Assembly (NCBI GenBank): GCA_021775355.1
Contig: JAJFHZ010000029.1
Span: 1-64,000 of the forward strand
Length of the DNA: 64,000 nt
Direction of reading: 5' to 3'
Origin: Amylibacter sp.
GTDB lineage: Bacteria; Pseudomonadota; Alphaproteobacteria; Rhodobacterales; Rhodobacteraceae
Shown here: positions 1 to 64,000 of the stretch, piece by piece
Layout: each line of letters begins with the position of its first letter
Numbering within the stretch: the stretch's first letter is position 1
Notes under the pieces: generated by a model
Databases searched by the model: none
Told to the model about the DNA's origin: nothing
Seen by the model: the letters and a program-made list of their open reading frames with translations, nothing else
Position numbers and translations under genes: made by a program

Positions 1-112
1 GCACACCTTCTGTGAGCGCTTTAACAGGACGGCCTTTCCAAAGCTCGGAACGGTCAATCAGAACCAACCCACGTTGGCCTGGCGTCGTCGGTTTATACGA
101 CTTTAATGCCAT
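1..112 (-). CDS. rplB: 50S ribosomal protein L2, N-terminal part (cut by window edge)
   Basis: The first 37 codons of ribosomal protein L2 are visible, reading [15 protein letters not shown] and then a conserved [14 protein letters not shown] stretch, which is the usual alphaproteobacterial L2 start. The rest lies off the left edge. L2 binds 23S rRNA near the peptidyl transferase centre. It follows rplW in the S10 operon after a 118-base gap, which is wider than the other spacers in this operon and contains a terminator-like hairpin. Confidence 0.95.
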
Positions 113-181
113 TCTTTCTGTCTTCCGTTTTTAAACGATCAATTGATCGTATTGGTTATACGGCCCCGTAGGTCCGCTTGC

Positions 182-214
182 TTAAAAAGTAAACACGGCC
201 CCGATGGAGCCGTG
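182..214 (-). terminator. Terminator-like hairpin between rplW and rplB
   Basis: On the minus strand CACGGC (214-209) pairs with GCCGTG (199-194), followed by a T-rich run that ends near 182. The shape is that of an intrinsic terminator or attenuator, but it lies inside the S10 operon, so it may reduce rather than stop transcription into rplB. Confidence 0.45.
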
Positions 215-230
215 ATTCGTGTGTCTTCTA

Positions 231-527
231 TCAAAGGCCAGTGCTGACGTCGATAGTGTTACCTTCTTCAAGTGTAACATATGCTTTTTTGACATCTTTG
301 CGTTTGCCAAGTTGGCCGCGGAAACGTTTCACTTTACCTTTAGTGATCGTTGTATTGACCGCTTTCACTTTGACGTTGAACAAAGTTTCAATCGCTTCTT
401 TGATCTGAGGTTTATTCGCATCGATTGACACTTCAAACACAACGGCGTTGTTTTCAGACGCCATTGTCGCTTTTTCAGTAACAATCGGTTTGCGAATTAC
501 ATCATATAGTTCTGCTTTAGTGCTCAT
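231..527 (-). CDS. rplW: 50S ribosomal protein L23
   Basis: This 98-residue protein matches L23, which lies at the exit of the ribosomal peptide tunnel and docks trigger factor and the signal recognition particle. The N-terminal [10 protein letters not shown] segment and the C-terminal basic segment ([20 protein letters not shown]) are typical. The length is normal for the family. Its start codon overlaps the rplD stop by four bases (ATGA), so translation is probably coupled. Both the position between rplD and rplB and the sequence support the call. Confidence 0.97.
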
Positions 528-1144
528 TTCAATCGAGCCTCCAATGCTTCAGCACCCGCTTTGGTGATAACCAAAGTATTTGCTTTCAAGATGTCGTATA
601 CGTTTGCACCTTGGCTTGGCAAAACATCCAGACCATCAATGTTGCGGGCAGCCAATGCAAAGTTTGCATCCACTTCGGCACCATCGATAACCAATGCTTT
701 TTTCCAACCCAAATTTGACAACACTTTAGCCAAATCTTTGGTTTTTGCATTTTTCAACGTTGCATTATCCAGAACAACCAATTCACCCGCAGTTGCCTTT
801 GCGGACAATGCGTGGCGCAAACCCAATGCACGAAACTTTTTCGTCAAGTCATGTGCGTGGCTGCGTGGTGTTGGGCCTTTATAGACACCACCACCGCGAA
901 AGATCGGTGCAGAGCGGGCACCGTGGCGTGCGCCACCTGTACCTTTTTGACGGTAGATCTTCTTGGTTGAATAGCTAACCTCTGAGCGTGTTTTTACTTT
1001 GTGTGTACCGGCTTGGCGTTTTGCCAATTGGTAGCGCACAACACGGTGTAGAATGTCGGCACGAGGCTCCAGACCGAAGACCGCATCGGATAGTTCGATG
1101 CTTCCTGCAGCTTTTGCGTCCAGTTTGATTACGTCGGCTTTCAT
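524..1144 (-). CDS. rplD: 50S ribosomal protein L4
   Basis: This 206-residue protein is L4, an early-assembly 23S rRNA binding protein whose extended loop lines the exit tunnel. The loop is recognisable around residues 50-95: [20 protein letters not shown], then [17 protein letters not shown]. In several bacteria L4 also autoregulates the S10 operon; no L4 target structure was identified here. Its start overlaps the last base of the rplC stop (TAATG), and its end overlaps rplW by four bases, consistent with one tightly packed transcript. Confidence 0.97.
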
Positions 1145-1887
1145 TATTCATCGCCTCCAGTCGTAGCTTCAACAGCTGCTTCTTCAACTTGTGCTTCAAC
1201 AGCAGGTGCTTGTTGACTGCGCAGAGCGGCCGGGAAAGGAAGACCTTCAGGGGCTTTCTTTTTCACAGCGTCTTTGACAGTGACCCAGCCACCTTTGGAA
1301 CCGGGAACAGCACCTTTAATCATGATCAAGCCACGATCAATGTCCGTTTTGATAACTTCCAGATTTTGTGTCGTTACACGAGCAGCACCCATGTGACCGG
1401 CCATTTTCTTACCTTTGAAAACTTTACCGGGTTCCTGACACTGACCTGTAGAGCCGTGTGAACGGTGTGAGATAGATACACCGTGTGTTGCACGCAGACC
1501 TTTAAAGTTCCAGCGCTTCATCGCACCGGCAAAACCTTTACCGATAGATGTACCCGCTACATCAACTTTTTGACCTTCCAGAAAGTGGTTGGCAGTGATT
1601 TCTTCACCAACTTCAATCAGGTTGTCTGCAGAAACGCGGAATTCCGCGATTTTACGTTTGGGTTCTACTTTAGCTTTCGCAAAATGGCCACGCATTGCAG
1701 CCGTTTGGCGTTTTACTTTTGCTACACCTGCACCAAGCTGAACAGCAGAATAACCGTCTGTTTCACCTGTACGTTGGGCGACAACCTGTAGGTTTTCCAT
1801 TTGCAAAACGGTAACAGGGATCTGCTTGCCGTCTTCCATGAACAACCGGGTCATACCCAATTTTTTTGCAATTATACCAGAGCGCAT
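1144..1887 (-). CDS. rplC: 50S ribosomal protein L3
   Basis: This is L3 (247 residues), which binds 23S rRNA near the peptidyl transferase centre. The start [16 protein letters not shown] and the [15 protein letters not shown] and [15 protein letters not shown] segments are diagnostic. The protein is longer than the 209-residue E. coli form because of an Ala/Glu-rich acidic C-terminal tail (about residues 218-247). Such tails are usual in alphaproteobacterial L3. It sits 15 bases after rpsJ and overlaps rplD by one base. Confidence 0.97.
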
Positions 1888-1902
1888 AATAATCCCGCCC
1901 CC

Positions 1903-2211
1903 TTACAATTTGATCTCAACATCCACACCAGCAGCAAGATCAAGCTTCATCAGCGCGTCTACTGTTTGTGGAGTTGGGTCAATAATATCTAGCAGACGCT
2001 TATGCGTCCGGATTTCAAACTGCTCACGAGATTTTTTATTCACGTGTGGGCTACGCAAAACAGTGAACTTCTCAATTTTATTCGGCATCGGAATTGGGCC
2101 ACGCACTTGCGCACCAGTCCGTTTTGCTGTGTTTACGATTTCCGCAGTGGACGCATCCAATACACGGTAATCATAAGCTTTCAGCCGAATACGAATATTT
2201 TGGCTTTTCAT
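1903..2211 (-). CDS. rpsJ: 30S ribosomal protein S10 (NusE)
   Basis: S10 has 102 residues, the standard length. It is part of the 30S head, and as NusE it bridges NusG on transcribing RNA polymerase to the ribosome. The start [19 protein letters not shown] and the conserved [20 protein letters not shown] region identify it. It is the first gene of the S10 group here, separated from tuf upstream by 83 bases that contain a strong hairpin, so it may be transcribed both from read-through and from its own promoter. Confidence 0.98.
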
Positions 2212-2249
2212 GTTTTAAGCCTTTCAAGGCGTTAGAGTTGATAGGTAGA

Positions 2250-2268
2250 GCGGCTGATTATCAGCCGC
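2250..2268 (-). other. Strong hairpin between tuf and rpsJ
   Basis: The arms GCGGCTGA (2250-2257) and TCAGCCGC (2261-2268) form a perfect 8-base stem with a three-base loop. There is no T tract on either side, so it looks more like an mRNA processing or stability element separating the str and S10 messages than a terminator. Confidence 0.5.
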
Positions 2269-2294
2269 CCTACGTCGAACCCGAAGGTTAATTA

Positions 2295-3473
2295 TTATTC
2301 GATGATTTTAGAAACAACACCTGAACCAACTGTACGACCGCCTTCACGGATCGCAAAGCGCAGGCCTTCTTCCATCGCAATTGGGTAGATCAGTTCTGCT
2401 GAGAATTTCAGGTTATCACCCGGCATCACCATTTCTGTACCTGCTGGCAATTCAACTGTGCCAGTCACGTCAGTTGTACGGAAGTAGAACTGTGGACGAT
2501 AGTTGGCAAAAAACGGTGTGTGACGACCACCTTCGTCTTTAGTCAGAATGTATACTTCTGCTTCAAACTTAGTATGTGGTTTCACTGAACCCGGCTTACA
2601 TAAAACCTGGCCACGCTCAACGCCATCACGGTCGATACCGCGCAACAATACACCAACGTTGTCACCTGCTTCACCGCGATCAAGCAGTTTGCGGAACATT
2701 TCAACACCAGTACATGTTGTTTTCTTAGTGTCTTTGATGCCGATGATTTCCAGTTCTTCACCAACGTTAACAACGCCACGCTCAATACGGCCAGTTACAA
2801 CTGTACCACGACCTGAGATTGAGAATACATCCTCGATTGGCATCAGGAATGGTTTGTCTACAGCGCGTTCTGGTGTTGGGATATACGCGTCAACAGCAGC
2901 CATCAGCTCAGCAATTTTGTCTTTGCCGATTTCATCGTCACGGTCTTCCAAAGCAGCCAGTGCAGAACCTGCAATGATAGGAACATCATCGCCCGGGTAA
3001 TCATATGCTGACAACAGCTCACGAATTTCCATTTCAACCAGTTCCAACAGCTCTTCGTCGTCTACTTGGTCAACCTTGTTCATGAAAACAACCATGTGAG
3101 GGATACCAACTTGGCGACCCAAAAGGATGTGCTCACGTGTTTGAGGCATAGGACCATCGGCTGCGTTCACAACCAAGATAGCGCCGTCCATTTGTGCCGC
3201 ACCAGTGATCATGTTTTTCACATAGTCAGCGTGGCCCGGGCAATCAACGTGGGCGTAGTGACGCGCGTCTGTTTCATATTCAACGTGTGCTGTTGAAATG
3301 GTGATACCACGGGCTTTTTCTTCCGGTGCGCCATCAATTTCATCATATGCTTTGAAATTGTCTGAAAACTGCTTTGTAATCGCAGCTGTCAGTGTTGTTT
3401 TACCGTGGTCAACGTGGCCGATTGTGCCGATGTTGACGTGCGGTTTATTACGTTCAAACTTTTCTTTTGCCAT
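2295..3473 (-). CDS. tuf: Elongation factor Tu
   Basis: EF-Tu (392 residues) carries aminoacyl-tRNA to the ribosomal A site and hydrolyses GTP on codon match. The GTPase motifs are all present: GHVDHGKT at residues 19-26, DCPGH at 77-81 and NKVD at 132-135. Domains 2 and 3 follow with the usual [13 protein letters not shown] segment and end in the SGVVSKIIE tail. It lies 58 bases after fusA at the end of the str operon. Many relatives have a second tuf copy; none is present in this window. Confidence 0.98.
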
Positions 3474-3531
3474 AACTAGGGCCTCCTAGGTTTTTATTCG
3501 GTCGGCAGTGCCTGACCTGTTAGGTTTCAGA

Positions 3532-5649
3532 TCAGGCGAATTTCGCCTGGATTTCTTCGGATATATTACTTGGTACAGAATCGTAGTGGCTGAACTGCAT
3601 AGTAAAGTTCGCACGGCCCGAAGACATGGACCGCAACGTATTGATGTAGCCAAACATGTTGGCCAGTGGTACGCGCGCATCGATTGCGATAGCGTTACCG
3701 CGTGTGTCTTGGCCTTGAACCATGCCGCGACGTGAAGTCAGATCACCGATGATGCCGCCTGTGTATTCTTCAGGTGTCACAACTTCGACCTTCATGATCG
3801 GTTCCAGCATTTTCGCGCCTGCTTTACGCAGACCATCACGCATGCCCATACGACCTGCGATTTCAAATGCCATCACACTAGAGTCCACATCGTGGTACTT
3901 ACCGTCGATCAATTCAACTTTGAAGTCGATCACAGGGAAGCCGGCCAATGGACCGCTATCCATCACAGACTCGATACCTTTTTCAACGCCCGGAATGTAT
4001 TCTTTTGGAATAGACCCACCAACAATTTTACTTTCAAAGGAATAACCTTCGCCAGGTTCTGTTGGAATGATGATCATTTTAACTTCAGCGTACTGACCAG
4101 ACCCACCAGATTGCTTTTTATGGGTGTAGGTAATTTCAGCTTCATGTGAAATCGTTTCACGATATGCCACTTGCGGCGCACCGATGTTCGCTTCAACCTT
4201 AAACTCACGCTTCAGGCGATCCACAAGAATGTCCAAGTGCAATTCGCCCATACCCTTCATGATGGTTTGACCAGACTCAAAGTCTGTTTCAACACGGAAA
4301 GATGGGTCTTCTGCAGCCAAACGGGCTAGACCGGTTGACATTTTTTCTTGGTCAGCTTTGGTTTTTGGCTCTACCGCAATTTCGATCACAGGGTCGGGGA
4401 AAGTCATTGTTTCCAGAACAACTTGATCGTTCACAGAACAAAGCGTGTCACCAGTTGTGGTTTCTTTCAAACCGGCAAGTGCAATAATGTCACCGGCAAA
4501 TGCTTCTTCGATAGGCACTTGTTCGCTAGAGTGCATCATCATCATCCGACCAACACGTTCTTTTTTACCCTTGGTAGAGTTGATCATGCTGTCGCCTTTT
4601 TTCAGAACACCTGAATATAGACGTGTGAATGTCAATGTACCCACAAACGGGTCGTTCATGATTTTAAACGCAAGGCCGGAAAATGCCATGTTGTCGTCAG
4701 CACGACGTGCAATGTCACGTGTTTCAGTTTCGTCGCCCGGCTTAAAGCCCATGTAATCCACAACGTCCAACGGAGACGGTAAGAAATCGATCACAGCGTT
4801 CAGCAGCGGTTGAACACCTTTGTTCTTAAATGCAGAACCAGCCAGCACTGGAACAAATTCCATGGCCAGTGTACCCTTGCGGATCAGGTTGCGCAAAGTC
4901 GCCACATCAGGCTCGTTGCCATCCAGATACGCTTCCATAGCGTCGTCGTCCATTTCGACAGCCATTTCGATCATCTCGTTACGCAAAGTTTCGCATTGCT
5001 CAGCCAAGCTATCGCGGATCGGGCGTTTTTCCCAAGATGCGCCAAGGTCCTCGCCAATATAAACCCACTCTTCTTGTGTGATCAGATCAACAATACCTTC
5101 CAGCTCGGTTTCAGCACCGATCGGTATTTGAACAGGCATAGCGCGTGCACCAGTACGATCGCGGATCATTTCAACGCAGTTCATAAAGTCGGCGCCTGTT
5201 TTGTCCATTTTATTGACAAAAACAATACGCGGCACTTTATAACGGTCAGCTTGACGCCAAACAGTTTCTGTTTGCGGCTCAACACCGGCGTTGGCATCCA
5301 GCAAGCAAACGGCGCCATCCAAAACAGCCAATGAACGTTCAACTTCAATCGTGAAGTCAACGTGGCCAGGTGTATCGATGATATTCAGGCGGTGCTTGTC
5401 AGTTTCAGCTGTGTCACCGTCTTCTGTGCGTTCCCAAAACGTTGTGGTTGCAGCAGACGTAATAGTAATACCACGCTCTTGCTCTTGTTCCATCCAGTCC
5501 ATAGTCGCCGCACCATCATGCACTTCGCCGATGTTGTGAGACTTGCCCGTGTAATACAGGATACGCTCTGTGCAGGTTGTTTTACCCGCATCAATATGAG
5601 CCATAATCCCGAAGTTACGGTAGCGTTCCAGTGGATATTCGCGTGCCAT
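3532..5649 (-). CDS. fusA: Elongation factor G
   Basis: EF-G (705 residues) drives ribosomal translocation and, with RRF, ribosome recycling. G-domain motifs are visible: AHIDAGKT at 17-24, DTPGH at 92-96, NKMD at 146-149. The length matches the canonical factor, and the gene lies between rpsG and tuf, so this is the housekeeping copy rather than a paralogue. It begins 21 bases after the rpsG stop. Confidence 0.98.
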
Positions 5650-5670
5650 CTACTTAAACCTTTTCTTATA

Positions 5671-6153
<483 letters not shown>

Positions 6154-6525
6154 TTATTTCGGCTTCTTGGCGCCGTATTTCGAACGACGTTGTTTACGGT
6201 CTTTTACGCCTTGTGTATCAAGTACACCGCGTAAAATGTGATAGCGCACACCGGGAAGGTCTTTTACGCGACCGCCACGGATCAGAACAACAGAGTGTTC
6301 TTGCAGGTTGTGGCTTTCACCCGGAATATAAGAAATTACCTCAAAACCGTTCGTTAGACGAACCTTAGCAACTTTACGCATCGCAGAGTTGGGTTTCTTT
6401 GGTGTCGTTGTATAAACACGCGTGCAAACGCCACGCTTCTGCGGACATGCCTGCAGGTGCATGGATTTTTGGTGCTTCACTTTCGGCTGGCGCGGTTTGC
6501 GGATCAGCTGTTGTATCGTTGGCAT
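6154..6525 (-). CDS. rpsL: 30S ribosomal protein S12
   Basis: S12 (123 residues) sits in the decoding centre and contributes to accuracy. The start used here is the ATG at 6525 ([14 protein letters not shown]), the conserved S12 start; an upstream in-frame ATG at 6582 would add 19 residues foreign to the family. The [11 protein letters not shown] and GVRYHI segments around the known streptomycin-resistance positions appear wild type by eye. It is the first gene of the str operon, with a leader of roughly 190 bases from the promoter at 6724-6752. Confidence 0.97.
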
Positions 6526-6723
6526 TCGGAACTCCCGTATGTCCTGTTTCAAACTCGAATAGGCGCATGATCTGTCGATCAAACACCGCTACACGGCAGC
6601 CCGCACAATTCGTGGATGGACTACCGCGGTTAATACCAGAGGATCGAGAGCTAGGCTCTGGATCATGACCGCCAGATTGTGGCTTGTATGAGATGTAAGC
6701 GTACTCGCACCTCAGGTTCCGCG

Positions 6724-6752
6724 CGTATAGATCGAGTCGGGCGGGGTGTCAA
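6724..6752 (-). promoter_or_regulatory. Sigma70-like promoter of the str operon
   Basis: On the minus strand a perfect -35 TTGACA (6752-6747) is followed after 17 bases by TATACG (6729-6724). It points at rpsL, about 200 bases upstream of its start, and is the best promoter match in the 494-base gap 6526-7019. I saw no gene in that gap. Confidence 0.75.
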
Positions 6753-7019
6753 CAGCCAGCAACGCCTTTGGGACTGATCAGCAAAACCAACGGGTGGGAT
6801 ATCACACTGCAATTTCCACAGCATCAAATACCGGAGCTTTTGCAACTTAACTTTTTACAATTACAAACCATGTTAACATTCTATGAACTACGAACTGGGA
6901 AACGATATATCGGGCATTCAAGCATCGGTTAACCACCACCGCTTACCTCAATGAATTGTCGCAACCTGTTTTAAATGACATTCCTAGAACAATACAGAAA
7001 ACCAACCTTAATATCACTA

Positions 7020-7961
7020 TTATGGGCGAAAATTTGATGGAGTATATTCGCCAAGTTTCCATCCCAATTCTGCACAACGTGATAAGATTAATGACTTTGC
7101 CCAATCTCTGTTCATATTGATCATTTGCTTGTATAGAAACCAGAAAATATACTTTTCAAAATCCACCGCACTAGACAATACTTGGTCAACACTGTCTTGC
7201 ACATCACCTTGATGTCCAACAGTTTGAAAAACATGGTGGAAATCCATATCTCCAAAGAGAATACCAGGTTTTCTGTAAAATAATCCTTTAAAGGAAACAG
7301 AAGAATTCATACTCACCGTATATGCGCACGAAGAAAGTAATTCTCCAATATCACCATCAATAATTTTCACCCGGTCATTTGTGAGTCTGGTTAACGCATC
7401 AAGCTCCTGCTTGGAATATCGTTCTCTAGGGTGAAGCTTTATTAAAATACGCCGTTCACGTTCAGCACTTATGATACATTCTACCATTTTTATCGGTGGC
7501 ATTGATTGCCAAAAACGTCGGCGCAGCAAAACACCCTGCATAGCGACCAGCACAAAGTCATCTTCACCATATTGTTTTGTATTGTTTCCAATAACTTTAG
7601 GCGCCCAATTGTTAAAAAACCGTACTGCTCTGGCGTGCTTAATATTATCCGGTTGAAAATTTTGTTGATATATCCGTTTTTCAGAATGAATAGCGGTTTT
7701 ATCGATTGCCCAAAATGGCCCTATAGGTGCTGGGCGTACTTCCAAAGCATTAGGTGTTTGGGGTGGGTTTCTATGATAGATCAGATACGCATCTGAGTTT
7801 AAAGATAACAGCAAACTTTCAGGTGTAGTTTGTATAAGCGATACAGTGAACCCAATTTCTTCGAAAGCTTCTTTTACCTTGCGATAAAAAACATGTTTTT
7901 TGTTTTGGGTTTGCCGTAGTATTTTCCACGGCAAATAGATTTCTAATTGTTTTGCAGTCAT
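7020..7961 (-). CDS. Glycan/capsule-synthesis-like protein, function unknown
   Basis: I do not recognise a named gene. The 313-residue protein has no signal peptide or clear membrane segment. Two segments resemble those of capsule-polysaccharide export or glycosyltransferase (KpsC/KpsS-like) proteins: IKLHPRERYS (about 174-183), a basic HP(R) motif, and SMNSSVSFKG followed by KPGILFG (about 217-237), the common Ser-rich turn before a Gly at the nucleotide-sugar site. That family link is inference from motif shape. It lies alone between the rpoBC terminator and the str promoter, on the same strand, in visibly more A+T-rich sequence than its ribosomal neighbours, which suggests insertion into a normally conserved gene order. 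Confidence 0.8.
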   Translation of the reverse strand: MTAKQLEIYLPWKILRQTQNKKHVFYRKVKEAFEEIGFTVSLIQTTPESLLLSLNSDAYLIYHRNPPQTPNALEVRPAPIGPFWAIDKTAIHSEKRIYQQNFQPDNIKHARAVRFFNNWAPKVIGNNTKQYGEDDFVLVAMQGVLLRRRFWQSMPPIKMVECIISAERERRILIKLHPRERYSKQELDALTRLTNDRVKIIDGDIGELLSSCAYTVSMNSSVSFKGLFYRKPGILFGDMDFHHVFQTVGHQGDVQDSVDQVLSSAVDFEKYIFWFLYKQMINMNRDWAKSLILSRCAELGWKLGEYTPSNFRP

Positions 7962-8110
7962 GGCCGTATCTACATTTTCTAACTATGTTTTACACATAAG
8001 TGTATCTATGTTTTATGTCTAAAATTATTGGAAAATTCAAAAATTACTGGGTAAATACACGCAAATAAGCCTACCAGATAAGACTCACCGTGGATAGATA
8101 CAACTATTAT

Positions 8111-8142
8111 AAAAAGAAAAAGGGCCCCCAAATAGGGACCCT
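8111..8142 (-). terminator. Intrinsic terminator after rpoC
   Basis: On the minus strand AGGGTCCC (8142-8135) pairs with GGGGCCCT (8128-8121) across a six-base loop, with one G-T pair, and a T-rich run follows. It lies 26 bases past the rpoC stop and should end the rpoBC transcript. Confidence 0.85.
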
Positions 8143-8167
8143 AATTTTTATACCATAAAGACAGTGC

Positions 8168-11100
8168 TTATACAGGCTGCTCTGTGCCATCACCACCAGA
8201 GCCAAGATCCACGCCTAGGTCTTCGCCCATGACATCGCCGGTCTCTTCAAACACTTTGTTCGGATCGAAACCGTCATCGCCCTGCACAGGTGCAGCCAAC
8301 GCCGCTGCCGCTTCTGCGGCCTGACGTTTGTCTTCGATGACAACCGCATCACGTTCAGCTGCAATCTTTTTGATCTGATGCGTAGCACCACCGGTACCAG
8401 CAGGGATCAGACGCCCGACGATCACGTTCTCTTTCAGACCAATCAGCTTGTCGCGCTTGCCTCTGGTCGCCGCATCCGTCAGAACCCGTGTGGTTTCCTG
8501 GAATGAAGCCGCCGAGATGAATGAACGGGTTTGCAATGACGCTTTGGTGATACCCAACAGAATTGGGCCGCCTTTGGCGGGCTCACGACCGCCTGCAATA
8601 GCCTTTTCATTGGCTTCGTCGAACTCGACCTTATCAACCTGTTCGCCTTTTAGCAGGGTTGTGCCACCAGACTCGCTGATTTCCCATTTCTGCAACATTT
8701 GGCGCACGATCACTTCGATATGCTTATCGTTGATCTTCACGCCTTGCAGACGGTAAACCGCTTGCACTTCGTCGATCATGTAATCAGCCAAAGCTTCGAT
8801 ACCCATGATGTTCAAAATATCATGCGGTGCCGGGTTACCATCCATGATGTATTCACCCTTGCGGATAAGATCACCTTCCTGAACCGGAATGTGCTTACCT
8901 TTAGGCACCATGTATTCAACTTTAACCTCTGCATCGTCGACAGACTCGATCGCAATACGACGTTTGTTTTTGTAGTCTTTGCCAAAACGCACGTAACCAT
9001 CAATTTCAGCGATGATCGCGTGATCTTTAGGACGACGGGCCTCAAAGAGTTCAGCCACACGCGGCAGACCACCGGTGATGTCTTTGGTTTTTGCACCTTC
9101 ACGCGGAATACGCGCAAGAACGTCACCCGCTTCAACTTCCTGACCATCTTCAACAGACAAAATCGCGTCCACAGACATTGCATGCGTTTCAGGATTACCA
9201 TTGTCCAGACGAACAGGTTCACCGGTTTTCGGGTCCATCACGATAATTTCCGGTTTCAGATCGCTGCCTTTTGGTGCAGAACGCCAGTCGGATACGATTT
9301 TCTGGCTGATACCTGTGGCATCATCCGTCATATCCCTGATCGACAGACCGGACACAAGATCAACGAACTTCGCGACACCCGTTTTTTCAGCCAAAATCGG
9401 CAATGTATACGGATCCCATTCGAACATCTTGTCGCCACGAGCAACTTTCGTCCCGTCTTTAACAAGCAGGCGTGTGCCGTACATCAGTTTGTACTTGGCA
9501 CGTTCCACACCGTTTTCGTCCATCACGGCCAATTCCGTGCTACGTCCCATGACAATGATTTCTTTGTCACGGTTTTGAAGCAGGTTCGCGTTACGCAGTT
9601 CGATTTTACCGTCTTGTCCTGCATCCTGAAACGACTGTTGACCACCTTGCGCAATACCACCAATGTGGAACGTCCGCATGGTTAGCTGCGTTCCCGGCTC
9701 GCCAATGGATTGCGCGGCAATAATACCGACAGCTTCGCCAGGATTTACAATCGTACCACGGGCCAAGTCGCGACCGTAACACATTGCACAAATGCCATCA
9801 TCCGCATCACATGTCAGCGGTGAACGAATTTGCAAGGCAACAACACCTGCGGCTTCGATTGCATCGGCCATACGTTCATCAATCAAAGTGTCTGCCTCAA
9901 ACAGAACTTCATCCGAACCTGGCTTGACTGCATCCTCTGCCAATACACGACCCAATAGGCGTTCTGACAGGCTGGAAACGATTTCACCATCATTCACGGC
10001 AGCTTGCGCTGTAATTGAACGCTCTGTGCCACAGTCGTTTTGGCGCACGATACAATCCTGAGCCACATCAACCAAACGGCGCGTCAGATAACCTGAGTTC
10101 GCTGTTTTAAGCGCGGTATCGGCCAGACCTTTGCGGGCTCCGTGGGTCGAGTTAAAGTACTCTAACACGGTCAAACCTTCTTTAAAGTTCGAGATAATCG
10201 GCGTTTCGATAATCTCACCCGATGGTTTTGCCATCAAACCACGCATACCGCCCAGCTGTTTCATCTGTGCGGGCGAGCCACGCGCACCCGAGTGGGCCAT
10301 CATATAAACGCTGTTCGGTTCCAGTTCGTCACCCGCGTCACCGACTTTGACAGATGACATTTCACCCATCATTTCATCAGCAACCTTGTCGGAACATTTA
10401 GACCAGGTATCAACAACTTTATTGTACTTCTCGCCCTGTGTGATCAGGCCGTCCAAATACTGTTGTTCGAATTCTTTCACCTGATTACGTGTATCATCCA
10501 CAATAGACCATTTTGTATCTGGAATGATCATGTCGTCTTTACCAAACGAAATGCCCGCTTTGAACGCTTCGCGGAAGCCAAGTGTCATGATCTGGTCACA
10601 GAAAATAACGCTCTCTTTTTGGCCACAATAACGATAAACAGTATCGATCACTTCAGCCACTTCCGATTTACGCAACAAACGGTTGGTCAGATCGAACGGA
10701 GCTTTTGCATTCAACGGCAACATTGATCCCAAGCGTACACGGCCCGGGGTTGTTTCAAATCGTTGCCAGATGATATTACCTTCGTCATCCGCTTGCTCAA
10801 TACGGCAAATGATTTTTGAATGCAGATGCACCAGACCATTATCCAAAGCATGTTCAACCTCTTGCGGGTTGGCAAAAGTCATACCTTGACCTTTCAGGCC
10901 CTCACGTTCCATCGTGATATAGTATAGCCCCAAAATCATATCCTGAGACGGCACGATGATCGGCTTACCGTTTGAAGGTGACAAAACGTTGTTTGTCGAC
11001 ATCATCAAAACCCGCGCTTCAAGCTGTGCTTCAAGCGACAAAGGTACGTGAACCGCCATTTGGTCACCGTCAAAGTCGGCGTTAAATGCGGAACAGACCA

Positions 11101-12463
11101 GCGGGTGCAGCTGAATGGCTTTGCCTTCGATCAGAACCGGCTCAAACGCCTGAATGCCCAAACGGTGCAATGTTGGCGCACGGTTCAGCATGACTGGGTG
11201 TTCGCGGATAACCTCATCCAGAATATCCCAGACTTCTGAGCGTTCTTTTTCAACGATCTTTTTGGCCTGCTTCACAGTGGAAGACATACCTTTGGCTTCC
11301 AAACGAGAGTAGATAAAAGGTTTGAACAACTCCAGTGCCATCTTTTTCGGAAGACCGCACTGATGCAGTTTCAACTCTGGCCCGGTCACAATCACGGACC
11401 GACCGGAAAAGTCGACGCGCTTACCCAAAAGGTTCTGGCGGAAGCGACCTTGCTTACCTTTCAGCATGTCGGACAATGATTTCAGCGCACGCTTGTTGGC
11501 ACCTGTAATCACGCGGCCACGACGACCGTTGTCGAATAACGCATCAACAGATTCCTGCAACATACGTTTTTCGTTGCGCACGATAATGTCAGGCGCGCGC
11601 AGTTCGATCAAACGTTTCAGACGGTTGTTACGGTTGATCACACGACGATAAAGATCGTTCAGATCAGAGGTCGCAAAACGGCCGCCATCCAGTGGTACCA
11701 ACGGGCGCAATTCAGGTGGGATCACCGGAAGAACAGTCATCACCATCCATTCAGGGCGGTTGCCACTGTCGATAAAGGCCTCAACCACTTTCAGACGTTT
11801 GATGATTTTCTTCGGCTTCAGCTCACCTGTCGCTTCGGCTAAATCTTCGCGCAATTGCTCGGCTTCAGCTTCCAGATCAATGTTCGACAACATTTCACGT
11901 ATCGCTTCAGCACCGATGCCTGCATTAAACGCATCTTCGCCATAAACGTCTTGTGCATCCATATACTCTTCTTCGTTCAGCATCTGGCCGTAGTTCAGAT
12001 CAGTCAGACCCGGCTCGATGATGACGTATTGTTCAAAGTATAGAATGCGTTCCAGTTCACGCAAAGTCATGTCTAGCATCAAACCGATGCGTGACGGCAA
12101 TGACTTCAAAAACCAGATATGCGCACAAGGTGCTGCCAGATCAATGTGGCCCATACGTTCGCGACGTACTTTTTGAAGGGTTACTTCAACACCACATTTT
12201 TCGCAAACAACACCGCGATATTTCATGCGTTTATATTTGCCGCAAAGACATTCATAGTCTTTTACAGGGCCAAAGATACGTGCACAGAAAAGGCCGTCGC
12301 GTTCCGGTTTGAACGTCCGATAGTTGATGGTTTCCGGTTTTTTGATCTCACCAAAAGACCATGACAGAATACGCTCTGGTGATGCCAGAGAGATTTTGAT
12401 CTCGTCAAAAGTTTTCGGTGGCTGGACCGGGTTAAACGGGTTGTTCGTGATTTCTTGGTTCAT
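8168..12463 (-). CDS. rpoC: DNA-directed RNA polymerase subunit beta'
   Basis: Beta' (1431 residues) supplies the catalytic magnesium site and much of the DNA clamp of RNA polymerase. The N-terminal zinc ribbon ([13 protein letters not shown] then CEKCG, near residues 70-90) and the catalytic [12 protein letters not shown] segment are intact. The C-terminal [18 protein letters not shown] segment is normal. It begins 46 bases after rpoB and ends just before a strong terminator. The length fits alphaproteobacterial RpoC. Confidence 0.98.
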
Positions 12464-12509
12464 TTTTTAGATCCTAATCTCGATTTCCTAAAGGAGCAGG
12501 CGCGAACGC

Positions 12510-15500
12510 CTACTCTGTTTCCGCGTCCAGCAATTCGACATTCAAGCCGAGAGAGCGGATTTCTTTGACAAGTACGTTGAACGATTCCGGCACACCGGCC
12601 TCGAAGTTATCGTCACCTTTGACGATACTTTCGTAGACTTTGGTACGGCCTGCGACGTCATCTGATTTCACTGTCAGCATTTCTTGCAACGTATACGCCG
12701 CGCCATATGCTTCCAGTGCCCAAACTTCCATCTCACCGAAGCGTTGACCACCGAACTGAGCTTTACCACCCAGTGGTTGTTGTGTGACCAAGCTGTATGG
12801 ACCGGTAGAACGAGCGTGGATTTTATCGTCCACCAAGTGATGCAGTTTCAGCAGATATTTAACGCCGACCGTAACGGGGCGGGCAAACTGTTCGCCCGTA
12901 CGACCATCAAAAACGATAGACTGGCCAGAAGTTCCAAAGCCTGCTCGTGTCAATGCGTCATTGATATCGGCCTCTTTGGCACCATCGAAAACCGGTGTCG
13001 CAATTGGCACACCGTTTGTGACATTACCCGCCGCTTCAAGGAATTGATCCTCGTTCATTGGCTGTAGGGCTTTATCGTAAACAGTATCACCATAGGCGAT
13101 ACGCATGGCATCCTGAACCGGGGTCATATCGCCGGAACGGCGGTATTCCTGAAGGGCTTCATCAATTGAAACGCCTAAGCCGCGTGCAGCCCAACCCATA
13201 TGGGTTTCCAGAATTTGCCCGACGTTCATACGCGATGGCACACCCAGTGGGTTCAAACAGAAATCAACGGGTGTCCCGTCTGCCAGAAACGGCATATCTT
13301 CTTGGGGCACAACGCGTGAAATCACACCTTTGTTGCCGTGACGACCCGCCATCTTATCACCCGGTTGAAGCTTGCGCTTCACCGCGATAAAGACTTTGAC
13401 CATTTTCATCACACCGGGTGGTAAATCATCGCCACGACGGACTTTTTCAACTTTGTCTTCAAAGCGCGCGGTCAGTGTATTCAACTGTACTTCATATTGC
13501 GCATTCAAAGCTTCCATTTCAGCGGCTTCTTTATCGTCGCTTAGGGCCAGTTGCCACCATTGACCGTGGCTGAGTGTTTCCAGCAGGTCTTCAGTAATCG
13601 TAGAGCCTGACTTAACACCTTTCGGGCCTTTGACAGCGGTTTTACCCAATATCATGGTTTTCAGTCGCGCATAGATGTTGCGGTTCAAAATGCCGGTTTC
13701 ATCGTCGCGGTCACGGGCTAAACGTTCAACTTCTTCGCGTTCAATTTGCAAAGCACGTTCATCTTTTTCGATGCCGTGACGATTAAACACACGCACTTCA
13801 ACAACTGTACCGTAATCACCGGGTGGTAATTTTAGTGAGGTGTCCCGCACATCGGATGCTTTTTCACCAAAGATCGCACGCAGAAGTTTTTCTTCCGGTG
13901 TCATCGGGCTTTCGCCTTTAGGGGTGATCTTTCCGACCAGAATATCTGCCGGGCCAACTTCGGCACCAATGTAAACGATGCCGGCTTCATCTAGATTACG
14001 CAGGGCTTCTTCACCTACGTTTGGAATATCACGCGTGATTTCCTCTGGGCCAAGCTTGGTGTCACGGGCTGCTACTTCGAACTCTTCAATGTGAACGGAT
14101 GTAAAGACGTCGTCTTTTACAATGCGTTCGGAAATCAGGATGGAGTCCTCGTAATTGTAACCCATCCAAGGCATAAATGCGACGAGGATGTTCTTACCCA
14201 ATGCCAATTCGCCAATATCGGTTGATGGGCCATCGGCCACAACTTCACCAGCTGCGACACGGTCGCCAACTTTCACCAAGGGGCGTTGGTTGATACATGT
14301 GTTTTGGTTTGAACGTTGAAATTTACGCAGACGGTAAATATCCACACCGGGATCACCCGCTTCCATTGCGTCCGTCACACGTACAACGATACGCATCGCA
14401 TCAACCTGATCGATAATACCGCCACGTTTTGCAGCAATAGCCGCACCACTGTCGCGAGCCACAACGCTTTCGATACCGGTTCCCACAAACGGAGCTTCCG
14501 CTTTCAAAAGCGGTACCGCCTGGCGTTGCATGTTCGAGCCCATCAATGCGCGGTTGGCGTCATCGTTTTCAAGGAATGGGATCAGGGATGCCGCGACAGA
14601 CACCAGCTGTTTCGGGGAAACGTCGATATAGTCGATGTTTTCCGGTGGGTTCAGCATGAAATCGCCGCCCTTACGGGTCGAGGCCAATTCATTCACGAAC
14701 TTACCGTTTTCATCCAATGTCGCGTTTGCCTGTGCCACTGTGTGACGCATCTCTTCGGTAGCAGACATATAATTCACATCATCTGTCACGTGGCCTTCAA
14801 CAACTTTACGGTACGGTGTTTCGATAAAGCCGTATTTGTTCACACGCGCAAATGACGCAAGTGAGTTGATCAGACCAATATTTGGCCCCTCAGGCGTTTC
14901 AATCGGACACATACGACCATAGTGGGTTGGATGCACGTCGCGTACTTCAAAGCCTGCACGTTCACGAGTTAAACCACCCGGGCCAAGCGCTGACAAGCGA
15001 CGCTTGTGCGTGACTTCTGAAAGTGGGTTGGTTTGGTCCATGAATTGTGACAATTGGCTGGAGCCAAAGAATTCACGCACCGCAGCCGCAGCTGGTTTTG
15101 CATTGATCAGATCTTGTGGCATGATCGCATCGATTTCAACCGATGACATGCGTTCCTTGATCGCGCGATCCATACGCAACAGACCAACACGGTATTGGTT
15201 TTCCATCAATTCGCCAACGGACCGCACACGGCGGTTTCCAAGGTGATCAATATCGTCAACCCCGCCACGGCCATCACGCAATTCAACCAAAGCCTTTACG
15301 ACAGCCAGAATATCTTCTTTGCGTAAAGTACGTTGGGTATCTTCTGCATCCAGTTCTAGACGCATGTTCATTTTCACGCGGCCCACAGCGGACAGATCAT
15401 AACGATCTTTGTCAAAAAACAATGTATCGAACAAAGCGGATGCCGCATCAACGGTTGGTGGTTCACCCGGACGCATAACACGGTAGATGTCCATCAATGC

Positions 15501-16646
15501 CGTATCACGACCCAGGTTTTTATCGACAGCCATAGTGTTGCGAATATAAGGTCCAACATTGATGTTATCGATATCCAGCGTCGGAATATCGGTCACACCA
15601 TTGTCCAACAGGGTTTGGATTGTACCGCCAACAATATTGTCTTCTTTGTCGTATTCAACGGTCAGTTCATCACCGGCTTCGACCCAGATCTCACCCGTTT
15701 TTTCATTGATAATATCAACAGCCGAAAAACGGCCTATCAAAGCCTCGAAAGGAACAAGAACATTCTTGACCTTTCCTTCTTCGATCAGCTTTTTAACGGC
15801 GCGTGGTGTTACTTTTTTACCGGCTTCGGCAATCACATCACCTGTTTTCGCGTCAATGATGTCCAAAACAGGTTTTGTGCCACGCACACGTTGTGGGAAG
15901 AACTTTGTGATCCAAGACTTTTTCTTTTTATCGAACTTGTAGTTCACGGTATCGTAATAAGCCGCACATATGTCTTCTTGATCCAGACCAAGCGCATAAA
16001 GCAAAGTCGTAACAGGCAATTTGCGACGACGGTCGATACGTGCAAAGACGATATCTTTGGCATCAAACTCAAAATCCAGCCAAGAACCGCGGTAGGGAAT
16101 AATGCGGCTGGCGAATAATAATTTTCCTGAAGAGTGCGTTTTACCACGGTCATGATCGAAAAACACACCGGGGGAACGATGCATTTGCGACACGATCACA
16201 CGTTCGGTACCGTTTACCACGAAAGTACCGTTTGGTGTCATCAAAGGCATATCGCCCATGAACACGTCTTGTTCTTTGATGTCTTTTACTGAGCGCGCGC
16301 CTGTATCTTCGTCCACATCAAACACGATCAATCGCAGCGTCACTTTCAGTGGCGCGCTATAAGTCATGTCACGTTGCTGACATTCTTCAACATCGTACTT
16401 TGGCTTTTCAAGTTCGTATTTCACATACTCAAGAACGGCTGTCTCATTAAAATCTTTGATCGGGAAAACCGATTGAAATACACCATTGATGCCTTCGCCA
16501 TCTAGGTGTGTGTCCTGATCACCGGAACGCAAAAACAGGTCATAGGACCGTTTTTGCACTTCTATCAGGTTTGGCATATCCAAAACCTCACGGATTTTGC
16601 CATAATACTTACGAATGCGTTTTGTACCGGAATGCGTCTGAGGCAT
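12510..16646 (-). CDS. rpoB: DNA-directed RNA polymerase subunit beta
   Basis: Beta (1378 residues from the chosen start) forms the other half of the polymerase cleft and the rifampicin pocket. I start it at the ATG at 16646 ([20 protein letters not shown]), because alphaproteobacterial RpoB begins this way and an AAGAAGAG purine run precedes it. A longer frame to a TTG at 16712 adds 22 unsupported residues. The rifampicin region ([29 protein letters not shown]) is wild type by eye. It lies 232 bases after rplL, with hairpins in that gap. Confidence 0.97.
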
Positions 16647-16739
16647 GCTCTTCTTCACTTTCTTATAATTGTTCACCTTAAACTGTCGTCGGGCACCGAC
16701 GTTTAAAGCCAACGGAACACGCTTTAGGTTCTATTCTTG

Positions 16740-16850
16740 CCAAAGTTCCCGACTTTGGCTCCCGAACCTGAACCGTGCCTTTCAAAAAGCCCTGCTATCA
16801 GGCCCTTGGAAAGACAGGTTCGGCTGGCCTCGCATTTTGCAAGGCCAGCC
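16740..16850 (-). other. Two hairpins between rplL and rpoB
   Basis: One hairpin pairs GGCTGGCCT (16822-16830) with AGGCCAGCC (16842-16850). The second pairs CCAAAGT (16740-16746) with ACTTTGG (16752-16758). Neither has a T tract on the minus strand. In E. coli the rplL-rpoB gap holds an attenuator and an RNase III processing site; these structures occupy the same place and may do the same job. Confidence 0.5.
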
Positions 16851-16878
16851 AAATTTCATACGGAGTTACCCCCGAAGA

Positions 16879-17253
16879 TTACTTAAGCTCTACTTCAGCA
16901 CCAGCTGCTTCAAGCTTGGCTTTGATTTCTTCAGCTTCAGCTTTGCTGACGCCTTCTTTGACAGCTTTGCCGCCTGCATCAACCAAGTCTTTTGCTTCTT
17001 TCAGACCAAGACCAGTGATTGTGCGAACTTCTTTAATCACGCCGATCTTTTTGTCGCCAGCAGATTTCAGAATTACGTCAAATTCATCTTTTTCTTCAGC
17101 AGCTTCACCACCGTCAGCAGGGCCAGCCATTACAACAGCGCCACCGGCAGCAGGCTCGATGCCGTACTCGTCTTTAAGAAGTGTTTTCAGTTCTTGTGCT
17201 TCCAAAAGCGTTAGACCAACGATTTCTTCAGCAAGTTTTTTAATATCAGCCAT
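16879..17253 (-). CDS. rplL: 50S ribosomal protein L7/L12
   Basis: L7/L12 (124 residues) forms the mobile stalk that recruits translation GTPases. The N-terminal dimerisation helix ([20 protein letters not shown]), the Ala/Gly-rich hinge near residues 35-55 and the C-terminal [20 protein letters not shown] and [13 protein letters not shown] segments are all present. It follows rplJ by 81 bases. The stalk gene is normally made in excess over its neighbours, consistent with a separate ribosome binding site here. Confidence 0.98.
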
Positions 17254-17334
17254 TTGATATGTTCCAGTTCATTTTACGTTCTGTTTCCAGTGCAGTTCAG
17301 CATTCAAACACACACCCGACAATTGCAGTTTGCT

Positions 17335-17847
17335 TTAAGCAGCCTTCTCTTCGATCGTCTCCAAGATAGAAGCGATGTTCGATGCAGGCGCGCCGATCGA
17401 TCCAGCGATGTTCGCAGCAGGTGCAGCGATACAGCCAACGATAGAAGCAATAAGCTCATCACGTGACGGCATAGCGGCAACGGCTTTGACACCGGCAACA
17501 TCAAGTTCCGTTTCGCCCATAGCACCCCCAAGGATGACAAGTTTGTCATTCTCCTTGGCATAAGCTTGCGTGACTTTCGCCGCCGCAACCGGGTCCTCTG
17601 AGCTGGCCAGAACAGTCATTCCGTCCAGCAATTTAGCAATGCTTGCGCATGGCTTGCCTTCAAGAGCGATTTTGGCGAGCTTATTTTTGGCAACACGTAC
17701 AGTTCCACCGACTTCACGCATTTGCGCACGGTAGTCCTGCATTTCTGCAACTGTTAGGCCTGTGTAGTGAGACACTACAACAACACCAGAGTCCGTGAAG
17801 ATTTGACCGAGTTCCTCGACCAGGGCTTCTTTTTGGGCTCTATCCAC
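17335..17847 (-). CDS. rplJ: 50S ribosomal protein L10
   Basis: L10 (170 residues) anchors L7/L12 dimers to 23S rRNA. The start [17 protein letters not shown], the [10 protein letters not shown] segment and the [13 protein letters not shown] segment identify it. The C-terminal helix ([16 protein letters not shown]) is where L12 dimers bind. It is preceded by a 247-base leader with an L10-leader-type structure, so the L10-L12 complex probably represses its own translation there. Confidence 0.97.
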
Positions 17848-17947
17848 AGTTTTTCTCCAAATTATAGAGGGCTTTCACCCTCCGGCTCAGTTTTCACCGG
17901 ATCGACAGAAAGCGTCACCGGCATCTTAGGGTCCTAACTACGGGTCC

Positions 17948-18059
17948 CTCCCAAAATCACCCGAAGGCCATTATGTTCGTTTCCCATCTCAGGCAGGCAA
18001 TTAAGCCATCTCTGGCACCCACCGTCTCGGACAGTAGAAAAGGCAGCAAGCCGCCTTTT
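17948..18059 (-). promoter_or_regulatory. Ribosomal L10 leader and upstream hairpin
   Basis: On the minus strand the leader reads GAGACGGTGGGTGCCAGAG, then GGCTTAATTGCCTGCC and GAGATGGGAAACGAAC, a layout like the known rplJ leader bound by L10-L12. Just upstream, AAAAGGC (18059-18053 on minus) pairs with GCCTTTT (18044-18038), probably a terminator or attenuator after rplA. The exact edges are estimates. Confidence 0.7.
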
Positions 18060-18094
18060 CTTATCGACCACGCCAATAAGGCGCAGCCAAATTC

Positions 18095-18793
18095 TTAGCT
18101 GGCTAATGCAGCTTCAACATTCAAAGTTACGCCCGGGCCCATGGTAGAACTGACAGCGATCTTTTTCATGTATGTACCTTTGGCGCCTTCCGGTTTGGCT
18201 TTCTGAACAGCCGTAACAAAGGCTTTGATGTTCGCAACCAGTTTGGCTTCGTCAAAAGACGCTTTGCCGACACCTGCATGCACAACACCTGCTTTTTCAA
18301 CTTTGAACTGCACTTCGCCGCCTTTGGCTGCTTCAACAGCTGATTTTACGTCCATGGTCACTGTGCCGACTTTTGGATTTGGCATCAGGTTGCGTGGGCC
18401 CAAAACTTTACCCAGACGACCAACGACAGGCATCATGTCAGGGGTGGCAATACAACGATCAAAATCAATCGTGCCACCCTGTACTATTTCCATCAGATCC
18501 TCTGCACCAACGATGTCTGCGCCGGCAGCTTTTGCTTCTTCGGCTTTCGCGTCACGTGCAAATACGGCAACGCGCATTGTTTTGCCCGTACCGTTTGGTA
18601 GCGCGATAACGCCGCGCACCATTTGGTCAGCGTGGCGCGGGTCAACACCCAAAACCACAGCAATGTCGATTGTTTCGTCGAATTTCGCTTTTGCACTGGC
18701 TTTGATCAGGCTTACAGCCTCTTCAATAGTAACTTCTGATTTGCCAGCAAATGCTTCGCGTGCAGCCGTTGTTCTTTTACCGTACTTAGCCAT
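18095..18793 (-). CDS. rplA: 50S ribosomal protein L1
   Basis: L1 (232 residues) forms the mobile stalk that moves deacylated tRNA out of the E site, and in many bacteria it represses its own L11-L1 message. The conserved [21 protein letters not shown]-type segment (here [18 protein letters not shown]) and GTVTMDV, and the C-terminal STMGPGV motif, are present. Its ATG overlaps the last base of the rplK stop, so the two genes are translationally coupled. Confidence 0.98.
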
Positions 18794-19218
18794 TACTTCA
18801 CCTCGATGCCCATAGAACGCGCAGAACCCATGATGATCAGCATTGCCGCATCAAGATCATTTGCATTAAGGTCTTTCATTTTCGCTTCCGCAATTTCCTT
18901 GACTTGTTTCACAGTCACGGTACCGACAGTTTCGCGGCCAGGCAGATTGGCGCCGGATTTCAGTTTCGCAGCTTTCTTCAACATGTAAGACGCAGGTGGC
19001 GTCTTGATGTCCATAGTAAAGGATTTATCAACATAATAGGTGATAACAGTCGGGCAAGGTGCGCCCGGATCCAGTTCCTGTGTTTTAGCGTTGAACGCTT
19101 TACAGAATTCCATGATGTTGATACCGCGTTGACCCAGTGCAGGGCCCACGGGTGGGGATGGATTGGCTTGACCTGCAGGAACCTGCAGTTTCATTGTGCC
19201 AGCGACTTTTTTAGCCAT
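18793..19218 (-). CDS. rplK: 50S ribosomal protein L11
   Basis: L11 (141 residues) binds the GTPase-associated centre of 23S rRNA and is needed for RelA activation. The Pro-rich [21 protein letters not shown] segment is intact except that one residue differs from the common form, and the [13 protein letters not shown] segment is normal. A strong AGGAGG ribosome binding site lies just before the ATG at 19218. It is 105 bases after nusG, enough for a separate promoter, though I did not find a convincing one. Confidence 0.98.
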
Positions 19219-19323
19219 TACGGCCTCCTACTTTGCTCCGATCCTTTGGCCGCGTGCCATCGGATCAATTTGGTGTGGTCAGGATTGGATCACGCGTGAC
19301 CCTTACCTCCCACAGACACCATG

Positions 19324-19857
19324 CTAGGTCTGTTTCGTAACCTGCATGAATTCCAGTTCGACGGGGGTTTCCCGTCCAAAAATTGATACGTTCACTTTCA
19401 GACGCGCAGCTTCAAAGTCCACATCCTGAACCATGCCAGAAAAGCCTTCGAACGGGCCGTCCGTTACATTCACTTGCTCGCCGACTTCGAACACAATGGT
19501 TGAACGCGGGTTTTCAGCACCCTCTTCAACCTGGTTCAGAATGCCGCGCACTTCGGCATCACGCATCGGGCTGGGTTTGCCGGGCTGTCCCAGAAAACCC
19601 ATGACGCGGTTGACGTTTGAGATCAGATGGTAACCATGTTCAGTCATGTCCATGCGAACCAAAATATAGCCCGGCATAAAGCGACGTTCGACAGTCACTT
19701 TCTTACCTTTACGCACCTCGATGACTTCTTCGGTTGGTACCAAAACATCCTCAATCTGATCTTCCAGACCTTCTTGAGCAACAAGCTCTTTGATTTGCTC
19801 GGCAACTTTTTTCTCATAATTTGAGAGAACACTTACCGAATACCAACGTTTAGCCAT
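19324..19857 (-). CDS. nusG: Transcription antitermination factor NusG
   Basis: NusG (177 residues) binds the beta' clamp through its N-terminal domain (MAKRWYSVSVLSNYEKKVAE onward) and links to S10 or Rho through its C-terminal KOW domain (GEQVNVTDGPFEGFSGMVQD, about residues 125-145). The length and domain order are those of the general factor, not of a specialised paralogue such as RfaH. It lies 159 bases after secE, with a hairpin in between. Confidence 0.97.
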   Translation of the reverse strand: MAKRWYSVSVLSNYEKKVAEQIKELVAQEGLEDQIEDVLVPTEEVIEVRKGKKVTVERRFMPGYILVRMDMTEHGYHLISNVNRVMGFLGQPGKPSPMRDAEVRGILNQVEEGAENPRSTIVFEVGEQVNVTDGPFEGFSGMVQDVDFEAARLKVNVSIFGRETPVELEFMQVTKQT

Positions 19858-19946
19858 TTAGTCCGACACCTTCACGCGCTGACAGTTTCCCATCAAAATT
19901 CCAATTATAACAGATACTTAACGCATCCTAACCCGACAACAAAATA

Positions 19947-19971
19947 GCGCGCAAACCGAATCGTTGCGCGC
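19947..19971 (-). terminator. Hairpin between secE and nusG
   Basis: GCGCGCAA (19947-19954) pairs with TTGCGCGC (19964-19971). On the minus strand the stem is followed by TATTTTGTTG, so it may act as a partial terminator or attenuator between the two genes. Confidence 0.55.
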
Positions 19972-20016
19972 AGTCATGTGTGAGTACAGGGCTGATACGC
20001 CCCTAACCCCTTAATT

Positions 20017-20214
20017 TCAAGAGGCTAAATTGATTATTGCATCCAACCCGGCACGCGCCGAAATATCGATAATCGAAAAGAAAATCGCAAAGAGCGTTGC
20101 CATGATAAATACCATCACTGTGGTGATGCCTGTCTCACGGCGTGACGGCCAAACGATTTTGGCCACTTCTGCACGGACTTGCTGTGCGAATTGCATTGGG
20201 TTGGTACGGGCCAT
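20017..20214 (-). CDS. secE: Preprotein translocase subunit SecE
   Basis: SecE clamps SecY in the inner-membrane protein channel. The start chosen is the ATG at 20214 (MARTNPMQFAQQVRAEVAKI), preceded by AAAGGA; a TTG at 20238 would add eight unsupported residues. The 65-residue product has the conserved amphipathic helix ending in KIVWPSRRET and one C-terminal membrane span (about 31-53), the short one-span form usual in alphaproteobacteria. Its position before nusG is standard, but the tRNA-Trp gene often found just upstream is absent here and lies at 54.4 kb. Confidence 0.95.
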   Translation of the reverse strand: MARTNPMQFAQQVRAEVAKIVWPSRRETGITTVMVFIMATLFAIFFSIIDISARAGLDAIINLAS

Positions 20215-20243
20215 CAATCGTATTCCTTTGTAGATCAAGGCGT

Positions 20244-20272
20244 CTAATACCGACGATTCCGGTGGAATTCAA
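20244..20272 (-). promoter_or_regulatory. Candidate promoter of secE-nusG
   Basis: On the minus strand TTGAAT (20272-20267) and TATTAG (20249-20244) are separated by 17 bases. Each matches four of six consensus bases. The spacing and the position 30 bases before the secE start favour it, but it is only moderately strong. Confidence 0.5.
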
Positions 20273-20486
20273 GGGGCGCATGCGGTTGGTTTATAATTGT
20301 GATCAGGTTGTAAATCCGCATGTCCGTATCACACCGTACATATTTATATAAATTTTACATTAATGAAAGGCCTTGGCTTGATAATGACAAGCCACAATAA
20401 ACTGTTTTAAATGCCCCAACCATCATAAACGCCAAGATCATAATTCACAATTCGAACCAAAACACAGAACACCTTTAAGGTACATG

Positions 20487-20517
20487 CAAAAAGGGCCCAC
20501 CTGTAGGAGGGCCCTTT
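20487..20517 (-). terminator. Strong intrinsic terminator
   Basis: On the minus strand AAAGGGCCC (20517-20509) pairs with GGGCCCTTT (20498-20490), with a nested CCT/AGG stem, then a short T run. It lies about 470 bases past ppiC, the last gene of the nar operon, with no clear gene in between. It could end the nar message or a small RNA that starts near 20.7 kb. Confidence 0.8.
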
Positions 20518-20628
20518 GTGAAATCTGCAATCCAGCCCCACACTGGATATATAAGTAGCAAAGCCAGTTAACCTAAACTTACACCCAAAAGTTAACATGC
20601 TTGCAATCAACACTACATTTACACAAAT

Positions 20629-20678
20629 ACTCGTTAAAAATTACACACTATACTCGTTAAACTCTACAAAACTCGTTA
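20629..20678 (-). repeat. Three spaced TAACGAGT octamers
   Basis: ACTCGTTA occurs at 20629-20636, 20652-20659 and 20671-20678 in the same orientation, with centres 23 and 19 bases apart. On the minus strand two copies share the longer form TTTAACGAGTAT. Such spacing resembles a multi-site operator. The rest of the 775-base gap 20215-20989 is A+T-rich and holds no gene that I can support. Confidence 0.5.
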
Positions 20679-20989
20679 CGCATTACATCACCTTACCGGC
20701 CCTTACTTTAGACCAATAAACTTTGACGTAAGTATGTTTCTATAGCTTTTTCGGCCTATTCTTAAGTATAGGTTTTGGAAAAAAATCAAAAAATATTAAC
20801 TGATTTGCCTGATTTTAAACACATTTCGCCCAAAAATTTTAAATATCCAGAATCTGATAGAATCCAGATTATAGCTGCGTTGAATTGCCGTATTTCAAGG
20901 CAATTCAGCAGCAGATTTAGGAATGAAGTTCATTGCTTTTTGCTATGCTGTCTTTGATTTCGCACGCACGACCCTATTCCTGCAATGCC

Positions 20990-21787
20990 TTACAGGGATT
21001 GCAGTTCGATACCTTGTACATCTGCCGATGCTACCAGTTTTTGTGTGTAGCTTTGGGCAGATTTGGCCCAAGTGGATTTTTCCAATGCTTCTGCAATACG
21101 CGGGCGCACAATATCAAATGGCAACACTTTGCCTTCGGCCTGTGCATCAAGTCGTATGACATGATACCCAAAACGGGTTTTAACGGGTTCTGACGTAATT
21201 CCGCCCACAGCGAGCCTTTCAAGGGCTGCTTCAAATTCCGGCACTGTATCGCCCGGGCCAAGTTGACCAAGGGCACCAAAGTTATCCTTGGATGAACAAT
21301 CGCTTTCACCGGCTGCAATCTTTGCAAAACCCCGTGGATTGTCCAATGCGGTTTTGGTCAGGGCTTTGGCCCGCGTCAACGCCGCTTCACATGCAGCCTG
21401 ATCAGCAGGGTTGGCAGCACACAAAATATGGGACGCTTCCCAAAGTGGTGGGGAACGAAACTTTGCAGGATCTTTATTCCAAATCGCTTTCACCATCTCT
21501 TCGCTTGGCGGATCAACTGTGACTTCGGTATCGAGAAGGCTCCGAATAAGAGCCTCCTCGGCTGTTTCGAAACGCTTGTTCCCCAGATCTACGGGTTCCG
21601 CTTCAAGTTTGCGGTTCCGCGCTTCTTGCAAAAGAAGCGTACGTATCACCAAAGCTTGCGCCGCTTTGCGCCAAGCCAGTCCCGGTTTGCCCTTGGGGGC
21701 GTAATGGTTCTGCGACTCGGTGGCGATTTTTGCGGCATCAACTACCTCACCGTTAACGGTAATTTCAGGGAAAAGCGCACGGTTCAT
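20990..21787 (-). CDS. PpiC-type peptidyl-prolyl isomerase of the nar operon
   Basis: The 265-residue protein has a SurA/NifM-like N-terminal region and a parvulin domain at about residues 135-235, with the recognisable SHILCA, GDLG-like (FGALGQLGPGDTVPEFEAAL) and TRFGYHVIRLD segments. No signal peptide is visible, so it is probably cytoplasmic. It starts three bases from narI and is the last gene of the operon. Parvulins of this kind are found at the ends of nar operons in other proteobacteria, where a role in nitrate reductase maturation is assumed; here that role is inferred from context. Confidence 0.88.
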   Translation of the reverse strand: MNRALFPEITVNGEVVDAAKIATESQNHYAPKGKPGLAWRKAAQALVIRTLLLQEARNRKLEAEPVDLGNKRFETAEEALIRSLLDTEVTVDPPSEEMVKAIWNKDPAKFRSPPLWEASHILCAANPADQAACEAALTRAKALTKTALDNPRGFAKIAAGESDCSSKDNFGALGQLGPGDTVPEFEAALERLAVGGITSEPVKTRFGYHVIRLDAQAEGKVLPFDIVRPRIAEALEKSTWAKSAQSYTQKLVASADVQGIELQSL

Positions 21788-21789
21788 GA

Positions 21790-22482
21790 TTATTTACCAC
21801 CTGTTGATTGACGGCGTGAACGCACAATCTGATAACCCGGCCGTGTCAAATAACGCACGGGAACTGACAGCATATGCACCAGACGAGTGAACGGGAACAA
21901 CAAGAAGATCGTCAAACCCAATGTCAGATGAATTTTAAACACCAGTGCCACGTCAGCAATGTGATCAGCCGCATTCGCCTCAAAAGTCATAATCCCTTGT
22001 GCCCAAGACATAAACTTCGTCATTTCATGGCCATCCAGATGTTGAAGTGACGCAAAGATCGTTCCAAGACCCAACAAAAGTTGCGCCATCAACAGGATCA
22101 AAATACCGGTATCAGCAAATGTAGACGTCGCGCGGATACGTGGGTCAGTTAAACGACGATGCAATAGCATCGTGCCACCGATCAGCATCATTGTCCCTGC
22201 ACCACCACCGGCAACGATTGCAAGAATTTGTTTTGCACCGTGGCTGATACCCAAGGCATCAAATATCCATATTGGCGTCAGCAGACCAACCATATGTCCT
22301 ACGAAAATCGTTAAGATACCGACATGGAACAGGATCGAACCCATGATCAATTGCTTGCGCCGCAAAAGCTGGCTTGAACTGGATTTCCAGGTAAACGGAT
22401 CGCGTTCATACCGCGCGATAGAGCCGATAATTAACACTGCCGTTGCAATGTAGGGGAATATTCCGAAAAGAAAATTATGCAT
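21790..22482 (-). CDS. narI: Respiratory nitrate reductase, gamma subunit
   Basis: NarI (230 residues) is the di-heme b membrane subunit that oxidises quinol and passes electrons to NarH. It has about five membrane spans, the N-terminal NFLFGIFPYIATAVLIIGSI span and the typical RYERDPFTWKSSSSQ loop, and the HVGI and HMVGLL histidines consistent with heme ligands. Its length and place after narJ are standard. The short C-terminal tail is on the cytoplasmic side. Confidence 0.96.
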   Translation of the reverse strand: MHNFLFGIFPYIATAVLIIGSIARYERDPFTWKSSSSQLLRRKQLIMGSILFHVGILTIFVGHMVGLLTPIWIFDALGISHGAKQILAIVAGGGAGTMMLIGGTMLLHRRLTDPRIRATSTFADTGILILLMAQLLLGLGTIFASLQHLDGHEMTKFMSWAQGIMTFEANAADHIADVALVFKIHLTLGLTIFLLFPFTRLVHMLSVPVRYLTRPGYQIVRSRRQSTGGK

Positions 22483-22493
22483 TTAAGCCTCCA

Positions 22494-23207
22494 CTATTGG
22501 GCTGCAACCGGCTTGGCCGGTGCGGGATTTACGGGCGTGTCCATATTCGCAAGCATGTCGCGCACCTGCGGGCACCCGGCATTGGGATCGGGGCCGAAGA
22601 TGACTTCGCTTTCTTCCCAAACCTGATCAAGTGCCTCTAGGTCATCAGGATCGTCCTCCGGCTGTTCCAAGAGAGCTGCCACAACCGATTTGTCTGTCTT
22701 CTGGTTGGACAATTGCAACAATGCCGCAAATATGGCCGCGTAGCTGCTTTCGCGCCGTCCTAAACGAGTACTGATAACCTCAAAGATATGTGCGGCATCT
22801 GCCAACACCTCTTTTGATTCATGTGCAGGTTGCATGGCAAGGTATTCCAGCAACACCGGCAAATGGTCGGGTAACTCGCTACTGATCGGATCAAAACCCG
22901 CATCACGGTAAGTTTCAACAAGGCTAACCATCGCCCCACCACGATCACGGCTTTCGCCGTGAACATGTTCGAACAAGTTCAACGATATGGATTTCGAACG
23001 GTCGAACAGACTGACATACGCCTCTTCCAAGGCATAAATGTCCCGTTCACCCAACTCCGTCACAATCGGGCGAAGTGCCCTGCGTGCCGCCGCTGTTAGC
23101 CGTGTATCAGAAGCCAGAACGCCGCCGATTTCGGGCATGGCTTCCTGCAATTCCTTTGTTGGATAACTCAGGATCAGCGAAAGCGCTTTTAAGGTACGAT
23201 CTGTCAT
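22494..23207 (-). CDS. narJ: Nitrate reductase assembly chaperone NarJ
   Basis: NarJ (237 residues) is the TorD-family chaperone that binds the NarG N-terminus and guides molybdenum cofactor and FS0 cluster insertion before NarGH docks on NarI. The LSLILSYPTKELQEAMPEI start and the FDRSKSISLNLFEHVHGESR core are typical. It is not part of the final enzyme. It lies 4 bases after narH and 11 before narI. Confidence 0.95.
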   Translation of the reverse strand: MTDRTLKALSLILSYPTKELQEAMPEIGGVLASDTRLTAAARRALRPIVTELGERDIYALEEAYVSLFDRSKSISLNLFEHVHGESRDRGGAMVSLVETYRDAGFDPISSELPDHLPVLLEYLAMQPAHESKEVLADAAHIFEVISTRLGRRESSYAAIFAALLQLSNQKTDKSVVAALLEQPEDDPDDLEALDQVWEESEVIFGPDPNAGCPQVRDMLANMDTPVNPAPAKPVAAQ

Positions 23208-23210
23208 ATC

Positions 23211-24734
23211 TTACGCCCCTTCCGGCATAGTGAATGCCGCTTTCTTGCGTCCGCCGAACATCGAGCCCTTGTTGATGCCCGTTGAACAACCGTTGGTATC
23301 GGTGAAACCGCAGCCGCCACGTAAATCCAACGCATCTTCTGCCAGTTCACGGTGGGTAGTCGGAATAACAAAGCGGTCTTCGTAATCCGCGATAGCCATG
23401 ATTTTATACATATCCTCGATCAGATTCTTATCCAGACCAACACGTTCCGCGATACCTTCGTCAATCACACCGTCCACGGTTTTGGCGCGCATATAAGCAC
23501 GCATCGCCAGCATCCGTTCCAATGCGGTTACCACAGGTTCTTCGTCACCGGCAGTCAGCATATTGGCAAGATATTTCACGGGAATACGCAAGGAACGTAC
23601 ATCCGGCATATCGTCATTACTGCTGATATGCCCCGCTTCGGCTGCATTTTGGATCGGTGACAATGGTGGGATATACCAAACCATCGGCAATGTGCGATAT
23701 TCAGGGTGCAACGGGAATGCGATTTTCCAATCCATTGCCATTTTCCAAACCGGACTTTCCTGCGCCGACTTGATCCAATCCTCGGGCACACCATCACGCC
23801 GTGCGGCGGCAATCACTTCAGGATCGCTTGGGTCAAGGAACACGTCTAGTTGTGCATCATAAAGATCGGTGGTTTGCTCTGAATTTGCCGCCTCTTCGAT
23901 CTTGTCCGCATCATAAAGCATTACACCCAAGTAACGGATACGACCAACACAGGTTTCAGAACAAACTGTCGGATTACCACTTTCGATACGTGGGTAACAG
24001 AAAGTACATTTTTCCGACTTCCCACTTTCCCAGTTGTAGTAGATTTTCTTGTAGGGACAACCGGACACACACATCCGCCAACCGCGACATTTTTCCTGGT
24101 CGATCAGAACAATACCGTCTTCTTCACGTTTGTAGATCGCACCCGATGGGCAAGACGCCACACAAGTTGGGTTCAGACAATGTTCGCAAAGACGCGGCAG
24201 ATACATCATGAATGTATTTTCATATTCGCCGTAAATCTCTTTTTGAACACCTTCAAAGTTATAGTCCTGTGACCGTTTTGAAAACTCTCCGCCAAGGATT
24301 TCTTCCCAGTTAGGACCTTTGACGATTTTTTCCATCCGTTCGCCGGTAATCTTGGAACGGGGGCGTGCCGTCGGGAAAGCCTCCATTTCCGGTGCTGATT
24401 TCAGGTGGTCATAGTCGAAATCGAACGGCTCATAATAGTCGTCAATTTCCGGCAAGTCGGGGTTGCCGAAAATATTCGCTAAAATCCGCCATTTTGCACC
24501 CTGTTTCGGTTGCAACTTACCGCGTTTAGTGCGTTCCCAACCACCGTTCCAACGCGACTGGTTTTCCCAGTCTGTCGGATAGCCGGTGCCGGGTTTGGTT
24601 TCAACATTGTTGAACCAAGCGTATTCAACACCGTCACGGCTGGTCCATACGTTTTTACAAGTGACCGAACATGTGTGACACCCGATACATTTGTCCAGGT
24701 TCAAAACCATGCCTATTTGTGCGCGAACTTTCAT
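23211..24734 (-). CDS. narH: Respiratory nitrate reductase, beta subunit
   Basis: NarH (507 residues) carries four iron-sulfur clusters from NarI to NarG. Cysteine groups are visible: CIGCHTCSVTC (16-26), CEHCLNPTCVASC, CRGWRMCVSGC (with Trp in place of a cysteine, the mark of the [3Fe-4S] site) and CTFCYPRIE with CSETC. The order and length are those of the standard membrane-bound Nar enzyme. Its ATG overlaps the narG stop by four bases, so translation is coupled. Confidence 0.97.
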   Translation of the reverse strand: MKVRAQIGMVLNLDKCIGCHTCSVTCKNVWTSRDGVEYAWFNNVETKPGTGYPTDWENQSRWNGGWERTKRGKLQPKQGAKWRILANIFGNPDLPEIDDYYEPFDFDYDHLKSAPEMEAFPTARPRSKITGERMEKIVKGPNWEEILGGEFSKRSQDYNFEGVQKEIYGEYENTFMMYLPRLCEHCLNPTCVASCPSGAIYKREEDGIVLIDQEKCRGWRMCVSGCPYKKIYYNWESGKSEKCTFCYPRIESGNPTVCSETCVGRIRYLGVMLYDADKIEEAANSEQTTDLYDAQLDVFLDPSDPEVIAAARRDGVPEDWIKSAQESPVWKMAMDWKIAFPLHPEYRTLPMVWYIPPLSPIQNAAEAGHISSNDDMPDVRSLRIPVKYLANMLTAGDEEPVVTALERMLAMRAYMRAKTVDGVIDEGIAERVGLDKNLIEDMYKIMAIADYEDRFVIPTTHRELAEDALDLRGGCGFTDTNGCSTGINKGSMFGGRKKAAFTMPEGA

Positions 24735-27700
24735 TCTGCTGCCTCCACGTTTGTCGCGGGTCGGTCAAGCCAGTCAACCTTGCGCATTTTTCTTACAATC
24801 ACGAATTCATCGCGGTTAGAGCCAACGGTACCGTAGTAGTTGAACCCGTAACTTTGCTGGGCATAACCCCCGATCATATGGGTCGGTTTTACTGTCGTCC
24901 GCGTGACCGAGTTGTGGATACCACCACGGTTACCGGTTTTTTCCGATCCCGGTGTATTCACGATCTTTTCCTGAGCGTGATACATAAAGATTGAACCGTC
25001 TTTCATCCGTTGCGATACAACACAACGTGCGGTTAGTGCGCCGTTGGCATTGTAAACCTCAACCCAGTCGTTATCGACTAGTCCTGCGATTTTAGCATCG
25101 TTTTCACTGATCCAGACCACTGGCCCGCCCCGGTTCAACGTCAGCATCATCAGGTTGTCAGAATAGGTCGAATGGATACCCCATTTCTGGTGCGGTGTGA
25201 TGAAGTTCAGGATCACATGCGGCTCGCCTTCATCCGAATTGATATCGGAATTGATGGTCTTAAGGTCAACCGGAGGCCGATAAGTACAGAAGCCTTCACC
25301 AAAGGCGCGCATCCACAGATGATCTTGGTAAAGCTGCTGACGACCAGTCAACGTGCGCCACGGGATCAGTTCATGCACGTTGGTGTAACCTGCATTATAA
25401 CATACATGCTCGCTTTCAATGCCGGACCAAGTGGGTGAGCTGATGATTTTGCGCGGTTGTGCCGCAATATCACGAAAGCGGATTTTTTCGTCTTCCTTCG
25501 GCAATGCCAGATGCGCATGTTCACGCCCTGTGGCTTTGGATAATTCATTCCAAGCCTTCACGGCAACTTCACCGTTGGTTTCAGGGGCCAGCATCAGGAT
25601 CATTTCACAGGCATCGATTGCCGTTTCCAATTTGGCCATGCCTTCGGAAACGCCTTCTTCCAACACCACACCGTTCAGATCGCGCAAATGCTGCACTTCC
25701 ACTTCGGTGTTCCAATTGATGCCTTTACCGCCGTTGCCAAGTTTATCAAGAAGTGGGCCGACAGATGTGAACTTTTTATAAAGGTTCGGATAATCCCGTT
25801 CGACCGCGATATAATTCGGTGCGGTTTTGCCCGGTATCAGATCACATTCGCCTTTTTTCCAGTCCAGCACCTGATCCTGCGCAATTTCGGCAGGGGTATC
25901 ATGCAGGATTGGCAGTTGTACGATGTCTGTTTCAACACCCAGAATTTCAGGGGAAACTTCGCTGAATTTCTTGGCAATAGATTTAAAAATCTCCCAATCC
26001 GACTTACTTTCATACGCCGGATCGACAGCCGCCTGCAGCGGGTGAATGAACGGGTGCATGTCAGACGTATTCATGTCGTCTTTTTCGTACCAAGACGCTG
26101 TCGGCAACACGATGTCGGAATAGACGCAAGTCGTGGACATACGGAAGTCAATGGTCACCAGAAGATCAAGTTTACCTTTTGGCGCATCTTTGTGCCATTT
26201 AGCTTCTTTCGGCATTTGGCCGCCTTCTTCGCCCAGATCTTTACCTAGCACACCGTGGTCTGTGCCCAAAAGGTGCTTCAGGAAATATTCATGACCTTTA
26301 CCGGATGATCCCAACAGATTTGAACGCCAGACGAACAAGTTACGCGGCCAGTTTTGTTCTGCATCGGGATCTTCGCATGACATTTCCAGTTTGCCCGCTT
26401 TCAACTGCGTTGCAACATATGCCGGAATGTCTTTTTTCGCTTTCTTGGCTGCCTTGGCCACTTCCAACGGGTTGGTTTTCAACTGCGGTGCAGAAGGTAA
26501 CCAGCCCATGCGTTCGGCACGGATGTTATAGTCAATCAGACTGACATCCCAATCTCCATCAGGGGCTGTCGGTGACAGAATTTCACTTGTGTCCAACTGT
26601 TCATAACGCCACTGGTCCGTATGCGCATACCATGCTGAAGTCGAATTCATGTGACGTGGCGGGCGCATCCAATCAAGCGCAAACGCAAGTGGTTGCCAAC
26701 CTGTTTGCGGGCGCAGTTTTTCCTGTCCCACATAGTGGCTCCAGCCACCGCCGGATTGACCGACACAACCACACATCACCAGCATATTGATAATGCCGCG
26801 ATAGTTCATATCCATGTGGTACCAGTGGTTCAGACCGGCCCCGAGGATAATCATGGACTTGCCTTCGGTTTTTTCAGCATTGCCGGCAAATTCACGGGCA
26901 ACGGCAACGATTTTATCCGCCGGAACACCTGTGATTTTTTCAGCCCATGCCGGTGTGTTTGGTACATCGGTTGCATAATCGGTCGCAACCCAGTCACCAC
27001 CCAATCCACGATCCAGACCGTAGTTTGCACAAAACAGGTCAAACACAGTCGCCACCAGAATTTCACTTTTACCGGATTTGATACGTTTAACAGGTACGTT
27101 TTTAGTCAATACATCGGGGTGTTCACATTTCACGAAATTCTCGGTTGCCTGAGTGCCGAAGTTCGGGAAATCAACACCGACAACATCGTCGTGGTCTTCA
27201 TCCAGAATATTCGACAGCTTCAAGTCAACATCAGAGCCTTTGGCGCGCTCTTCCAAATTCCATTCACCGTCTTCGCCCCAGCGATAGCCGACCGATCCAT
27301 TGGGTGAACAAGGTGAATTTGTTTTGCTATCCCATGCAACGGTCTTCCATTCGGGGTTGTTCTTTTCCCCCAGTTTACCGCGCAGATCGTCTGCACGCAG
27401 GAAGCGACCAGGAATAAGTTTTCCATCTTTTTCTTCAAGCCGTACCAGCATTGGGAAGTCGCTGTATTTACGTGTGTAATCTTCAAAATATTCCGCTTGG
27501 CGATCAAGGTGGAATTCACGCAAGATCACATGGCCCATTGCCATGGACAACGCACTGTCCGTACCTTGTTTCGGTGCCAGCCATATGTCGCCAAATTTGG
27601 CGGCTTCGGAATAGTCCGGGCAGATGACTGCGGATTTTGTGCCGCGATAACGTGCTTCAGTATAGAAGTGCGCATCAGGTGTACGGGTTTGCGGCACGTT

Positions 27701-28465
27701 ACTGCCCCATAGCAGCAAGTAGCCGGCATTATACCAATCGGCACTTTCAGGCACGTCAGTTTGTTCGCCCCAAGTCATCGGGCTGGCAGGCGGCAGATCA
27801 CAATACCAGTCGTAGAACGACATACATACACCGCCCAAGAGGCTTAAGTAACGCGAACCCGCCGCATATGAGACCATCGACATCGCAGGGATCGGAGAGA
27901 AACCAAACACGCGATCAGGGCCATAAGTTTTTGCAGTGTAAGCGTTAGCAGCTGCGATAATTTCAGTTGCTTCATCCCAATTCGCACGCACGAATCCGCC
28001 TTTGCCGCGTACTTTAATATAAGACGCGCGTAAAATCGGATCTTCTTGTAATGCTTTCCAAGCCGCTGTCGGGCTTAGGTTTTCGCGCAGCTTGCGCCAT
28101 GCTTTCATCAAGCGCCCGCGAATAAGCGGGTTTTTCACCCGGTTCGCTGAATATAAATACCAGCTATAGCTTGCGCCACGGGCACAACCGCGTGGTTCGT
28201 GGTTTGGCATACCGGGCCGCGTACGCGGGTAATCTGTTTGCTGGGTTTCCCAAGTCACAATGCCCGATTTCACATAAATCTTCCATGAACATGAGCCTGT
28301 ACAGTTCACCCCATGGGTAGAACGGACAACCTTGTCATGCCGCCAACGGTTTCGGTAAGTATCTTCCCAATCGCGATTTTCGCGTGTGGTTTGGCCGTGG
28401 CCGTTGGAAAACTGGTCCAGTTCTTTTGACTGGAAAAAATTCAGGCGGTCGAGCAGATGGCTCAT
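24731..28465 (-). CDS. narG: Respiratory nitrate reductase, alpha subunit
   Basis: NarG (1244 residues) is the cytoplasm-facing molybdenum subunit that reduces nitrate to nitrite. The FS0 [4Fe-4S] site is visible with His51, Cys55, Cys59 and Cys93 (HGVNCTGSCSWK, RGCARGASYSWY). The length matches the membrane-bound Nar type, and no Tat signal is present, so it is not the periplasmic Nap enzyme. It follows narK2 by 72 bases and overlaps narH by four. Confidence 0.97.
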   Translation of the reverse strand: MSHLLDRLNFFQSKELDQFSNGHGQTTRENRDWEDTYRNRWRHDKVVRSTHGVNCTGSCSWKIYVKSGIVTWETQQTDYPRTRPGMPNHEPRGCARGASYSWYLYSANRVKNPLIRGRLMKAWRKLRENLSPTAAWKALQEDPILRASYIKVRGKGGFVRANWDEATEIIAAANAYTAKTYGPDRVFGFSPIPAMSMVSYAAGSRYLSLLGGVCMSFYDWYCDLPPASPMTWGEQTDVPESADWYNAGYLLLWGSNVPQTRTPDAHFYTEARYRGTKSAVICPDYSEAAKFGDIWLAPKQGTDSALSMAMGHVILREFHLDRQAEYFEDYTRKYSDFPMLVRLEEKDGKLIPGRFLRADDLRGKLGEKNNPEWKTVAWDSKTNSPCSPNGSVGYRWGEDGEWNLEERAKGSDVDLKLSNILDEDHDDVVGVDFPNFGTQATENFVKCEHPDVLTKNVPVKRIKSGKSEILVATVFDLFCANYGLDRGLGGDWVATDYATDVPNTPAWAEKITGVPADKIVAVAREFAGNAEKTEGKSMIILGAGLNHWYHMDMNYRGIINMLVMCGCVGQSGGGWSHYVGQEKLRPQTGWQPLAFALDWMRPPRHMNSTSAWYAHTDQWRYEQLDTSEILSPTAPDGDWDVSLIDYNIRAERMGWLPSAPQLKTNPLEVAKAAKKAKKDIPAYVATQLKAGKLEMSCEDPDAEQNWPRNLFVWRSNLLGSSGKGHEYFLKHLLGTDHGVLGKDLGEEGGQMPKEAKWHKDAPKGKLDLLVTIDFRMSTTCVYSDIVLPTASWYEKDDMNTSDMHPFIHPLQAAVDPAYESKSDWEIFKSIAKKFSEVSPEILGVETDIVQLPILHDTPAEIAQDQVLDWKKGECDLIPGKTAPNYIAVERDYPNLYKKFTSVGPLLDKLGNGGKGINWNTEVEVQHLRDLNGVVLEEGVSEGMAKLETAIDACEMILMLAPETNGEVAVKAWNELSKATGREHAHLALPKEDEKIRFRDIAAQPRKIISSPTWSGIESEHVCYNAGYTNVHELIPWRTLTGRQQLYQDHLWMRAFGEGFCTYRPPVDLKTINSDINSDEGEPHVILNFITPHQKWGIHSTYSDNLMMLTLNRGGPVVWISENDAKIAGLVDNDWVEVYNANGALTARCVVSQRMKDGSIFMYHAQEKIVNTPGSEKTGNRGGIHNSVTRTTVKPTHMIGGYAQQSYGFNYYGTVGSNRDEFVIVRKMRKVDWLDRPATNVEAAE

Positions 28466-28537
28466 GGATTTCTCTCCTATATGCGGATTTTCCGCCCCCC
28501 GAATATTGGATTTCGGAGGACGGAGTATATGTTTAGA

Positions 28538-30145
28538 TTAAGGGTTCTTCACATATGCGCCCGGGCGCAGGTAGAACCACCAGTTGATCAGGATGCAGAC
28601 ACCGTAGAAGATCGCGAAACCGTAAAGCGCGTATTCCGGTGTTGCGGCTTTGATCTGTTCACCAAACACTTTGGGGATGATGAAGGCACCATATGCCGCG
28701 ACCGCAGATGTCCAACCCAGAACCGGGCCGGCCTGTTCTTTGTCGAACACAACAGCGATTGTGCGGAAGGTAGAACCGTTTCCTATGCCAGTTGCGGCAA
28801 ACAAGATCAGGAACAATGCCATGAAAGGTAGGAAGTAATCCTGTGGCGTTGCAGAAACATAAGCCTGCTTAAGGAAGTAAGCCACACCAAGTGCAGAGGC
28901 GACCATAGCGATAGAAACGATCTGTGTCACTTTCGCGCCACCCATCTTATCGGCAATCATACCGCCCAATGGCCGGATCAGTGCACCGATAAACGGCCCC
29001 ATCCAAGCATACATCAATGCAGACGGGCCATCGGGGTTTGCCAAGTTGTGTGTCATCACACCGTCAACCATGACGTGCTGGAAACCAAAGACCACTTTAA
29101 TCGCCAGCGCAAAGGTGGCTGCATAACCGATGAATGAACCAAAGGTCATTGTGTAGATCACAGTCATTGCCCATGTGTGCTTGTTGTTGAAGATTTTATA
29201 CTGGCGTGTCAGGTTTTGCCCAACAGCACCCGGGATCATTTTCAGCAACAACACGGTCAGTGCGATAACGATCGGCAGCACGATCCATTTTGAAACCATG
29301 AAACCGGAACCGCCAACTTTCGCAGGTAACAGCAACCACAGACCAAAAGCGGCAGTCACAAAACCGACCAACAACATGCCTGTGATCGTGCCGAATGCAC
29401 CAATCGGGCCAGGAATGTCAGGCGATACATGTTCGTCACGAATGTTGTTCATACCCAACCAACCGGCGAAGGCTAGCGGCACAAGGGCCAGAAGCCACAC
29501 GAAGCCCGCGTTGTGAATATAGGTTTCCGTTCCCGCGGGGATTTTGCCGATCAAGGTACCGGAAGTGTTTTCCAAAACCATTGGATCACCACCGAACAGA
29601 CCGAATGTCATCACCAACGGGATCACAATTTGCATTGTCGTCACACCAAAGTTGCCAAGGCCCGCATTCATACCCAGCGCATAGCCCTGAACCTTCTTGG
29701 GGAAGAAGAAACTGATGTTAGACATCGAGCTGGCGAAGTTACCGCCACCGATACCGGACAGGAATGCCAAAATTTGGAATTTCCAAAGCGGTGTATTCGG
29801 ATCTTGCAGTGCATAACCTGCACCAATCGCAGGGATCATCAGCAACGCTGTGGTAAAAAAGATTGTGTTTCGCCCACCAGCAATTCGGATAAAGAAGGTT
29901 GACGGGATGCGCAGTGTCGCCCCTGTCAGACCCGCAATCGCGGCCAGTGTGAACAATTCGGATTTTTCAAATGCAAAGCCAAGGTTGATCATCTGAACCG
30001 TGATGATGCCCCAATATAGCCAAACCGCAAAGCCGCACAGCAGCGATGGAATGGAAATCCACAGATTGCGCGTTGCAATCGCTTTCCCGGTCGACGCCCA
30101 GTAGGCCTCATCGTCCGGTGTATAGTTTCTTAGATCTTGTCCCAC
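28538..30145 (-). CDS. narK2: NarK2-type nitrate/nitrite transporter
   Basis: This MFS-fold protein of the nitrate/nitrite porter family has about 535 residues from a GTG start at 30145, chosen because GAGGAG lies just before it and the N-terminal GQDLRNYTPDDEAYWASTG is typical of NarK2. An extended frame to 30316 adds 57 unsupported residues that overlap narK1. The NNP signature GNFASSMSNISFFFPKK is present. NarK2-type proteins are usually nitrate/nitrite antiporters, so this one probably exports the nitrite made by NarG. The assignment of NarK2 against NarK1 is by sequence type and order. Confidence 0.9.
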   Translation of the reverse strand: MGQDLRNYTPDDEAYWASTGKAIATRNLWISIPSLLCGFAVWLYWGIITVQMINLGFAFEKSELFTLAAIAGLTGATLRIPSTFFIRIAGGRNTIFFTTALLMIPAIGAGYALQDPNTPLWKFQILAFLSGIGGGNFASSMSNISFFFPKKVQGYALGMNAGLGNFGVTTMQIVIPLVMTFGLFGGDPMVLENTSGTLIGKIPAGTETYIHNAGFVWLLALVPLAFAGWLGMNNIRDEHVSPDIPGPIGAFGTITGMLLVGFVTAAFGLWLLLPAKVGGSGFMVSKWIVLPIVIALTVLLLKMIPGAVGQNLTRQYKIFNNKHTWAMTVIYTMTFGSFIGYAATFALAIKVVFGFQHVMVDGVMTHNLANPDGPSALMYAWMGPFIGALIRPLGGMIADKMGGAKVTQIVSIAMVASALGVAYFLKQAYVSATPQDYFLPFMALFLILFAATGIGNGSTFRTIAVVFDKEQAGPVLGWTSAVAAYGAFIIPKVFGEQIKAATPEYALYGFAIFYGVCILINWWFYLRPGAYVKNP

Positions 30146-30206
30146 TTTTTCTCTCCTCTGGTGAGGTTGAGGCGGGCCACCATCGACCCGCCGATTTCGG
30201 TTTGGC

Positions 30207-31613
30207 TTACGCCTTATGTGTACGTCTGTATTCTTCGACAATCTCAACTGAGTGATGCAGCGCTGCGTTTGCACGGTCAGCACGTAATTGCAGAGTATCG
30301 AATTGGGCTGCTTCAAAGGCTGCTTTTTCTTCTTCTTCTTGCTCAGGCGAGAAGCGGATCAAGAAAGACAGAACAGATGCACAAGCCACGGTCACGCCGA
30401 TAACAAAGAACACGTCCGGCCATTCCATTGCACCTTTGAACAAGAAGCCCGCTGCAACAGCACCCGCGTTACCGCCTGCACCAACAACACCTGCAACTGC
30501 ACCCAGTGCCTTTTTATTGATGAAAGGAACCACTGAATATGTCGCACCTTCGGCCATCTGCGTGAACAGTGAGAAGATGATCAATGTCGGAATCGCCAGG
30601 AACAGAACCTGCATCTGACTAAACAGCATCAATGCCATGCCTTCGCCCAAAAGCACGATGAACAACCAGAATGAACGACCCCTCAAGCCCCATAAGGCAC
30701 CGAAGTTGTCACCAAAGATACCGCCCAAGGTCCGTGCGAAAATATTCATCAGACCAAAGGATGCAGCCACTCCGCCCGCTGCCAACAGGCTTAGGTCAAA
30801 GTAATCGAAGAAATACAGGGCCGCGACGTTATTAACTGTCAGCTCGATGCCGAAACATGCGCCGTAAATCAGGAAAAGTATCCAAACGCGGTAATCCGCC
30901 ATTGCTTTGAAATAGTCACCGGTGACTTTCTCTTTCTTCGGCAACAGCCCTTTTTCGCGAAGCTCTTTATAATTCCCTTCGGGTGCATCCTGGGTCAGGA
31001 AGTAATATGCGATACCCGTTACGAAGATAACCATACCCACAACCATCATGGACAGACGCCAGCCCTGTGCATCTGTAAATCCGAAACCAATGACAAACAT
31101 CGAAAACACCATTGGCATGGCGAACTGTGTGACACCGCCACCCAAGTTACCCCAGCCAGCACTTGTTGCATTGGCTGTTCCCACAACGTTTGGTGCGAAC
31201 ATAACGGATGTATGGTATTGCGTAATAACAAATGACGCCCCGATCACACCGATCAACAGGCGAAAGAACAAAAAGCTTTCAAAACTGTCTGCAAGTCCGA
31301 TACCGGCCACCGGAAACGCTCCGAGTGTCAGCAAATATGTATAGGCCAGTCTTGGCCCGATCCGGTCACATAACCACCCGATAAAGAATCGCGCGAACAC
31401 GGTCACAGCAACCGACGCGATAATAGACCAGCCGACTTGCGACTTGGTCAGATCAAGTTCTTCGCGAACGATAATCATCAAAGGTGCGATGCCGAACCAT
31501 GCGAAAAAGCAGGAAAAGAACGCGAACCACGTCATGTGGAAGGTCCTGATCTGTACCATTCTTACATTGAAAAAATTGCGCCAAAGGCTTGTGGCTTTGT
31601 TTTGCAGTTCCAT
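30207..31613 (-). CDS. narK1: NarK1-type nitrate/proton symporter
   Basis: A 468-residue NNP-family transporter with twelve predicted spans, 61 bases before narK2. The segment SAGWGNLGGGVTQFAMP is the family nitrate signature. The N-terminal RTFHMTWFAFFSCFFAWFGI is typical of NarK1, which usually brings nitrate in with protons and starts respiration before nitrite exchange takes over. In Paracoccus the two types are fused in one protein; here they are separate genes. It is the first gene of the operon, about 85 bases downstream of the FNR box. Confidence 0.9.
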   Translation of the reverse strand: MELQNKATSLWRNFFNVRMVQIRTFHMTWFAFFSCFFAWFGIAPLMIIVREELDLTKSQVGWSIIASVAVTVFARFFIGWLCDRIGPRLAYTYLLTLGAFPVAGIGLADSFESFLFFRLLIGVIGASFVITQYHTSVMFAPNVVGTANATSAGWGNLGGGVTQFAMPMVFSMFVIGFGFTDAQGWRLSMMVVGMVIFVTGIAYYFLTQDAPEGNYKELREKGLLPKKEKVTGDYFKAMADYRVWILFLIYGACFGIELTVNNVAALYFFDYFDLSLLAAGGVAASFGLMNIFARTLGGIFGDNFGALWGLRGRSFWLFIVLLGEGMALMLFSQMQVLFLAIPTLIIFSLFTQMAEGATYSVVPFINKKALGAVAGVVGAGGNAGAVAAGFLFKGAMEWPDVFFVIGVTVACASVLSFLIRFSPEQEEEEKAAFEAAQFDTLQLRADRANAALHHSVEIVEEYRRTHKA

Positions 31614-31697
31614 TATATGCCCCTCTTAGCTTTTACATAAAATTATAAGCCACTTATGACTTTGGCATAGAACTGGCCTTTTAAGGCGATGAATTAT

Positions 31698-31711
31698 TTG
31701 ATCTGAATCAA
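31698..31711. promoter_or_regulatory. Perfect FNR/Crp-type box
   Basis: TTGATCTGAATCAA fits the TTGAT-N4-ATCAA FNR consensus exactly. It lies in the 253-base gap between narK1 and the divergent regulator, about 85 bases before narK1. It probably confers low-oxygen induction of the nar operon. Confidence 0.85.
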
Positions 31712-31833
31712 GAAATGGCAATTTTGTTGCGAAACAATTGAGAAATAAAAAGATTATGGCACCCGTTGCAACAATTGTGTTATGGGTAAATTAACAAATG
31801 CACATGTAATCTTGACATTAACCTTAATATGGC

Positions 31834-31847
31834 TTGATTAATGTCAA
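31834..31847. promoter_or_regulatory. Second, imperfect FNR/NarR-like box
   Basis: TTGATTAATGTCAA matches the FNR consensus with one mismatch and lies 20 bases before the regulator's start, where binding would block or tune its own expression. Autoregulation is inferred from position. Confidence 0.5.
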
Positions 31848-31866
31848 TTATATAACCGAGTCGCCT

Positions 31867-32565
31867 ATGAAATCTTCTGAAATTCAAGAAATCAGATCGC
31901 TGGAACTATTCAGCGAAATGGAAGGGCATAATTTTGACCGCCTTATGCGCGGGGCCTATATACAGAATTTCCCGCCCCAAATCGAATTGATTACAGAAGG
32001 CGAAACCAGCGACTTTCTTCACATCGTCGTAGCTGGCAATGTGGAATTATTCGCAGCATGGAATCGCCGTGATACAACGATGGCAATAGTGCGCCCCGTC
32101 TCGACATTCATTCTGGCCGCAACGATTAAGGATGCACCCTATCTTATGTCAGCGCGCACACTGGAAAAATCCCGCGTTGTGTTGCTACGCTCGCAAGAGG
32201 TTCGGGATATTTTTGATATCGACAATGCTTTTGCACGTTCTGTTGTCAATGAACTGGCCCAATGCTATCGGGCCGTGGTCAAAAGTAGCAAGGATATTAA
32301 ACTGCGCACATCTATTGAACGGCTAGCCAACTACCTTTTACGGCAAAATGGATATACAAGCGGCACGGGTGAATTTGATCTGAAAGTCGAAAAGCGCCTG
32401 CTTGCGTCTTATCTGGGAATGACACCGGAAAACCTATCACGCGCTATTAAATCCCTGCAACCATATGGCGTAAAGATTGACGGTTCCCATGTCTCAATTC
32501 AGGATATTAGCGATCTGGAAACCCTTGCCAAACCAACGCCCAGCATTGACGACCCCTATCATTAA
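31867..32565 (+). CDS. narR: Crp/Fnr-family regulator, probably NarR
   Basis: The 232-residue protein has a cyclic-nucleotide-binding-like beta-barrel (about 10-110), a dimer helix and a C-terminal winged helix-turn-helix (LASYLGMTPENLSRAIKSL, 179-197) with the E-x-x-S-R recognition pattern of Crp/Fnr proteins. The N-terminal cysteines of oxygen-sensing FNR are missing, so it does not carry an Fe-S cluster of that kind. Divergent placement beside nar genes matches NarR, which in Paracoccus activates nar in response to nitrate or nitrite. The ATG at 31867 is preferred over a TTG at 31834. Confidence 0.82.
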   Translation: MKSSEIQEIRSLELFSEMEGHNFDRLMRGAYIQNFPPQIELITEGETSDFLHIVVAGNVELFAAWNRRDTTMAIVRPVSTFILAATIKDAPYLMSARTLEKSRVVLLRSQEVRDIFDIDNAFARSVVNELAQCYRAVVKSSKDIKLRTSIERLANYLLRQNGYTSGTGEFDLKVEKRLLASYLGMTPENLSRAIKSLQPYGVKIDGSHVSIQDISDLETLAKPTPSIDDPYH

Positions 32566-32664
32566 AGCGCCCATAACCGCAGAATAAATTACCCCGATTG
32601 GGGCAATTTCGGACTTTGGATCACGACTGGCTTCAAGCATTCAACGCTGTACTATCGGAAAAAA

Positions 32665-32759
32665 CTTGGTAGGGGCTGAGAGATTCCCAATAATCCAAAG
32701 AAACTTATCGGAACCTCCGCCCGATCCCGCATTCTGGTGCAGTTTCCGCGGCCTTAACT
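32665..32759 (+). repeat. tRNA-Trp-tail-like repeat, copy 1
   Basis: Starts CTTGGTAGGGGCTGAGAGAT and continues with a segment also found at 34680, ending GCAGTTTCCGCGGCC. The first 20 or so bases resemble the complement of the last part of tRNA-Trp (54357 onward). It occupies most of the 314-base gap 32566-32879, in which I saw no gene. Confidence 0.65.
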
Positions 32760-32879
32760 AAAATTTCCTGCACAACAATTGAAACAAAACTCCCAGACTT
32801 AGAAATAATATTGGGATATTCAGCGCATACTATTTTTCAGTGAAAATTAATTATAATTAAACGTGATAGCTTCTATAAA

Positions 32880-33419
32880 ATGAAAAAATATTTCACATTC
32901 TTTTCCTGTTTACTTATGTCAACCGCTGCCAATGCTGCCGACCATAAATGGGATGGTTGGTATGTTGGGGCACAGGCTGGCATATCTACTTTTGCTTTCG
33001 GGCCAATAAATAACGACGATAGCTTTGCTTATGGCGTGCATCTTGGATACAATCGTGATTTGGGAAATATCGTTATCGGTGTAGAAATTGACTACGAGAC
33101 CGAAGAATATACAGTGTTAGGCGTAACCTCTGATATTAACACAGCGCGCCTAAACTTTCGTGCCGGATATGATTTTGGCCAATTTCTAGTTTACGGACTA
33201 GTCGGTGCAATAAACGCAAAAACAAGCGATACGGTACCACCTGGTGCTTCTATCAGTGATAATGGTTATTCTTTCGGTGTCGGGCTTGATTTTATGGCGA
33301 CAAAAAACCTTATCATAGGTGCAAGATATCTTACGGATGATTACGATATTACTGGTGGCGGTAGTCCAGCAGACGTTGATTCTAGAAGGGGTATGCTGCG
33401 AGTGTCTTATAAATTTTAA
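32880..33419 (+). CDS. Outer-membrane beta-barrel protein (Omp25/opacity type)
   Basis: This 179-residue protein begins with a signal peptide (about residues 1-19, ending ANA) and then WDGWYVGAQAGIS, the usual start of small porin-like eight-strand barrels. Alternating polar/hydrophobic strands with Gly-Tyr turns run to the end, and the last residue is Phe, the outer-membrane insertion signal (LRVSYKF). It probably lies in the outer membrane as a structural or adhesion barrel; no substrate can be inferred. It lies between two repeat copies and is A+T-rich. Confidence 0.82.
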   Translation: MKKYFTFFSCLLMSTAANAADHKWDGWYVGAQAGISTFAFGPINNDDSFAYGVHLGYNRDLGNIVIGVEIDYETEEYTVLGVTSDINTARLNFRAGYDFGQFLVYGLVGAINAKTSDTVPPGASISDNGYSFGVGLDFMATKNLIIGARYLTDDYDITGGGSPADVDSRRGMLRVSYKF

Positions 33420-33499
33420 GACCAAACTGCTTGCTGGGTAGTTTTGGCGCCACGTTGATGCGCAGCGTCAAATTTGCAAGGAAGCAGTTCGGAAATCAC

Positions 33500-33540
33500 C
33501 TTGGCAGGGACTGAAAGCCCCCCTAGTCCGAAGATACCAA
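33500..33540 (+). repeat. tRNA-Trp-tail-like repeat, copy 2 (degenerate)
   Basis: Reads CTTGGCAGGGACTGAAAGCC and then AGTCCGAAGATACC, matching copy 3 at its start and at the TCCGAAGATACC motif. The second half seen in copies 1 and 3 is lost. Confidence 0.6.
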
Positions 33541-33653
33541 ATCTGAAAGAAAGATTGAGGTCAGGTGCTGGAAAAGGGCACAGCAAAAGTCCAACTTGGT
33601 TACAGGTAGGCGAGATTAAGCGTAAAATCGGTGGGCCGCAGCCCCAAGTGCGT

Positions 33654-34364
33654 TTAGAACCCCAGACTTATGCGGGCTGTTATCACTTGGGCCGACACGT
33701 CAACATTGCGATTGTCGCTGGCGTTGCAAGGCCCACAGGTAGCAGTGTCGGACAGGTGTAATTCCGAGCCGAAATCCAGATATTTATAATCAAGACCAAC
33801 CGTAAGCCGCGGCCTTATCATATATTCAACCCCGGCACCCGCTGTCCACCCCGTGTGGTGTTCTTCGCTTATATCCAAGAATAGGCCGCCTATTGCAGTT
33901 GATTTAACATTTGCGCCGGCTAGGCCGACCGAACCGTAAAAGGAAGTCTTTTCCATCACATATCCAACGCGCCCAACGACAGTCCAATAGTTATTAATCT
34001 CTGCTGTCCAAGTATCATTCGGCGTGAAGAATGACGGACTGACAATCGTTTGTTTCATTGAAGAGTCGTTAAGCGACCCTTCAATGCCGACATACCAATT
34101 CTTGGATAGCATGTGATCATACCCCAAGTGGACCCCGACGACCGCACCATTCGGGTCGAAACTTGCAGCGCCGGGTCCGCCGAACGTCCACCACCCGCCA
34201 CCAGCACCCGTAGGATCAAACAACGTATCAATGTCAGCAGAACCGAAGCCCGCACTGACACCACCATAAAATCCACCCCAATCGGCACCACCGTTGCTGT
34301 CTTGTGCGAAGGTGGCAGAGGAAATCATTACCGCACCTATTGTTGCAAGAATGGAATACTTCAT
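33654..34364 (-). CDS. Outer-membrane beta-barrel protein, porin family
   Basis: A 236-residue protein with a signal peptide (about 1-20, ending TFA) followed by a GGADWGGFYGGVSAGFG start typical of Omp25/Omp31-like barrels. Conserved features include WTVVGRVGYVMEKTSFYGSVGLA and a final Phe (TARISLGF). Two cysteines near the C-terminus (CGPC, about residue 210) lie in what should be an outer loop and may form a disulfide, which is unusual in this family. It converges with the neighbouring barrel at 32880, suggesting duplication or repeated insertion at this locus. Confidence 0.85.
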   Translation of the reverse strand: MKYSILATIGAVMISSATFAQDSNGGADWGGFYGGVSAGFGSADIDTLFDPTGAGGGWWTFGGPGAASFDPNGAVVGVHLGYDHMLSKNWYVGIEGSLNDSSMKQTIVSPSFFTPNDTWTAEINNYWTVVGRVGYVMEKTSFYGSVGLAGANVKSTAIGGLFLDISEEHHTGWTAGAGVEYMIRPRLTVGLDYKYLDFGSELHLSDTATCGPCNASDNRNVDVSAQVITARISLGF

Positions 34365-34679
34365 ATTGTTTAAATCCCTAGTAAATAAATTATATTAAAT
34401 AAATTATATTAAAATTTCTGCTCGCCTTTAACTTATCCTTCTTTCCTATCATTGGTGTCAATTGAGATGCAAAATTTGCCATAGATTTATGAAAAGATAG
34501 TGCAAAGCAGTACCAGCTAGTAAAATTGCACTACCTAAACAAAAGCTGCCTTACCAAACTAAATGTCGATACCAGCCAACTCTATGTTGCCAGAGTTTCA
34601 ACCAACACTGGAATGAGGAAAGCATTCTTGTCACGCGCCTTAACCACGGTAACAAGCTCTTGTATTATCCGGAAAACAC

Positions 34680-34758
34680 CTTGGCAGGGGCTGAGAGATT
34701 CCCACTACTCCGAAGATACCTACCCGACCCCGCACTCGGGGCAGTTTCCGGGGCCTTT
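34680..34758 (+). repeat. tRNA-Trp-tail-like repeat, copy 3
   Basis: Starts CTTGGCAGGGGCTGAGAGAT, and its first 21 bases match 20 of 21 at the tRNA-Trp 3' end (54356-54376) in the same orientation. The remainder, ending GCAGTTTCCGGGGCC, is shared with copy 1. Apart from this repeat, the 581-base gap 34365-34945 shows no supported gene. Confidence 0.7.
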
Positions 34759-34945
34759 CACTTTAGGCTGACGGGGGTGCTGTGGGTGCTCTGGGTATAG
34801 GTTAGTGTGAGGTGTGCCAACGTCTGGTATGCGGACAAAGCTACCGTTTAATTATCTGCTTTCATAGCATACCTAATTGGTTAGAATATTAATTGCGTTT
34901 GCGTACTTTAGGTATACTATTTGATGATGTTTAAAAGGTAATCTT

Positions 34946-35572
34946 ATGAAGTCGAAAATTCTACTAACTGCAATTACTGCCATCATTTTATCAGGGTGTG
35001 TCACAAATACAGTCCAAGAAGTAAGCCACACAAAGGGTGTCCAAATGGGAACACTCGAGCTTTACGGCATTAGTGATGATGTGACAGTTTATTCAAAGGT
35101 TAATATGCACAAAAAAGCCCAAGGTTCTTTTAATAGATTCAAACATAGCGCTAAAGGTTATTATGGTGCATTTGCTTATTCATCTAGCTCAACTGGCGCA
35201 TATGCGCAGTCAACTGGACATAATACCTTAAAATCAGCCCGTGAATATGCATTGAACTATTGTTCCCAGCATTTGAAGAGTGGCGATGCAAATTGTAAAA
35301 TCACCGCTATCCTCACACCAAAAGGTTATAAGAATAATGGGCGTGGAACACTTAGTAAAACCGCAACCACAGAATTAAAAAAACTAAAAACTTATGCAAA
35401 GTATAACGCATTTGCTACGAACGATGTTGGGCACTATTATCCTGTATCAGGTCACAAAACCCAAGAAGTTGCTTCCTCAGAAGCAATCCGTAATTGTAAT
35501 GTACACGCGAAAGCTGATACCCCTAAAATTCAAAAATATTACCCCTGTTATTTGGTAAACATACACCAATAA
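34946..35572 (+). CDS. Lipoprotein with two DUF4189-like repeats
   Basis: The 208-residue protein has a lipoprotein signal (LSGC at 15-18, Cys18 to be lipidated) and so should be membrane-anchored in the periplasm or outer membrane. Two related modules follow, each with an aromatic/Ala start (YYGAFAYS near 73; KYNAFATN near 152), a helix carrying Ala-Arg or Glu-Ala residues, and a conserved late cysteine pair (about 92 and 101, then 184 and about 200). This is the layout of DUF4189 modules. The function is unknown. AAAGG precedes the start. It is A+T-rich and flanked by repeats, so it was probably acquired. Confidence 0.78.
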   Translation: MKSKILLTAITAIILSGCVTNTVQEVSHTKGVQMGTLELYGISDDVTVYSKVNMHKKAQGSFNRFKHSAKGYYGAFAYSSSSTGAYAQSTGHNTLKSAREYALNYCSQHLKSGDANCKITAILTPKGYKNNGRGTLSKTATTELKKLKTYAKYNAFATNDVGHYYPVSGHKTQEVASSEAIRNCNVHAKADTPKIQKYYPCYLVNIHQ

Positions 35573-35626
35573 ACGTCCGCTTTAAGCCGAATGCTGCCAC
35601 CCCGTCACCATTGTATCACCCACGAC

Positions 35627-35648
35627 CCATAGGCGCTGACGTTAGACA
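35627..35648 (+). repeat. 22-base island repeat, copy 1
   Basis: CCATAGG-C-GCTGACGTTAGACA here differs by one base from copies at 39904-39925 and 43209-43230 (the last on the opposite strand). It lies 55 bases after the lipoprotein gene. Confidence 0.7.
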
Positions 35649-35766
35649 CAGGTTACCGAACTTCATGTCGGATTGCTGTCCTCAATTGCTTTACCTCTCT
35701 GGGCAAGCCTATCACAAAGCCTGTAGGATAAGTCCGTCTGTGGAAAGGGGAGTGAAAATTTCATCC

Positions 35767-35785
35767 GATTTATGCAACAAAGCCC
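35767..35785 (-). mobile_element. Insertion-sequence end remnant (IS5/IS903-like)
   Basis: On the minus strand GGGCTTTGTTGCATAAATC resembles the terminal inverted repeat of IS5/IS903-group elements. No transposase or second end is present nearby, so only a scar remains. The family call is from memory of the end sequence. Confidence 0.45.
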
Positions 35786-35816
35786 ATTGCTTATGTAAAC
35801 CCAGCTGAACCAAACG

Positions 35817-36080
35817 TTAATCTTCGCGCGGCTTCTCAATTTCAAGCAGCAGCCAAGCGGCACGTTTTAGCTGATCTTGCACGGTCACCAATTTCTGGTT
35901 CAACCTTTCAGCCTTGGATGTCTTGGTTGTTTCGGCCAGCTCATCCTTGATAATCTGCTCTTTAACACGCAGTTTATTGATTACCTTTTCCACATGGTTC
36001 GGTTTGATTTTCTGCACGTTGCCCTTTTTCAAGCGGCCATAATACTTGTCCAGTTTTTTAATGCTCTTTAATAGTTCCAT
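35817..36080 (-). CDS. Small coiled-coil protein of the phosphate operon
   Basis: An 87-residue soluble protein, mostly Lys/Glu/Leu-rich helix, likely coiled coil (about 20-75). I do not recognise a family. The start is taken at the second ATG (36080), nine bases after an AGGAG site; the ATG at 36089 abuts that site and is too close. It follows the Na/Pi transporter by 52 bases on the same strand and probably shares its transcript. Confidence 0.65.
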   Translation of the reverse strand: MELLKSIKKLDKYYGRLKKGNVQKIKPNHVEKVINKLRVKEQIIKDELAETTKTSKAERLNQKLVTVQDQLKRAAWLLLEIEKPRED

Positions 36081-36132
36081 TTGAATCATCTCCTACAATC
36101 CCATGTGTGTGGGTAGTATATAACTACGTTGG

Positions 36133-37941
36133 CTATGGCTTTTTCCCCGATACGATGTCGCTCACTTCATCCTCTTCCAAGGTCAGAATACGTTCAACTT
36201 CAGCCATAGCACTTTCTGTTTCAATGTAGTAGGCGCGCGCTGCCCCAATCAGGTCGCGCATCGCATTATAAGCATAACTGGAATCGTTCAGAAATGAGGT
36301 GGCATCCGTCGCACTTATACTATTATTGCGTATCATCGCCTCGATATTACGGCTTGTATTCTGTTGGTCGGCTTCGACCTGAACCAGTTCCTGATCCAAC
36401 CACAGACTGCTCCGTTCTTCGGGGTTAGCTAAATCCAGCTTGTTTATTTCAACCAAAATTCGAGCAATTTCCGTGCGCAAATCATTGTAGACACCCGTAA
36501 TCACACCATGCGGGCGCTCCGTAAACGCGGTGACATTGCGGCGCATGTGCTTGACTGATTTCACGGCTCGCACAATCCGTGCTGCAACGTCGCGCAGGGT
36601 ATAGATACTTTCCATCTGATCCTGCGGAATTTTCTTGGACCCCGCACGGGTCGCAAATTCAACAATCGCCGAATACAGCGTTTTGATGCGCGTCTCGTAG
36701 CGTTCATCAATATCAAAATCGAAAGGTGCGTTGCTATTGGCCACCACATTTGCAATGTCGGGTGCATCAAAGATGTCATGCCGGTGCAGGTTCAGCCCAT
36801 GTACAATTAATTCAACCGCATTTTCATACAGATGGCGTACTTCTTTGCGCAGTGCAATCTCGATCGTCATCGGAAACTCGTCTACTGCTTCGGACAGAAA
36901 CTTAGGCTGGCTCAGGTCTTGGGTCGGCTCTGTAATCGCACGCTCCAAAAACCGTATCAACACACGTAACATGGGCAACATCAGCACGACACCCAGCACG
37001 TTAAAAATTGTGTGAAACACTGCAAGCTTTAGGGCGTAATCATCACCTGCAATACCCACGCCGGCGCTGACCCAATCGACGGCCTGTACAAGCGGGCTGA
37101 TAAACACCAATGCTACCGCAGCGGTTACCGTATTAAAAATCAGATGCGCCAAGGCCAGCCGTTTGCCCTGAAAATTTGCCGTCAGCGCGCCGATAATGGC
37201 GGTAATCGTTGTACCAATATTCGCCCCTATTGCCAACGCCAACGCGTTTTCGTATGAGACCTGCCCTGAAGCGAGGGCAGCAATTATCAGCACCATCGTC
37301 GCATGACTGGATTGCATCACAACCGTTGCCGTCGCGCCGACCAATGTATAGACAATCAAACCCAACACCCCGGTCATGGCAAAGCGGGTCAGATCAAACT
37401 GCTCTTTCAGGGCCTCAAAACCCTCTTTCATATGGTGAATCCCCAGAAACAGGAAACCCAGACCGGCAAGCACATATCCGGCACCACGCAAGTATTTAGA
37501 TTTCTGGAACACCAATACGATACTGACCGCCAACATTGGCAAAGCATAGGCAGATATTTTAACCTTAAGACCAAAACCGGCAACCAGCCACGCACCCGTA
37601 GTGGTACCTATATTGGCGCCGAAAATGATGCCCACGCCCGCAATGAGCGAAATCAGCCCGGCGCTTAGAAATGAAATCGTAATGACCGACACAAGAGAGC
37701 TCGATTGCATGATCGTCGTTGCCACAACACCAAAGCTCATGGCTTTTGTCACCGACCCTGTTGCCTTTTCAAGGGTGCTTTCCAGAAACCCGCCGCTGAA
37801 CAGTTTGAAACCATCCTCAAGCATCAACATTCCAAACAGGAATATCGCGACACCCGCTGCAATTTCCTGAAAGTTCGAGCTGGCCCAGAACCCTAGGATC
37901 AGGACCAACAAGATTACCGGTAGTACTAACTTTTTAAACAC
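36133..37941 (-). CDS. Na+/phosphate cotransporter with PhoU-like domain
   Basis: A 602-residue inner-membrane protein of the NptA/YjbB family. The N-terminal part (about 1-320) holds two inverted repeats with the QSS motif (TIMQSSSLVSV and TVVMQSSHATM) that binds sodium and phosphate. The C-terminal part (about 340-595) is a PhoU-like helical domain that usually controls such transporters. It lies 15 bases after the PiT gene, so both transporters should be co-expressed; whether the flux is inward or outward cannot be told from sequence. Confidence 0.9.
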   Translation of the reverse strand: MFKKLVLPVILLVLILGFWASSNFQEIAAGVAIFLFGMLMLEDGFKLFSGGFLESTLEKATGSVTKAMSFGVVATTIMQSSSLVSVITISFLSAGLISLIAGVGIIFGANIGTTTGAWLVAGFGLKVKISAYALPMLAVSIVLVFQKSKYLRGAGYVLAGLGFLFLGIHHMKEGFEALKEQFDLTRFAMTGVLGLIVYTLVGATATVVMQSSHATMVLIIAALASGQVSYENALALAIGANIGTTITAIIGALTANFQGKRLALAHLIFNTVTAAVALVFISPLVQAVDWVSAGVGIAGDDYALKLAVFHTIFNVLGVVLMLPMLRVLIRFLERAITEPTQDLSQPKFLSEAVDEFPMTIEIALRKEVRHLYENAVELIVHGLNLHRHDIFDAPDIANVVANSNAPFDFDIDERYETRIKTLYSAIVEFATRAGSKKIPQDQMESIYTLRDVAARIVRAVKSVKHMRRNVTAFTERPHGVITGVYNDLRTEIARILVEINKLDLANPEERSSLWLDQELVQVEADQQNTSRNIEAMIRNNSISATDATSFLNDSSYAYNAMRDLIGAARAYYIETESAMAEVERILTLEEDEVSDIVSGKKP

Positions 37942-37956
37942 AGTCAGAACCCTTCC

Positions 37957-39528
37957 CTATGGCAACATCATTCCGCGTAACATGAAATAAAACAACGCTG
38001 CCAAAAGGGCAGACACCGGCACTGTGATGATCCAGGCGGAAACGATCTTTAAGATTGACGACCGTTTGACCAACTGCCGTTTCAGCGCCTTTTGCAGTTC
38101 TTTGCGTTGGGCGGCATTAATCACGGCTTCGGGTCCCATCTTCTTCATTTCTTCAAGGATGCGCTGTTTATCTTCGGGCGGTGCATTTTGGAAATTGCGC
38201 AGCTCAGCCTCGGCTGCACTAAAATCAGGCAGCCCTTCGTGACGGGACAACACGTTCTCAACAACCTTACCCAGCCGTTTTTCCAAAAACTCACGCAGGA
38301 ACCCAACACCAAACACCGCGCCAAGCGCGACATGGGTTGAACTAATCGGCATCCCCATCTGGCTGGCGATAATCACGGTAATTGCTGCTGCAAGCGCAAT
38401 ACAAAACGCACGTGAACGATCCAACTCCGTAATCTCAGATCCCACGGTGCGGATCAGCTTGGGGCCAAACAGCGCAAGACCAAATGAAATCCCAATAGCA
38501 CCAATCACCATAATCCAGATAGGAATAGAAACTTTCACGCCGCCTTGCCCTTCGGTCAGCACATCAAAGATACCAGCAAGCGGCCCAACAGAGTTTGCAA
38601 CGTCATTCGCCCCATGAGCAAAGCTTAACATCGCAGCGGAGATAATCAACGGAACGGTAAACAATCGGTTCACCCCGTCGCGATCACCCGTCAGTTTTGG
38701 TGCCGCCCGAACAATCAAAGGGCGAACAATAAAATAAGTCACAACGGCTACGACCATACCTGCCAACAATGCTTCACCGAATGAAACAGAGGCAATTTTT
38801 TTGATGCCCTTCAGCGCCAGATAGGTTGTAAATGCCCAAGCCATAATCCCGATCATCACAGGTACAACCCGTTTGGCCGCAGTCAGCGGGTCATCTTTGA
38901 AGAACACCAATTTTTTTAACGTATATAGAAATATCGCCGCAACAATCCCGCCGGTCACAGGTGAAACCATCCAGCTGAGTGCGATTTTTCCCATCGAATT
39001 CCAGTTCACAACATCCCAGCCGGCCGCGGCGATACCTGCACCCATAACGCCACCAACGATCGAATGTGTGGTAGAAACAGGCGCGCCAAGCCATGTGGCT
39101 GCATTCAGCCAGATAGCAGCCCCCAGCAACGCCCCCATCATCACCCAAACGAACGTCGATTTATCGGAGATATTGGCAGGGTCAATAATGCCCTTCTTGA
39201 CGGTTGATACAACATCACCACCTGCAATGATGGCACCACCTGCTTCAAACGTAGCGGCAATAATAATCGCACCCGTCATCGTCAACGCATATGACCCCAC
39301 AGCCGGGCCAACATTATTGGCCACGTCATTTGCACCAATATTCAGGGCCATATAAGCCCCAATCACGGCTGCTGCGACCAGCAGATAGGCCTGATCAATA
39401 TGGGAATAACGTGATCCCGTGTAGATCATTACCCCAACAATAAAAATAACAGCCGTCCCCAGACGGCCGACTTCGTTACGGCTAATGTTCGCAGCATTTT
39501 CGATCTTTATATAGTCTTTGACTTTCAT
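37957..39528 (-). CDS. PiT-family inorganic phosphate transporter
   Basis: A 523-residue membrane protein with two PiT signature copies (MALNIGANDVANNVGPAVGS and FAHGANDVANSVGPLAG), the pair that defines low-affinity phosphate transporters driven by protons or sodium. The hydrophilic segment between spans near residues 420-490 is longer than in E. coli PitA. It is the first gene of a three-gene phosphate operon and lies beside an arsenite exporter, a likely functional pairing because PiT proteins also let arsenate in. Confidence 0.92.
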   Translation of the reverse strand: MKVKDYIKIENAANISRNEVGRLGTAVIFIVGVMIYTGSRYSHIDQAYLLVAAAVIGAYMALNIGANDVANNVGPAVGSYALTMTGAIIIAATFEAGGAIIAGGDVVSTVKKGIIDPANISDKSTFVWVMMGALLGAAIWLNAATWLGAPVSTTHSIVGGVMGAGIAAAGWDVVNWNSMGKIALSWMVSPVTGGIVAAIFLYTLKKLVFFKDDPLTAAKRVVPVMIGIMAWAFTTYLALKGIKKIASVSFGEALLAGMVVAVVTYFIVRPLIVRAAPKLTGDRDGVNRLFTVPLIISAAMLSFAHGANDVANSVGPLAGIFDVLTEGQGGVKVSIPIWIMVIGAIGISFGLALFGPKLIRTVGSEITELDRSRAFCIALAAAITVIIASQMGMPISSTHVALGAVFGVGFLREFLEKRLGKVVENVLSRHEGLPDFSAAEAELRNFQNAPPEDKQRILEEMKKMGPEAVINAAQRKELQKALKRQLVKRSSILKIVSAWIITVPVSALLAALFYFMLRGMMLP

Positions 39529-39893
39529 CTTCGCCCCCCCTTAAATGCTTCTGGATACCAAATATTGCCACAAAGTGGACCAGCAGATGCATTTCCATGC
39601 ATCAACGTGTTCTGCTCAGTAGTATCGGGTGCAATTTAAGCTTATTTTGGCCAGTGCAATATGAGGTAGATCAAAGACTTTTGTACGAAATTGTGCTTAC
39701 GCCTGTTAGGACTGATTCCGTGCCCCAATATTATCCGGCGGGCAGTTATATTTCGATTGTTTAGCGCCTGTGCCTGTAGCGGTAGATATGTACGATCTTT
39801 CGGAATTTTTCCAGTAAATTCCCTGTTCTCGTTCTCATTTCGCATCCACTCAAGGAATACAATAAGCCGGAAATACTCTCTTAGCAAATAGTT

Positions 39894-39998
39894 CTATTTG
39901 GCTCCATAGGTGCTGACGTTAGACAGGGTCAAACCGCCATCGTACTGGGCGATAGCAGCCCTTTCCTCAAACGCATCAATGTCAGGGACTAGGCTCAT
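39894..39998 (-). pseudogene. Truncated small ORF overlapping the integrase stop
   Basis: A 34-codon frame (MSLVPDIDAFEERAAI and on) starts within the integrase stop (ATGA overlap). Small proteins of this start follow phage-type integrases in Rhodobacterales, but here the frame runs after about 23 codons into the 22-base repeat and stops, so it is a stump. Confidence 0.5.
39904..39925 (+). repeat. 22-base island repeat, copy 2
   Basis: Perfect inverse match to the copy at 43209-43230, so the two bound the 3.3-kb ACR3-MFS segment as outer inverted repeats. Confidence 0.75.
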
Positions 39999-40111
39999 GA
40001 CGGCAACCTGATCTGATCAATGATGGAACGCTTTTGTTCGTCAGAGATACCGGCCGAGTAGATGCCGTAGGTCATCTGGTTTTCTGACCGTGCAGACTTG
40101 TGGCCCACAAG
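39995..40111 (-). pseudogene. C-terminal stump of a tyrosine recombinase (integrase)
   Basis: A 38-residue frame reads LVGHKSARSENQMTYGIYSA and ends IIDQIRLPS, the C-terminal end of phage-type tyrosine recombinases, with the GHK histidine and the nucleophile tyrosine region. Nothing homologous continues upstream; within a few codons the frame runs into the region before the ACR3 gene. It is a scar of a lost prophage or island integrase. Confidence 0.75.
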
Positions 40112-40177
40112 GGACGCGGTGAAAGACACAGTTGGAAGAAACTTGAGTTTGCAATTTTAGCAGCGTAGATTCTGTAA

Positions 40178-41245
40178 ATGATAGATACAACGCTCCCCGC
40201 TGCTGCGGGTTTAGGAACCTTTGAACGCTGGCTTTCAGTCTGGGTGGCTCTTGCCATCGGCGCGGGCCTTCTTCTCGGCAACCTGTTTCCCGGCTTGTTT
40301 GCGGCCTTAGCGTCGTTGGAGGTTGCCTCCGTCAACCTGCCCGTAGCGGTGCTGATCTGGGCGATGGTCTATCCGATGATGGTAGGCGTGGATTTTGCCG
40401 CACTCCGTCAGGTTGGCGACAAACCGAAAGGACTGGTCGTGGCTCTCATTGTGAACTGGCTGATCAAGCCCTTCACAATGGCCGCTCTCGGTGTCTTGTT
40501 TTTTAACTACATCTTTGCAGGGCTGATCCCACCCGATGATGCCCAGACATATCTGGCTGGTATCATCCTGCTGGGGGCAGCACCTTGCACGGCAATGGTG
40601 TTTGTCTGGTCCAACCTCACACGCGGGGACGCGACCTATACGCTAGTGCAGGTCAGTGTGAACGATGTTGTTATGGTCTTTGCCTTCGCGCCCATCGTGG
40701 CCTTCTTGTTGGGCGTTACAGACATCGTCGTACCGTGGGACACGCTGCTGCTGTCGGTCGGCCTCTACGTCATGCTCCCGCTGCTGGCCGGATATCTGAC
40801 GCGCCAGAAGCTCGTTCAAAAAGGCGGAGAGGCGGCCATCGATGCGTTCAAGGCCCGTGTGCAGCCGTTCTCGATTTTCGGGCTGTTAGTGACGGTGGTG
40901 CTGCTCTTTGGCTTTCAGGGCGAGGTCATCCTGGACCGTCCACTCGTCATCGGTCTTATCGCCATTCCTCTGCTGATACAGTCCTACGGCATCTTCTTTG
41001 TGGCCTATGGCGCAGCACGGGCATGGGGCATCCCTTTCAATGTCGCGGCCCCATGCGCCCTGATCGGAACATCCAACTTCTTCGAGCTGGCCGTGGCCGT
41101 GGCGATCAGCCTGTTTGGGCTTGGCTCTGGCGCCGCACTGGCAACGGTCGTGGGTGTCTTGGTGGAAGTACCCGTGATGCTTTCATTGGTCGCTTTTGCG
41201 AACAGAACGCAACACTGGTTCCCGTCTGAGGGAAGCCGCACGTGA
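40178..41245 (+). CDS. acr3: ACR3-family arsenite efflux transporter
   Basis: The 355-residue protein has ten predicted spans and the ACR3 signature [13 protein letters not shown] (133-145), including the conserved Cys137 needed for arsenite export. A second typical segment is [19 protein letters not shown]. It should extrude As(III) across the inner membrane. No arsR or arsC is visible nearby, so regulation and arsenate reduction must lie elsewhere. Its base composition is visibly more G+C-rich than flanking sequence, and it starts 67 bases from an integrase stump, so horizontal transfer is likely. No strong ribosome binding site precedes the start. Confidence 0.93.
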
Positions 41246-41302
41246 TCGTTGTTATTCACTGCTTTAGGCTACCGCTGGCACAGGCTACTACAACTGCTTG
41301 AC

Positions 41303-41368
41303 GTGACACCCGCAACCACCCCCCCCCGGAGCACACAGGAGCCGTTCCGGGGGTGTTGCAGGTGTCAC
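41303..41368. other. Long interrupted palindrome after acr3
   Basis: GTGACACC (41303-41310) pairs with GGTGTCAC (41361-41368), GCAAC (41312-41316) with GTTGC (41355-41359), and ACCCCC with GGGGGT inside. The total stem is roughly 25 pairs. It could act as a bidirectional terminator for acr3 or be an element end. The rest of the 424-base gap 41246-41669 is described under the 105-base repeat. Confidence 0.65.
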
Positions 41369-41473
41369 ATCCTGCGGTCTGTGGTGGACTGTGCCAAGGT
41401 GCGCCAGTCACTCTCTTGAAGGGGCTTCCTAGGGGCGGGGAATAGGTACTAGTAATGGGTAAGAGTAGGGAAA
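41369..41473 (+). repeat. 105-base inverted repeat, left copy
   Basis: Matches the complement of 43065-43169 at 103 of 105 positions by hand alignment. The two differences are C/T changes near 41425. It starts one base after the palindrome. Confidence 0.9.
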
Positions 41474-41669
41474 GGTGGAATGTAATGGAAATGATTTACG
41501 TTGGCTTTACCTAAACTTGTCATCGTATATTTTCAAGCCAACCTGAAATACCACTTGCCTTAACCGAACCATCCTCACATGTTTCATAATTGTTGATGTC
41601 AAACAGCAAGCAACGGAAAAGATACAAAATGTCATCAAACGTAATTGGGCTCATTTACTTTATTACTCA

Positions 41670-42878
41670 ATGGCCTCCGGTGCAGACATGAGGCAGTTTC
41701 ATTCACCGGTATGGCTGGGTGCGGTAACGACCACGGGGAGTTATTCCTTTGCGGTGCTGTTCGTGCTTGAAACCTTCTCTCGGGGAGTCCTAGTTGCAGT
41801 GGTGCCTCTACTGGCGCTTGAACTGTTTGGCGATGCGCAGAGTGTAAGCGTATTCTATTTCGCAGTAAGTATTGCCGGAGTGCTGGGTGCTCTTGCTGTG
41901 CCTTGGCTGGTCCAGCGTTTACAGCGGCGATGGGTGATGTGCCTTGCGGTATTTTTTCTGTGCATTTCGGCCCCTTTTCTGGCAAGCCAAACCGTGGTTG
42001 GCTTGGTTGTCGGCATGGCACTGCATGTGTCAGGTGCAGCGACGCTCTCCATATGCCTCAATCTATATGTGTTGGATCATATCCAGCCTAAGGTGCTAAC
42101 CCGTTTCGAGCCACTGCGCATGCTATTCACCGGGACCGTCTGGGTCATGGCGCCAGTGCTGGGGATATACCTTGGTAAATATGGTGCATCATGGCTGCCT
42201 TTTGTTGCAAGTGCCGGGTTTGCGCTTATTTTGTTGGGCTATTTCTGGTTTTTGCGCATAACCGAGAAACCAATCCAAGTACCGCTCACTTCGACTGCCA
42301 CCAATCCGATATATTTTGTGCGTCGCTATTTTTCTCAACCTCGATTGGTGCTTGCTTGGCTCCTCGCTGTCGGGCGCTCTGGTTGGTGGATGATGTTTTT
42401 CGTCTATGCACCGATTTATGCTGTGACCTCTGGTATGGGTGTCGAGGCTGGTGGCTGGATTGTTTCGGCGGGATCGGCTTCGTTGTTCGTGGTTACATTC
42501 TGGGGCTGGATTGGGCGGCGGGTCGGACTGCGCCGTTTGTTGATCTGGGGATATGTGACCGTCGGGCTGTTTACGATTGCGGTAGGTTTGGCGGCAGATA
42601 CACCGTGGTTGGGCATCACCATGCTGCTTTTTGCCTGTCTTGCCGCCAGCGCTATCGATGGGGCCGGTAATGTGCCCTTTCTACGCGCGGTTCGTTCCCG
42701 TGAAAGATCCGGAATGACCGCAGTTTTTTCATCCAATCGAGACATCGCGCGGCTGATCATCCCCGGTATTTTTGCTCTGGTGCTTAATCTCTTTGCCTTA
42801 CCTGCGGTGTTTATCACATCCGGCTTGATCATGCTGGCGATGGCGATCTACGCTCGCTACATTCCGCGCCGTTTATGA
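41670..42878 (+). CDS. MFS-type transporter inside inverted repeats
   Basis: A 402-residue protein with about twelve spans and an MFS layout: basic loops (LVQRLQRRWV after span 2; IGRRVGLRRLLI between spans 8 and 9). I cannot assign a substrate; it does not look like ArsJ, the arsenical MFS exporter. ATG at 41670 or 41688 are both possible, and neither has a good ribosome binding site. It is the only gene between the two 105-base inverted repeats and next to acr3, which suggests that it moved as cargo. Confidence 0.82.
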   Translation: MASGADMRQFHSPVWLGAVTTTGSYSFAVLFVLETFSRGVLVAVVPLLALELFGDAQSVSVFYFAVSIAGVLGALAVPWLVQRLQRRWVMCLAVFFLCISAPFLASQTVVGLVVGMALHVSGAATLSICLNLYVLDHIQPKVLTRFEPLRMLFTGTVWVMAPVLGIYLGKYGASWLPFVASAGFALILLGYFWFLRITEKPIQVPLTSTATNPIYFVRRYFSQPRLVLAWLLAVGRSGWWMMFFVYAPIYAVTSGMGVEAGGWIVSAGSASLFVVTFWGWIGRRVGLRRLLIWGYVTVGLFTIAVGLAADTPWLGITMLLFACLAASAIDGAGNVPFLRAVRSRERSGMTAVFSSNRDIARLIIPGIFALVLNLFALPAVFITSGLIMLAMAIYARYIPRRL

Positions 42879-43064
42879 GAGGTAAAACTGCCAAAGCAGG
42901 GCCTTATCAAGTGGCTTTCCCCTATTTATAGGTGCTGTCATGTGTGGACGACTCCGATTGATCATGCGACATACTGTTGCTTTAATCCAACGCTACCACT
43001 GATGGGGATATGTACTAACACCTTCCCCACCAGTACCCTCTTCCTACCTGTTATTGTCTTTCCT

Positions 43065-43169
43065 TTTCCCTACTCTTACCCATTACTAGTACCTATTCCC
43101 CGCCCCTAGAAAACCCCTTCAAGAGAGTGACTGGCGCACCTTGGCACAGTCCACCACAGACCGCAGGAT
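43065..43169 (-). repeat. 105-base inverted repeat, right copy
   Basis: Inverted partner of 41369-41473 (103 of 105 positions). Beyond the inner edge the two copies diverge completely. Confidence 0.9.
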
Positions 43170-43172
43170 TGA

Positions 43173-43205
43173 CCCCCGGAACGCCTTCACTGGCCGTTCT
43201 GGGGG
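43173..43205. other. Hairpin outside the right inverted repeat
   Basis: CCCCCGGAACG (43173-43183) pairs with CGTTCTGGGGG (43195-43205) with one mismatch. A similar GTTCCGGGGGT string lies outside the left copy near 41344, so the flanks of the two repeats are distantly related. The rest of the gap 42879-43415 holds no supported gene. Confidence 0.55.
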
Positions 43206-43208
43206 ACA

Positions 43209-43230
43209 TGTCTAACGTCAGCACCTATGG
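43209..43230 (-). repeat. 22-base island repeat, copy 3 (inverted)
   Basis: Inverted relative to the copies at 35627 and 39904. With the latter it brackets acr3 and the MFS gene. Confidence 0.75.
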
Positions 43231-43415
43231 GACAGAATTAAGTGTTTGTGTAAGAGAGCATCCACCTCATCAGTTACTTACATTATGCAGCGGCTTTACG
43301 GTGTTGCAAGCGGCGCATTATCCTGACTTTCGTACCAACTACGCGCGCGTGCGCGAGGCACGGGGTATTACACACACAGCAAGAACGGCTTGTTCGCAGG
43401 TGTATATCCACGGCT

Positions 43416-43928
43416 TCAAGTCGTTTCCCTTTCGATCCTGTAATGTTTAGGCATTGTCATGCCCATGTTTTTGCACAGTTGTTCAAGACGTTTCAGCAAT
43501 TCCTGATTACTCATGGCCTCGTAGTTGACCTTGTGATCGACCTGTAATTTGGCCCCATATTTTTCAGGGCGCATCTTGCTGGCTTTCCACTTGCGTGTAT
43601 CAATACGAAGCCTGTCACGGTTGATATGATCGTGATTAACCTTTGGGCCGTTCTCAGTCTGGATGATGTCTTTGCTTGAATCATCGGCAATTGCTATGAT
43701 TTCATCGGCAAAATGATCCGCCTGTTCCGCCCGCGCCAGCGCGTAGTTCGAAAGGAAATCGGGGTTGTTCTTCAGCCAAACCCGAACATTCTTGGGTGCT
43801 GGCATTCCATCTTGCCTACACACCGCCGCAAGTGACATGCCATTTGCTATGTCCTCACATATCTTATCGGCCTTTGTCTTTGTGTAGCTTGATGGCCTGC
43901 CCAATTTACCTATGGAGTTTGCTGACAT
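43416..43928 (-). CDS. Phage terminase small subunit-like protein (isolated)
   Basis: About 170 residues from the ATG at 43928, which has AAGGGG eight bases upstream. Longer frames from 43958 or 44003 lack such a site. The segment GRPSSYTKTKADKICEDIANG is a typical terminase-small helix-turn-helix start, followed by VRVWLKNNPDFLSNYALARA and the acidic ADEIIAIADD segment. Such proteins bind phage DNA ends and pass them to the large subunit. No large subunit or other head gene is present, so this is a prophage remnant or has been kept for another use. Confidence 0.8.
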   Translation of the reverse strand: MSANSIGKLGRPSSYTKTKADKICEDIANGMSLAAVCRQDGMPAPKNVRVWLKNNPDFLSNYALARAEQADHFADEIIAIADDSSKDIIQTENGPKVNHDHINRDRLRIDTRKWKASKMRPEKYGAKLQVDHKVNYEAMSNQELLKRLEQLCKNMGMTMPKHYRIERETT

Positions 43929-44135
43929 CTGCTTAGCCCCTTCTTTGTTTTGATCCATTTTACCATCATTAATCCTTCGCGCAACATAACAAGCGACTGA
44001 CACTTAAACCTGTTCAAATAGAATACCGCAAATGGGCCAAAGGTTGAAATTTCAGGTGATCCAAATGAGGTATTCTTGGATTGAGGCATATGCCGCCGAT
44101 GCTACCGTATTCGCACTGCACGAACGGCAGCTGAA

Positions 44136-44200
44136 TCCGCTTAATAGCCGTTCACGTTCCGCCTGATGCCCATGTGATCGCCAATGTCTGCTTAGAGCCC
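44136..44200 (+). repeat. Accessory-region repeat A
   Basis: About 65 bases starting TCCGCTTAATAGCCGTTC and ending AGAGCCC, related to copies at 51785 and 52554. It occupies part of the 519-base gap 43929-44447, which otherwise shows nothing codable. Confidence 0.6.
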
Positions 44201-44447
44201 ATAGTGGACATTGAGATATCTGCAAGCAATTCGACCCAACCAATGTCGGCTAAGGGCCGTAAGCTGACCTTGGTAACTATGGGCGGGAAGCGGACATTAA
44301 GTGTTAGCGTCTCGGATATCGGGGTTTGCCAAAAATAGGCGTTCAACATGAGGCCAGAAAGGCCCCTTGGATTTCGAACGTATTGCCAATTAAATAAGAA
44401 ATCGGAGCGGTACTAAAGAGGGACAAAACCAGGAATGCGAAGTGGCA

Positions 44448-45242
44448 CTACCTTGCCGATATCAAACTCCCGATCACGCTGGATGTGAGAAAAGCAATCG
44501 CGGCGACGCAGACGATTGATGGCCCTGCGGGTGTATCAAATACATAGGCCGCACGCAGACCGACCACTGCTGACAGCATCCCGATTATCCCAGCAGCGAC
44601 AGCCATTCCCTCAGGGGTCCGTGACATCGGCCGCGCAGCGGCTGCAGGAATGATCAGCATAGCTGCTATCAACAGAACGCCGACAACCTTGATCGCCACT
44701 GCAACCGTGATCGCAAGTGCAAACGTCAGGACGAGTTGTTCACGCTTGGGGTCAATCCCGCTTGCATGGGCCAGATCCTCATTCAGCGTCGAAGTTAGCA
44801 GGGCAGACCAGCGCCAGCCGGTCAGCATCACCACAAGTGCAGCACCTCCCCAGATGACCGAGAGGTCACCACGCGAGACGGCAAGTATGTCGCCAAAGAG
44901 ATACGCCATCAGGTCGATGCGCACGCCGGACAGGAACGAAACGGCCACAAGCCCAAAAGCGAGTGCAGAATGTGCAAGCACCCCCAGCAATGTATCCATC
45001 GCATAGCCTCTACCAGATATCACGCTTACCGTCAGTGCCATCAGCAGGGCCACAGCCATCGTGCCGATGAAGATCGGCATGGAAAATGCCAACGACAAAG
45101 CTACACCAAGGATTGCCGCGTGTGCTGTGGCATCACCAAAATAGGCCATACGCCGCCAAACCACAAAGCACCCCAATGGTGCCGCTGCAATGGCAACGCC
45201 TATTCCAGCCAAAGCAGCACGCACCATAAAATCATCAAACAT
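44448..45242 (-). CDS. znuB: Zinc ABC transporter, membrane subunit ZnuB
   Basis: A 264-residue membrane protein of the ZnuB/MntB family with about eight spans, forming the channel for zinc delivered by ZnuA. The segments LGCFVVWRRMAYFGDATAHAA and GVLLIAAMLIIPAAAARP are characteristic of the family. Its ATG overlaps the znuC stop by one base, so the pair is coupled. The operon order zur-znuC-znuB with divergent znuA is common in alphaproteobacteria. Confidence 0.95.
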   Translation of the reverse strand: MFDDFMVRAALAGIGVAIAAAPLGCFVVWRRMAYFGDATAHAAILGVALSLAFSMPIFIGTMAVALLMALTVSVISGRGYAMDTLLGVLAHSALAFGLVAVSFLSGVRIDLMAYLFGDILAVSRGDLSVIWGGAALVVMLTGWRWSALLTSTLNEDLAHASGIDPKREQLVLTFALAITVAVAIKVVGVLLIAAMLIIPAAAARPMSRTPEGMAVAAGIIGMLSAVVGLRAAYVFDTPAGPSIVCVAAIAFLTSSVIGSLISAR

Positions 45243-45991
45243 TATTCAACGGCCTCTGTGTGATTGTGGGTATGTTTATCATGATCGTGCCCGTGATCAT
45301 GTTCATGGCGGTAAAGCGCCAAAGCACCGCCTGTTCCCGTGCCAAATAGCGCACGATATTCTGGTGCCGATGCCACTACGGCGGGCGTGCCTTCACAGCA
45401 AACGTGGCCGTTGAGGCATATTACACGGTCAGAGGCACTCATCACAACGTGTAATTCGTGGCTGATCATCAAGACTGCGCAACCAGTATTCTGCCGTACC
45501 TGATCGATTTGTTGGTAAAAAGAGGCTGAACCGCGTTGGTCCAGCCCTTGTGTGGCCTCATCCAGTAGCAACAGATCAGGCTTTCCAATCAGAGCACGTG
45601 CTAGCAACACCCGTTGAAATTGCCCGCCTGAGAGTTGCGACAGTTGCGCTTTGGATAAATCTGGCACACCAGCCTGTGTCAACGCTTGATCAATGTCTGT
45701 TGCTGTTCTTCCGCTCGGCAGCTTCAGAAACCTTGCAACTGTGATCGGCAACGTCTTATCGATATGCAGCTTTTGCGGGACGTAACCAATTGTAACGCCG
45801 CTTCCTCGCGTGACATGACCTTGGAACGGTTTCATAGCGCCGATTATGGTTCGCAAAAGGCTGGTTTTACCAGATCCGTTTGGGCCAACGATGGTCACGA
45901 TCTCGCCCGGTTGAACACTCAGGGAAACGCGTGACAAAACTGTTCTTGCCCCATAACGGACGCTGAGGCCTTCGACCTGCACAAGGCTCAT
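45242..45991 (-). CDS. znuC: Zinc ABC transporter, ATPase ZnuC
   Basis: The 249-residue ATPase has Walker A GPNGSGKT (36-43), the signature LSGGQ (120-124) and Walker B ending LLLLDEAT (about 140-147). The last 21 residues form a His/Asp-rich tail (about 229-249, alternating His-Asp-His) that could bind zinc and sense or buffer it on the cytoplasmic side; similar tails occur in other ZnuC proteins. It overlaps the zur stop region by four bases, so it is coupled with it. Confidence 0.95.
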   Translation of the reverse strand: MSLVQVEGLSVRYGARTVLSRVSLSVQPGEIVTIVGPNGSGKTSLLRTIIGAMKPFQGHVTRGSGVTIGYVPQKLHIDKTLPITVARFLKLPSGRTATDIDQALTQAGVPDLSKAQLSQLSGGQFQRVLLARALIGKPDLLLLDEATQGLDQRGSASFYQQIDQVRQNTGCAVLMISHELHVVMSASDRVICLNGHVCCEGTPAVVASAPEYRALFGTGTGGALALYRHEHDHGHDHDKHTHNHTEAVE

Positions 45992-46503
45992 GCGCCTGCC
46001 TTGTCAGCGCAGGCGGGGCAAACGCCCTCGGCCTCTACTACGGTACGCTCTATCTGGAAGCCAGTAGCGCGGGCAGCGTTACCCAACGCACCCCGTGCCG
46101 GGGATGACTGGGTTTCGGCCACTGCGTCGCACAAACGACAGATCATGAAGGCGGGCGCGTGAGACACGCTGGGATGGGCGCAGGCGATAAACGCGTTCAG
46201 CCGCTCGATCTTGTGGGCCAACCCATTCAACACAAGAAAATCAAGCGCACGATAAGCGACAGGCGGCTGAGATCCAAACCCGTCCTCGCGTAGCCGATCT
46301 AAAATCACATAGGCTCCAAGTGCCCTGTGTTCCTGCAACAATATCTCTAACACCTTGCGGCGCACGGGCGTAAAACGAAGTTCGTCTGACGCGCAACGGG
46401 CCTCGGCAGCGGCGAGCGTGTTACTCACACACGCGTCGTGATCATGATGCGCAAACCCAAGCGCGCCGTCGCTAGCGTCGCCATTCTTAAAGTCTATTGT
46501 CAT
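45988..46503 (-). CDS. zur: Zinc uptake regulator, Fur family
   Basis: A 171-residue Fur-family repressor that should shut zinc uptake genes when zinc is bound. The DNA-binding region is seen around VAYRALDFL (82-90). The structural zinc site has two cysteine pairs, CRLC (122-125) and CPAC (162-165). An added His/Asp stretch (AHHDHDAC, about 18-25) at the N-terminus is unusual. A Zur box overlaps its start codon, so it is probably autoregulated. It is the first gene of zur-znuC-znuB. Confidence 0.93.
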   Translation of the reverse strand: MTIDFKNGDASDGALGFAHHDHDACVSNTLAAAEARCASDELRFTPVRRKVLEILLQEHRALGAYVILDRLREDGFGSQPPVAYRALDFLVLNGLAHKIERLNAFIACAHPSVSHAPAFMICRLCDAVAETQSSPARGALGNAARATGFQIERTVVEAEGVCPACADKAGA

Positions 46504-46547
46504 GTTATAACATTTCGCCTATATGGTCCGTTATGTTATAAAATCAC
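46502..46547. promoter_or_regulatory. Zur boxes between zur and znuA
   Basis: ATGTTATAACATTTC (46502-46516) contains a perfect 12-base palindrome and matches a half of the alphaproteobacterial Zur box. A second, weaker site TTATGTTATAAAATCAC lies at 46531-46547. One site faces zur and one znuA, so both directions should be zinc-repressed. Confidence 0.8.
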
Positions 46548-46559
46548 ATGGAGACTCCG

Positions 46560-47513
46560 ATGTCCAGAAAACTTCTTACCATATCACTGATTACTACATT
46601 GGTGGGAAAGGTCGCTTTTGCAGAAGTACCTCATGTCGCGGTTGATATTGCGCCAGTACACTCATTGGTCGCACGGGTTATGGACGGGGTCGGCACGCCC
46701 GATCTTATTGTTCAGCCTGGTGCTAGCCCGCATGAATACAGTCTACGCCCGTCTGAAGCGAAGGCACTGCAAGACGCCGACCTCGTGTTCTGGACCAGTT
46801 CTGGTCTGACACCATGGCTTACCGATACAATCGAGACACTAGCTACTGATGCCTCTGTTACAGAATTGCTTGAAGCTGATGGTTCGATTGAACTGGAACT
46901 CCGTGAAAGCGCCCTGTTTGAGGTCCACAACCACGGCGAGCATGATGACGACCACGACGACGAGGCCCATAAAGACCATGAAGACGCACATGATCCACAT
47001 GCTTGGCTGTCGCCGAAAAATGCAATGACATGGTTGAATGTGATTGCAGGCCAACTTTCCGCAGCTAATCCGGAAAACGCAGGAACATATTTTGCAAATG
47101 CCGCTGCGGGGCGTTCCGAAATTGAAGCATTGATTGGTGAGGTCAACGCAACGCTGGAACCGGTTCGCGGTGAGCAGTTCATCGTTTTCCACGACGCCTA
47201 TCAGTATTTTGAAACGGATTTCGATTTCCTTGCATCCGACGCAATTTCATTGAGTGATGCCTCTGATCCAAGCCCGGCACGAATTGCTGGAATTCAGGCG
47301 TGGATAGCAGAGGAAGGTATCCGTTGCGTTCTGGCAGAACCACAGTTCAATCCGGGTCTAGTTGAAACAGTTCTAGATGGGACGGAAGCACAGACGGGTA
47401 TTCTTGATCCGCTTGGCTCAGATCTGGAGCTGGGATCGGCACTTTACGCCCAACTTATCCGGAATCTGTCAATCGCTCTTGCAGGATGTCTGCAACCGCA
47501 TCAGGGTGGTTGA
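46560..47513 (+). CDS. znuA: Zinc-binding periplasmic protein ZnuA
   Basis: The 317-residue substrate-binding protein delivers zinc to ZnuBC. A signal peptide covers about residues 1-21. The family GASPHEYSLRPSEAKAL segment with zinc ligand His58 and the HDPHAWLSP segment after a His/Asp-rich loop (about 123-147) are present, as is the FHDAYQYFETDF segment. I use the ATG at 46560, preceded by GGAG; an ATG four codons upstream would place the GGAG inside the gene. It is divergent from zur and has Zur sites upstream. Confidence 0.95.
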   Translation: MSRKLLTISLITTLVGKVAFAEVPHVAVDIAPVHSLVARVMDGVGTPDLIVQPGASPHEYSLRPSEAKALQDADLVFWTSSGLTPWLTDTIETLATDASVTELLEADGSIELELRESALFEVHNHGEHDDDHDDEAHKDHEDAHDPHAWLSPKNAMTWLNVIAGQLSAANPENAGTYFANAAAGRSEIEALIGEVNATLEPVRGEQFIVFHDAYQYFETDFDFLASDAISLSDASDPSPARIAGIQAWIAEEGIRCVLAEPQFNPGLVETVLDGTEAQTGILDPLGSDLELGSALYAQLIRNLSIALAGCLQPHQGG

Positions 47514-47682
47514 ACTGCAGATATGTGGGAGAAACTGACCGTTCATACTTGTCACCATAATGTCGGAATGTGCGGAGAGCAGAGATTGCGTCAACTGTAG
47601 TTTTTAGTTCACATTATGTTGCGAAATTCCGCATGAAGCTTTTATTCGACATAGGGTTGTGACGTTATTATTCAGTTGATAT

Positions 47683-47704
47683 TTGTTACTTTATAAAATA
47701 ACAA
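47683..47704. promoter_or_regulatory. Palindromic Zur-type box before the second zinc operon
   Basis: TTGTTAC-TTTATAAA-ATAACAA is a 22-base near-perfect palindrome (a single mismatched pair) 28 bases before the regulator's ATG. Its TGTTA/TAACA arms resemble the Zur boxes at 46.5 kb. Confidence 0.7.
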
Positions 47705-47731
47705 AAAATAAACAAGCAAGAGGAACCTCTA

Positions 47732-48118
47732 ATGCGCAAGCTTGCAGCAACACGGCAATCGGATGTTTTGGATGTCTTACATGCACAAGATAAGCCTATG
47801 ACGGCCTATGCAATTTTGGACCGTATGAAAGCAGATGAGCCACATCTTGCGGCACCCACTGTATACCGTGCACTTGCAGCTTTGACAAATCAGGGGCGCG
47901 CGCACAAATTGGAATCCATCAAAGCCTTTGTGCCTTGCCGTTGTTGTCATGATGCTTCGGTTCCTGTGCTTGCTATTTGTGAAGACTGTGGAACTGTCGA
48001 GGAGCATGATGGGGTTCAGTTGCTTAAGGAATTATCAACGATTTCGGCAAAGAGCCAATTCACTGCTGCGCGACACATCGTTGAAATCCACGGCCAATGC
48101 AGACAATGCTCTCGTTAA
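47732..48118 (+). CDS. Second Fur/Zur-family regulator
   Basis: A compact 128-residue Fur-family protein, about 40 shorter than the zur product. The winged-helix region has APTVYRALAAL (41-51). Cysteine groups CRCCHD (69-74), CEDC (83-86) and CRQC (123-126) leave two full pairs for structural zinc plus extra ligands, and EIHG supplies a late His. AGAGGAA lies before the ATG. It heads a cluster of zinc-uptake-like genes under its own box, so the natural reading is a dedicated zinc-responsive repressor. It could also respond to another metal. Confidence 0.88.
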   Translation: MRKLAATRQSDVLDVLHAQDKPMTAYAILDRMKADEPHLAAPTVYRALAALTNQGRAHKLESIKAFVPCRCCHDASVPVLAICEDCGTVEEHDGVQLLKELSTISAKSQFTAARHIVEIHGQCRQCSR

Positions 48119-48151
48119 TAAAATTATTATAGAAACAAAAGGGTTACAGAC

Positions 48152-48754
48152 ATGAAAACACTTCCACTAGCTGCGGTTGTCGTTGTTACAGCAACATCAG
48201 CTTTCGCCGAAGAAGCGCGCCAAGTTGATGCGCATGAACATGGTGTAGGCCAATTGGATATTGCCTTTGATGGCAATCAGATTGCGATAGAGCTGCATGC
48301 GCCAGGGTCTGATATTGTAGGCTTTGAATATGCTGCGGAAAGCTCTGATGATCGTGCCGCTGTTGATGCAGCTGTTGCGAAACTGGCGGTGCCACTTGAT
48401 CTGTTTGTTCTGCCAGCTGCCGCTGCATGTAGTGTGGTTCAGGCAAGTGCCGAATTAGAGAGTGAAGACGCGCATGAAGAAGAGCATGCCAATGACGATC
48501 ACGCGGAACATGATGAAGAACACAATGAGGCTGACCACGCGAAACATGAGGAAGAAAGTGGACATACGGAGTTCCACGCAGAATACCTTTTAACATGTGC
48601 TCAACCTGATGCTGCATCTGAGATTACATTTACGTATTTTGAGACCTTTCCAAACGCGCTAGAACTTGAAGTGCAGGTTGTGTCGGACGCGGGTGCGAAT
48701 GCATTTGAGGTGGAGCGCGATAACCCAAAGCTTGATCTACGCGGCATGTTTTAG
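48152..48754 (+). CDS. zrgA: DUF2796 protein, ZrgA-like zinc-binding periplasmic protein
   Basis: The 200-residue protein has a signal peptide (about 1-19, ending AFA), the DUF2796-type start DAHEHGVGQLDIAFDG (27-42), then ELHAPG (47-52), and an insert rich in His, Glu and Asp (108-142) that should bind several zinc ions. The C-terminal part (TFTYFETFPNALELEVQ) is the usual family end. In Vibrio, zrgA encodes a zinc-regulated protein of a second zinc uptake system; the name here follows family and context. It lies 33 bases after the regulator and 11 before the ATPase. Confidence 0.85.
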   Translation: MKTLPLAAVVVVTATSAFAEEARQVDAHEHGVGQLDIAFDGNQIAIELHAPGSDIVGFEYAAESSDDRAAVDAAVAKLAVPLDLFVLPAAAACSVVQASAELESEDAHEEEHANDDHAEHDEEHNEADHAKHEEESGHTEFHAEYLLTCAQPDAASEITFTYFETFPNALELEVQVVSDAGANAFEVERDNPKLDLRGMF

Positions 48755-48765
48755 GCGACCCTAGA

Positions 48766-49467
48766 GTGTCAGACGAAACGCCAATTTTAGAACTAGAAGA
48801 TGTCCGCTATCGCTGGCCAGGGCGGACATCTTTTGGGCTATCTGTTCCTGCATTCGGTTTGAAATCTGGTGAAACGGTTTTATTGTTAGGCGAAAGTGGG
48901 TCAGGTAAATCAACGTTACTCTCTTTGATTTGTGGAACGGTTACTGCAAATTCAGGCAGGGTGACCGTTTCTGGAACAGACATAGCATCGCTTTCGGCGG
49001 GGCAACGGGATCGGTTTCGTGCTGAACAGATTGGCCTAATCTTTCAGCAATTTAATCTGCTCCCCTATGCAAATGTGCTGGATAATATTCTGCTGCCTTT
49101 GCGATTTGCACCAGAGCGTCGAAGTCGTGTGAACGCGCCTCAAGATGAGGCAATAAAGCTATGCCAAGACTTAGGTTTGCCTCGCGATGTGATTAATGCA
49201 CGCGCAGGGACACTTAGTGTTGGGCAACAGCAACGGGTTGCTGCCGCACGTGCGTTGATCGGACAACCCTCGCTTATTATAGCGGATGAACCAACGTCTT
49301 CTCTTGATGCCGCAACACAGATCACTTTCCTAGATTTGTTTTTTGTGCAGTCTCGCGTGCATGGGACAACACTTTTAATGGTAAGCCATGATGCGCGATT
49401 AGCTGAACAATTTGATCGTGTCGTGCAGATGTCAGATATTGCCAAGGTTGAAAGAGAGACCTCATGA
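48766..49467 (+). CDS. MacB/LolD-type ABC ATPase of the Zrg-like system
   Basis: A 233-residue ATPase (GTG start) with Walker A GESGSGKST (42-50), signature LSVGQQQR (150-157) and Walker B ending IIADEP (171-176). Sequence type is MacB/LolD, not ZnuC. Such ATPases pair with FtsX-fold permeases, and the next gene, overlapping by four bases, is one. In zrg-type clusters this pair replaces the classic importer. The exact zrg letter for this gene is not assigned here. Confidence 0.88.
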   Translation: MSDETPILELEDVRYRWPGRTSFGLSVPAFGLKSGETVLLLGESGSGKSTLLSLICGTVTANSGRVTVSGTDIASLSAGQRDRFRAEQIGLIFQQFNLLPYANVLDNILLPLRFAPERRSRVNAPQDEAIKLCQDLGLPRDVINARAGTLSVGQQQRVAAARALIGQPSLIIADEPTSSLDAATQITFLDLFFVQSRVHGTTLLMVSHDARLAEQFDRVVQMSDIAKVERETS

Positions 49468-50714
49468 TTTTACGTCTTGCCTTTGGTTCACTTATGGCCC
49501 GTGCACTGACTGTTGGCATGACTATCCTTGCAATCGCTTTGTCGGTTGCGTTGTTTCTTGGGGTTGAAAAAGTACGCACTGGGGCTAAGGCTAGTTTTGC
49601 AGACACGATTTCGGGTACTGATTTGATAGTTGGTGCGCGGTCTGGTTCTGTGCAACTCTTGCTTTATTCGGTGTTCAGGATTGGAAATGCCACCAACAAC
49701 CTGACTTGGGAAAGCTACCAAGATATTGCCGCGCGGCCTGAAGTGGATTGGATTGTACCAATTTCATTGGGCGACAGTCATCACCAATTCCGTGTGATGG
49801 GAACGACAACCGCATTTTTCGATCGTTACAAGTATCGTTCTGGACAATCACTGGAGGTACGTGATGGCGCTATCATGTCTGATCTTTTCGACACAGTGAT
49901 CGGGGCCGATGTTGCTGCGACGCTTGGATATGAAATTAACGACCCAATTGTGGTGGCGCATGGATTGGCTTCGTTCACTGAACATGATGATCAACCCTTT
50001 CGTGTTTCTGGTATTTTGGAAAAAACGGGAACGCCTGTAGATCGTACTGTGATTGTTAGCTTGAAAGCCATTGAGGCTATTCATGTAGATTGGAAAAGCG
50101 GCGCTAAGACCTCTGGCAAGTCGACAGCTGCTCATGTGATCCGAGAAATGGAACTGCAACCCCAAGCGGTGACGGCTGCCTTTGTCGGTGTCAAAGGTCG
50201 CTTGCAAGTCTTCGGCTTGCAAAGATCGATTAATGAATACAAACAAGAGCCGCTTTTGGCAGTCTTACCAGGTGTTGCATTGCAAGAACTCTGGCAGATC
50301 GTTGGTATTGCTGAAACTGCCCTGATAGCTGTTTCGGGAATGGTCGTTATTACAGCTCTTATAGGTATGATGGCCACGATCTTTTCCAGCCTGAATGAAC
50401 GTCGCCGCGAAATGGCGATCTTTCGGGCTATGGGTGCGCGGCCACGCGTTATTCTTGGGCTGCTGGTGCTAGAGGCTAGTTTAATGACAGCAATTGGCGC
50501 GATCTTGGGTCTTATGTTTCTTTATATCGGTCTCTTCATTGTACAACCGCTTGTCGATAGTGCGTTTGGGCTTTGGCTTCCAATCGATCCACCGACCTTG
50601 CGCGAGGTGTGGGTCTTATTGAGTGTTATAGCTGCTAGCGCAATTGTGAGCTTGGTACCTGCCTTGAGAGCCTATCGTTTATCTCTTGCCGATGGTATGA
50701 TGGTTAAAATTTAA
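49464..50714 (+). CDS. FtsX/MacB-type permease of the Zrg-like system
   Basis: The 416-residue inner-membrane protein has one N-terminal span (about 10-32), a large periplasmic domain (about 33-270) and three C-terminal spans, the FtsX arrangement. The FtsX-domain segment SLNERRREMAIFRAMGARPRV is very clear. Permeases of this fold normally act on lipoproteins, peptides or envelope signals by a mechanotransmission mechanism rather than as ion importers, which makes a zinc role mechanistically odd. It overlaps the ATPase gene by four bases and is 15 bases before the next gene. Confidence 0.88.
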   Translation: MILRLAFGSLMARALTVGMTILAIALSVALFLGVEKVRTGAKASFADTISGTDLIVGARSGSVQLLLYSVFRIGNATNNLTWESYQDIAARPEVDWIVPISLGDSHHQFRVMGTTTAFFDRYKYRSGQSLEVRDGAIMSDLFDTVIGADVAATLGYEINDPIVVAHGLASFTEHDDQPFRVSGILEKTGTPVDRTVIVSLKAIEAIHVDWKSGAKTSGKSTAAHVIREMELQPQAVTAAFVGVKGRLQVFGLQRSINEYKQEPLLAVLPGVALQELWQIVGIAETALIAVSGMVVITALIGMMATIFSSLNERRREMAIFRAMGARPRVILGLLVLEASLMTAIGAILGLMFLYIGLFIVQPLVDSAFGLWLPIDPPTLREVWVLLSVIAASAIVSLVPALRAYRLSLADGMMVKI

Positions 50715-50729
50715 AAAGGGTATGAGAAG

Positions 50730-51233
50730 ATGAGTTTATCACGCCGAAATTTTATTGCTGTTGCGACGGCTTTTGCTGGCCTACCGCGCAGTGTTCATGC
50801 AACAACACCGCGTGAGATTACCTGGGACGATCTTATCCCCCCAGGTGTGCCTTATTCCGAGATTGTTGGTGAAGGTGAGATGGATGAGCAAAATGATGTA
50901 TGGAGCCCTGTATTTGATGCAAATGCCACAAAGCTAAATGATGCTTTGGACGGCGCATATATCAAGATGCCTGGTTTCATTATTCCGATTGATATATCGA
51001 CAAAAGGTGTTACGAGCTTTGTTCTTGTGCCTTATGTTGGGGCTTGCATACACACGCCGCCGCCGCCGCCGAACCAATTGGTGTTTGTCACCAGTAAAAC
51101 ACCATGGCCCGATGATAACCTATGGGAGGCTGTATGGGTTATCGGACAAATGCAGCATGAATTGCAATCCACGGAAGTTGCTGAAACCGGGTATACTTTG
51201 GTTGCGGACAAGATGGAGGTTTACGTTTGGTAG
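50730..51233 (+). CDS. DUF3299 protein, first copy
   Basis: A 167-residue exported protein with a twin-arginine-like start (SRRNFIAVATAFAG) and a conserved core: ITWDDLIPPG (29-39), PGFIIPIDI, and GACIHTPPPPPNQLVFV, the Cys-His-Pro-rich segment that marks DUF3299. The Cys-x-His pair could bind metal. In zrg-type clusters DUF3299 proteins are part of the system, but their role is unknown. The stop overlaps the start of the next copy by seven bases. Confidence 0.85.
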   Translation: MSLSRRNFIAVATAFAGLPRSVHATTPREITWDDLIPPGVPYSEIVGEGEMDEQNDVWSPVFDANATKLNDALDGAYIKMPGFIIPIDISTKGVTSFVLVPYVGACIHTPPPPPNQLVFVTSKTPWPDDNLWEAVWVIGQMQHELQSTEVAETGYTLVADKMEVYVW

Positions 51234-51736
51234 ACTTTCGTTTGGATCGCAGAGCCGCTCTGGTTGGCATCGGTGCACTGACATTCCTTCCACAAATAAC
51301 CCACGCCAAAGACTACATTGATCTAGATTGGTCAGACCTGTTACCACACGGTCAGATAGCAATTCCACCAATGCTGCAGGATTTGATTGACCACGAACAA
51401 ACAAATCCCATGAGCCGGCAACCTGGATCTATGGGAGTGCGCTCCGATTGGAATGGTCAGATTGTTCGTATTCCAGGGTTCATCGTTCCTATTGATTATT
51501 CAGGGACCGGCGTGACAGCATTCATTCTTGTACCATTTGTGGGGGCATGTGTGCATGTACCACCCCCGCCTGCCAATCAGCTTGTTTTTGTTACGACGGA
51601 AACAGCGCATGAGAGCATAGGATTATATGAATCTGTGGATGTAATTGGAATCTTTGGAACAGCTTCAATAACAACCCAGCTTGCGCAAGTTGCTTATGCT
51701 CTATCCGCAGATCGCATTATACCTTACAAAAGGTAG
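51227..51736 (+). CDS. DUF3299 protein, second copy
   Basis: A 169-residue paralogue of the gene before it, with the start VDFRLDRRAALVGIGALTF giving a possible twin-arginine signal. It has the same core motif in the form GACVHVPPPPANQLVFV and the matching IDLDWSDLLPHG near residues 32-43. The start is TTG at 51227, supported by GGAGGT six bases upstream, and it overlaps the previous stop. The two copies differ at most positions outside the core, so the duplication is old and the proteins may form a pair. Confidence 0.85.
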   Translation: MVDFRLDRRAALVGIGALTFLPQITHAKDYIDLDWSDLLPHGQIAIPPMLQDLIDHEQTNPMSRQPGSMGVRSDWNGQIVRIPGFIVPIDYSGTGVTAFILVPFVGACVHVPPPPANQLVFVTTETAHESIGLYESVDVIGIFGTASITTQLAQVAYALSADRIIPYKR

Positions 51737-51784
51737 CGAACGCTAAACCCACTTCAGAGAACATCTATACGAATATCCGCTTTG

Positions 51785-51848
51785 TCCGCTTAGCTGACGT
51801 TCGCCTTGCGTCTGATGCTCATGTGGTCGCCAAAGGCAGCTTTGAGCC
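51785..51848 (+). repeat. Accessory-region repeat B
   Basis: Shares TCCGCTTA, then GACGTTC and the long CTGATGCTCATGTGGTCGCC string with copies A (44136) and C (52554). It lies 49 bases after the second DUF3299 gene. Confidence 0.65.
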
Positions 51849-51992
51849 TTTGCTACTTAAGTGGCAATGCAGCCAATGTCTGTTTATTGAAACACATATT
51901 GGCAAAGGTATCCACGACTTCGAGAAAGCCAACAATGGTCTCGAAATGCGCTTTAAGAGTTTTGATCCCACTGAGAGTGTATAACAATTACC

Positions 51993-52442
51993 TCAACAAT
52001 CTATTTTTCTGGGTTCAAGGGACAATGTGCCGATCTCTTCTATCAGTTCTCTATACTTGTCTTTAAATTTGAAGTGCACTGGAACCAGCTTACCAAGGTG
52101 CCTTTCGAAATCAATTAACAAAAACATCGCGCCACTGCTTTTAGTTGAAAGCACAACCAAATGTTGCTCGGCTAGCCCGTCGAAATCAGCTACTAAATAT
52201 ATGTTTCCGGCAATAAATTCAAACTGCGCCAAAACAGCGATAGAATCTTTAACTGTTTTAACCGCCGATTCCCTCCAAGAAAACATTTGTGACAATTTTT
52301 CAATTCCGGCAGTTGAGCCGTCCTCAATTGCAACCGAAACAAATTCACAAGTTTGCTCACGAGCGGAATTTTCCCCAGCATGCAAAACGGGAGCTGCAAA
52401 GTTGGCCGCGATTACTACTAACGCTGCAAGAGTTCTTTTCAT
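51993..52442 (-). CDS. Exported protein of unknown function
   Basis: I do not recognise a family. The 149-residue product has a signal peptide (about 1-22, ending LHA) and a mature part of mixed helices and strands with two cysteines (one near residue 32, one as the last residue) that could form a disulfide. It is A+T-rich and lies alone, on the opposite strand to the zinc operon, between two copies of the same repeat (B and C). That placement suggests insertion with the repeats. Confidence 0.65.
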   Translation of the reverse strand: MKRTLAALVVIAANFAAPVLHAGENSAREQTCEFVSVAIEDGSTAGIEKLSQMFSWRESAVKTVKDSIAVLAQFEFIAGNIYLVADFDGLAEQHLVVLSTKSSGAMFLLIDFERHLGKLVPVHFKFKDKYRELIEEIGTLSLEPRKIDC

Positions 52443-52553
52443 ACTAAACTACCAATCCCAATTCTTAGAAGTTTCGGCCTAATTCTGCGATAAACTAGAT
52501 GCAGTTATTCCAGAAAGCTTGGCTTTTAACAAGGAGAAGGAATTGTTGCTTTG

Positions 52554-52617
52554 TCCGCTTAACAGACGTTCACTCTTCGTCTGATGCTCATGTAGTCGTA
52601 ATGTCCGCTTTGAGCCC
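52554..52617 (+). repeat. Accessory-region repeat C
   Basis: Starts TCCGCTTAACAGACGTTC and includes TCTGATGCTCATGTAGTCG and TGTCCGCTTTGAGCCCA, matching copies A and B. It lies in the 283-base gap before the methyltransferase. Confidence 0.65.
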
Positions 52618-52725
52618 AAAGTTGCCTAACCCTTGCAAGGCGGCGAATGTCCGCTTCATACGAGCTCATTGACATGTAGTCTCGTCCGGGTGTTAATTTA
52701 GAAGCGCAGATAGTAGGGAGTATGG

Positions 52726-53559
52726 ATGCCAGAATTTCAGGAACCGGACACTTTCGCCGCTCTCGAAAAACGCGAATGGGCCAAAGCCGATGTGGCACAA
52801 TCCTATGCTAAAGTCTTTGCCAAGGCGGCGGACATGGTTGTTCCAACCTTGGTTGCTGCTGTCGGAGCCTGTGACGATTACGATGTACTCGACTTATGCT
52901 GCGGCCATGGCAATGTGGCGGTAGGCCTTCTCAAGGCAGGAGCTCGGGTAACTGGGCTTGATTTCTCACCTGTCATGCTTGAGATGGCGCAGGCAGCGGC
53001 GCCCGACGCACTGTTTGTTGAAGGCGACGCGATGGCCTTGAAATTTGAAGATCAATCATTTGATGCCGTAACAATCGGGTTTGGGATGCCACATGTGCCA
53101 GACCCCCCGAAAGTGGTAGCAGAGGCCCGCCGTGTTCTGCGTCCCGGTGGTCGGCTGGCGTTTTCAGTATGGTGTGGGTCGGAAGTCGACACTGCTCTTG
53201 GCTATGTTTTTGACGCCATTGCTCAATACGGTTCTTCAGGCATTACCTTGCCACCGGGGCCTGGGGCAAATGATTATGCTGATCCCACGCTGGCGTTTCC
53301 CGTTCTCGAGAAGGCTGGATTTACTAATTGCCGTCAATCTGTAGTCGCGTCGAAGTGGCAGGTTAATGACCCGGGTGCACCTTATGGTTTCTTCCTTGAG
53401 GGAACGGCCAGAGGCGGTGCTCTGTTGCGCCCGCAGCCATTAGCGAATGCGACAGCTATCCGAGCGGCAGTAGTTTCTAAAGTAATAGAAAAGCACGGAC
53501 CGGGACCTGAGTGGGACGTGCCAATTCCCGCAGTGGTAACCGTAGCGGTCGCAGTGTAG
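52726..53559 (+). CDS. Class I SAM-dependent methyltransferase
   Basis: The 277-residue protein has the Rossmann-type SAM motifs: motif I VLDLCCGHG (54-62), the acidic end of strand 2 at GLDFS (77-81) and FEDQSFDAVTIGFGMPHVPD (107-126). This is the UbiE/COQ5-like or general small-molecule type; the substrate cannot be told. GGGAG precedes the ATG at 52726. It lies alone between repeat C and the tRNA-Trp end of the region. Confidence 0.85.
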   Translation: MPEFQEPDTFAALEKREWAKADVAQSYAKVFAKAADMVVPTLVAAVGACDDYDVLDLCCGHGNVAVGLLKAGARVTGLDFSPVMLEMAQAAAPDALFVEGDAMALKFEDQSFDAVTIGFGMPHVPDPPKVVAEARRVLRPGGRLAFSVWCGSEVDTALGYVFDAIAQYGSSGITLPPGPGANDYADPTLAFPVLEKAGFTNCRQSVVASKWQVNDPGAPYGFFLEGTARGGALLRPQPLANATAIRAAVVSKVIEKHGPGPEWDVPIPAVVTVAVAV

Positions 53560-53846
53560 ACAACCTGAGTGATGTGGGCCCTTCATTAAAGCAGACGTTG
53601 CCGCCCTTGATGCCAACGGCAGCTTTGGCCGCATAGCGGTCATTCACACTCCCGCCCACAACCTAACTATATTGCCAACCTCTTGCAGCAGTACTTGGGG
53701 TTCTTTGATAAGGGGTGATATGATAAAAGCACGGCCCCATTCTGTTTCAAACAATCTAAAGAACCGCCCTCTATGCATCCTTTCAGATAGCATACCCCAA
53801 CCACACGGATTGGTGGTTTGTAAGCGAGCGGTTCATTGAATTGCTC

Positions 53847-54029
53847 CTACTTTGGATTATCCGTAGCCCACGATGCGCAGAGCGTATAGGTCATTTTTTT
53901 CGCATCAAACACTTTCTCAAATCTATCTGGCACTCTTTGCATTGCTACAACAAGACCGCCTTCTGGTGTTGTTTTAACAGTGGGTTTGTCAACATCTAGC
54001 ACCGTGGTACCCTTCGCAGCCTTTGTCAT
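53847..54029 (-). CDS. Small protein of unknown function (60 residues)
   Basis: No family is recognised. The product is short and without a signal peptide or membrane segment; it starts MTKAAKGTTVLDV and ends CASWATDNPK. The start has a strong AAGGAG site eight bases upstream, which is the main reason to trust it. A second GGAGG with an out-of-frame ATG lies further upstream, so a short leader frame is possible. Confidence 0.55.
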   Translation of the reverse strand: MTKAAKGTTVLDVDKPTVKTTPEGGLVVAMQRVPDRFEKVFDAKKMTYTLCASWATDNPK

Positions 54030-54356
54030 GACAATTGCTCCTTCTATGAATTATCCACATTTATAAACCTCCGTGTCATCATATAATTTAGAGGTCTAAA
54101 GTACAAAGCGGTCTGCTTGATGGTTTACGTACTGGCCTGCAATGGCAGCCATCACAGAAACTATCCCTTTCGAACAGCTCTACAGTAACCCTAAGATTAC
54201 CCAAATACACAACGGGTTTTTGGAAACAGTCTGTTGAACGGCGAAATAGGCGGTTTTAACTGCCAATTGTCCCCCATATGTCCCCCAGAACGAATAATGG
54301 CCGAACATCCATTATAGGATGAGTTACATAACTATCTGATATTAAAAGTAAAACTT
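54030..54356. other. Intergenic stretch before tRNA-Trp, no gene
   Basis: I see no supported gene here. The part next to the tRNA has short TGTCCCCC duplicates (about 54270-54293), of the sort often left beside island ends, but no integrase. Confidence 0.5.
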
Positions 54357-54432
54357 TGGCAGGGGCTGAGAGACTCGAACTCACGACCCTCGGTTTTGGA
54401 GACCGATGCTCTACCAACTGAGCTAAACCCCT
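54357..54432 (-). tRNA. trnW: tRNA-Trp (anticodon CCA), CCA encoded
   Basis: The complement folds as a full tRNA: acceptor AGGGGTT with AGCCCCT (one G-U pair), D-arm GCTCAGTTGGTAGAGC, anticodon arm TCGGT-CTCCAAA-ACCGA with CCA at the centre, T-arm with GTTCGAGTC, and encoded 3' CCA. In many proteobacteria this tRNA precedes secE; here it is some 34 kb away. Copies of its 3' end recur at 34.7 and 32.7 kb. Confidence 0.95.
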
Positions 54433-54586
54433 AGAAAACCAAAGTGAGCTTCAATTACGCAAGCTTTGCAGCATTTGCAAGCGGCAAGTAGATCCGTATG
54501 CAAAAAATACACCTCGTTTCAGTCACAGCAAAAAGTTGCGCAAGTTGGCGATTACATGTGGCCATAAACTCTGTACTATCCGGTAT

Positions 54587-55951
54587 ATGTCGAAACTTTT
54601 GAATTCCGGGGCAGAGCCCCCCAAAGTTAAACTGGTCACCGAAGTGTGGGGACCGATCAAATCTTTGATGGCCGCACGGCGCAATATTCTTGAGATTATT
54701 CCCGAGGCAGCCACCAAGCAGCCGATTGTATCCGGTCGCACAGGCAGTGTGCGCTGGCATATGGTGATGGAGCCACATGCCATCGGGCGTATATTAAAAG
54801 ACAATCTGGAAAATTATCCGAAATCCGATGTGACCAAAAATATTCTGGAACCTGCAATAGGCGACAGTATGTTTATTGCCGAAGGGGCACACTGGCGGTG
54901 GCAACGGCGTGCGGCCTCACCCGTATTTACACATCGCAATATTGCCAATCTGGCCCCGATCATGTCAGCGGCGGCAGACAGTGCCTGTGCGCGTATTGAT
55001 GCGGCGGGTGAAATTGTCGATATGTATGAAGAAATGATCACAACCACTTTTGACGTCATCTCGAACGTCACTTTCAGTGGATCCGATGCGATGGACAGCG
55101 CACAGGTGCATCATGCCATCGATCGGTACATCGCCCAAACCGCGCGGATTTCACTGTTCGATATTATAGGGGTTCCCACATGGGTGCCACGCCCTTCGCG
55201 TATATTTCAACCCAATGCCCTGAAAAAAATGAAAACAATCGCGGATATTGCGATTGCAAGTCGCAAGAAACATGGTTCGAAACCTGTACCTGACCTGCTT
55301 GATTTGTTGCTTGAAGGGCAAGACCCCGAAACCAAACGCCAGATGAATATGGCCGAATTGCGGGACAATCTGCTGACTTTTATCGTAGCCGGCCACGAAA
55401 CCACGGCATTAACCCTGTCATGGGCATTATATCTGTGCGCCTTTGATCCAGAGGTGCAAGATAAGCTGCGCGATGAAGCGCAATCCGTGTTGCAAGGTCG
55501 CACCGCGACAGCCGAAGATTGTGCAGCCTTGCCTTATACGGAACAGGTGATCAAAGAAGCGTTGCGCCTGTATCCGCCTGCCGCATTCGTGTCGCGCACG
55601 GCGCAGGGCAAAGACGTGCTTTGTGATCGTGATGTTCAACGTAAAGATACGGTGATGCTGCCGATTTATGCGCTGCACAGACACCACGCCATTTGGGATA
55701 ATCCGGATCGGTTCGACCCGATGCGTTTCGCGAACGGGCATAAACCTGACCGCTATTCATACCTGCCATTCGGCGACGGGCCACGGATTTGTATCGGCGC
55801 ACAATTCGCGATGATCGAAGCCACGATAATATTGGCAACACTGATTTCACGTTTCAATTTTGACCGGATCAAAGGCCGCGACCCGAAGCCGGTAATGGTT
55901 TTGACATTGCGACCCGAGGGCGGGGTACCCCTGAAGGTCAGTCGACTTTAG
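54587..55951 (+). CDS. Cytochrome P450
   Basis: The 454-residue soluble P450 has the I-helix AGHETT (268-273), the K-helix EALR (E324, R327) and the heme-binding loop FGDGPRICIG with Cys402 as the iron ligand. The lack of a membrane anchor is normal for bacterial enzymes, which need a ferredoxin or flavodoxin partner; none lies next to it. By sequence it is closest in style to fatty-acid or alkane hydroxylating CYP102/CYP4-like enzymes, but the substrate is unknown. I use the ATG at 54587; the upstream ATG at 54536 adds residues without family support. Confidence 0.92.
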   Translation: MSKLLNSGAEPPKVKLVTEVWGPIKSLMAARRNILEIIPEAATKQPIVSGRTGSVRWHMVMEPHAIGRILKDNLENYPKSDVTKNILEPAIGDSMFIAEGAHWRWQRRAASPVFTHRNIANLAPIMSAAADSACARIDAAGEIVDMYEEMITTTFDVISNVTFSGSDAMDSAQVHHAIDRYIAQTARISLFDIIGVPTWVPRPSRIFQPNALKKMKTIADIAIASRKKHGSKPVPDLLDLLLEGQDPETKRQMNMAELRDNLLTFIVAGHETTALTLSWALYLCAFDPEVQDKLRDEAQSVLQGRTATAEDCAALPYTEQVIKEALRLYPPAAFVSRTAQGKDVLCDRDVQRKDTVMLPIYALHRHHAIWDNPDRFDPMRFANGHKPDRYSYLPFGDGPRICIGAQFAMIEATIILATLISRFNFDRIKGRDPKPVMVLTLRPEGGVPLKVSRL

Positions 55952-57068
55952 CAACCTCTGCGCACATCTGACGCAAGCCTTCCCATTCCGATGGCGTTAA
56001 AACCGTTTCAAATGATCCATCGCCGATGGTGTCCGCTTCATTTGCGGCTTTCGCGCGCCCTGCCAGATCGGGATGGCTGGCCAAATGTGACAACAGTTCC
56101 GGCCCATCACCGTATTCTTCATTCAACCTGTCGAAAAAATCCGCCATCGGTGCAGACGGCAACTTTGTATCCGACATTAGTTTGTGCGCAAATATATCGG
56201 CATTGGCTTCAGCATCCTGACTGTAATTGGCCGCGATCAATTGCTCTGCAATCACCAAAGCCACGGTACCGCCTGCAAAATCACCGAATACCATACCCAA
56301 TATCCCCACTGAACCGGCGGAACGTAGCGTTAGGCGCGTGGGGTCGCGATTGATCACATGGCCCATTTCATGACCCAATACGGCGGCAACTTCTTCAGGG
56401 CTGTCTGCATCCTGTATCAAACCGTCAAACAAAACAATATGACCCCCCGGAACCGCGAACGCATTTGGCATTTCATGATTGAAAACCTTGATGTCCAACG
56501 GGTACGGACTGTCAATATATGCCGCCAGCCGCGTTGTCATTTTATCCAGTGCAGCCTGACCTTTTGGACCTGTACACGTCAGACCCGTATCATCGTCATA
56601 CCCCGTCAACAAACGTTCGATCTGGTTCAAACTGACACGGCCCAGTGCAATTTCGCGATCAACCGGGATCATCAAAGCCAACTGGTTTGCAAGGGCCGGA
56701 ATGATGACGAAAACGATAACAACTACGGATGTAACGGCACCCGTGCCCCACATACCGATACGTTTCCACATAGTTGCGGGAATATTCGATTTGTTCAAGT
56801 TTTGGGCAAGATTCGCCAGTCGGTTGGCCAAGACTTCATCCGCGATGTTAAGTCGCCCAAGGCCGCCCATCACCCGAAAGGACGTCCCTTTTTGACTGGC
56901 GACATCCGCAATATTACGTATATCATCATAGGCCCATTCCACAGAGACGTCTAATGTTGGGCCTGCAATAACAAGGCCATTTTCTTCGCAGGTAATATCG
57001 ACATGATGTTCCCGCGCAGATACACCATCATAAAAAGCAGCCATTGGCTGTTGGGAATCATCAACCAT
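55938..57068 (-). CDS. M48-family membrane-anchored metalloprotease
   Basis: A 376-residue protein with an N-terminal PH-like region (about 1-100), one membrane span (108-131) and an M48 protease domain with the zinc site HEMGH (233-237) and third ligand Glu287 in QDAEANAD. The segment NAFAVPGGHIVLFDGL is typical of M48 enzymes. It starts three bases after the DUF898 gene and probably acts with it at the membrane. Its 3' end runs 14 bases into the end of the P450 gene on the other strand. Confidence 0.9.
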   Translation of the reverse strand: MVDDSQQPMAAFYDGVSAREHHVDITCEENGLVIAGPTLDVSVEWAYDDIRNIADVASQKGTSFRVMGGLGRLNIADEVLANRLANLAQNLNKSNIPATMWKRIGMWGTGAVTSVVVIVFVIIPALANQLALMIPVDREIALGRVSLNQIERLLTGYDDDTGLTCTGPKGQAALDKMTTRLAAYIDSPYPLDIKVFNHEMPNAFAVPGGHIVLFDGLIQDADSPEEVAAVLGHEMGHVINRDPTRLTLRSAGSVGILGMVFGDFAGGTVALVIAEQLIAANYSQDAEANADIFAHKLMSDTKLPSAPMADFFDRLNEEYGDGPELLSHLASHPDLAGRAKAANEADTIGDGSFETVLTPSEWEGLRQMCAEVAKVD

Positions 57069-57071
57069 CGC

Positions 57072-58334
57072 TTAGAACCCTGCGCCCACATCCAGCGCAT
57101 CAGCAAAGCCTTCGGCCTCGATCATCTCATCACCTTCGCGTTGCTTCACATCTGCCAGCTCTTCGGCATTATGCACAGTTGTGACTTGTGCGTAATGTTC
57201 AAGAATTGGTTGGGTGATGAAAATCAGACTTAACACACCTGCAACAACGAAAAAAGCGACGTAACCCAGAACACCGCCAACAACAAAACCCGCAGGCATG
57301 TCATCCGTTCCCAAATCAACACCACTAAGTGCAATATTTGAAATAATCCCTATGATACCACCGATCAGACCGGCAACCATCGGGGCCAGCATTGAAACGA
57401 TCAGCCCGCCAAGCAGGTAAATACCGATGATCCGCCCGGTTCTGGGTTCAGAGGTAAACTGGATATTATCGCCCAGTTTTTTAGTCTTTGTCAGAATACG
57501 GTGGCTGTGAACACTGTAATAGGCAAAACCGATATAGAACCACATTATACCGATAAAGATCAAAAACCCGGCCAGTACAGCAAAGGCAATATCGGTTCCT
57601 GCCGCATCACCTTCCAACGCGCCTTGCCAGCTTAACATCGCTAATATAGCACCACCGACTATAGTAATAACAAAACCCATTAAAATATGTTTCATTGCAG
57701 GATAAAGTGACTGCCAGCGGCCTTCTTGCATAAATTGTGCCGTGCCAAACCAAGTACGGTCAGCTTTGTATTTTTCCAGATAATAGGTTTGGCGCGGCAT
57801 CAATATGCCCAATGTGGCTATTGTCAGCATCCAATGACCTATCGCGCGAATTGCATAACCCCACGCGGCCTGATCTACGCCAAAACGAATGCCCTTCCAT
57901 TTGGTGCGCGACAGCATATAGCGACGCGCACGGTACTGAGCATAGAAGATCAACGGTGCAATTGCAAAAAAGGTGGCATAGGTCAAAAGTATTCCGCGTA
58001 TAGGGTCTGCATCGGGATCGACGGTTTCAAACAGCGACATGCCGGCAAAACTAAGTGCGATTTGAAAGGTACCCAGATAGATTGCCAGAACCGCGACCGC
58101 GATCAGAAAGCCGATAAACTTTTCGATACCTTTGCCAGTGTATTCAAACCCGTGACCGTCCAAGGTAAACGCAGACCAGAAATAGCGGCGCAGGCGCGTG
58201 CGCGCCCAAAAACGATAAATCCCCAATGTAACCAGCGTCAACAAGGTCGTAACAATAGCCAGGCCCCGTAATTGGGGGGTGTTACCGTTAAATGCGACGG
58301 TGCCGACTTCCGTATCTTCAATATCCTCAGTCAT
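57072..58334 (-). CDS. YjgN-family membrane protein (DUF898)
   Basis: The 420-residue protein has about ten spans in a duplicated layout with the DUF898 marks (FNGNTPQLRGLA near the start; YLEKYKADRTWFG before the central region; SHRILTKTKKLG). I use the ATG at 58334, which has AAGGAG six bases upstream; the ATG at 58361 would place that site inside the gene. The role of the family is unknown. It ends three bases before the M48 protease start codon, so the two products likely work together. It follows parC by 30 bases. Confidence 0.88.
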   Translation of the reverse strand: MTEDIEDTEVGTVAFNGNTPQLRGLAIVTTLLTLVTLGIYRFWARTRLRRYFWSAFTLDGHGFEYTGKGIEKFIGFLIAVAVLAIYLGTFQIALSFAGMSLFETVDPDADPIRGILLTYATFFAIAPLIFYAQYRARRYMLSRTKWKGIRFGVDQAAWGYAIRAIGHWMLTIATLGILMPRQTYYLEKYKADRTWFGTAQFMQEGRWQSLYPAMKHILMGFVITIVGGAILAMLSWQGALEGDAAGTDIAFAVLAGFLIFIGIMWFYIGFAYYSVHSHRILTKTKKLGDNIQFTSEPRTGRIIGIYLLGGLIVSMLAPMVAGLIGGIIGIISNIALSGVDLGTDDMPAGFVVGGVLGYVAFFVVAGVLSLIFITQPILEHYAQVTTVHNAEELADVKQREGDEMIEAEGFADALDVGAGF

Positions 58335-58364
58335 AAATTTCTCCTTGGAATAGTCAGTCATAAT

Positions 58365-60635
58365 TTACATATTAAATTTGTTGTCCCTTGGAAAGCCGCG
58401 TGGTGCCATACGTCCTGCCGATGCACGTTTACCGATCCACTCACCCAGTTCCGTTTCAGTGCGCGTTCGGCCTGCCGGATCAAGCCAGCTTAGCCCTTCG
58501 GCCAATGTGAATGTTGTCGCATCATTCAGGCCACCGTCTTTATATTTTTGTAGCCGCACCCCTTTACCGCGCCCCATTTCCGGCAACTCGGCGATCGAGA
58601 AAATCAGAACTTTGCGGTTTTCACCAACGCAAGCGATATGATCACCCTGAACAGGACGACAAACATGCGCTTTGACGTCACCTTTGACATTCAACACTTG
58701 TTTTCCGCTGCGGGTTTGGGCCACAATATCATCTTCATTTACAACAAAACCATCCCCTGCCGAAGATGCAACCAGTAGTTTCTGCCCGGCTTTATGGATA
58801 AACATATCCACCATTTCAGCATCATTCGGCAGATCAACGATCAGGCGGATGGGTTCACCCATACCGCGCCCTCCCGGTAATTGGCTGCATGGCAGCGTAT
58901 AAAACCGCCCATTTGCGCCCAACAACAACAGCTTGTCGGTGGTTTCAGCATGGAAAACAAAGCGGCTTTCGTCGCCGTCTTTGAACTTCAGATCCTGTTC
59001 CAGATCAATATGGCCCTTCATCGCACGGATCCAACCCATTGCGGAACAGACCACCGTAATAGGTTCTTTTTCGATCATTGCCTCTATTGGTACATCTTCC
59101 ACGTCAGGGGCATCCGCCAGTTCTGTGCGCCGCGCACCATCCGGTGCATCTTTACCGAATTTCTTGCGGGTTTCGCGCAGTTGATCGGTGATACGACCCC
59201 ATTGCAAAGTCTCATCATCCAGCAGGTCATCCAAGTCGGCCCGCTCTATCAGCAAATCGTCACGTTCGCGGCGCAATTCCATTTCTTCAAGCTTGCGCAA
59301 ATTGCGCAAACGCATGTTTAAAATTGCTTCAGCTTGCACATCTGTCAGATCGAACTCTGCGACCAAAACAGGTTTGGGTTCATCCTCGTAGCGTATTATC
59401 TCAATCACACGGTCAAGATTGAGGAAGGCAACGATATAACCTTCCAACACTTCCAAACGGCGGTCGATTTTATCAAGGCGGAATTTAGAGCGGCGTTGCA
59501 AAACTTCACGGCGATGATCAAGGAATGCCCGCAGCACTTCCTTCATTGAGCACACTTTTGGTGTGCGCCCATCGATCAGAACATTCATATTCAGGTTGAA
59601 ACGGATTTCCAGATCACAAAGCTTGAACAGAGTTTCCATCAACACGGCGGGATCAACGGTTTTGGCACGCGGCTCCAGCACAAGACGCACATCTTCGGCA
59701 CTTTCATCACGCACATCGGCCAAAATTGGAATTTTCTTTTGCAAGATCAGTTCAGCTATTTTTTCGATCAGCTTTGACTTTTGCACCTGATAAGGGATTT
59801 CCGTGACAACGATTTGCCATTGTCCGCGGCCCAACTCTTCCAAGTCCCAGCGCGCCCGCAATCGGAATGCGCCACGACCTGTTTTATAAGCCTGTAAAAT
59901 ATTTTCGCGCGGTTCTACCAGAATACCGCCGGTCGGAAAATCGGGGCCGGGAACATAATCCAACAGGGTTTCGTCACGCGCATTAGGGGCTTTGATCAGA
60001 TGAATGGCAGCATCGCATAATTCGCCCAGATTATGGGGCGCGATATTCGTGGCCATTCCAACCGCGATCCCTGATGAACCATTTGCCAACAGGTTTGGGA
60101 ATGTCGCGGGCAACACCTCTGGTTCGGTTTCCGAACCGTCATAGTTTGGGTTGAAATTTACCGCGTCCTCGGACAGGCCGATCATCAGGGCTTGTGCGGC
60201 TTCCGTCATACGCGCTTCGGTATAACGTGGGGCGGCAGGATTATCGCCGTCGATATTGCCGAAATTACCCTGTCCGTCGACCAGTGGATAACGGACGTTG
60301 AAATCCTGTGCCAGCCGCGCCAAAGCGTCATAAATAGCCTGATCACCATGGGGGTGGTAGTTCCCCATCACCTCACCCACGATTTTGGCGCACTTTTTAT
60401 AGGCACCTGCGGGATCCAGTTTTAAACCGCGCATGGCATAAAGGATACGCCGATGCACAGGTTTCAGACCGTCACGCGCATCAGGCAGGGCACGGCCCAT
60501 GATGGTGGACAGCGCATAGGTCAGGTAACGATCACCAATTGCGCGGCGCAAAGGTTCAGTGGTGGTTAAGCCACCATCATCGGGTATGTTGTTGTCATCA
60601 ATCAAATCAGCCATAGATGATGTGTAATCGGTCAC
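58365..60635 (-). CDS. parC: DNA topoisomerase IV subunit A
   Basis: ParC (756 residues) cuts and passes double-stranded DNA, with ParE, to unlink daughter chromosomes. The breakage-reunion domain has catalytic Tyr138 in AAPRYTE, and the [19 protein letters not shown] segment is the quinolone-determining region. The residue at E. coli Ser80 is Gln99 here, a form I believe to be natural in alphaproteobacterial ParC. The C-terminal beta-pinwheel is shorter than in GyrA and lacks a GyrA box, which distinguishes the two. Confidence 0.95.
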
Positions 60636-60763
60636 ATAAGAAGGGTCTAGGGCTTTGACCCGTTTTCAGGGATTTTTTCTTGAAGAACGTAAGGTTTTTA
60701 TCGCCTCGCAAGAAATACTAAACTAGTTTATTGGTTTAGTTCAAAGTTCAAACAGGCACACAT

Positions 60764-61597
60764 ATGACCCAAAAATCCATACTTATCACCGGCTGTTCAT
60801 CCGGTATCGGCTATGACGCGGCCCACACATTGCATAAACGCGGCTGGCGGGTTTTTGCAACCTGCCGGAAACCTGAAGATTGCGAACAATTACGCAATGA
60901 AGGGCTGGAAAGTTTTGTGCTGGATTATGAGGATGAGCCGGGCATCAAGGTGGCAGTTGCCGAGACCCTGAAACGCACGGGTGGTACGTTGGACGCGCTT
61001 TATAACAATGGGGCCTATGCGATCCCTGCCTTGACCCAAGATTATCCGCGCGATGCTTTGCGGGCGATTTTTGAAGCCAATTTCTTTGGTAATTTTGATC
61101 TGATAAACCAAATTCTACCCGTCATGTTCAAACAGGGCCATGGGCGAATTATCAATTGTTCATCTGTTTTGGGGATCACAGCGATGAAAGGGCGGGGGGC
61201 CTATAACGCCACCAAATTTGCAATGGAAGGTCTGACAGATACTTTGCGTTTGGAGCTACGCAACCAACCGATTGATATTATTTTGGTTGAACCGGGTCCG
61301 ATCACCACTGAAATTAGGCAAAATGCCCAAATTCAATTTGAAAAATGGATTGATTGGGAAGGCTCGCTTGCCCGTAAAGTTTATGAAAAAAATGTAATAC
61401 CGCGTCTTTTTTCAAAAACCGCAAAACCCGACCGCGGCGAGTTGCCATCCTCAGCCGTAACCGACAAGTTGATCCATGCATTGGAAAGCAAAAACCCGAA
61501 ACCACGTTATTATGTGACCACGCCAACATATGTCGCAGGCTTCTTGAAACGCATATTGTCGACACGGGCATTGGATTACTTCTATAGTCGGATATGA
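60764..61597 (+). CDS. Short-chain dehydrogenase/reductase
   Basis: The 277-residue SDR has the cofactor motif GCSSGIG (10-16), Ser134 in NCSSV, and catalytic Tyr147 and Lys151 in YNATK. The Asn-Asn-Gly (81-83) takes the place of the usual NAG. Length and the C-terminal region resemble YbbO/retinol-dehydrogenase-like SDRs that use NADP, but the substrate is unknown. It is divergent from parC, 128 bases away. Confidence 0.88.
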   Translation: MTQKSILITGCSSGIGYDAAHTLHKRGWRVFATCRKPEDCEQLRNEGLESFVLDYEDEPGIKVAVAETLKRTGGTLDALYNNGAYAIPALTQDYPRDALRAIFEANFFGNFDLINQILPVMFKQGHGRIINCSSVLGITAMKGRGAYNATKFAMEGLTDTLRLELRNQPIDIILVEPGPITTEIRQNAQIQFEKWIDWEGSLARKVYEKNVIPRLFSKTAKPDRGELPSSAVTDKLIHALESKNPKPRYYVTTPTYVAGFLKRILSTRALDYFYSRI

Positions 61598-61623
61598 AAA
61601 GTTAAATCACGAAAGGCGACCCC

Positions 61624-61830
61624 ATGTCACAAGCCCCGTTATATTTTCTTGCCGTTGCAGCGGTATTGGTTGTGTTGGTCGTTTTGATGATCGGACTTGG
61701 CAGCTTTACATCCGGCGGCGAATTTAACCGCAAATATTCCAACAAGCTGATGCGCCTGCGGATCATTGCACAGGCCGTCGCGGTTGGCTTGATCCTGCTT
61801 TATGCGATTATGCGCGGAAACGGTGGCTGA
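61624..61830 (+). CDS. HIG1-domain twin-transmembrane protein
   Basis: A 68-residue inner-membrane protein with two spans (about 7-28 and 46-63) and the loop FNRKYSNKLMRLRI that marks HIG1-type proteins. In mitochondria and in alphaproteobacteria such proteins associate with respiratory complexes, mainly cytochrome oxidase. It lies 26 bases after the SDR and ends one base before the adenosyltransferase start. Confidence 0.85.
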   Translation: MSQAPLYFLAVAAVLVVLVVLMIGLGSFTSGGEFNRKYSNKLMRLRIIAQAVAVGLILLYAIMRGNGG

Positions 61831-61831
61831 T

Positions 61832-62404
61832 ATGGTTGTCCTGAATAAAATATACACCCGCACCGGTGACAAAGGCGAAACCGCTTTGGGCAATGGAGTA
61901 CGGGTTGCCAAAGACGATGCACGCGTAAATGCCTACGGGACTGTAGATGAGGCCAACGCAACCGTTGGGCTTGCGCGTCAACACGCAAACGGTGAAATGG
62001 ATGCATCCCTTGCGCGCATTCAAAATGACCTGTTCGATCTTGGGGCGGATTTCTGCCGTCCTGATATGACGAAAGATAAAGATGCCGATTATACGCCGTT
62101 GCGCATATTGGATCGGCAAGTAGACCGCCTAGAGGCTGAAATTGACGCAATGAACACCAAGCTGACCCCATTGCGCAGCTTCGTTTTGCCAGGCGGCTCA
62201 GCGCTTGCTGCAAACCTGCACCTATGTCGAACCGTAACACGACGCGCAGAACGCCTAGCGATCACATTGGCAGGTACTGAAGACGTCAATGCCGCTGCAG
62301 TGAAATATCTGAACCGCCTATCGGACTGGTTTTTCGTCGCATCACGTACTGCCAACGATAACGGTTCAAAAGACGTGCTTTGGGTGCCCGGGGGGAATCA
62401 GTAG
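61832..62404 (+). CDS. Cob(I)yrinic acid a,c-diamide adenosyltransferase (PduO type)
   Basis: The 190-residue enzyme adds the adenosyl group to cobalt in coenzyme B12. Key segments are KIYTRTGDKGETALGNG near the N-terminus (ATP-binding TRTGD-G), GTVDEANATVG, and RRAERLAI followed by YLNRLSDWFFVASR near the C-terminus. I take the ATG at 61832; the alternative upstream ATG at 61802 lies within the HIG1 gene. PduO-type enzymes are the usual housekeeping form in alphaproteobacteria. Confidence 0.92.
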   Translation: MVVLNKIYTRTGDKGETALGNGVRVAKDDARVNAYGTVDEANATVGLARQHANGEMDASLARIQNDLFDLGADFCRPDMTKDKDADYTPLRILDRQVDRLEAEIDAMNTKLTPLRSFVLPGGSALAANLHLCRTVTRRAERLAITLAGTEDVNAAAVKYLNRLSDWFFVASRTANDNGSKDVLWVPGGNQ

Positions 62405-62575
62405 CGAAATTTCGCCCATGAAATTATCATTTATTTTTTCACGGGCCAAACGCGACGTTATTTCCATGTTTCATGTCGATTCATGTCTTTATTTACGTCA
62501 CATCCTATCGTAAAGGGGTTTGGAATATTTAGATGTCTCTAAACCAAGAGACTAATTTAACTTGGAGTGTCGCAG

Positions 62576-63337
62576 ATGAAGGTGCTAGTCCCCGTCAAAC
62601 GTGTGATCGATTACAACGTGAAAGTTCGTGTTAAAGCGGACGGTAGCGGTGTTGATCTTGCGAATGTCAAAATGTCCATGAACCCGTTCGATGAAATTGC
62701 TGTTGAAGAAGCCATTCGTCTGCGGGAAGCCGGTAAAGCTGAAGAGATTGTAGCCGTGTCTATCGGTGTGAAACAATCGCAGGAAACTTTGCGCACAGCC
62801 TTGGCGATGGGTGCGGATCGTGCCATTTTGATCGAAGCAACAGATGATGTACACACGGACATAGAGCCTTTGGCAGTTGCCAAACTGCTGAAAGCAGTGA
62901 TCGACGAAGAACAGCCCGGTCTGGTTCTTTGTGGCAAGCAAGCAATTGATAATGACATGAATGCAACCGGCCAGATGTTGTCTGCCCTGTTGGGTTGGTC
63001 ACAAGGCACGTTTGCGTCGGAACTGTCTGTGGACGGCGACACTGCCACCGTAACCCGCGAAGTTGACGGCGGTCTACAAACCATCAATGTTAAAATGCCG
63101 ACAATCGTTTCGGTCGATCTGCGTTTGAACGAGCCGCGTTATGCGTCTTTGCCGAACATCATGAAAGCCAAGAAGAAACCGATGGATATGAAGACACCGG
63201 CTGACTACGGCGTAGACATTTCACCGCGACTGGAAATCACCAGCACAACAGAGCCATCCGAACGCGCCGCAGGCGTGAAAGTGGCAGATGTCGCTGAACT
63301 GGTTGCGAAACTTAAAGACGAAGCGGGGGTAATCTAA
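62576..63337 (+). CDS. etfB: Electron transfer flavoprotein, beta subunit
   Basis: EtfB (253 residues) binds AMP and, with EtfA, accepts electrons from acyl-CoA dehydrogenases and passes them to ETF-quinone oxidoreductase. The start [19 protein letters not shown] and the segment [17 protein letters not shown] are diagnostic. GGAG lies eight bases before the ATG at 62576; an upstream GTG at 62567 is less likely. The 171-base gap before it may hold its promoter. Confidence 0.96.
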
Positions 63338-64000
63338 TGGCTGTTCTTCTATTAGCGGAAATTGTTGCCGGTGAAATTTCACTGGATCAAACCGGTAAAG
63401 CTGTCACTGCAGCTCAGGCTTTGGGCGATGTGACTGTTCTTTGCGCATCCACAGGATGTGGCGATGCGGCGAAAGCTGCGGCCTCACTTGACGGTGTTGC
63501 CAAAGTGCTTTGCGCAGACGACGCTGCTTACGGCAACGGTCTGGCCGAACCTGTGGCGGATTTGATTGTGTCACTTGCAGGTGATTACGATCACATCATG
63601 GCTCCTGCCACATCACATGCCAAAAACATCCTGCCCCGCGTTGCAGCCCTGCTGGACGTGATGGTTATTTCCGACATCACCGGCATTGTGGATGGTGACA
63701 CGTTCGAGCGTCCGATCTATGCAGGAAATGCCATTCAGACAGTTAAATCATCTGACGGCAAAAAAGTTGTTTCCATCCGTACCGCCGGCTTTGATGCCGC
63801 TGCCGAAACAGGCTCTGCATCGGTTGAAACAATTGGTGCCGCTGGTAATCCTGATCTCTCTTCATGGGTTGAAGACAAGGTTCAGACGTCTGATCGCCCC
63901 GAACTGACATCTGCGAAAATCGTGGTGTCCGGTGGTCGCGGTGTCGGATCAGAGGAAAGCTTTGCGATTATCGAAGCACTGGCCGACAAACTGAACGCCG
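63337..64000 (+). CDS. etfA: Electron transfer flavoprotein, alpha subunit (cut by window edge)
   Basis: The first 221 codons of EtfA are visible, starting [15 protein letters not shown] and including the ITGIVDGDTFERPIYAGNAI segment and the SGGRGVGSEESF motif that begins the FAD-binding domain. The rest lies off the right edge. Its ATG overlaps the last base of the etfB stop (TAATG), so the two subunits are translationally coupled. Confidence 0.95.
   Translation, partial: MAVLLLAEIVAGEISLDQTGKAVTAAQALGDVTVLCASTGCGDAAKAAASLDGVAKVLCADDAAYGNGLAEPVADLIVSLAGDYDHIMAPATSHAKNILPRVAALLDVMVISDITGIVDGDTFERPIYAGNAIQTVKSSDGKKVVSIRTAGFDAAAETGSASVETIGAAGNPDLSSWVEDKVQTSDRPELTSAKIVVSGGRGVGSEESFAIIEALADKLNA

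Follow-up and report, generated by a model that had tools for sequence, protein, structure and literature searches.

The zrg cluster and its surroundings

The 64,000-nucleotide stretch of an Amylibacter genome analysed here (contig JAJFHZ010000029.1; hereafter the window) carries a predicted regulatory site followed by six genes on the plus strand, all located where the original prediction had placed them and as closely packed as it had described (table 1). The gap between furZ and zrgA is 33 bp and that between zrgA and the ATPase gene 11 bp, the ATPase and permease genes overlap by 4 bp, 15 bp separate the permease gene from the first DUF3299 gene, and the two DUF3299 genes overlap by 7 bp. 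Directly upstream lie the divergent zur-znuC-znuB and znuA. Names of the permease (ZrgB) and the ATPase (ZrgC) follow Vibrio usage. Simple promoter and terminator scans gave counts no higher than those in shuffled sequences.

Table 1. Genes and regulatory sites of the zrg cluster and the adjoining znu region (window coordinates).
Feature	Position	Strand	Remarks
znuB	44448..45242	-	ABC-3 permease
znuC	45242..45991	-	
zur	45988..46503	-	canonical Zur adjoining znuCB
Zur-box-like sites (two)	46497..46549		ordinary type, 2 and 1 mismatches, zur/znuA gap
znuA	46548..47513	+	
predicted FurZ operator	47682..47705		palindrome TTTGTTACTTTA/TAAAATAACAAA; 24-bp inverted repeat, spacer-free, 92% complementary
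furZ	47732..48118	+	128-aa Zur-type Fur-family regulator of its own clade, not Zur orthologue
zrgA	48152..48754	+	His-rich zinc-binding-protein family PF10986 (formerly DUF2796); Sec-type leader by inspection
ABC ATPase gene	48766..49467	+	MacB/LolD type, ZrgC counterpart; GTG start
permease gene	49464..50714	+	MacB/LolE/FtsX fold, ZrgB counterpart
first DUF3299 gene	50730..51233	+	ZrgE/PA4066 family; twin-arginine-type leader
second DUF3299 gene	51227..51736	+	paralogue; TTG start; leader contains RR

The DUF2796 and DUF3299 assignments, originally made from the letters alone, were borne out by Pfam: ZrgA matches PF10986 at 3e-52 (177 bits against a cut-off of 27.4) and the two DUF3299 proteins match their family at 7e-37 and 1e-34. 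Pfam likewise recognizes FUR in FurZ (3e-09), ABC_tran in the ATPase (3e-31), and both FtsX (6e-15) and MacB_PCD (4e-13) in the permease, while ZrgA scores slightly below the cut-off of the NCBIfam ZrgA equivalog (183.9 against 185). ZrgA further matches the solved structure 7AHW (7e-29) and the DUF3299 proteins match 4HSP (3e-27 and 1e-23), so that Pfam families and solved relatives of PA4063-PA4066 agree in identifying the locus as an alphaproteobacterial Zrg counterpart, as had been proposed. A single-sequence AlphaFold model of the first DUF3299 protein was discarded (pLDDT 39.5), with 4HSP standing in for it. RR leaders in DUF3299 proteins were counted with a loose pattern, and the ORFs may start too early.

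The cluster had also been called complete. This is right as regards ZrgA, the ATPase, the permease and a DUF3299 protein, but zrgD (DUF2607) was not found among the cluster's ORFs of at least 80 aa that were scanned, and the second DUF3299 gene is extra with respect to Vibrio. ZrgD is not universal in any case, as Vibrio fischeri and Photobacterium profundum are described as being without zrgD (PMC9817125), and it is a non-defining part of the Zrg/PA4063-4066 cluster.

Distribution of zrg and furZ

The unit had been supposed to be little described in Rhodobacterales, yet it is not rare there: ZrgA scores above the cut-off in 63 of 292 genomes of the order, and full zrg clusters are present in 50. 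The proposed built-in regulator of the Fur family proved genuine and is conserved, an intact furZ heading the operon in 19 of the 50. A separate Zur-type gene exists in all 19 of these genomes, which rules out furZ as the sole Zur-type gene of its genome. Placement after znuABC-zur holds for the window but looks incidental, since znu genes neighbour zrg in just 2 of the 50 full clusters (counted with znuA and znuB profiles built from two sequences each, which score at least 204 and 355, respectively, on the znu clusters of 17 relatives). Two further cases (L159 and L170) emerged from the scan described below, and znu adjacency as a part of the zrg system was rejected.

A second set of loci, from named organisms, was obtained by scanning with two peptide patterns, one of them AFVPCRC, and keeping 80 of 86 relatives. 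Room for a following gene is available in 78 of the 80 FurZ loci, and in all 78 that gene is zrgA, its ORF starting no more than 45 bp past the furZ stop codon. The two FurZ sets overlap, as 14 of the 19 intact FurZ proteins reappear as identical proteins among the 80 named loci. One carrier is plasmid pPGA2_239 of Phaeobacter inhibens 2.10, where the furZ-zrg unit (PGA2_RS18710-18730) has a single DUF3299 gene. Many bacteria of the roseobacter type possess the known zrg set headed by a zinc-sensor-like gene of its own, apparently with a separate DNA switch, beside the ordinary sensor.

The presence of furZ is scattered over the permease tree, forcing at least five changes, and it seems that losses of the furZ-operator pair occurred more than once. 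In one genome (G004) furZ is decayed, its sensor region gone, and the operator there is a perfect Zur box.

FurZ as a Zur-type paralogue

In the phylogenetic tree, FurZ (17 rows) forms a clade with support of 100/99, which groups (97/99) with nine regulators from other families, apart from canonical Zur, whose 19 rows make up a separate clade (97/98). Eight of these nine nearest relatives are encoded near ZnuA- or ZnuB-like genes. Outside both main clades are a few long-branch rows (L270, L274 and L280, found with the FurZ profile, and Zur_L268). FurZ scores 85.9 bits against the NCBIfam Zur equivalog, whose cut-off is 167; as no protein in any of 30 genomes passes it (0/30), this cut-off fails for canonical Zur here too. 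By phylogeny, FurZ is best classified as a Zur-type paralogue distinct from the canonical Zur orthologue.

Pairwise alignment with E. coli Zur (4MTD) matches seven of its eight ligands in FurZ. The Cys4 set of site A is complete, and in site B H58, C69 and E91 are aligned, the His96 position being altered (its placement is close to a gap and hence uncertain). Y26 and R46 are equivalents of the base-contacting Tyr45 and Arg65. The sensor loop is shorter than that of E. coli Zur and reads C69-x-C71-x-H73, with an extra C71 and a shifted H73. C69 and C71 are invariant in 81 of 81 FurZ rows, an invariance partly built in by the AFVPCRC pattern that preselects them; nevertheless, C69, C71 and H73 occur in all 19 intact FurZ proteins, the window's included, that were found without peptide patterns. 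As the His96 position is not conserved, the effector could differ. The best reading of these sequence data is that FurZ is a single-target autorepressor, and we infer that it senses zinc.

A predicted operator that varies with the regulator

The 20-bp consensus of the predicted FurZ operator, TGTTAYTTTATAAARTAACA, was built from related loci; 19 genomes each have a single copy next to furZ. In the window it is found with no mismatches at a single place (47684-47703), this 20-bp core of the palindrome starting 48 bp ahead of the furZ start codon, and the next match, with three mismatches, is inside the zur/znuA gap (46529-46548); in 100 dinucleotide shuffles of the window the mean count was 0.00. 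In a scan of 20 whole genomes, all 19 that carry an intact furZ had one furZ-linked site apiece, and four additional sites came up that are weaker and Zur-box-like. Among the named loci with sufficient upstream DNA, 76 of 77 have the operator with up to three mismatches; L170 has FurZ and no operator.

The core TTATAAARTA is present in 19 of 19 clusters with intact furZ versus none of 30 without it (300 bp ahead of furZ or, where furZ is missing, from -300 to +200 relative to the first zrgA start codon), a comparison that is descriptive rather than a blind test, the core having been picked after viewing the alignments; the corresponding Fisher p of 5e-14 ignores shared ancestry. In the wider set of loci the core occurs in 72 of 77. 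A 22-bp consensus separates the groups incompletely, one locus without furZ (L050) showing two mismatches and one with furZ (L073) five. That the box belongs to canonical Zur alone is ruled out by its tracking of furZ. The furZ operators are one to three mismatches away from the Zur box (one mismatch in 9 of 19), which means that they may be bound by canonical Zur as well. Of the 30 zrg clusters lacking furZ, half have Zur boxes, and 15 have none within one mismatch in the stretch examined. In the FurZ-like loci of other families (L261-L270) no FurZ box was found at up to two mismatches, and 7 of the 10 have Zur-like boxes at this threshold; the private operator is thus not a trait of the wider group.

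The transporter and its partners

Fold matches of the permease include LolE (9RLD, Z 22.3, 370 residues aligned, rmsd 9.2), MacB (5NIK, Z 19.8, 356, 9.0; 5GKO, Z 18.9, 355, 4.0) and HrtB (7W7A, Z 18.5, 319, 7.5), and no classical importer is among the 50 matches listed in either fold-match list. The zrg genes include neither an ABC-3 permease nor a ZnuA-type binding protein, their permease being of the MacB_PCD/FtsX type and their binding protein ZrgA. The permease has four hydrophobic stretches and four invariant histidines in a large loop. In an alignment of the best 30 of 72 positive genomes plus the window, D104, H106, H166, H174 and H207 are invariant in 31 of 31 rows, 21 of them from outside the class; one of the 30 loci is the window's own, so the window protein is counted twice.

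What the furZ-zrg operon may do

We consider it fairly probable that furZ-zrgA-ATPase-permease-DUF3299-DUF3299 is an autoregulated zinc-starvation operon combining a FurZ repressor with a periplasmic zinc-handling type VII ATPase; the position of FurZ before zrgA, the private operator, the ligand match and the fold support such an autoregulated zinc operon. With zinc sufficient, zinc-loaded FurZ would occupy the private palindrome that immediately precedes furZ, silencing the operon; with zinc low, it would release the operator and the operon would be switched on, canonical Zur keeping the znu genes and its other targets. The type VII (MacB/LolCDE-fold) ATPase would act mechanically on periplasmic partners, so that zinc would move among ZrgA, the periplasmic histidines of the permease and the DUF3299 proteins and be passed to ZnuA or to zinc users of the periplasm; it would not be imported through a channel. 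To our knowledge, ATP-driven periplasmic zinc handover has not been established for any system. As a more tentative extension, the two parallel zinc sensors of roseobacter-group bacteria might provide a two-tier response to zinc starvation, with FurZ, bearing its rebuilt loop and private operator, controlling the handover machine alone, and with loss of furZ returning the operon to Zur through reversion of the operator.

Published work is divided between import and export. Zinc uptake, as originally proposed, is one of two published views, and it has genetic backing: V. cholerae zrg mutants in a znuA background grow more poorly without zinc, with zrgA required and acting as an import component, which counts against handover (PMC9820375), and V. 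parahaemolyticus needs zrgA for low-zinc growth (PMC9817125). Together with the ZrgA homology, this would suit a plain second importer, in which ZrgA is a solute-binding protein, zinc enters the cytoplasm and FurZ is simply an extra copy of Zur that shares its regulon. We nevertheless regard this as rather unlikely, given that Pfam assigns the permease to MacB_PCD/FtsX, that its fold is MacB/LolCDE-like, that neither fold-match list has a classical importer among the 50 matches listed, and that FurZ has its own clade and predicted operator, with one linked site per genome. The other published view, argued in a 2024 mBio study of PA4064-PA4065 and cobalt-pyochelin (PMC11481552), is export of a metallophore or metal complex; it draws on P. 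aeruginosa genetics and agrees with the MacB fold and with the NRPS condensation domain present in 7 of 30 zrg genomes. That domain is absent in the remaining 23, the window's own included, and a pyochelin-linked exporter as the general case was rejected on this ground. Export of any such compound seems improbable here: a nicotianamine-synthase match is absent in 29 of 30 genomes (the sensitivity of this search for bacterial relatives being unestablished), the 10 locus proteins that were scanned include nothing MacA-like (HlyD-like), and the invariant His/Asp of the permease, conserved beyond the class, fit direct metal handling.

The altered sensor site raises another alternative, namely that FurZ responds to a different metal or a redox signal, which zrg would then serve. 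The invariant extra C71 and the shifted H73 would be in keeping with this, but the retained ligands and base contacts, the ZnuA- or ZnuB-like neighbours of the nearest relatives and the Zur boxes of furZ-less zrg clusters make it the least probable option.

What is new is the regulator FurZ with its own predicted operator, the Zrg gene set itself being known, if poorly understood. The accounts considered here for E. coli, Paracoccus denitrificans, Vibrio and P. aeruginosa describe zinc repression as involving a single Zur in each cell. A second Zur-type protein tied to one operon and its own operator, with the operator varying upon loss, amounts to a natural experiment on how metal sensing can be divided, and furZ-zrg is a test case both for split zinc control and for what Zrg does. 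The 23 genomes without an NRPS sign of a metallophore provide a cleaner setting for the question of Zrg/PA4063-4066 function, and P. inhibens 2.10 is a named strain carrying the unit and open to testing.

Comparison with known systems

The window's cluster shares with zrgABCDE of V. cholerae and V. parahaemolyticus, described as zinc/Zur-repressed (PMC9820375, PMC9817125), the DUF2796 protein ZrgA, the ATPase ZrgC, the permease ZrgB and the DUF3299 protein ZrgE. It differs from the published Vibrio descriptions in having two DUF3299 genes and a different operator, and its operon is headed by furZ where zrgD (DUF2607) stands in V. parahaemolyticus. Four families are held in common with PA4063-PA4066 of P. 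aeruginosa, a Zur/zinc-repressed operon of four genes with one DUF3299 gene and, in the part of its published description considered here, no built-in regulator.

The canonical Zur of the window adjoins znuA as does that of P. denitrificans, which binds 15-bp boxes of the GTAATGTAATAACAT type at several targets (PMC5387054), whereas FurZ has a private 20-bp palindrome. FurZ retains equivalents of H77, C88, E111, C103, C106, C143, C146, Tyr45 and Arg65 of E. coli Zur, but its site-B loop is shorter, C71/H73 take the place of H96 and its predicted operator is single-target. Finally, the zrg permease has the fold of the type VII ABC proteins MacB, LolCDE, HrtBA and FtsX, from which it is set apart by the invariant histidines in its large loop; unlike in MacAB-TolC, where nucleotide-binding and transmembrane domains share a single chain, the zrg ATPase and permease are separate proteins, and no MacA-like gene accompanies them at the locus.

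The zrg locus and its occurrence

The zrg locus in the window is a known cluster type carrying a distinctive control unit. The original prediction had six genes on one strand, preceded by a box and headed by a Fur-family gene, beside znuABC-zur. This arrangement holds: the box is a palindrome, and a divergent zur-znuC-znuB and znuA lie upstream. The profile searches that had been proposed also succeeded, with Pfam recognizing FUR, ZrgA (PF10986, formerly DUF2796), ABC_tran, MacB_PCD with FtsX, and DUF3299 twice. The regulator, FurZ, matches the solved E. coli Zur (4MTD, 4e-19), and the window ZrgA matches the solved PA4063 (7AHW, 7e-29) and 8EZW (1e-14), an entry titled 'Zinc-binding protein' that we take to be V. 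cholerae ZrgA. Both DUF3299 proteins, 36% identical to each other, have a solved relative in 4HSP, which is PA4066 according to the available part of PMC8561739.

Coordinates of features in the window and at related loci
Feature	Location	Strand	Remarks
Palindrome before furZ	window 47682-47705		24 bp
Six zrg genes	window 47732-51736	+	overlapping, or separated by 33 bp at most
DUF3299 paralogues	window 50730-51736	+	tandem, overlapping; RR leaders; invariant C-x-H-x-PPPP-x-NQ
Phage-type small terminase gene	window 43416-44003	-	adjoins zinc genes; Sf6_terminase, 2e-38
Further zur-znuC-znuB set (L123), window's genome	contig C16:95423-97457		overlapping Zur-like boxes; no adjoining znuA found
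ZnuA-family protein, window's genome	contig C15:59860		one of two; the other is in the window
Locus L311 (P. inhibens 2.10 pPGA2_239)	NC_018421.1 191160-203540		zrg unit between dmdD/acyl-CoA dehydrogenase and response-regulator/glutamate-methyltransferase genes

ZrgA exceeds the Pfam cut-off in 63 of the 292 genomes of the order, and inspection of all 63 loci, the window included, found the permease beside zrgA in 50 and zrgA alone in 13. ZrgA is also present in 26/385 genomes of a class sample, and the permease in 72/398 genomes of a phylum sample (E <= 1e-60); the cluster itself is therefore ordinary across Pseudomonadota. In stretches of 9 to 16 kb, znuABC-zur adjoins zrg in two of the 50 clusters (the window and L071 of genome G080). 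The genes without ABC partners (loci L032-L039, L041, L042, L063, L091 and L092; L040 is not among them) possibly have a metal role apart from zinc. Both loci examined, L034 and L041, have an adjoining imelysin gene (PF09375); the former also has a BFD-like gene nearby, and the latter ferritin-like and HupE/UreJ genes.

Distribution and origin of FurZ

The proposed survey for a Fur gene beside DUF2796 found furZ, which encodes a 128-aa protein, directly 5' of zrgA in 20 of the 50 clusters, intact in 19. Searching the accessible parts of the open-access literature, we found neither the operator nor a zrg cluster with a Fur gene at its head described; in the available part of PMC12537917, ZrgA appears in the reference list only. 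FurZ comes in addition to canonical Zur: among 30 zrg genomes, all 19 with intact furZ have at least one further Zur-type gene (two in the window's genome and in G221), and a single one is present in each of the ten genomes lacking furZ and in the genome whose furZ has decayed. At all 17 canonical Zur loci fetched (from 16 relatives; nine loci, in eight genomes, accompany intact furZ), znuA, znuB and znuC adjoin the regulator.

When 50 Fur-family proteins were placed on a tree, the 17 FurZ rows formed a single clade (support 100/99) and the 19 canonical Zur rows a separate one (97/98). The FurZ clade groups with nine regulators from other alphaproteobacterial families (97/99), and three other FurZ-profile matches fall outside this group. 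A ZnuA- or ZnuB-like gene lies near eight of the nine, the ninth, L269, having only an ABC ATPase match. These eight loci (L261-L268) read as further zinc modules in which the regulator is encoded locally. All eight have ZnuA/ZnuB-like neighbours, and seven have Zur-like boxes within two mismatches. For L262, L266 and L269, the DNA fetched also contains CobW-family (COG0523-type) genes.

A scan of named genomes yielded 86 FurZ relatives, of which 80 were kept. Their titles name Rhodobacteraceae/Paracoccaceae or further genera that we take to be Rhodobacterales, except for one Robiginitomaculum MAG and one 'uncultured Alphaproteobacteria'. A zrgA ORF starts at most 45 bp past the furZ stop in all 78 loci with room downstream, the contig ending too soon for a zrgA call in the other two. 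A plasmid collection gave 68 matching records, 56 of them from Phaeobacter; among the matches listed, the Phaeobacter plasmids measure 207-291 kb and their FurZ is invariably annotated merely as 'Fur family transcriptional regulator'. The one plasmid record opened, P. inhibens 2.10 pPGA2_239, has the order furZ-zrgA-ATPase-permease-DUF3299 and the operator with two mismatches.

All furZ clusters fall inside one 38-row clade of the permease tree (99/91), yet they are scattered there, with at least five presence/absence changes forced and ten counted. In G004, the genome with decayed furZ (L060), an 87-aa remnant lacks the metal-binding middle, while the operator matches the Zur box perfectly and has no FurZ core. 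The simplest account would be that furZ was gained once and then lost repeatedly, with the operator reverting.

A putative FurZ operator

The putative FurZ operator upstream of furZ, TGTTAYTTTATAAARTAACA, is matched within three mismatches at 76 of the 77 loci that have 80 bp or more of preceding sequence (L170 being the only miss), and starts 43-56 bp before the furZ start codon in 74 of these 76, the outliers lying at -28 (L198) and -86 (L220). Searching 20 whole genomes at up to three mismatches returned a single furZ-linked site for every one of the 19 genomes that have an intact furZ. Four extra matches, all with three mismatches, resemble ordinary Zur boxes; one of them lies in the zur/znuA gap of the window and another is the sole site in G004. 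A reversed-pattern control gave 0 or 1 matches per genome and strand. These counts suggest that FurZ regulates a single target.

The FurZ core, TTATAAARTA, is present in 19/19 clusters with intact furZ versus 0/30 without furZ. In half of the latter (15/30) a TGTTAT-N3-ATAACA box is found at one mismatch or fewer, and no control site was found from -300 to +200 of the zrgA start in the other 15; among the 19 furZ clusters, nine likewise match this box within one mismatch, and none matches it perfectly. The window's only two Zur-box-like sites lie in its zur/znuA gap (0.23 expected by chance; at least two in 4/100 shuffles). The geometry of the FurZ site allows it to be seen as a pair of Zur-type palindromes that overlap with an offset of 5 bp, a spacing derived from the contact list of the E. 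coli two-dimer Zur complex in the accessible part of PMC4219657.

What the zrg machine may do

The predicted permease structure (53-row alignment, pLDDT 77, pTM 0.55) resembles LolE, MacB, HrtB and FtsX (best Foldseek E 3e-15), with VIA-align giving Z 18.9 over 355 residues (4.0 A) against MacB 5GKO and Z 24.6 over 355 residues (9.2 A) against a pneumococcal transporter. Proteins of this type act by mechanical movement or signalling rather than as an import channel, and the part of the PMC11481552 discussion available to us says likewise. Hydropathy gives four membrane stretches, with a loop at about 40-275 between the first two that family topology would place in the periplasm. Residues D53, D104, H106, H166, H174, D193, E204, H207 and E262 of this loop are invariant in 31/31 permease rows, 21 of them from outside the class; the model, which is weak at 168-174, is unable to show a site. 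No comparable group of histidines is known to us from canonical MacB.

Two DUF3299 copies are found in 32 of the 50 clusters, one in 17 and none in one; 17/20 furZ-marked clusters have two, versus 15/30 of the others. The Cys-x-His preceding PPPPxNQ is invariant in 21/21 aligned rows, and the twin-arginine-type leaders of 75/81 rows (by a loose pattern) suggest export in folded form.

We favour the view that zrg would use ATP to handle zinc at the periplasmic face, with ZrgA giving up zinc as a low-affinity donor and the DUF3299 proteins accepting it or acting as partners. Zinc import by zrg is possible; in a znuA background, V. cholerae needs zrgA to grow when zinc is limiting (PMC9820375, in the part available). 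The P. aeruginosa counterpart has been argued to export cobalt-pyochelin (PMC11481552, same part), and an NRPS condensation domain occurs in seven of the 30 zrg genomes (G008, G142, G183, G004, G198, G112 and G058); however, 23, the window's genome among them, have none at E <= 1e-20, and nicotianamine synthase appears in just one (G001, 27.2 bits, barely above the cut-off), so metallophore export of this kind is probably not what zrg does in general.

Comparison of FurZ with E. coli Zur

Aligned to 4MTD, with ligands as listed in the available text of PMC4219657, FurZ keeps site A (C83, C86, C123, C126), and its H58, C69 and E91 align with site B H77, C88 and E111; Y26 and R46 align with Tyr45 and Arg65. 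At positions 30 and 33, the counterparts of the Asp49/Arg52 dimer-dimer bridge in the alignment, FurZ is variable. The counterpart of the His96 loop is shorter, with C71 and H73 instead, which are present in 81/81 members of a wider set (partly preselected for C69 and C71 by the search pattern) and in 19/19 of the order set, which was not preselected, so the metal affinity or specificity of FurZ may differ from that of E. coli Zur.
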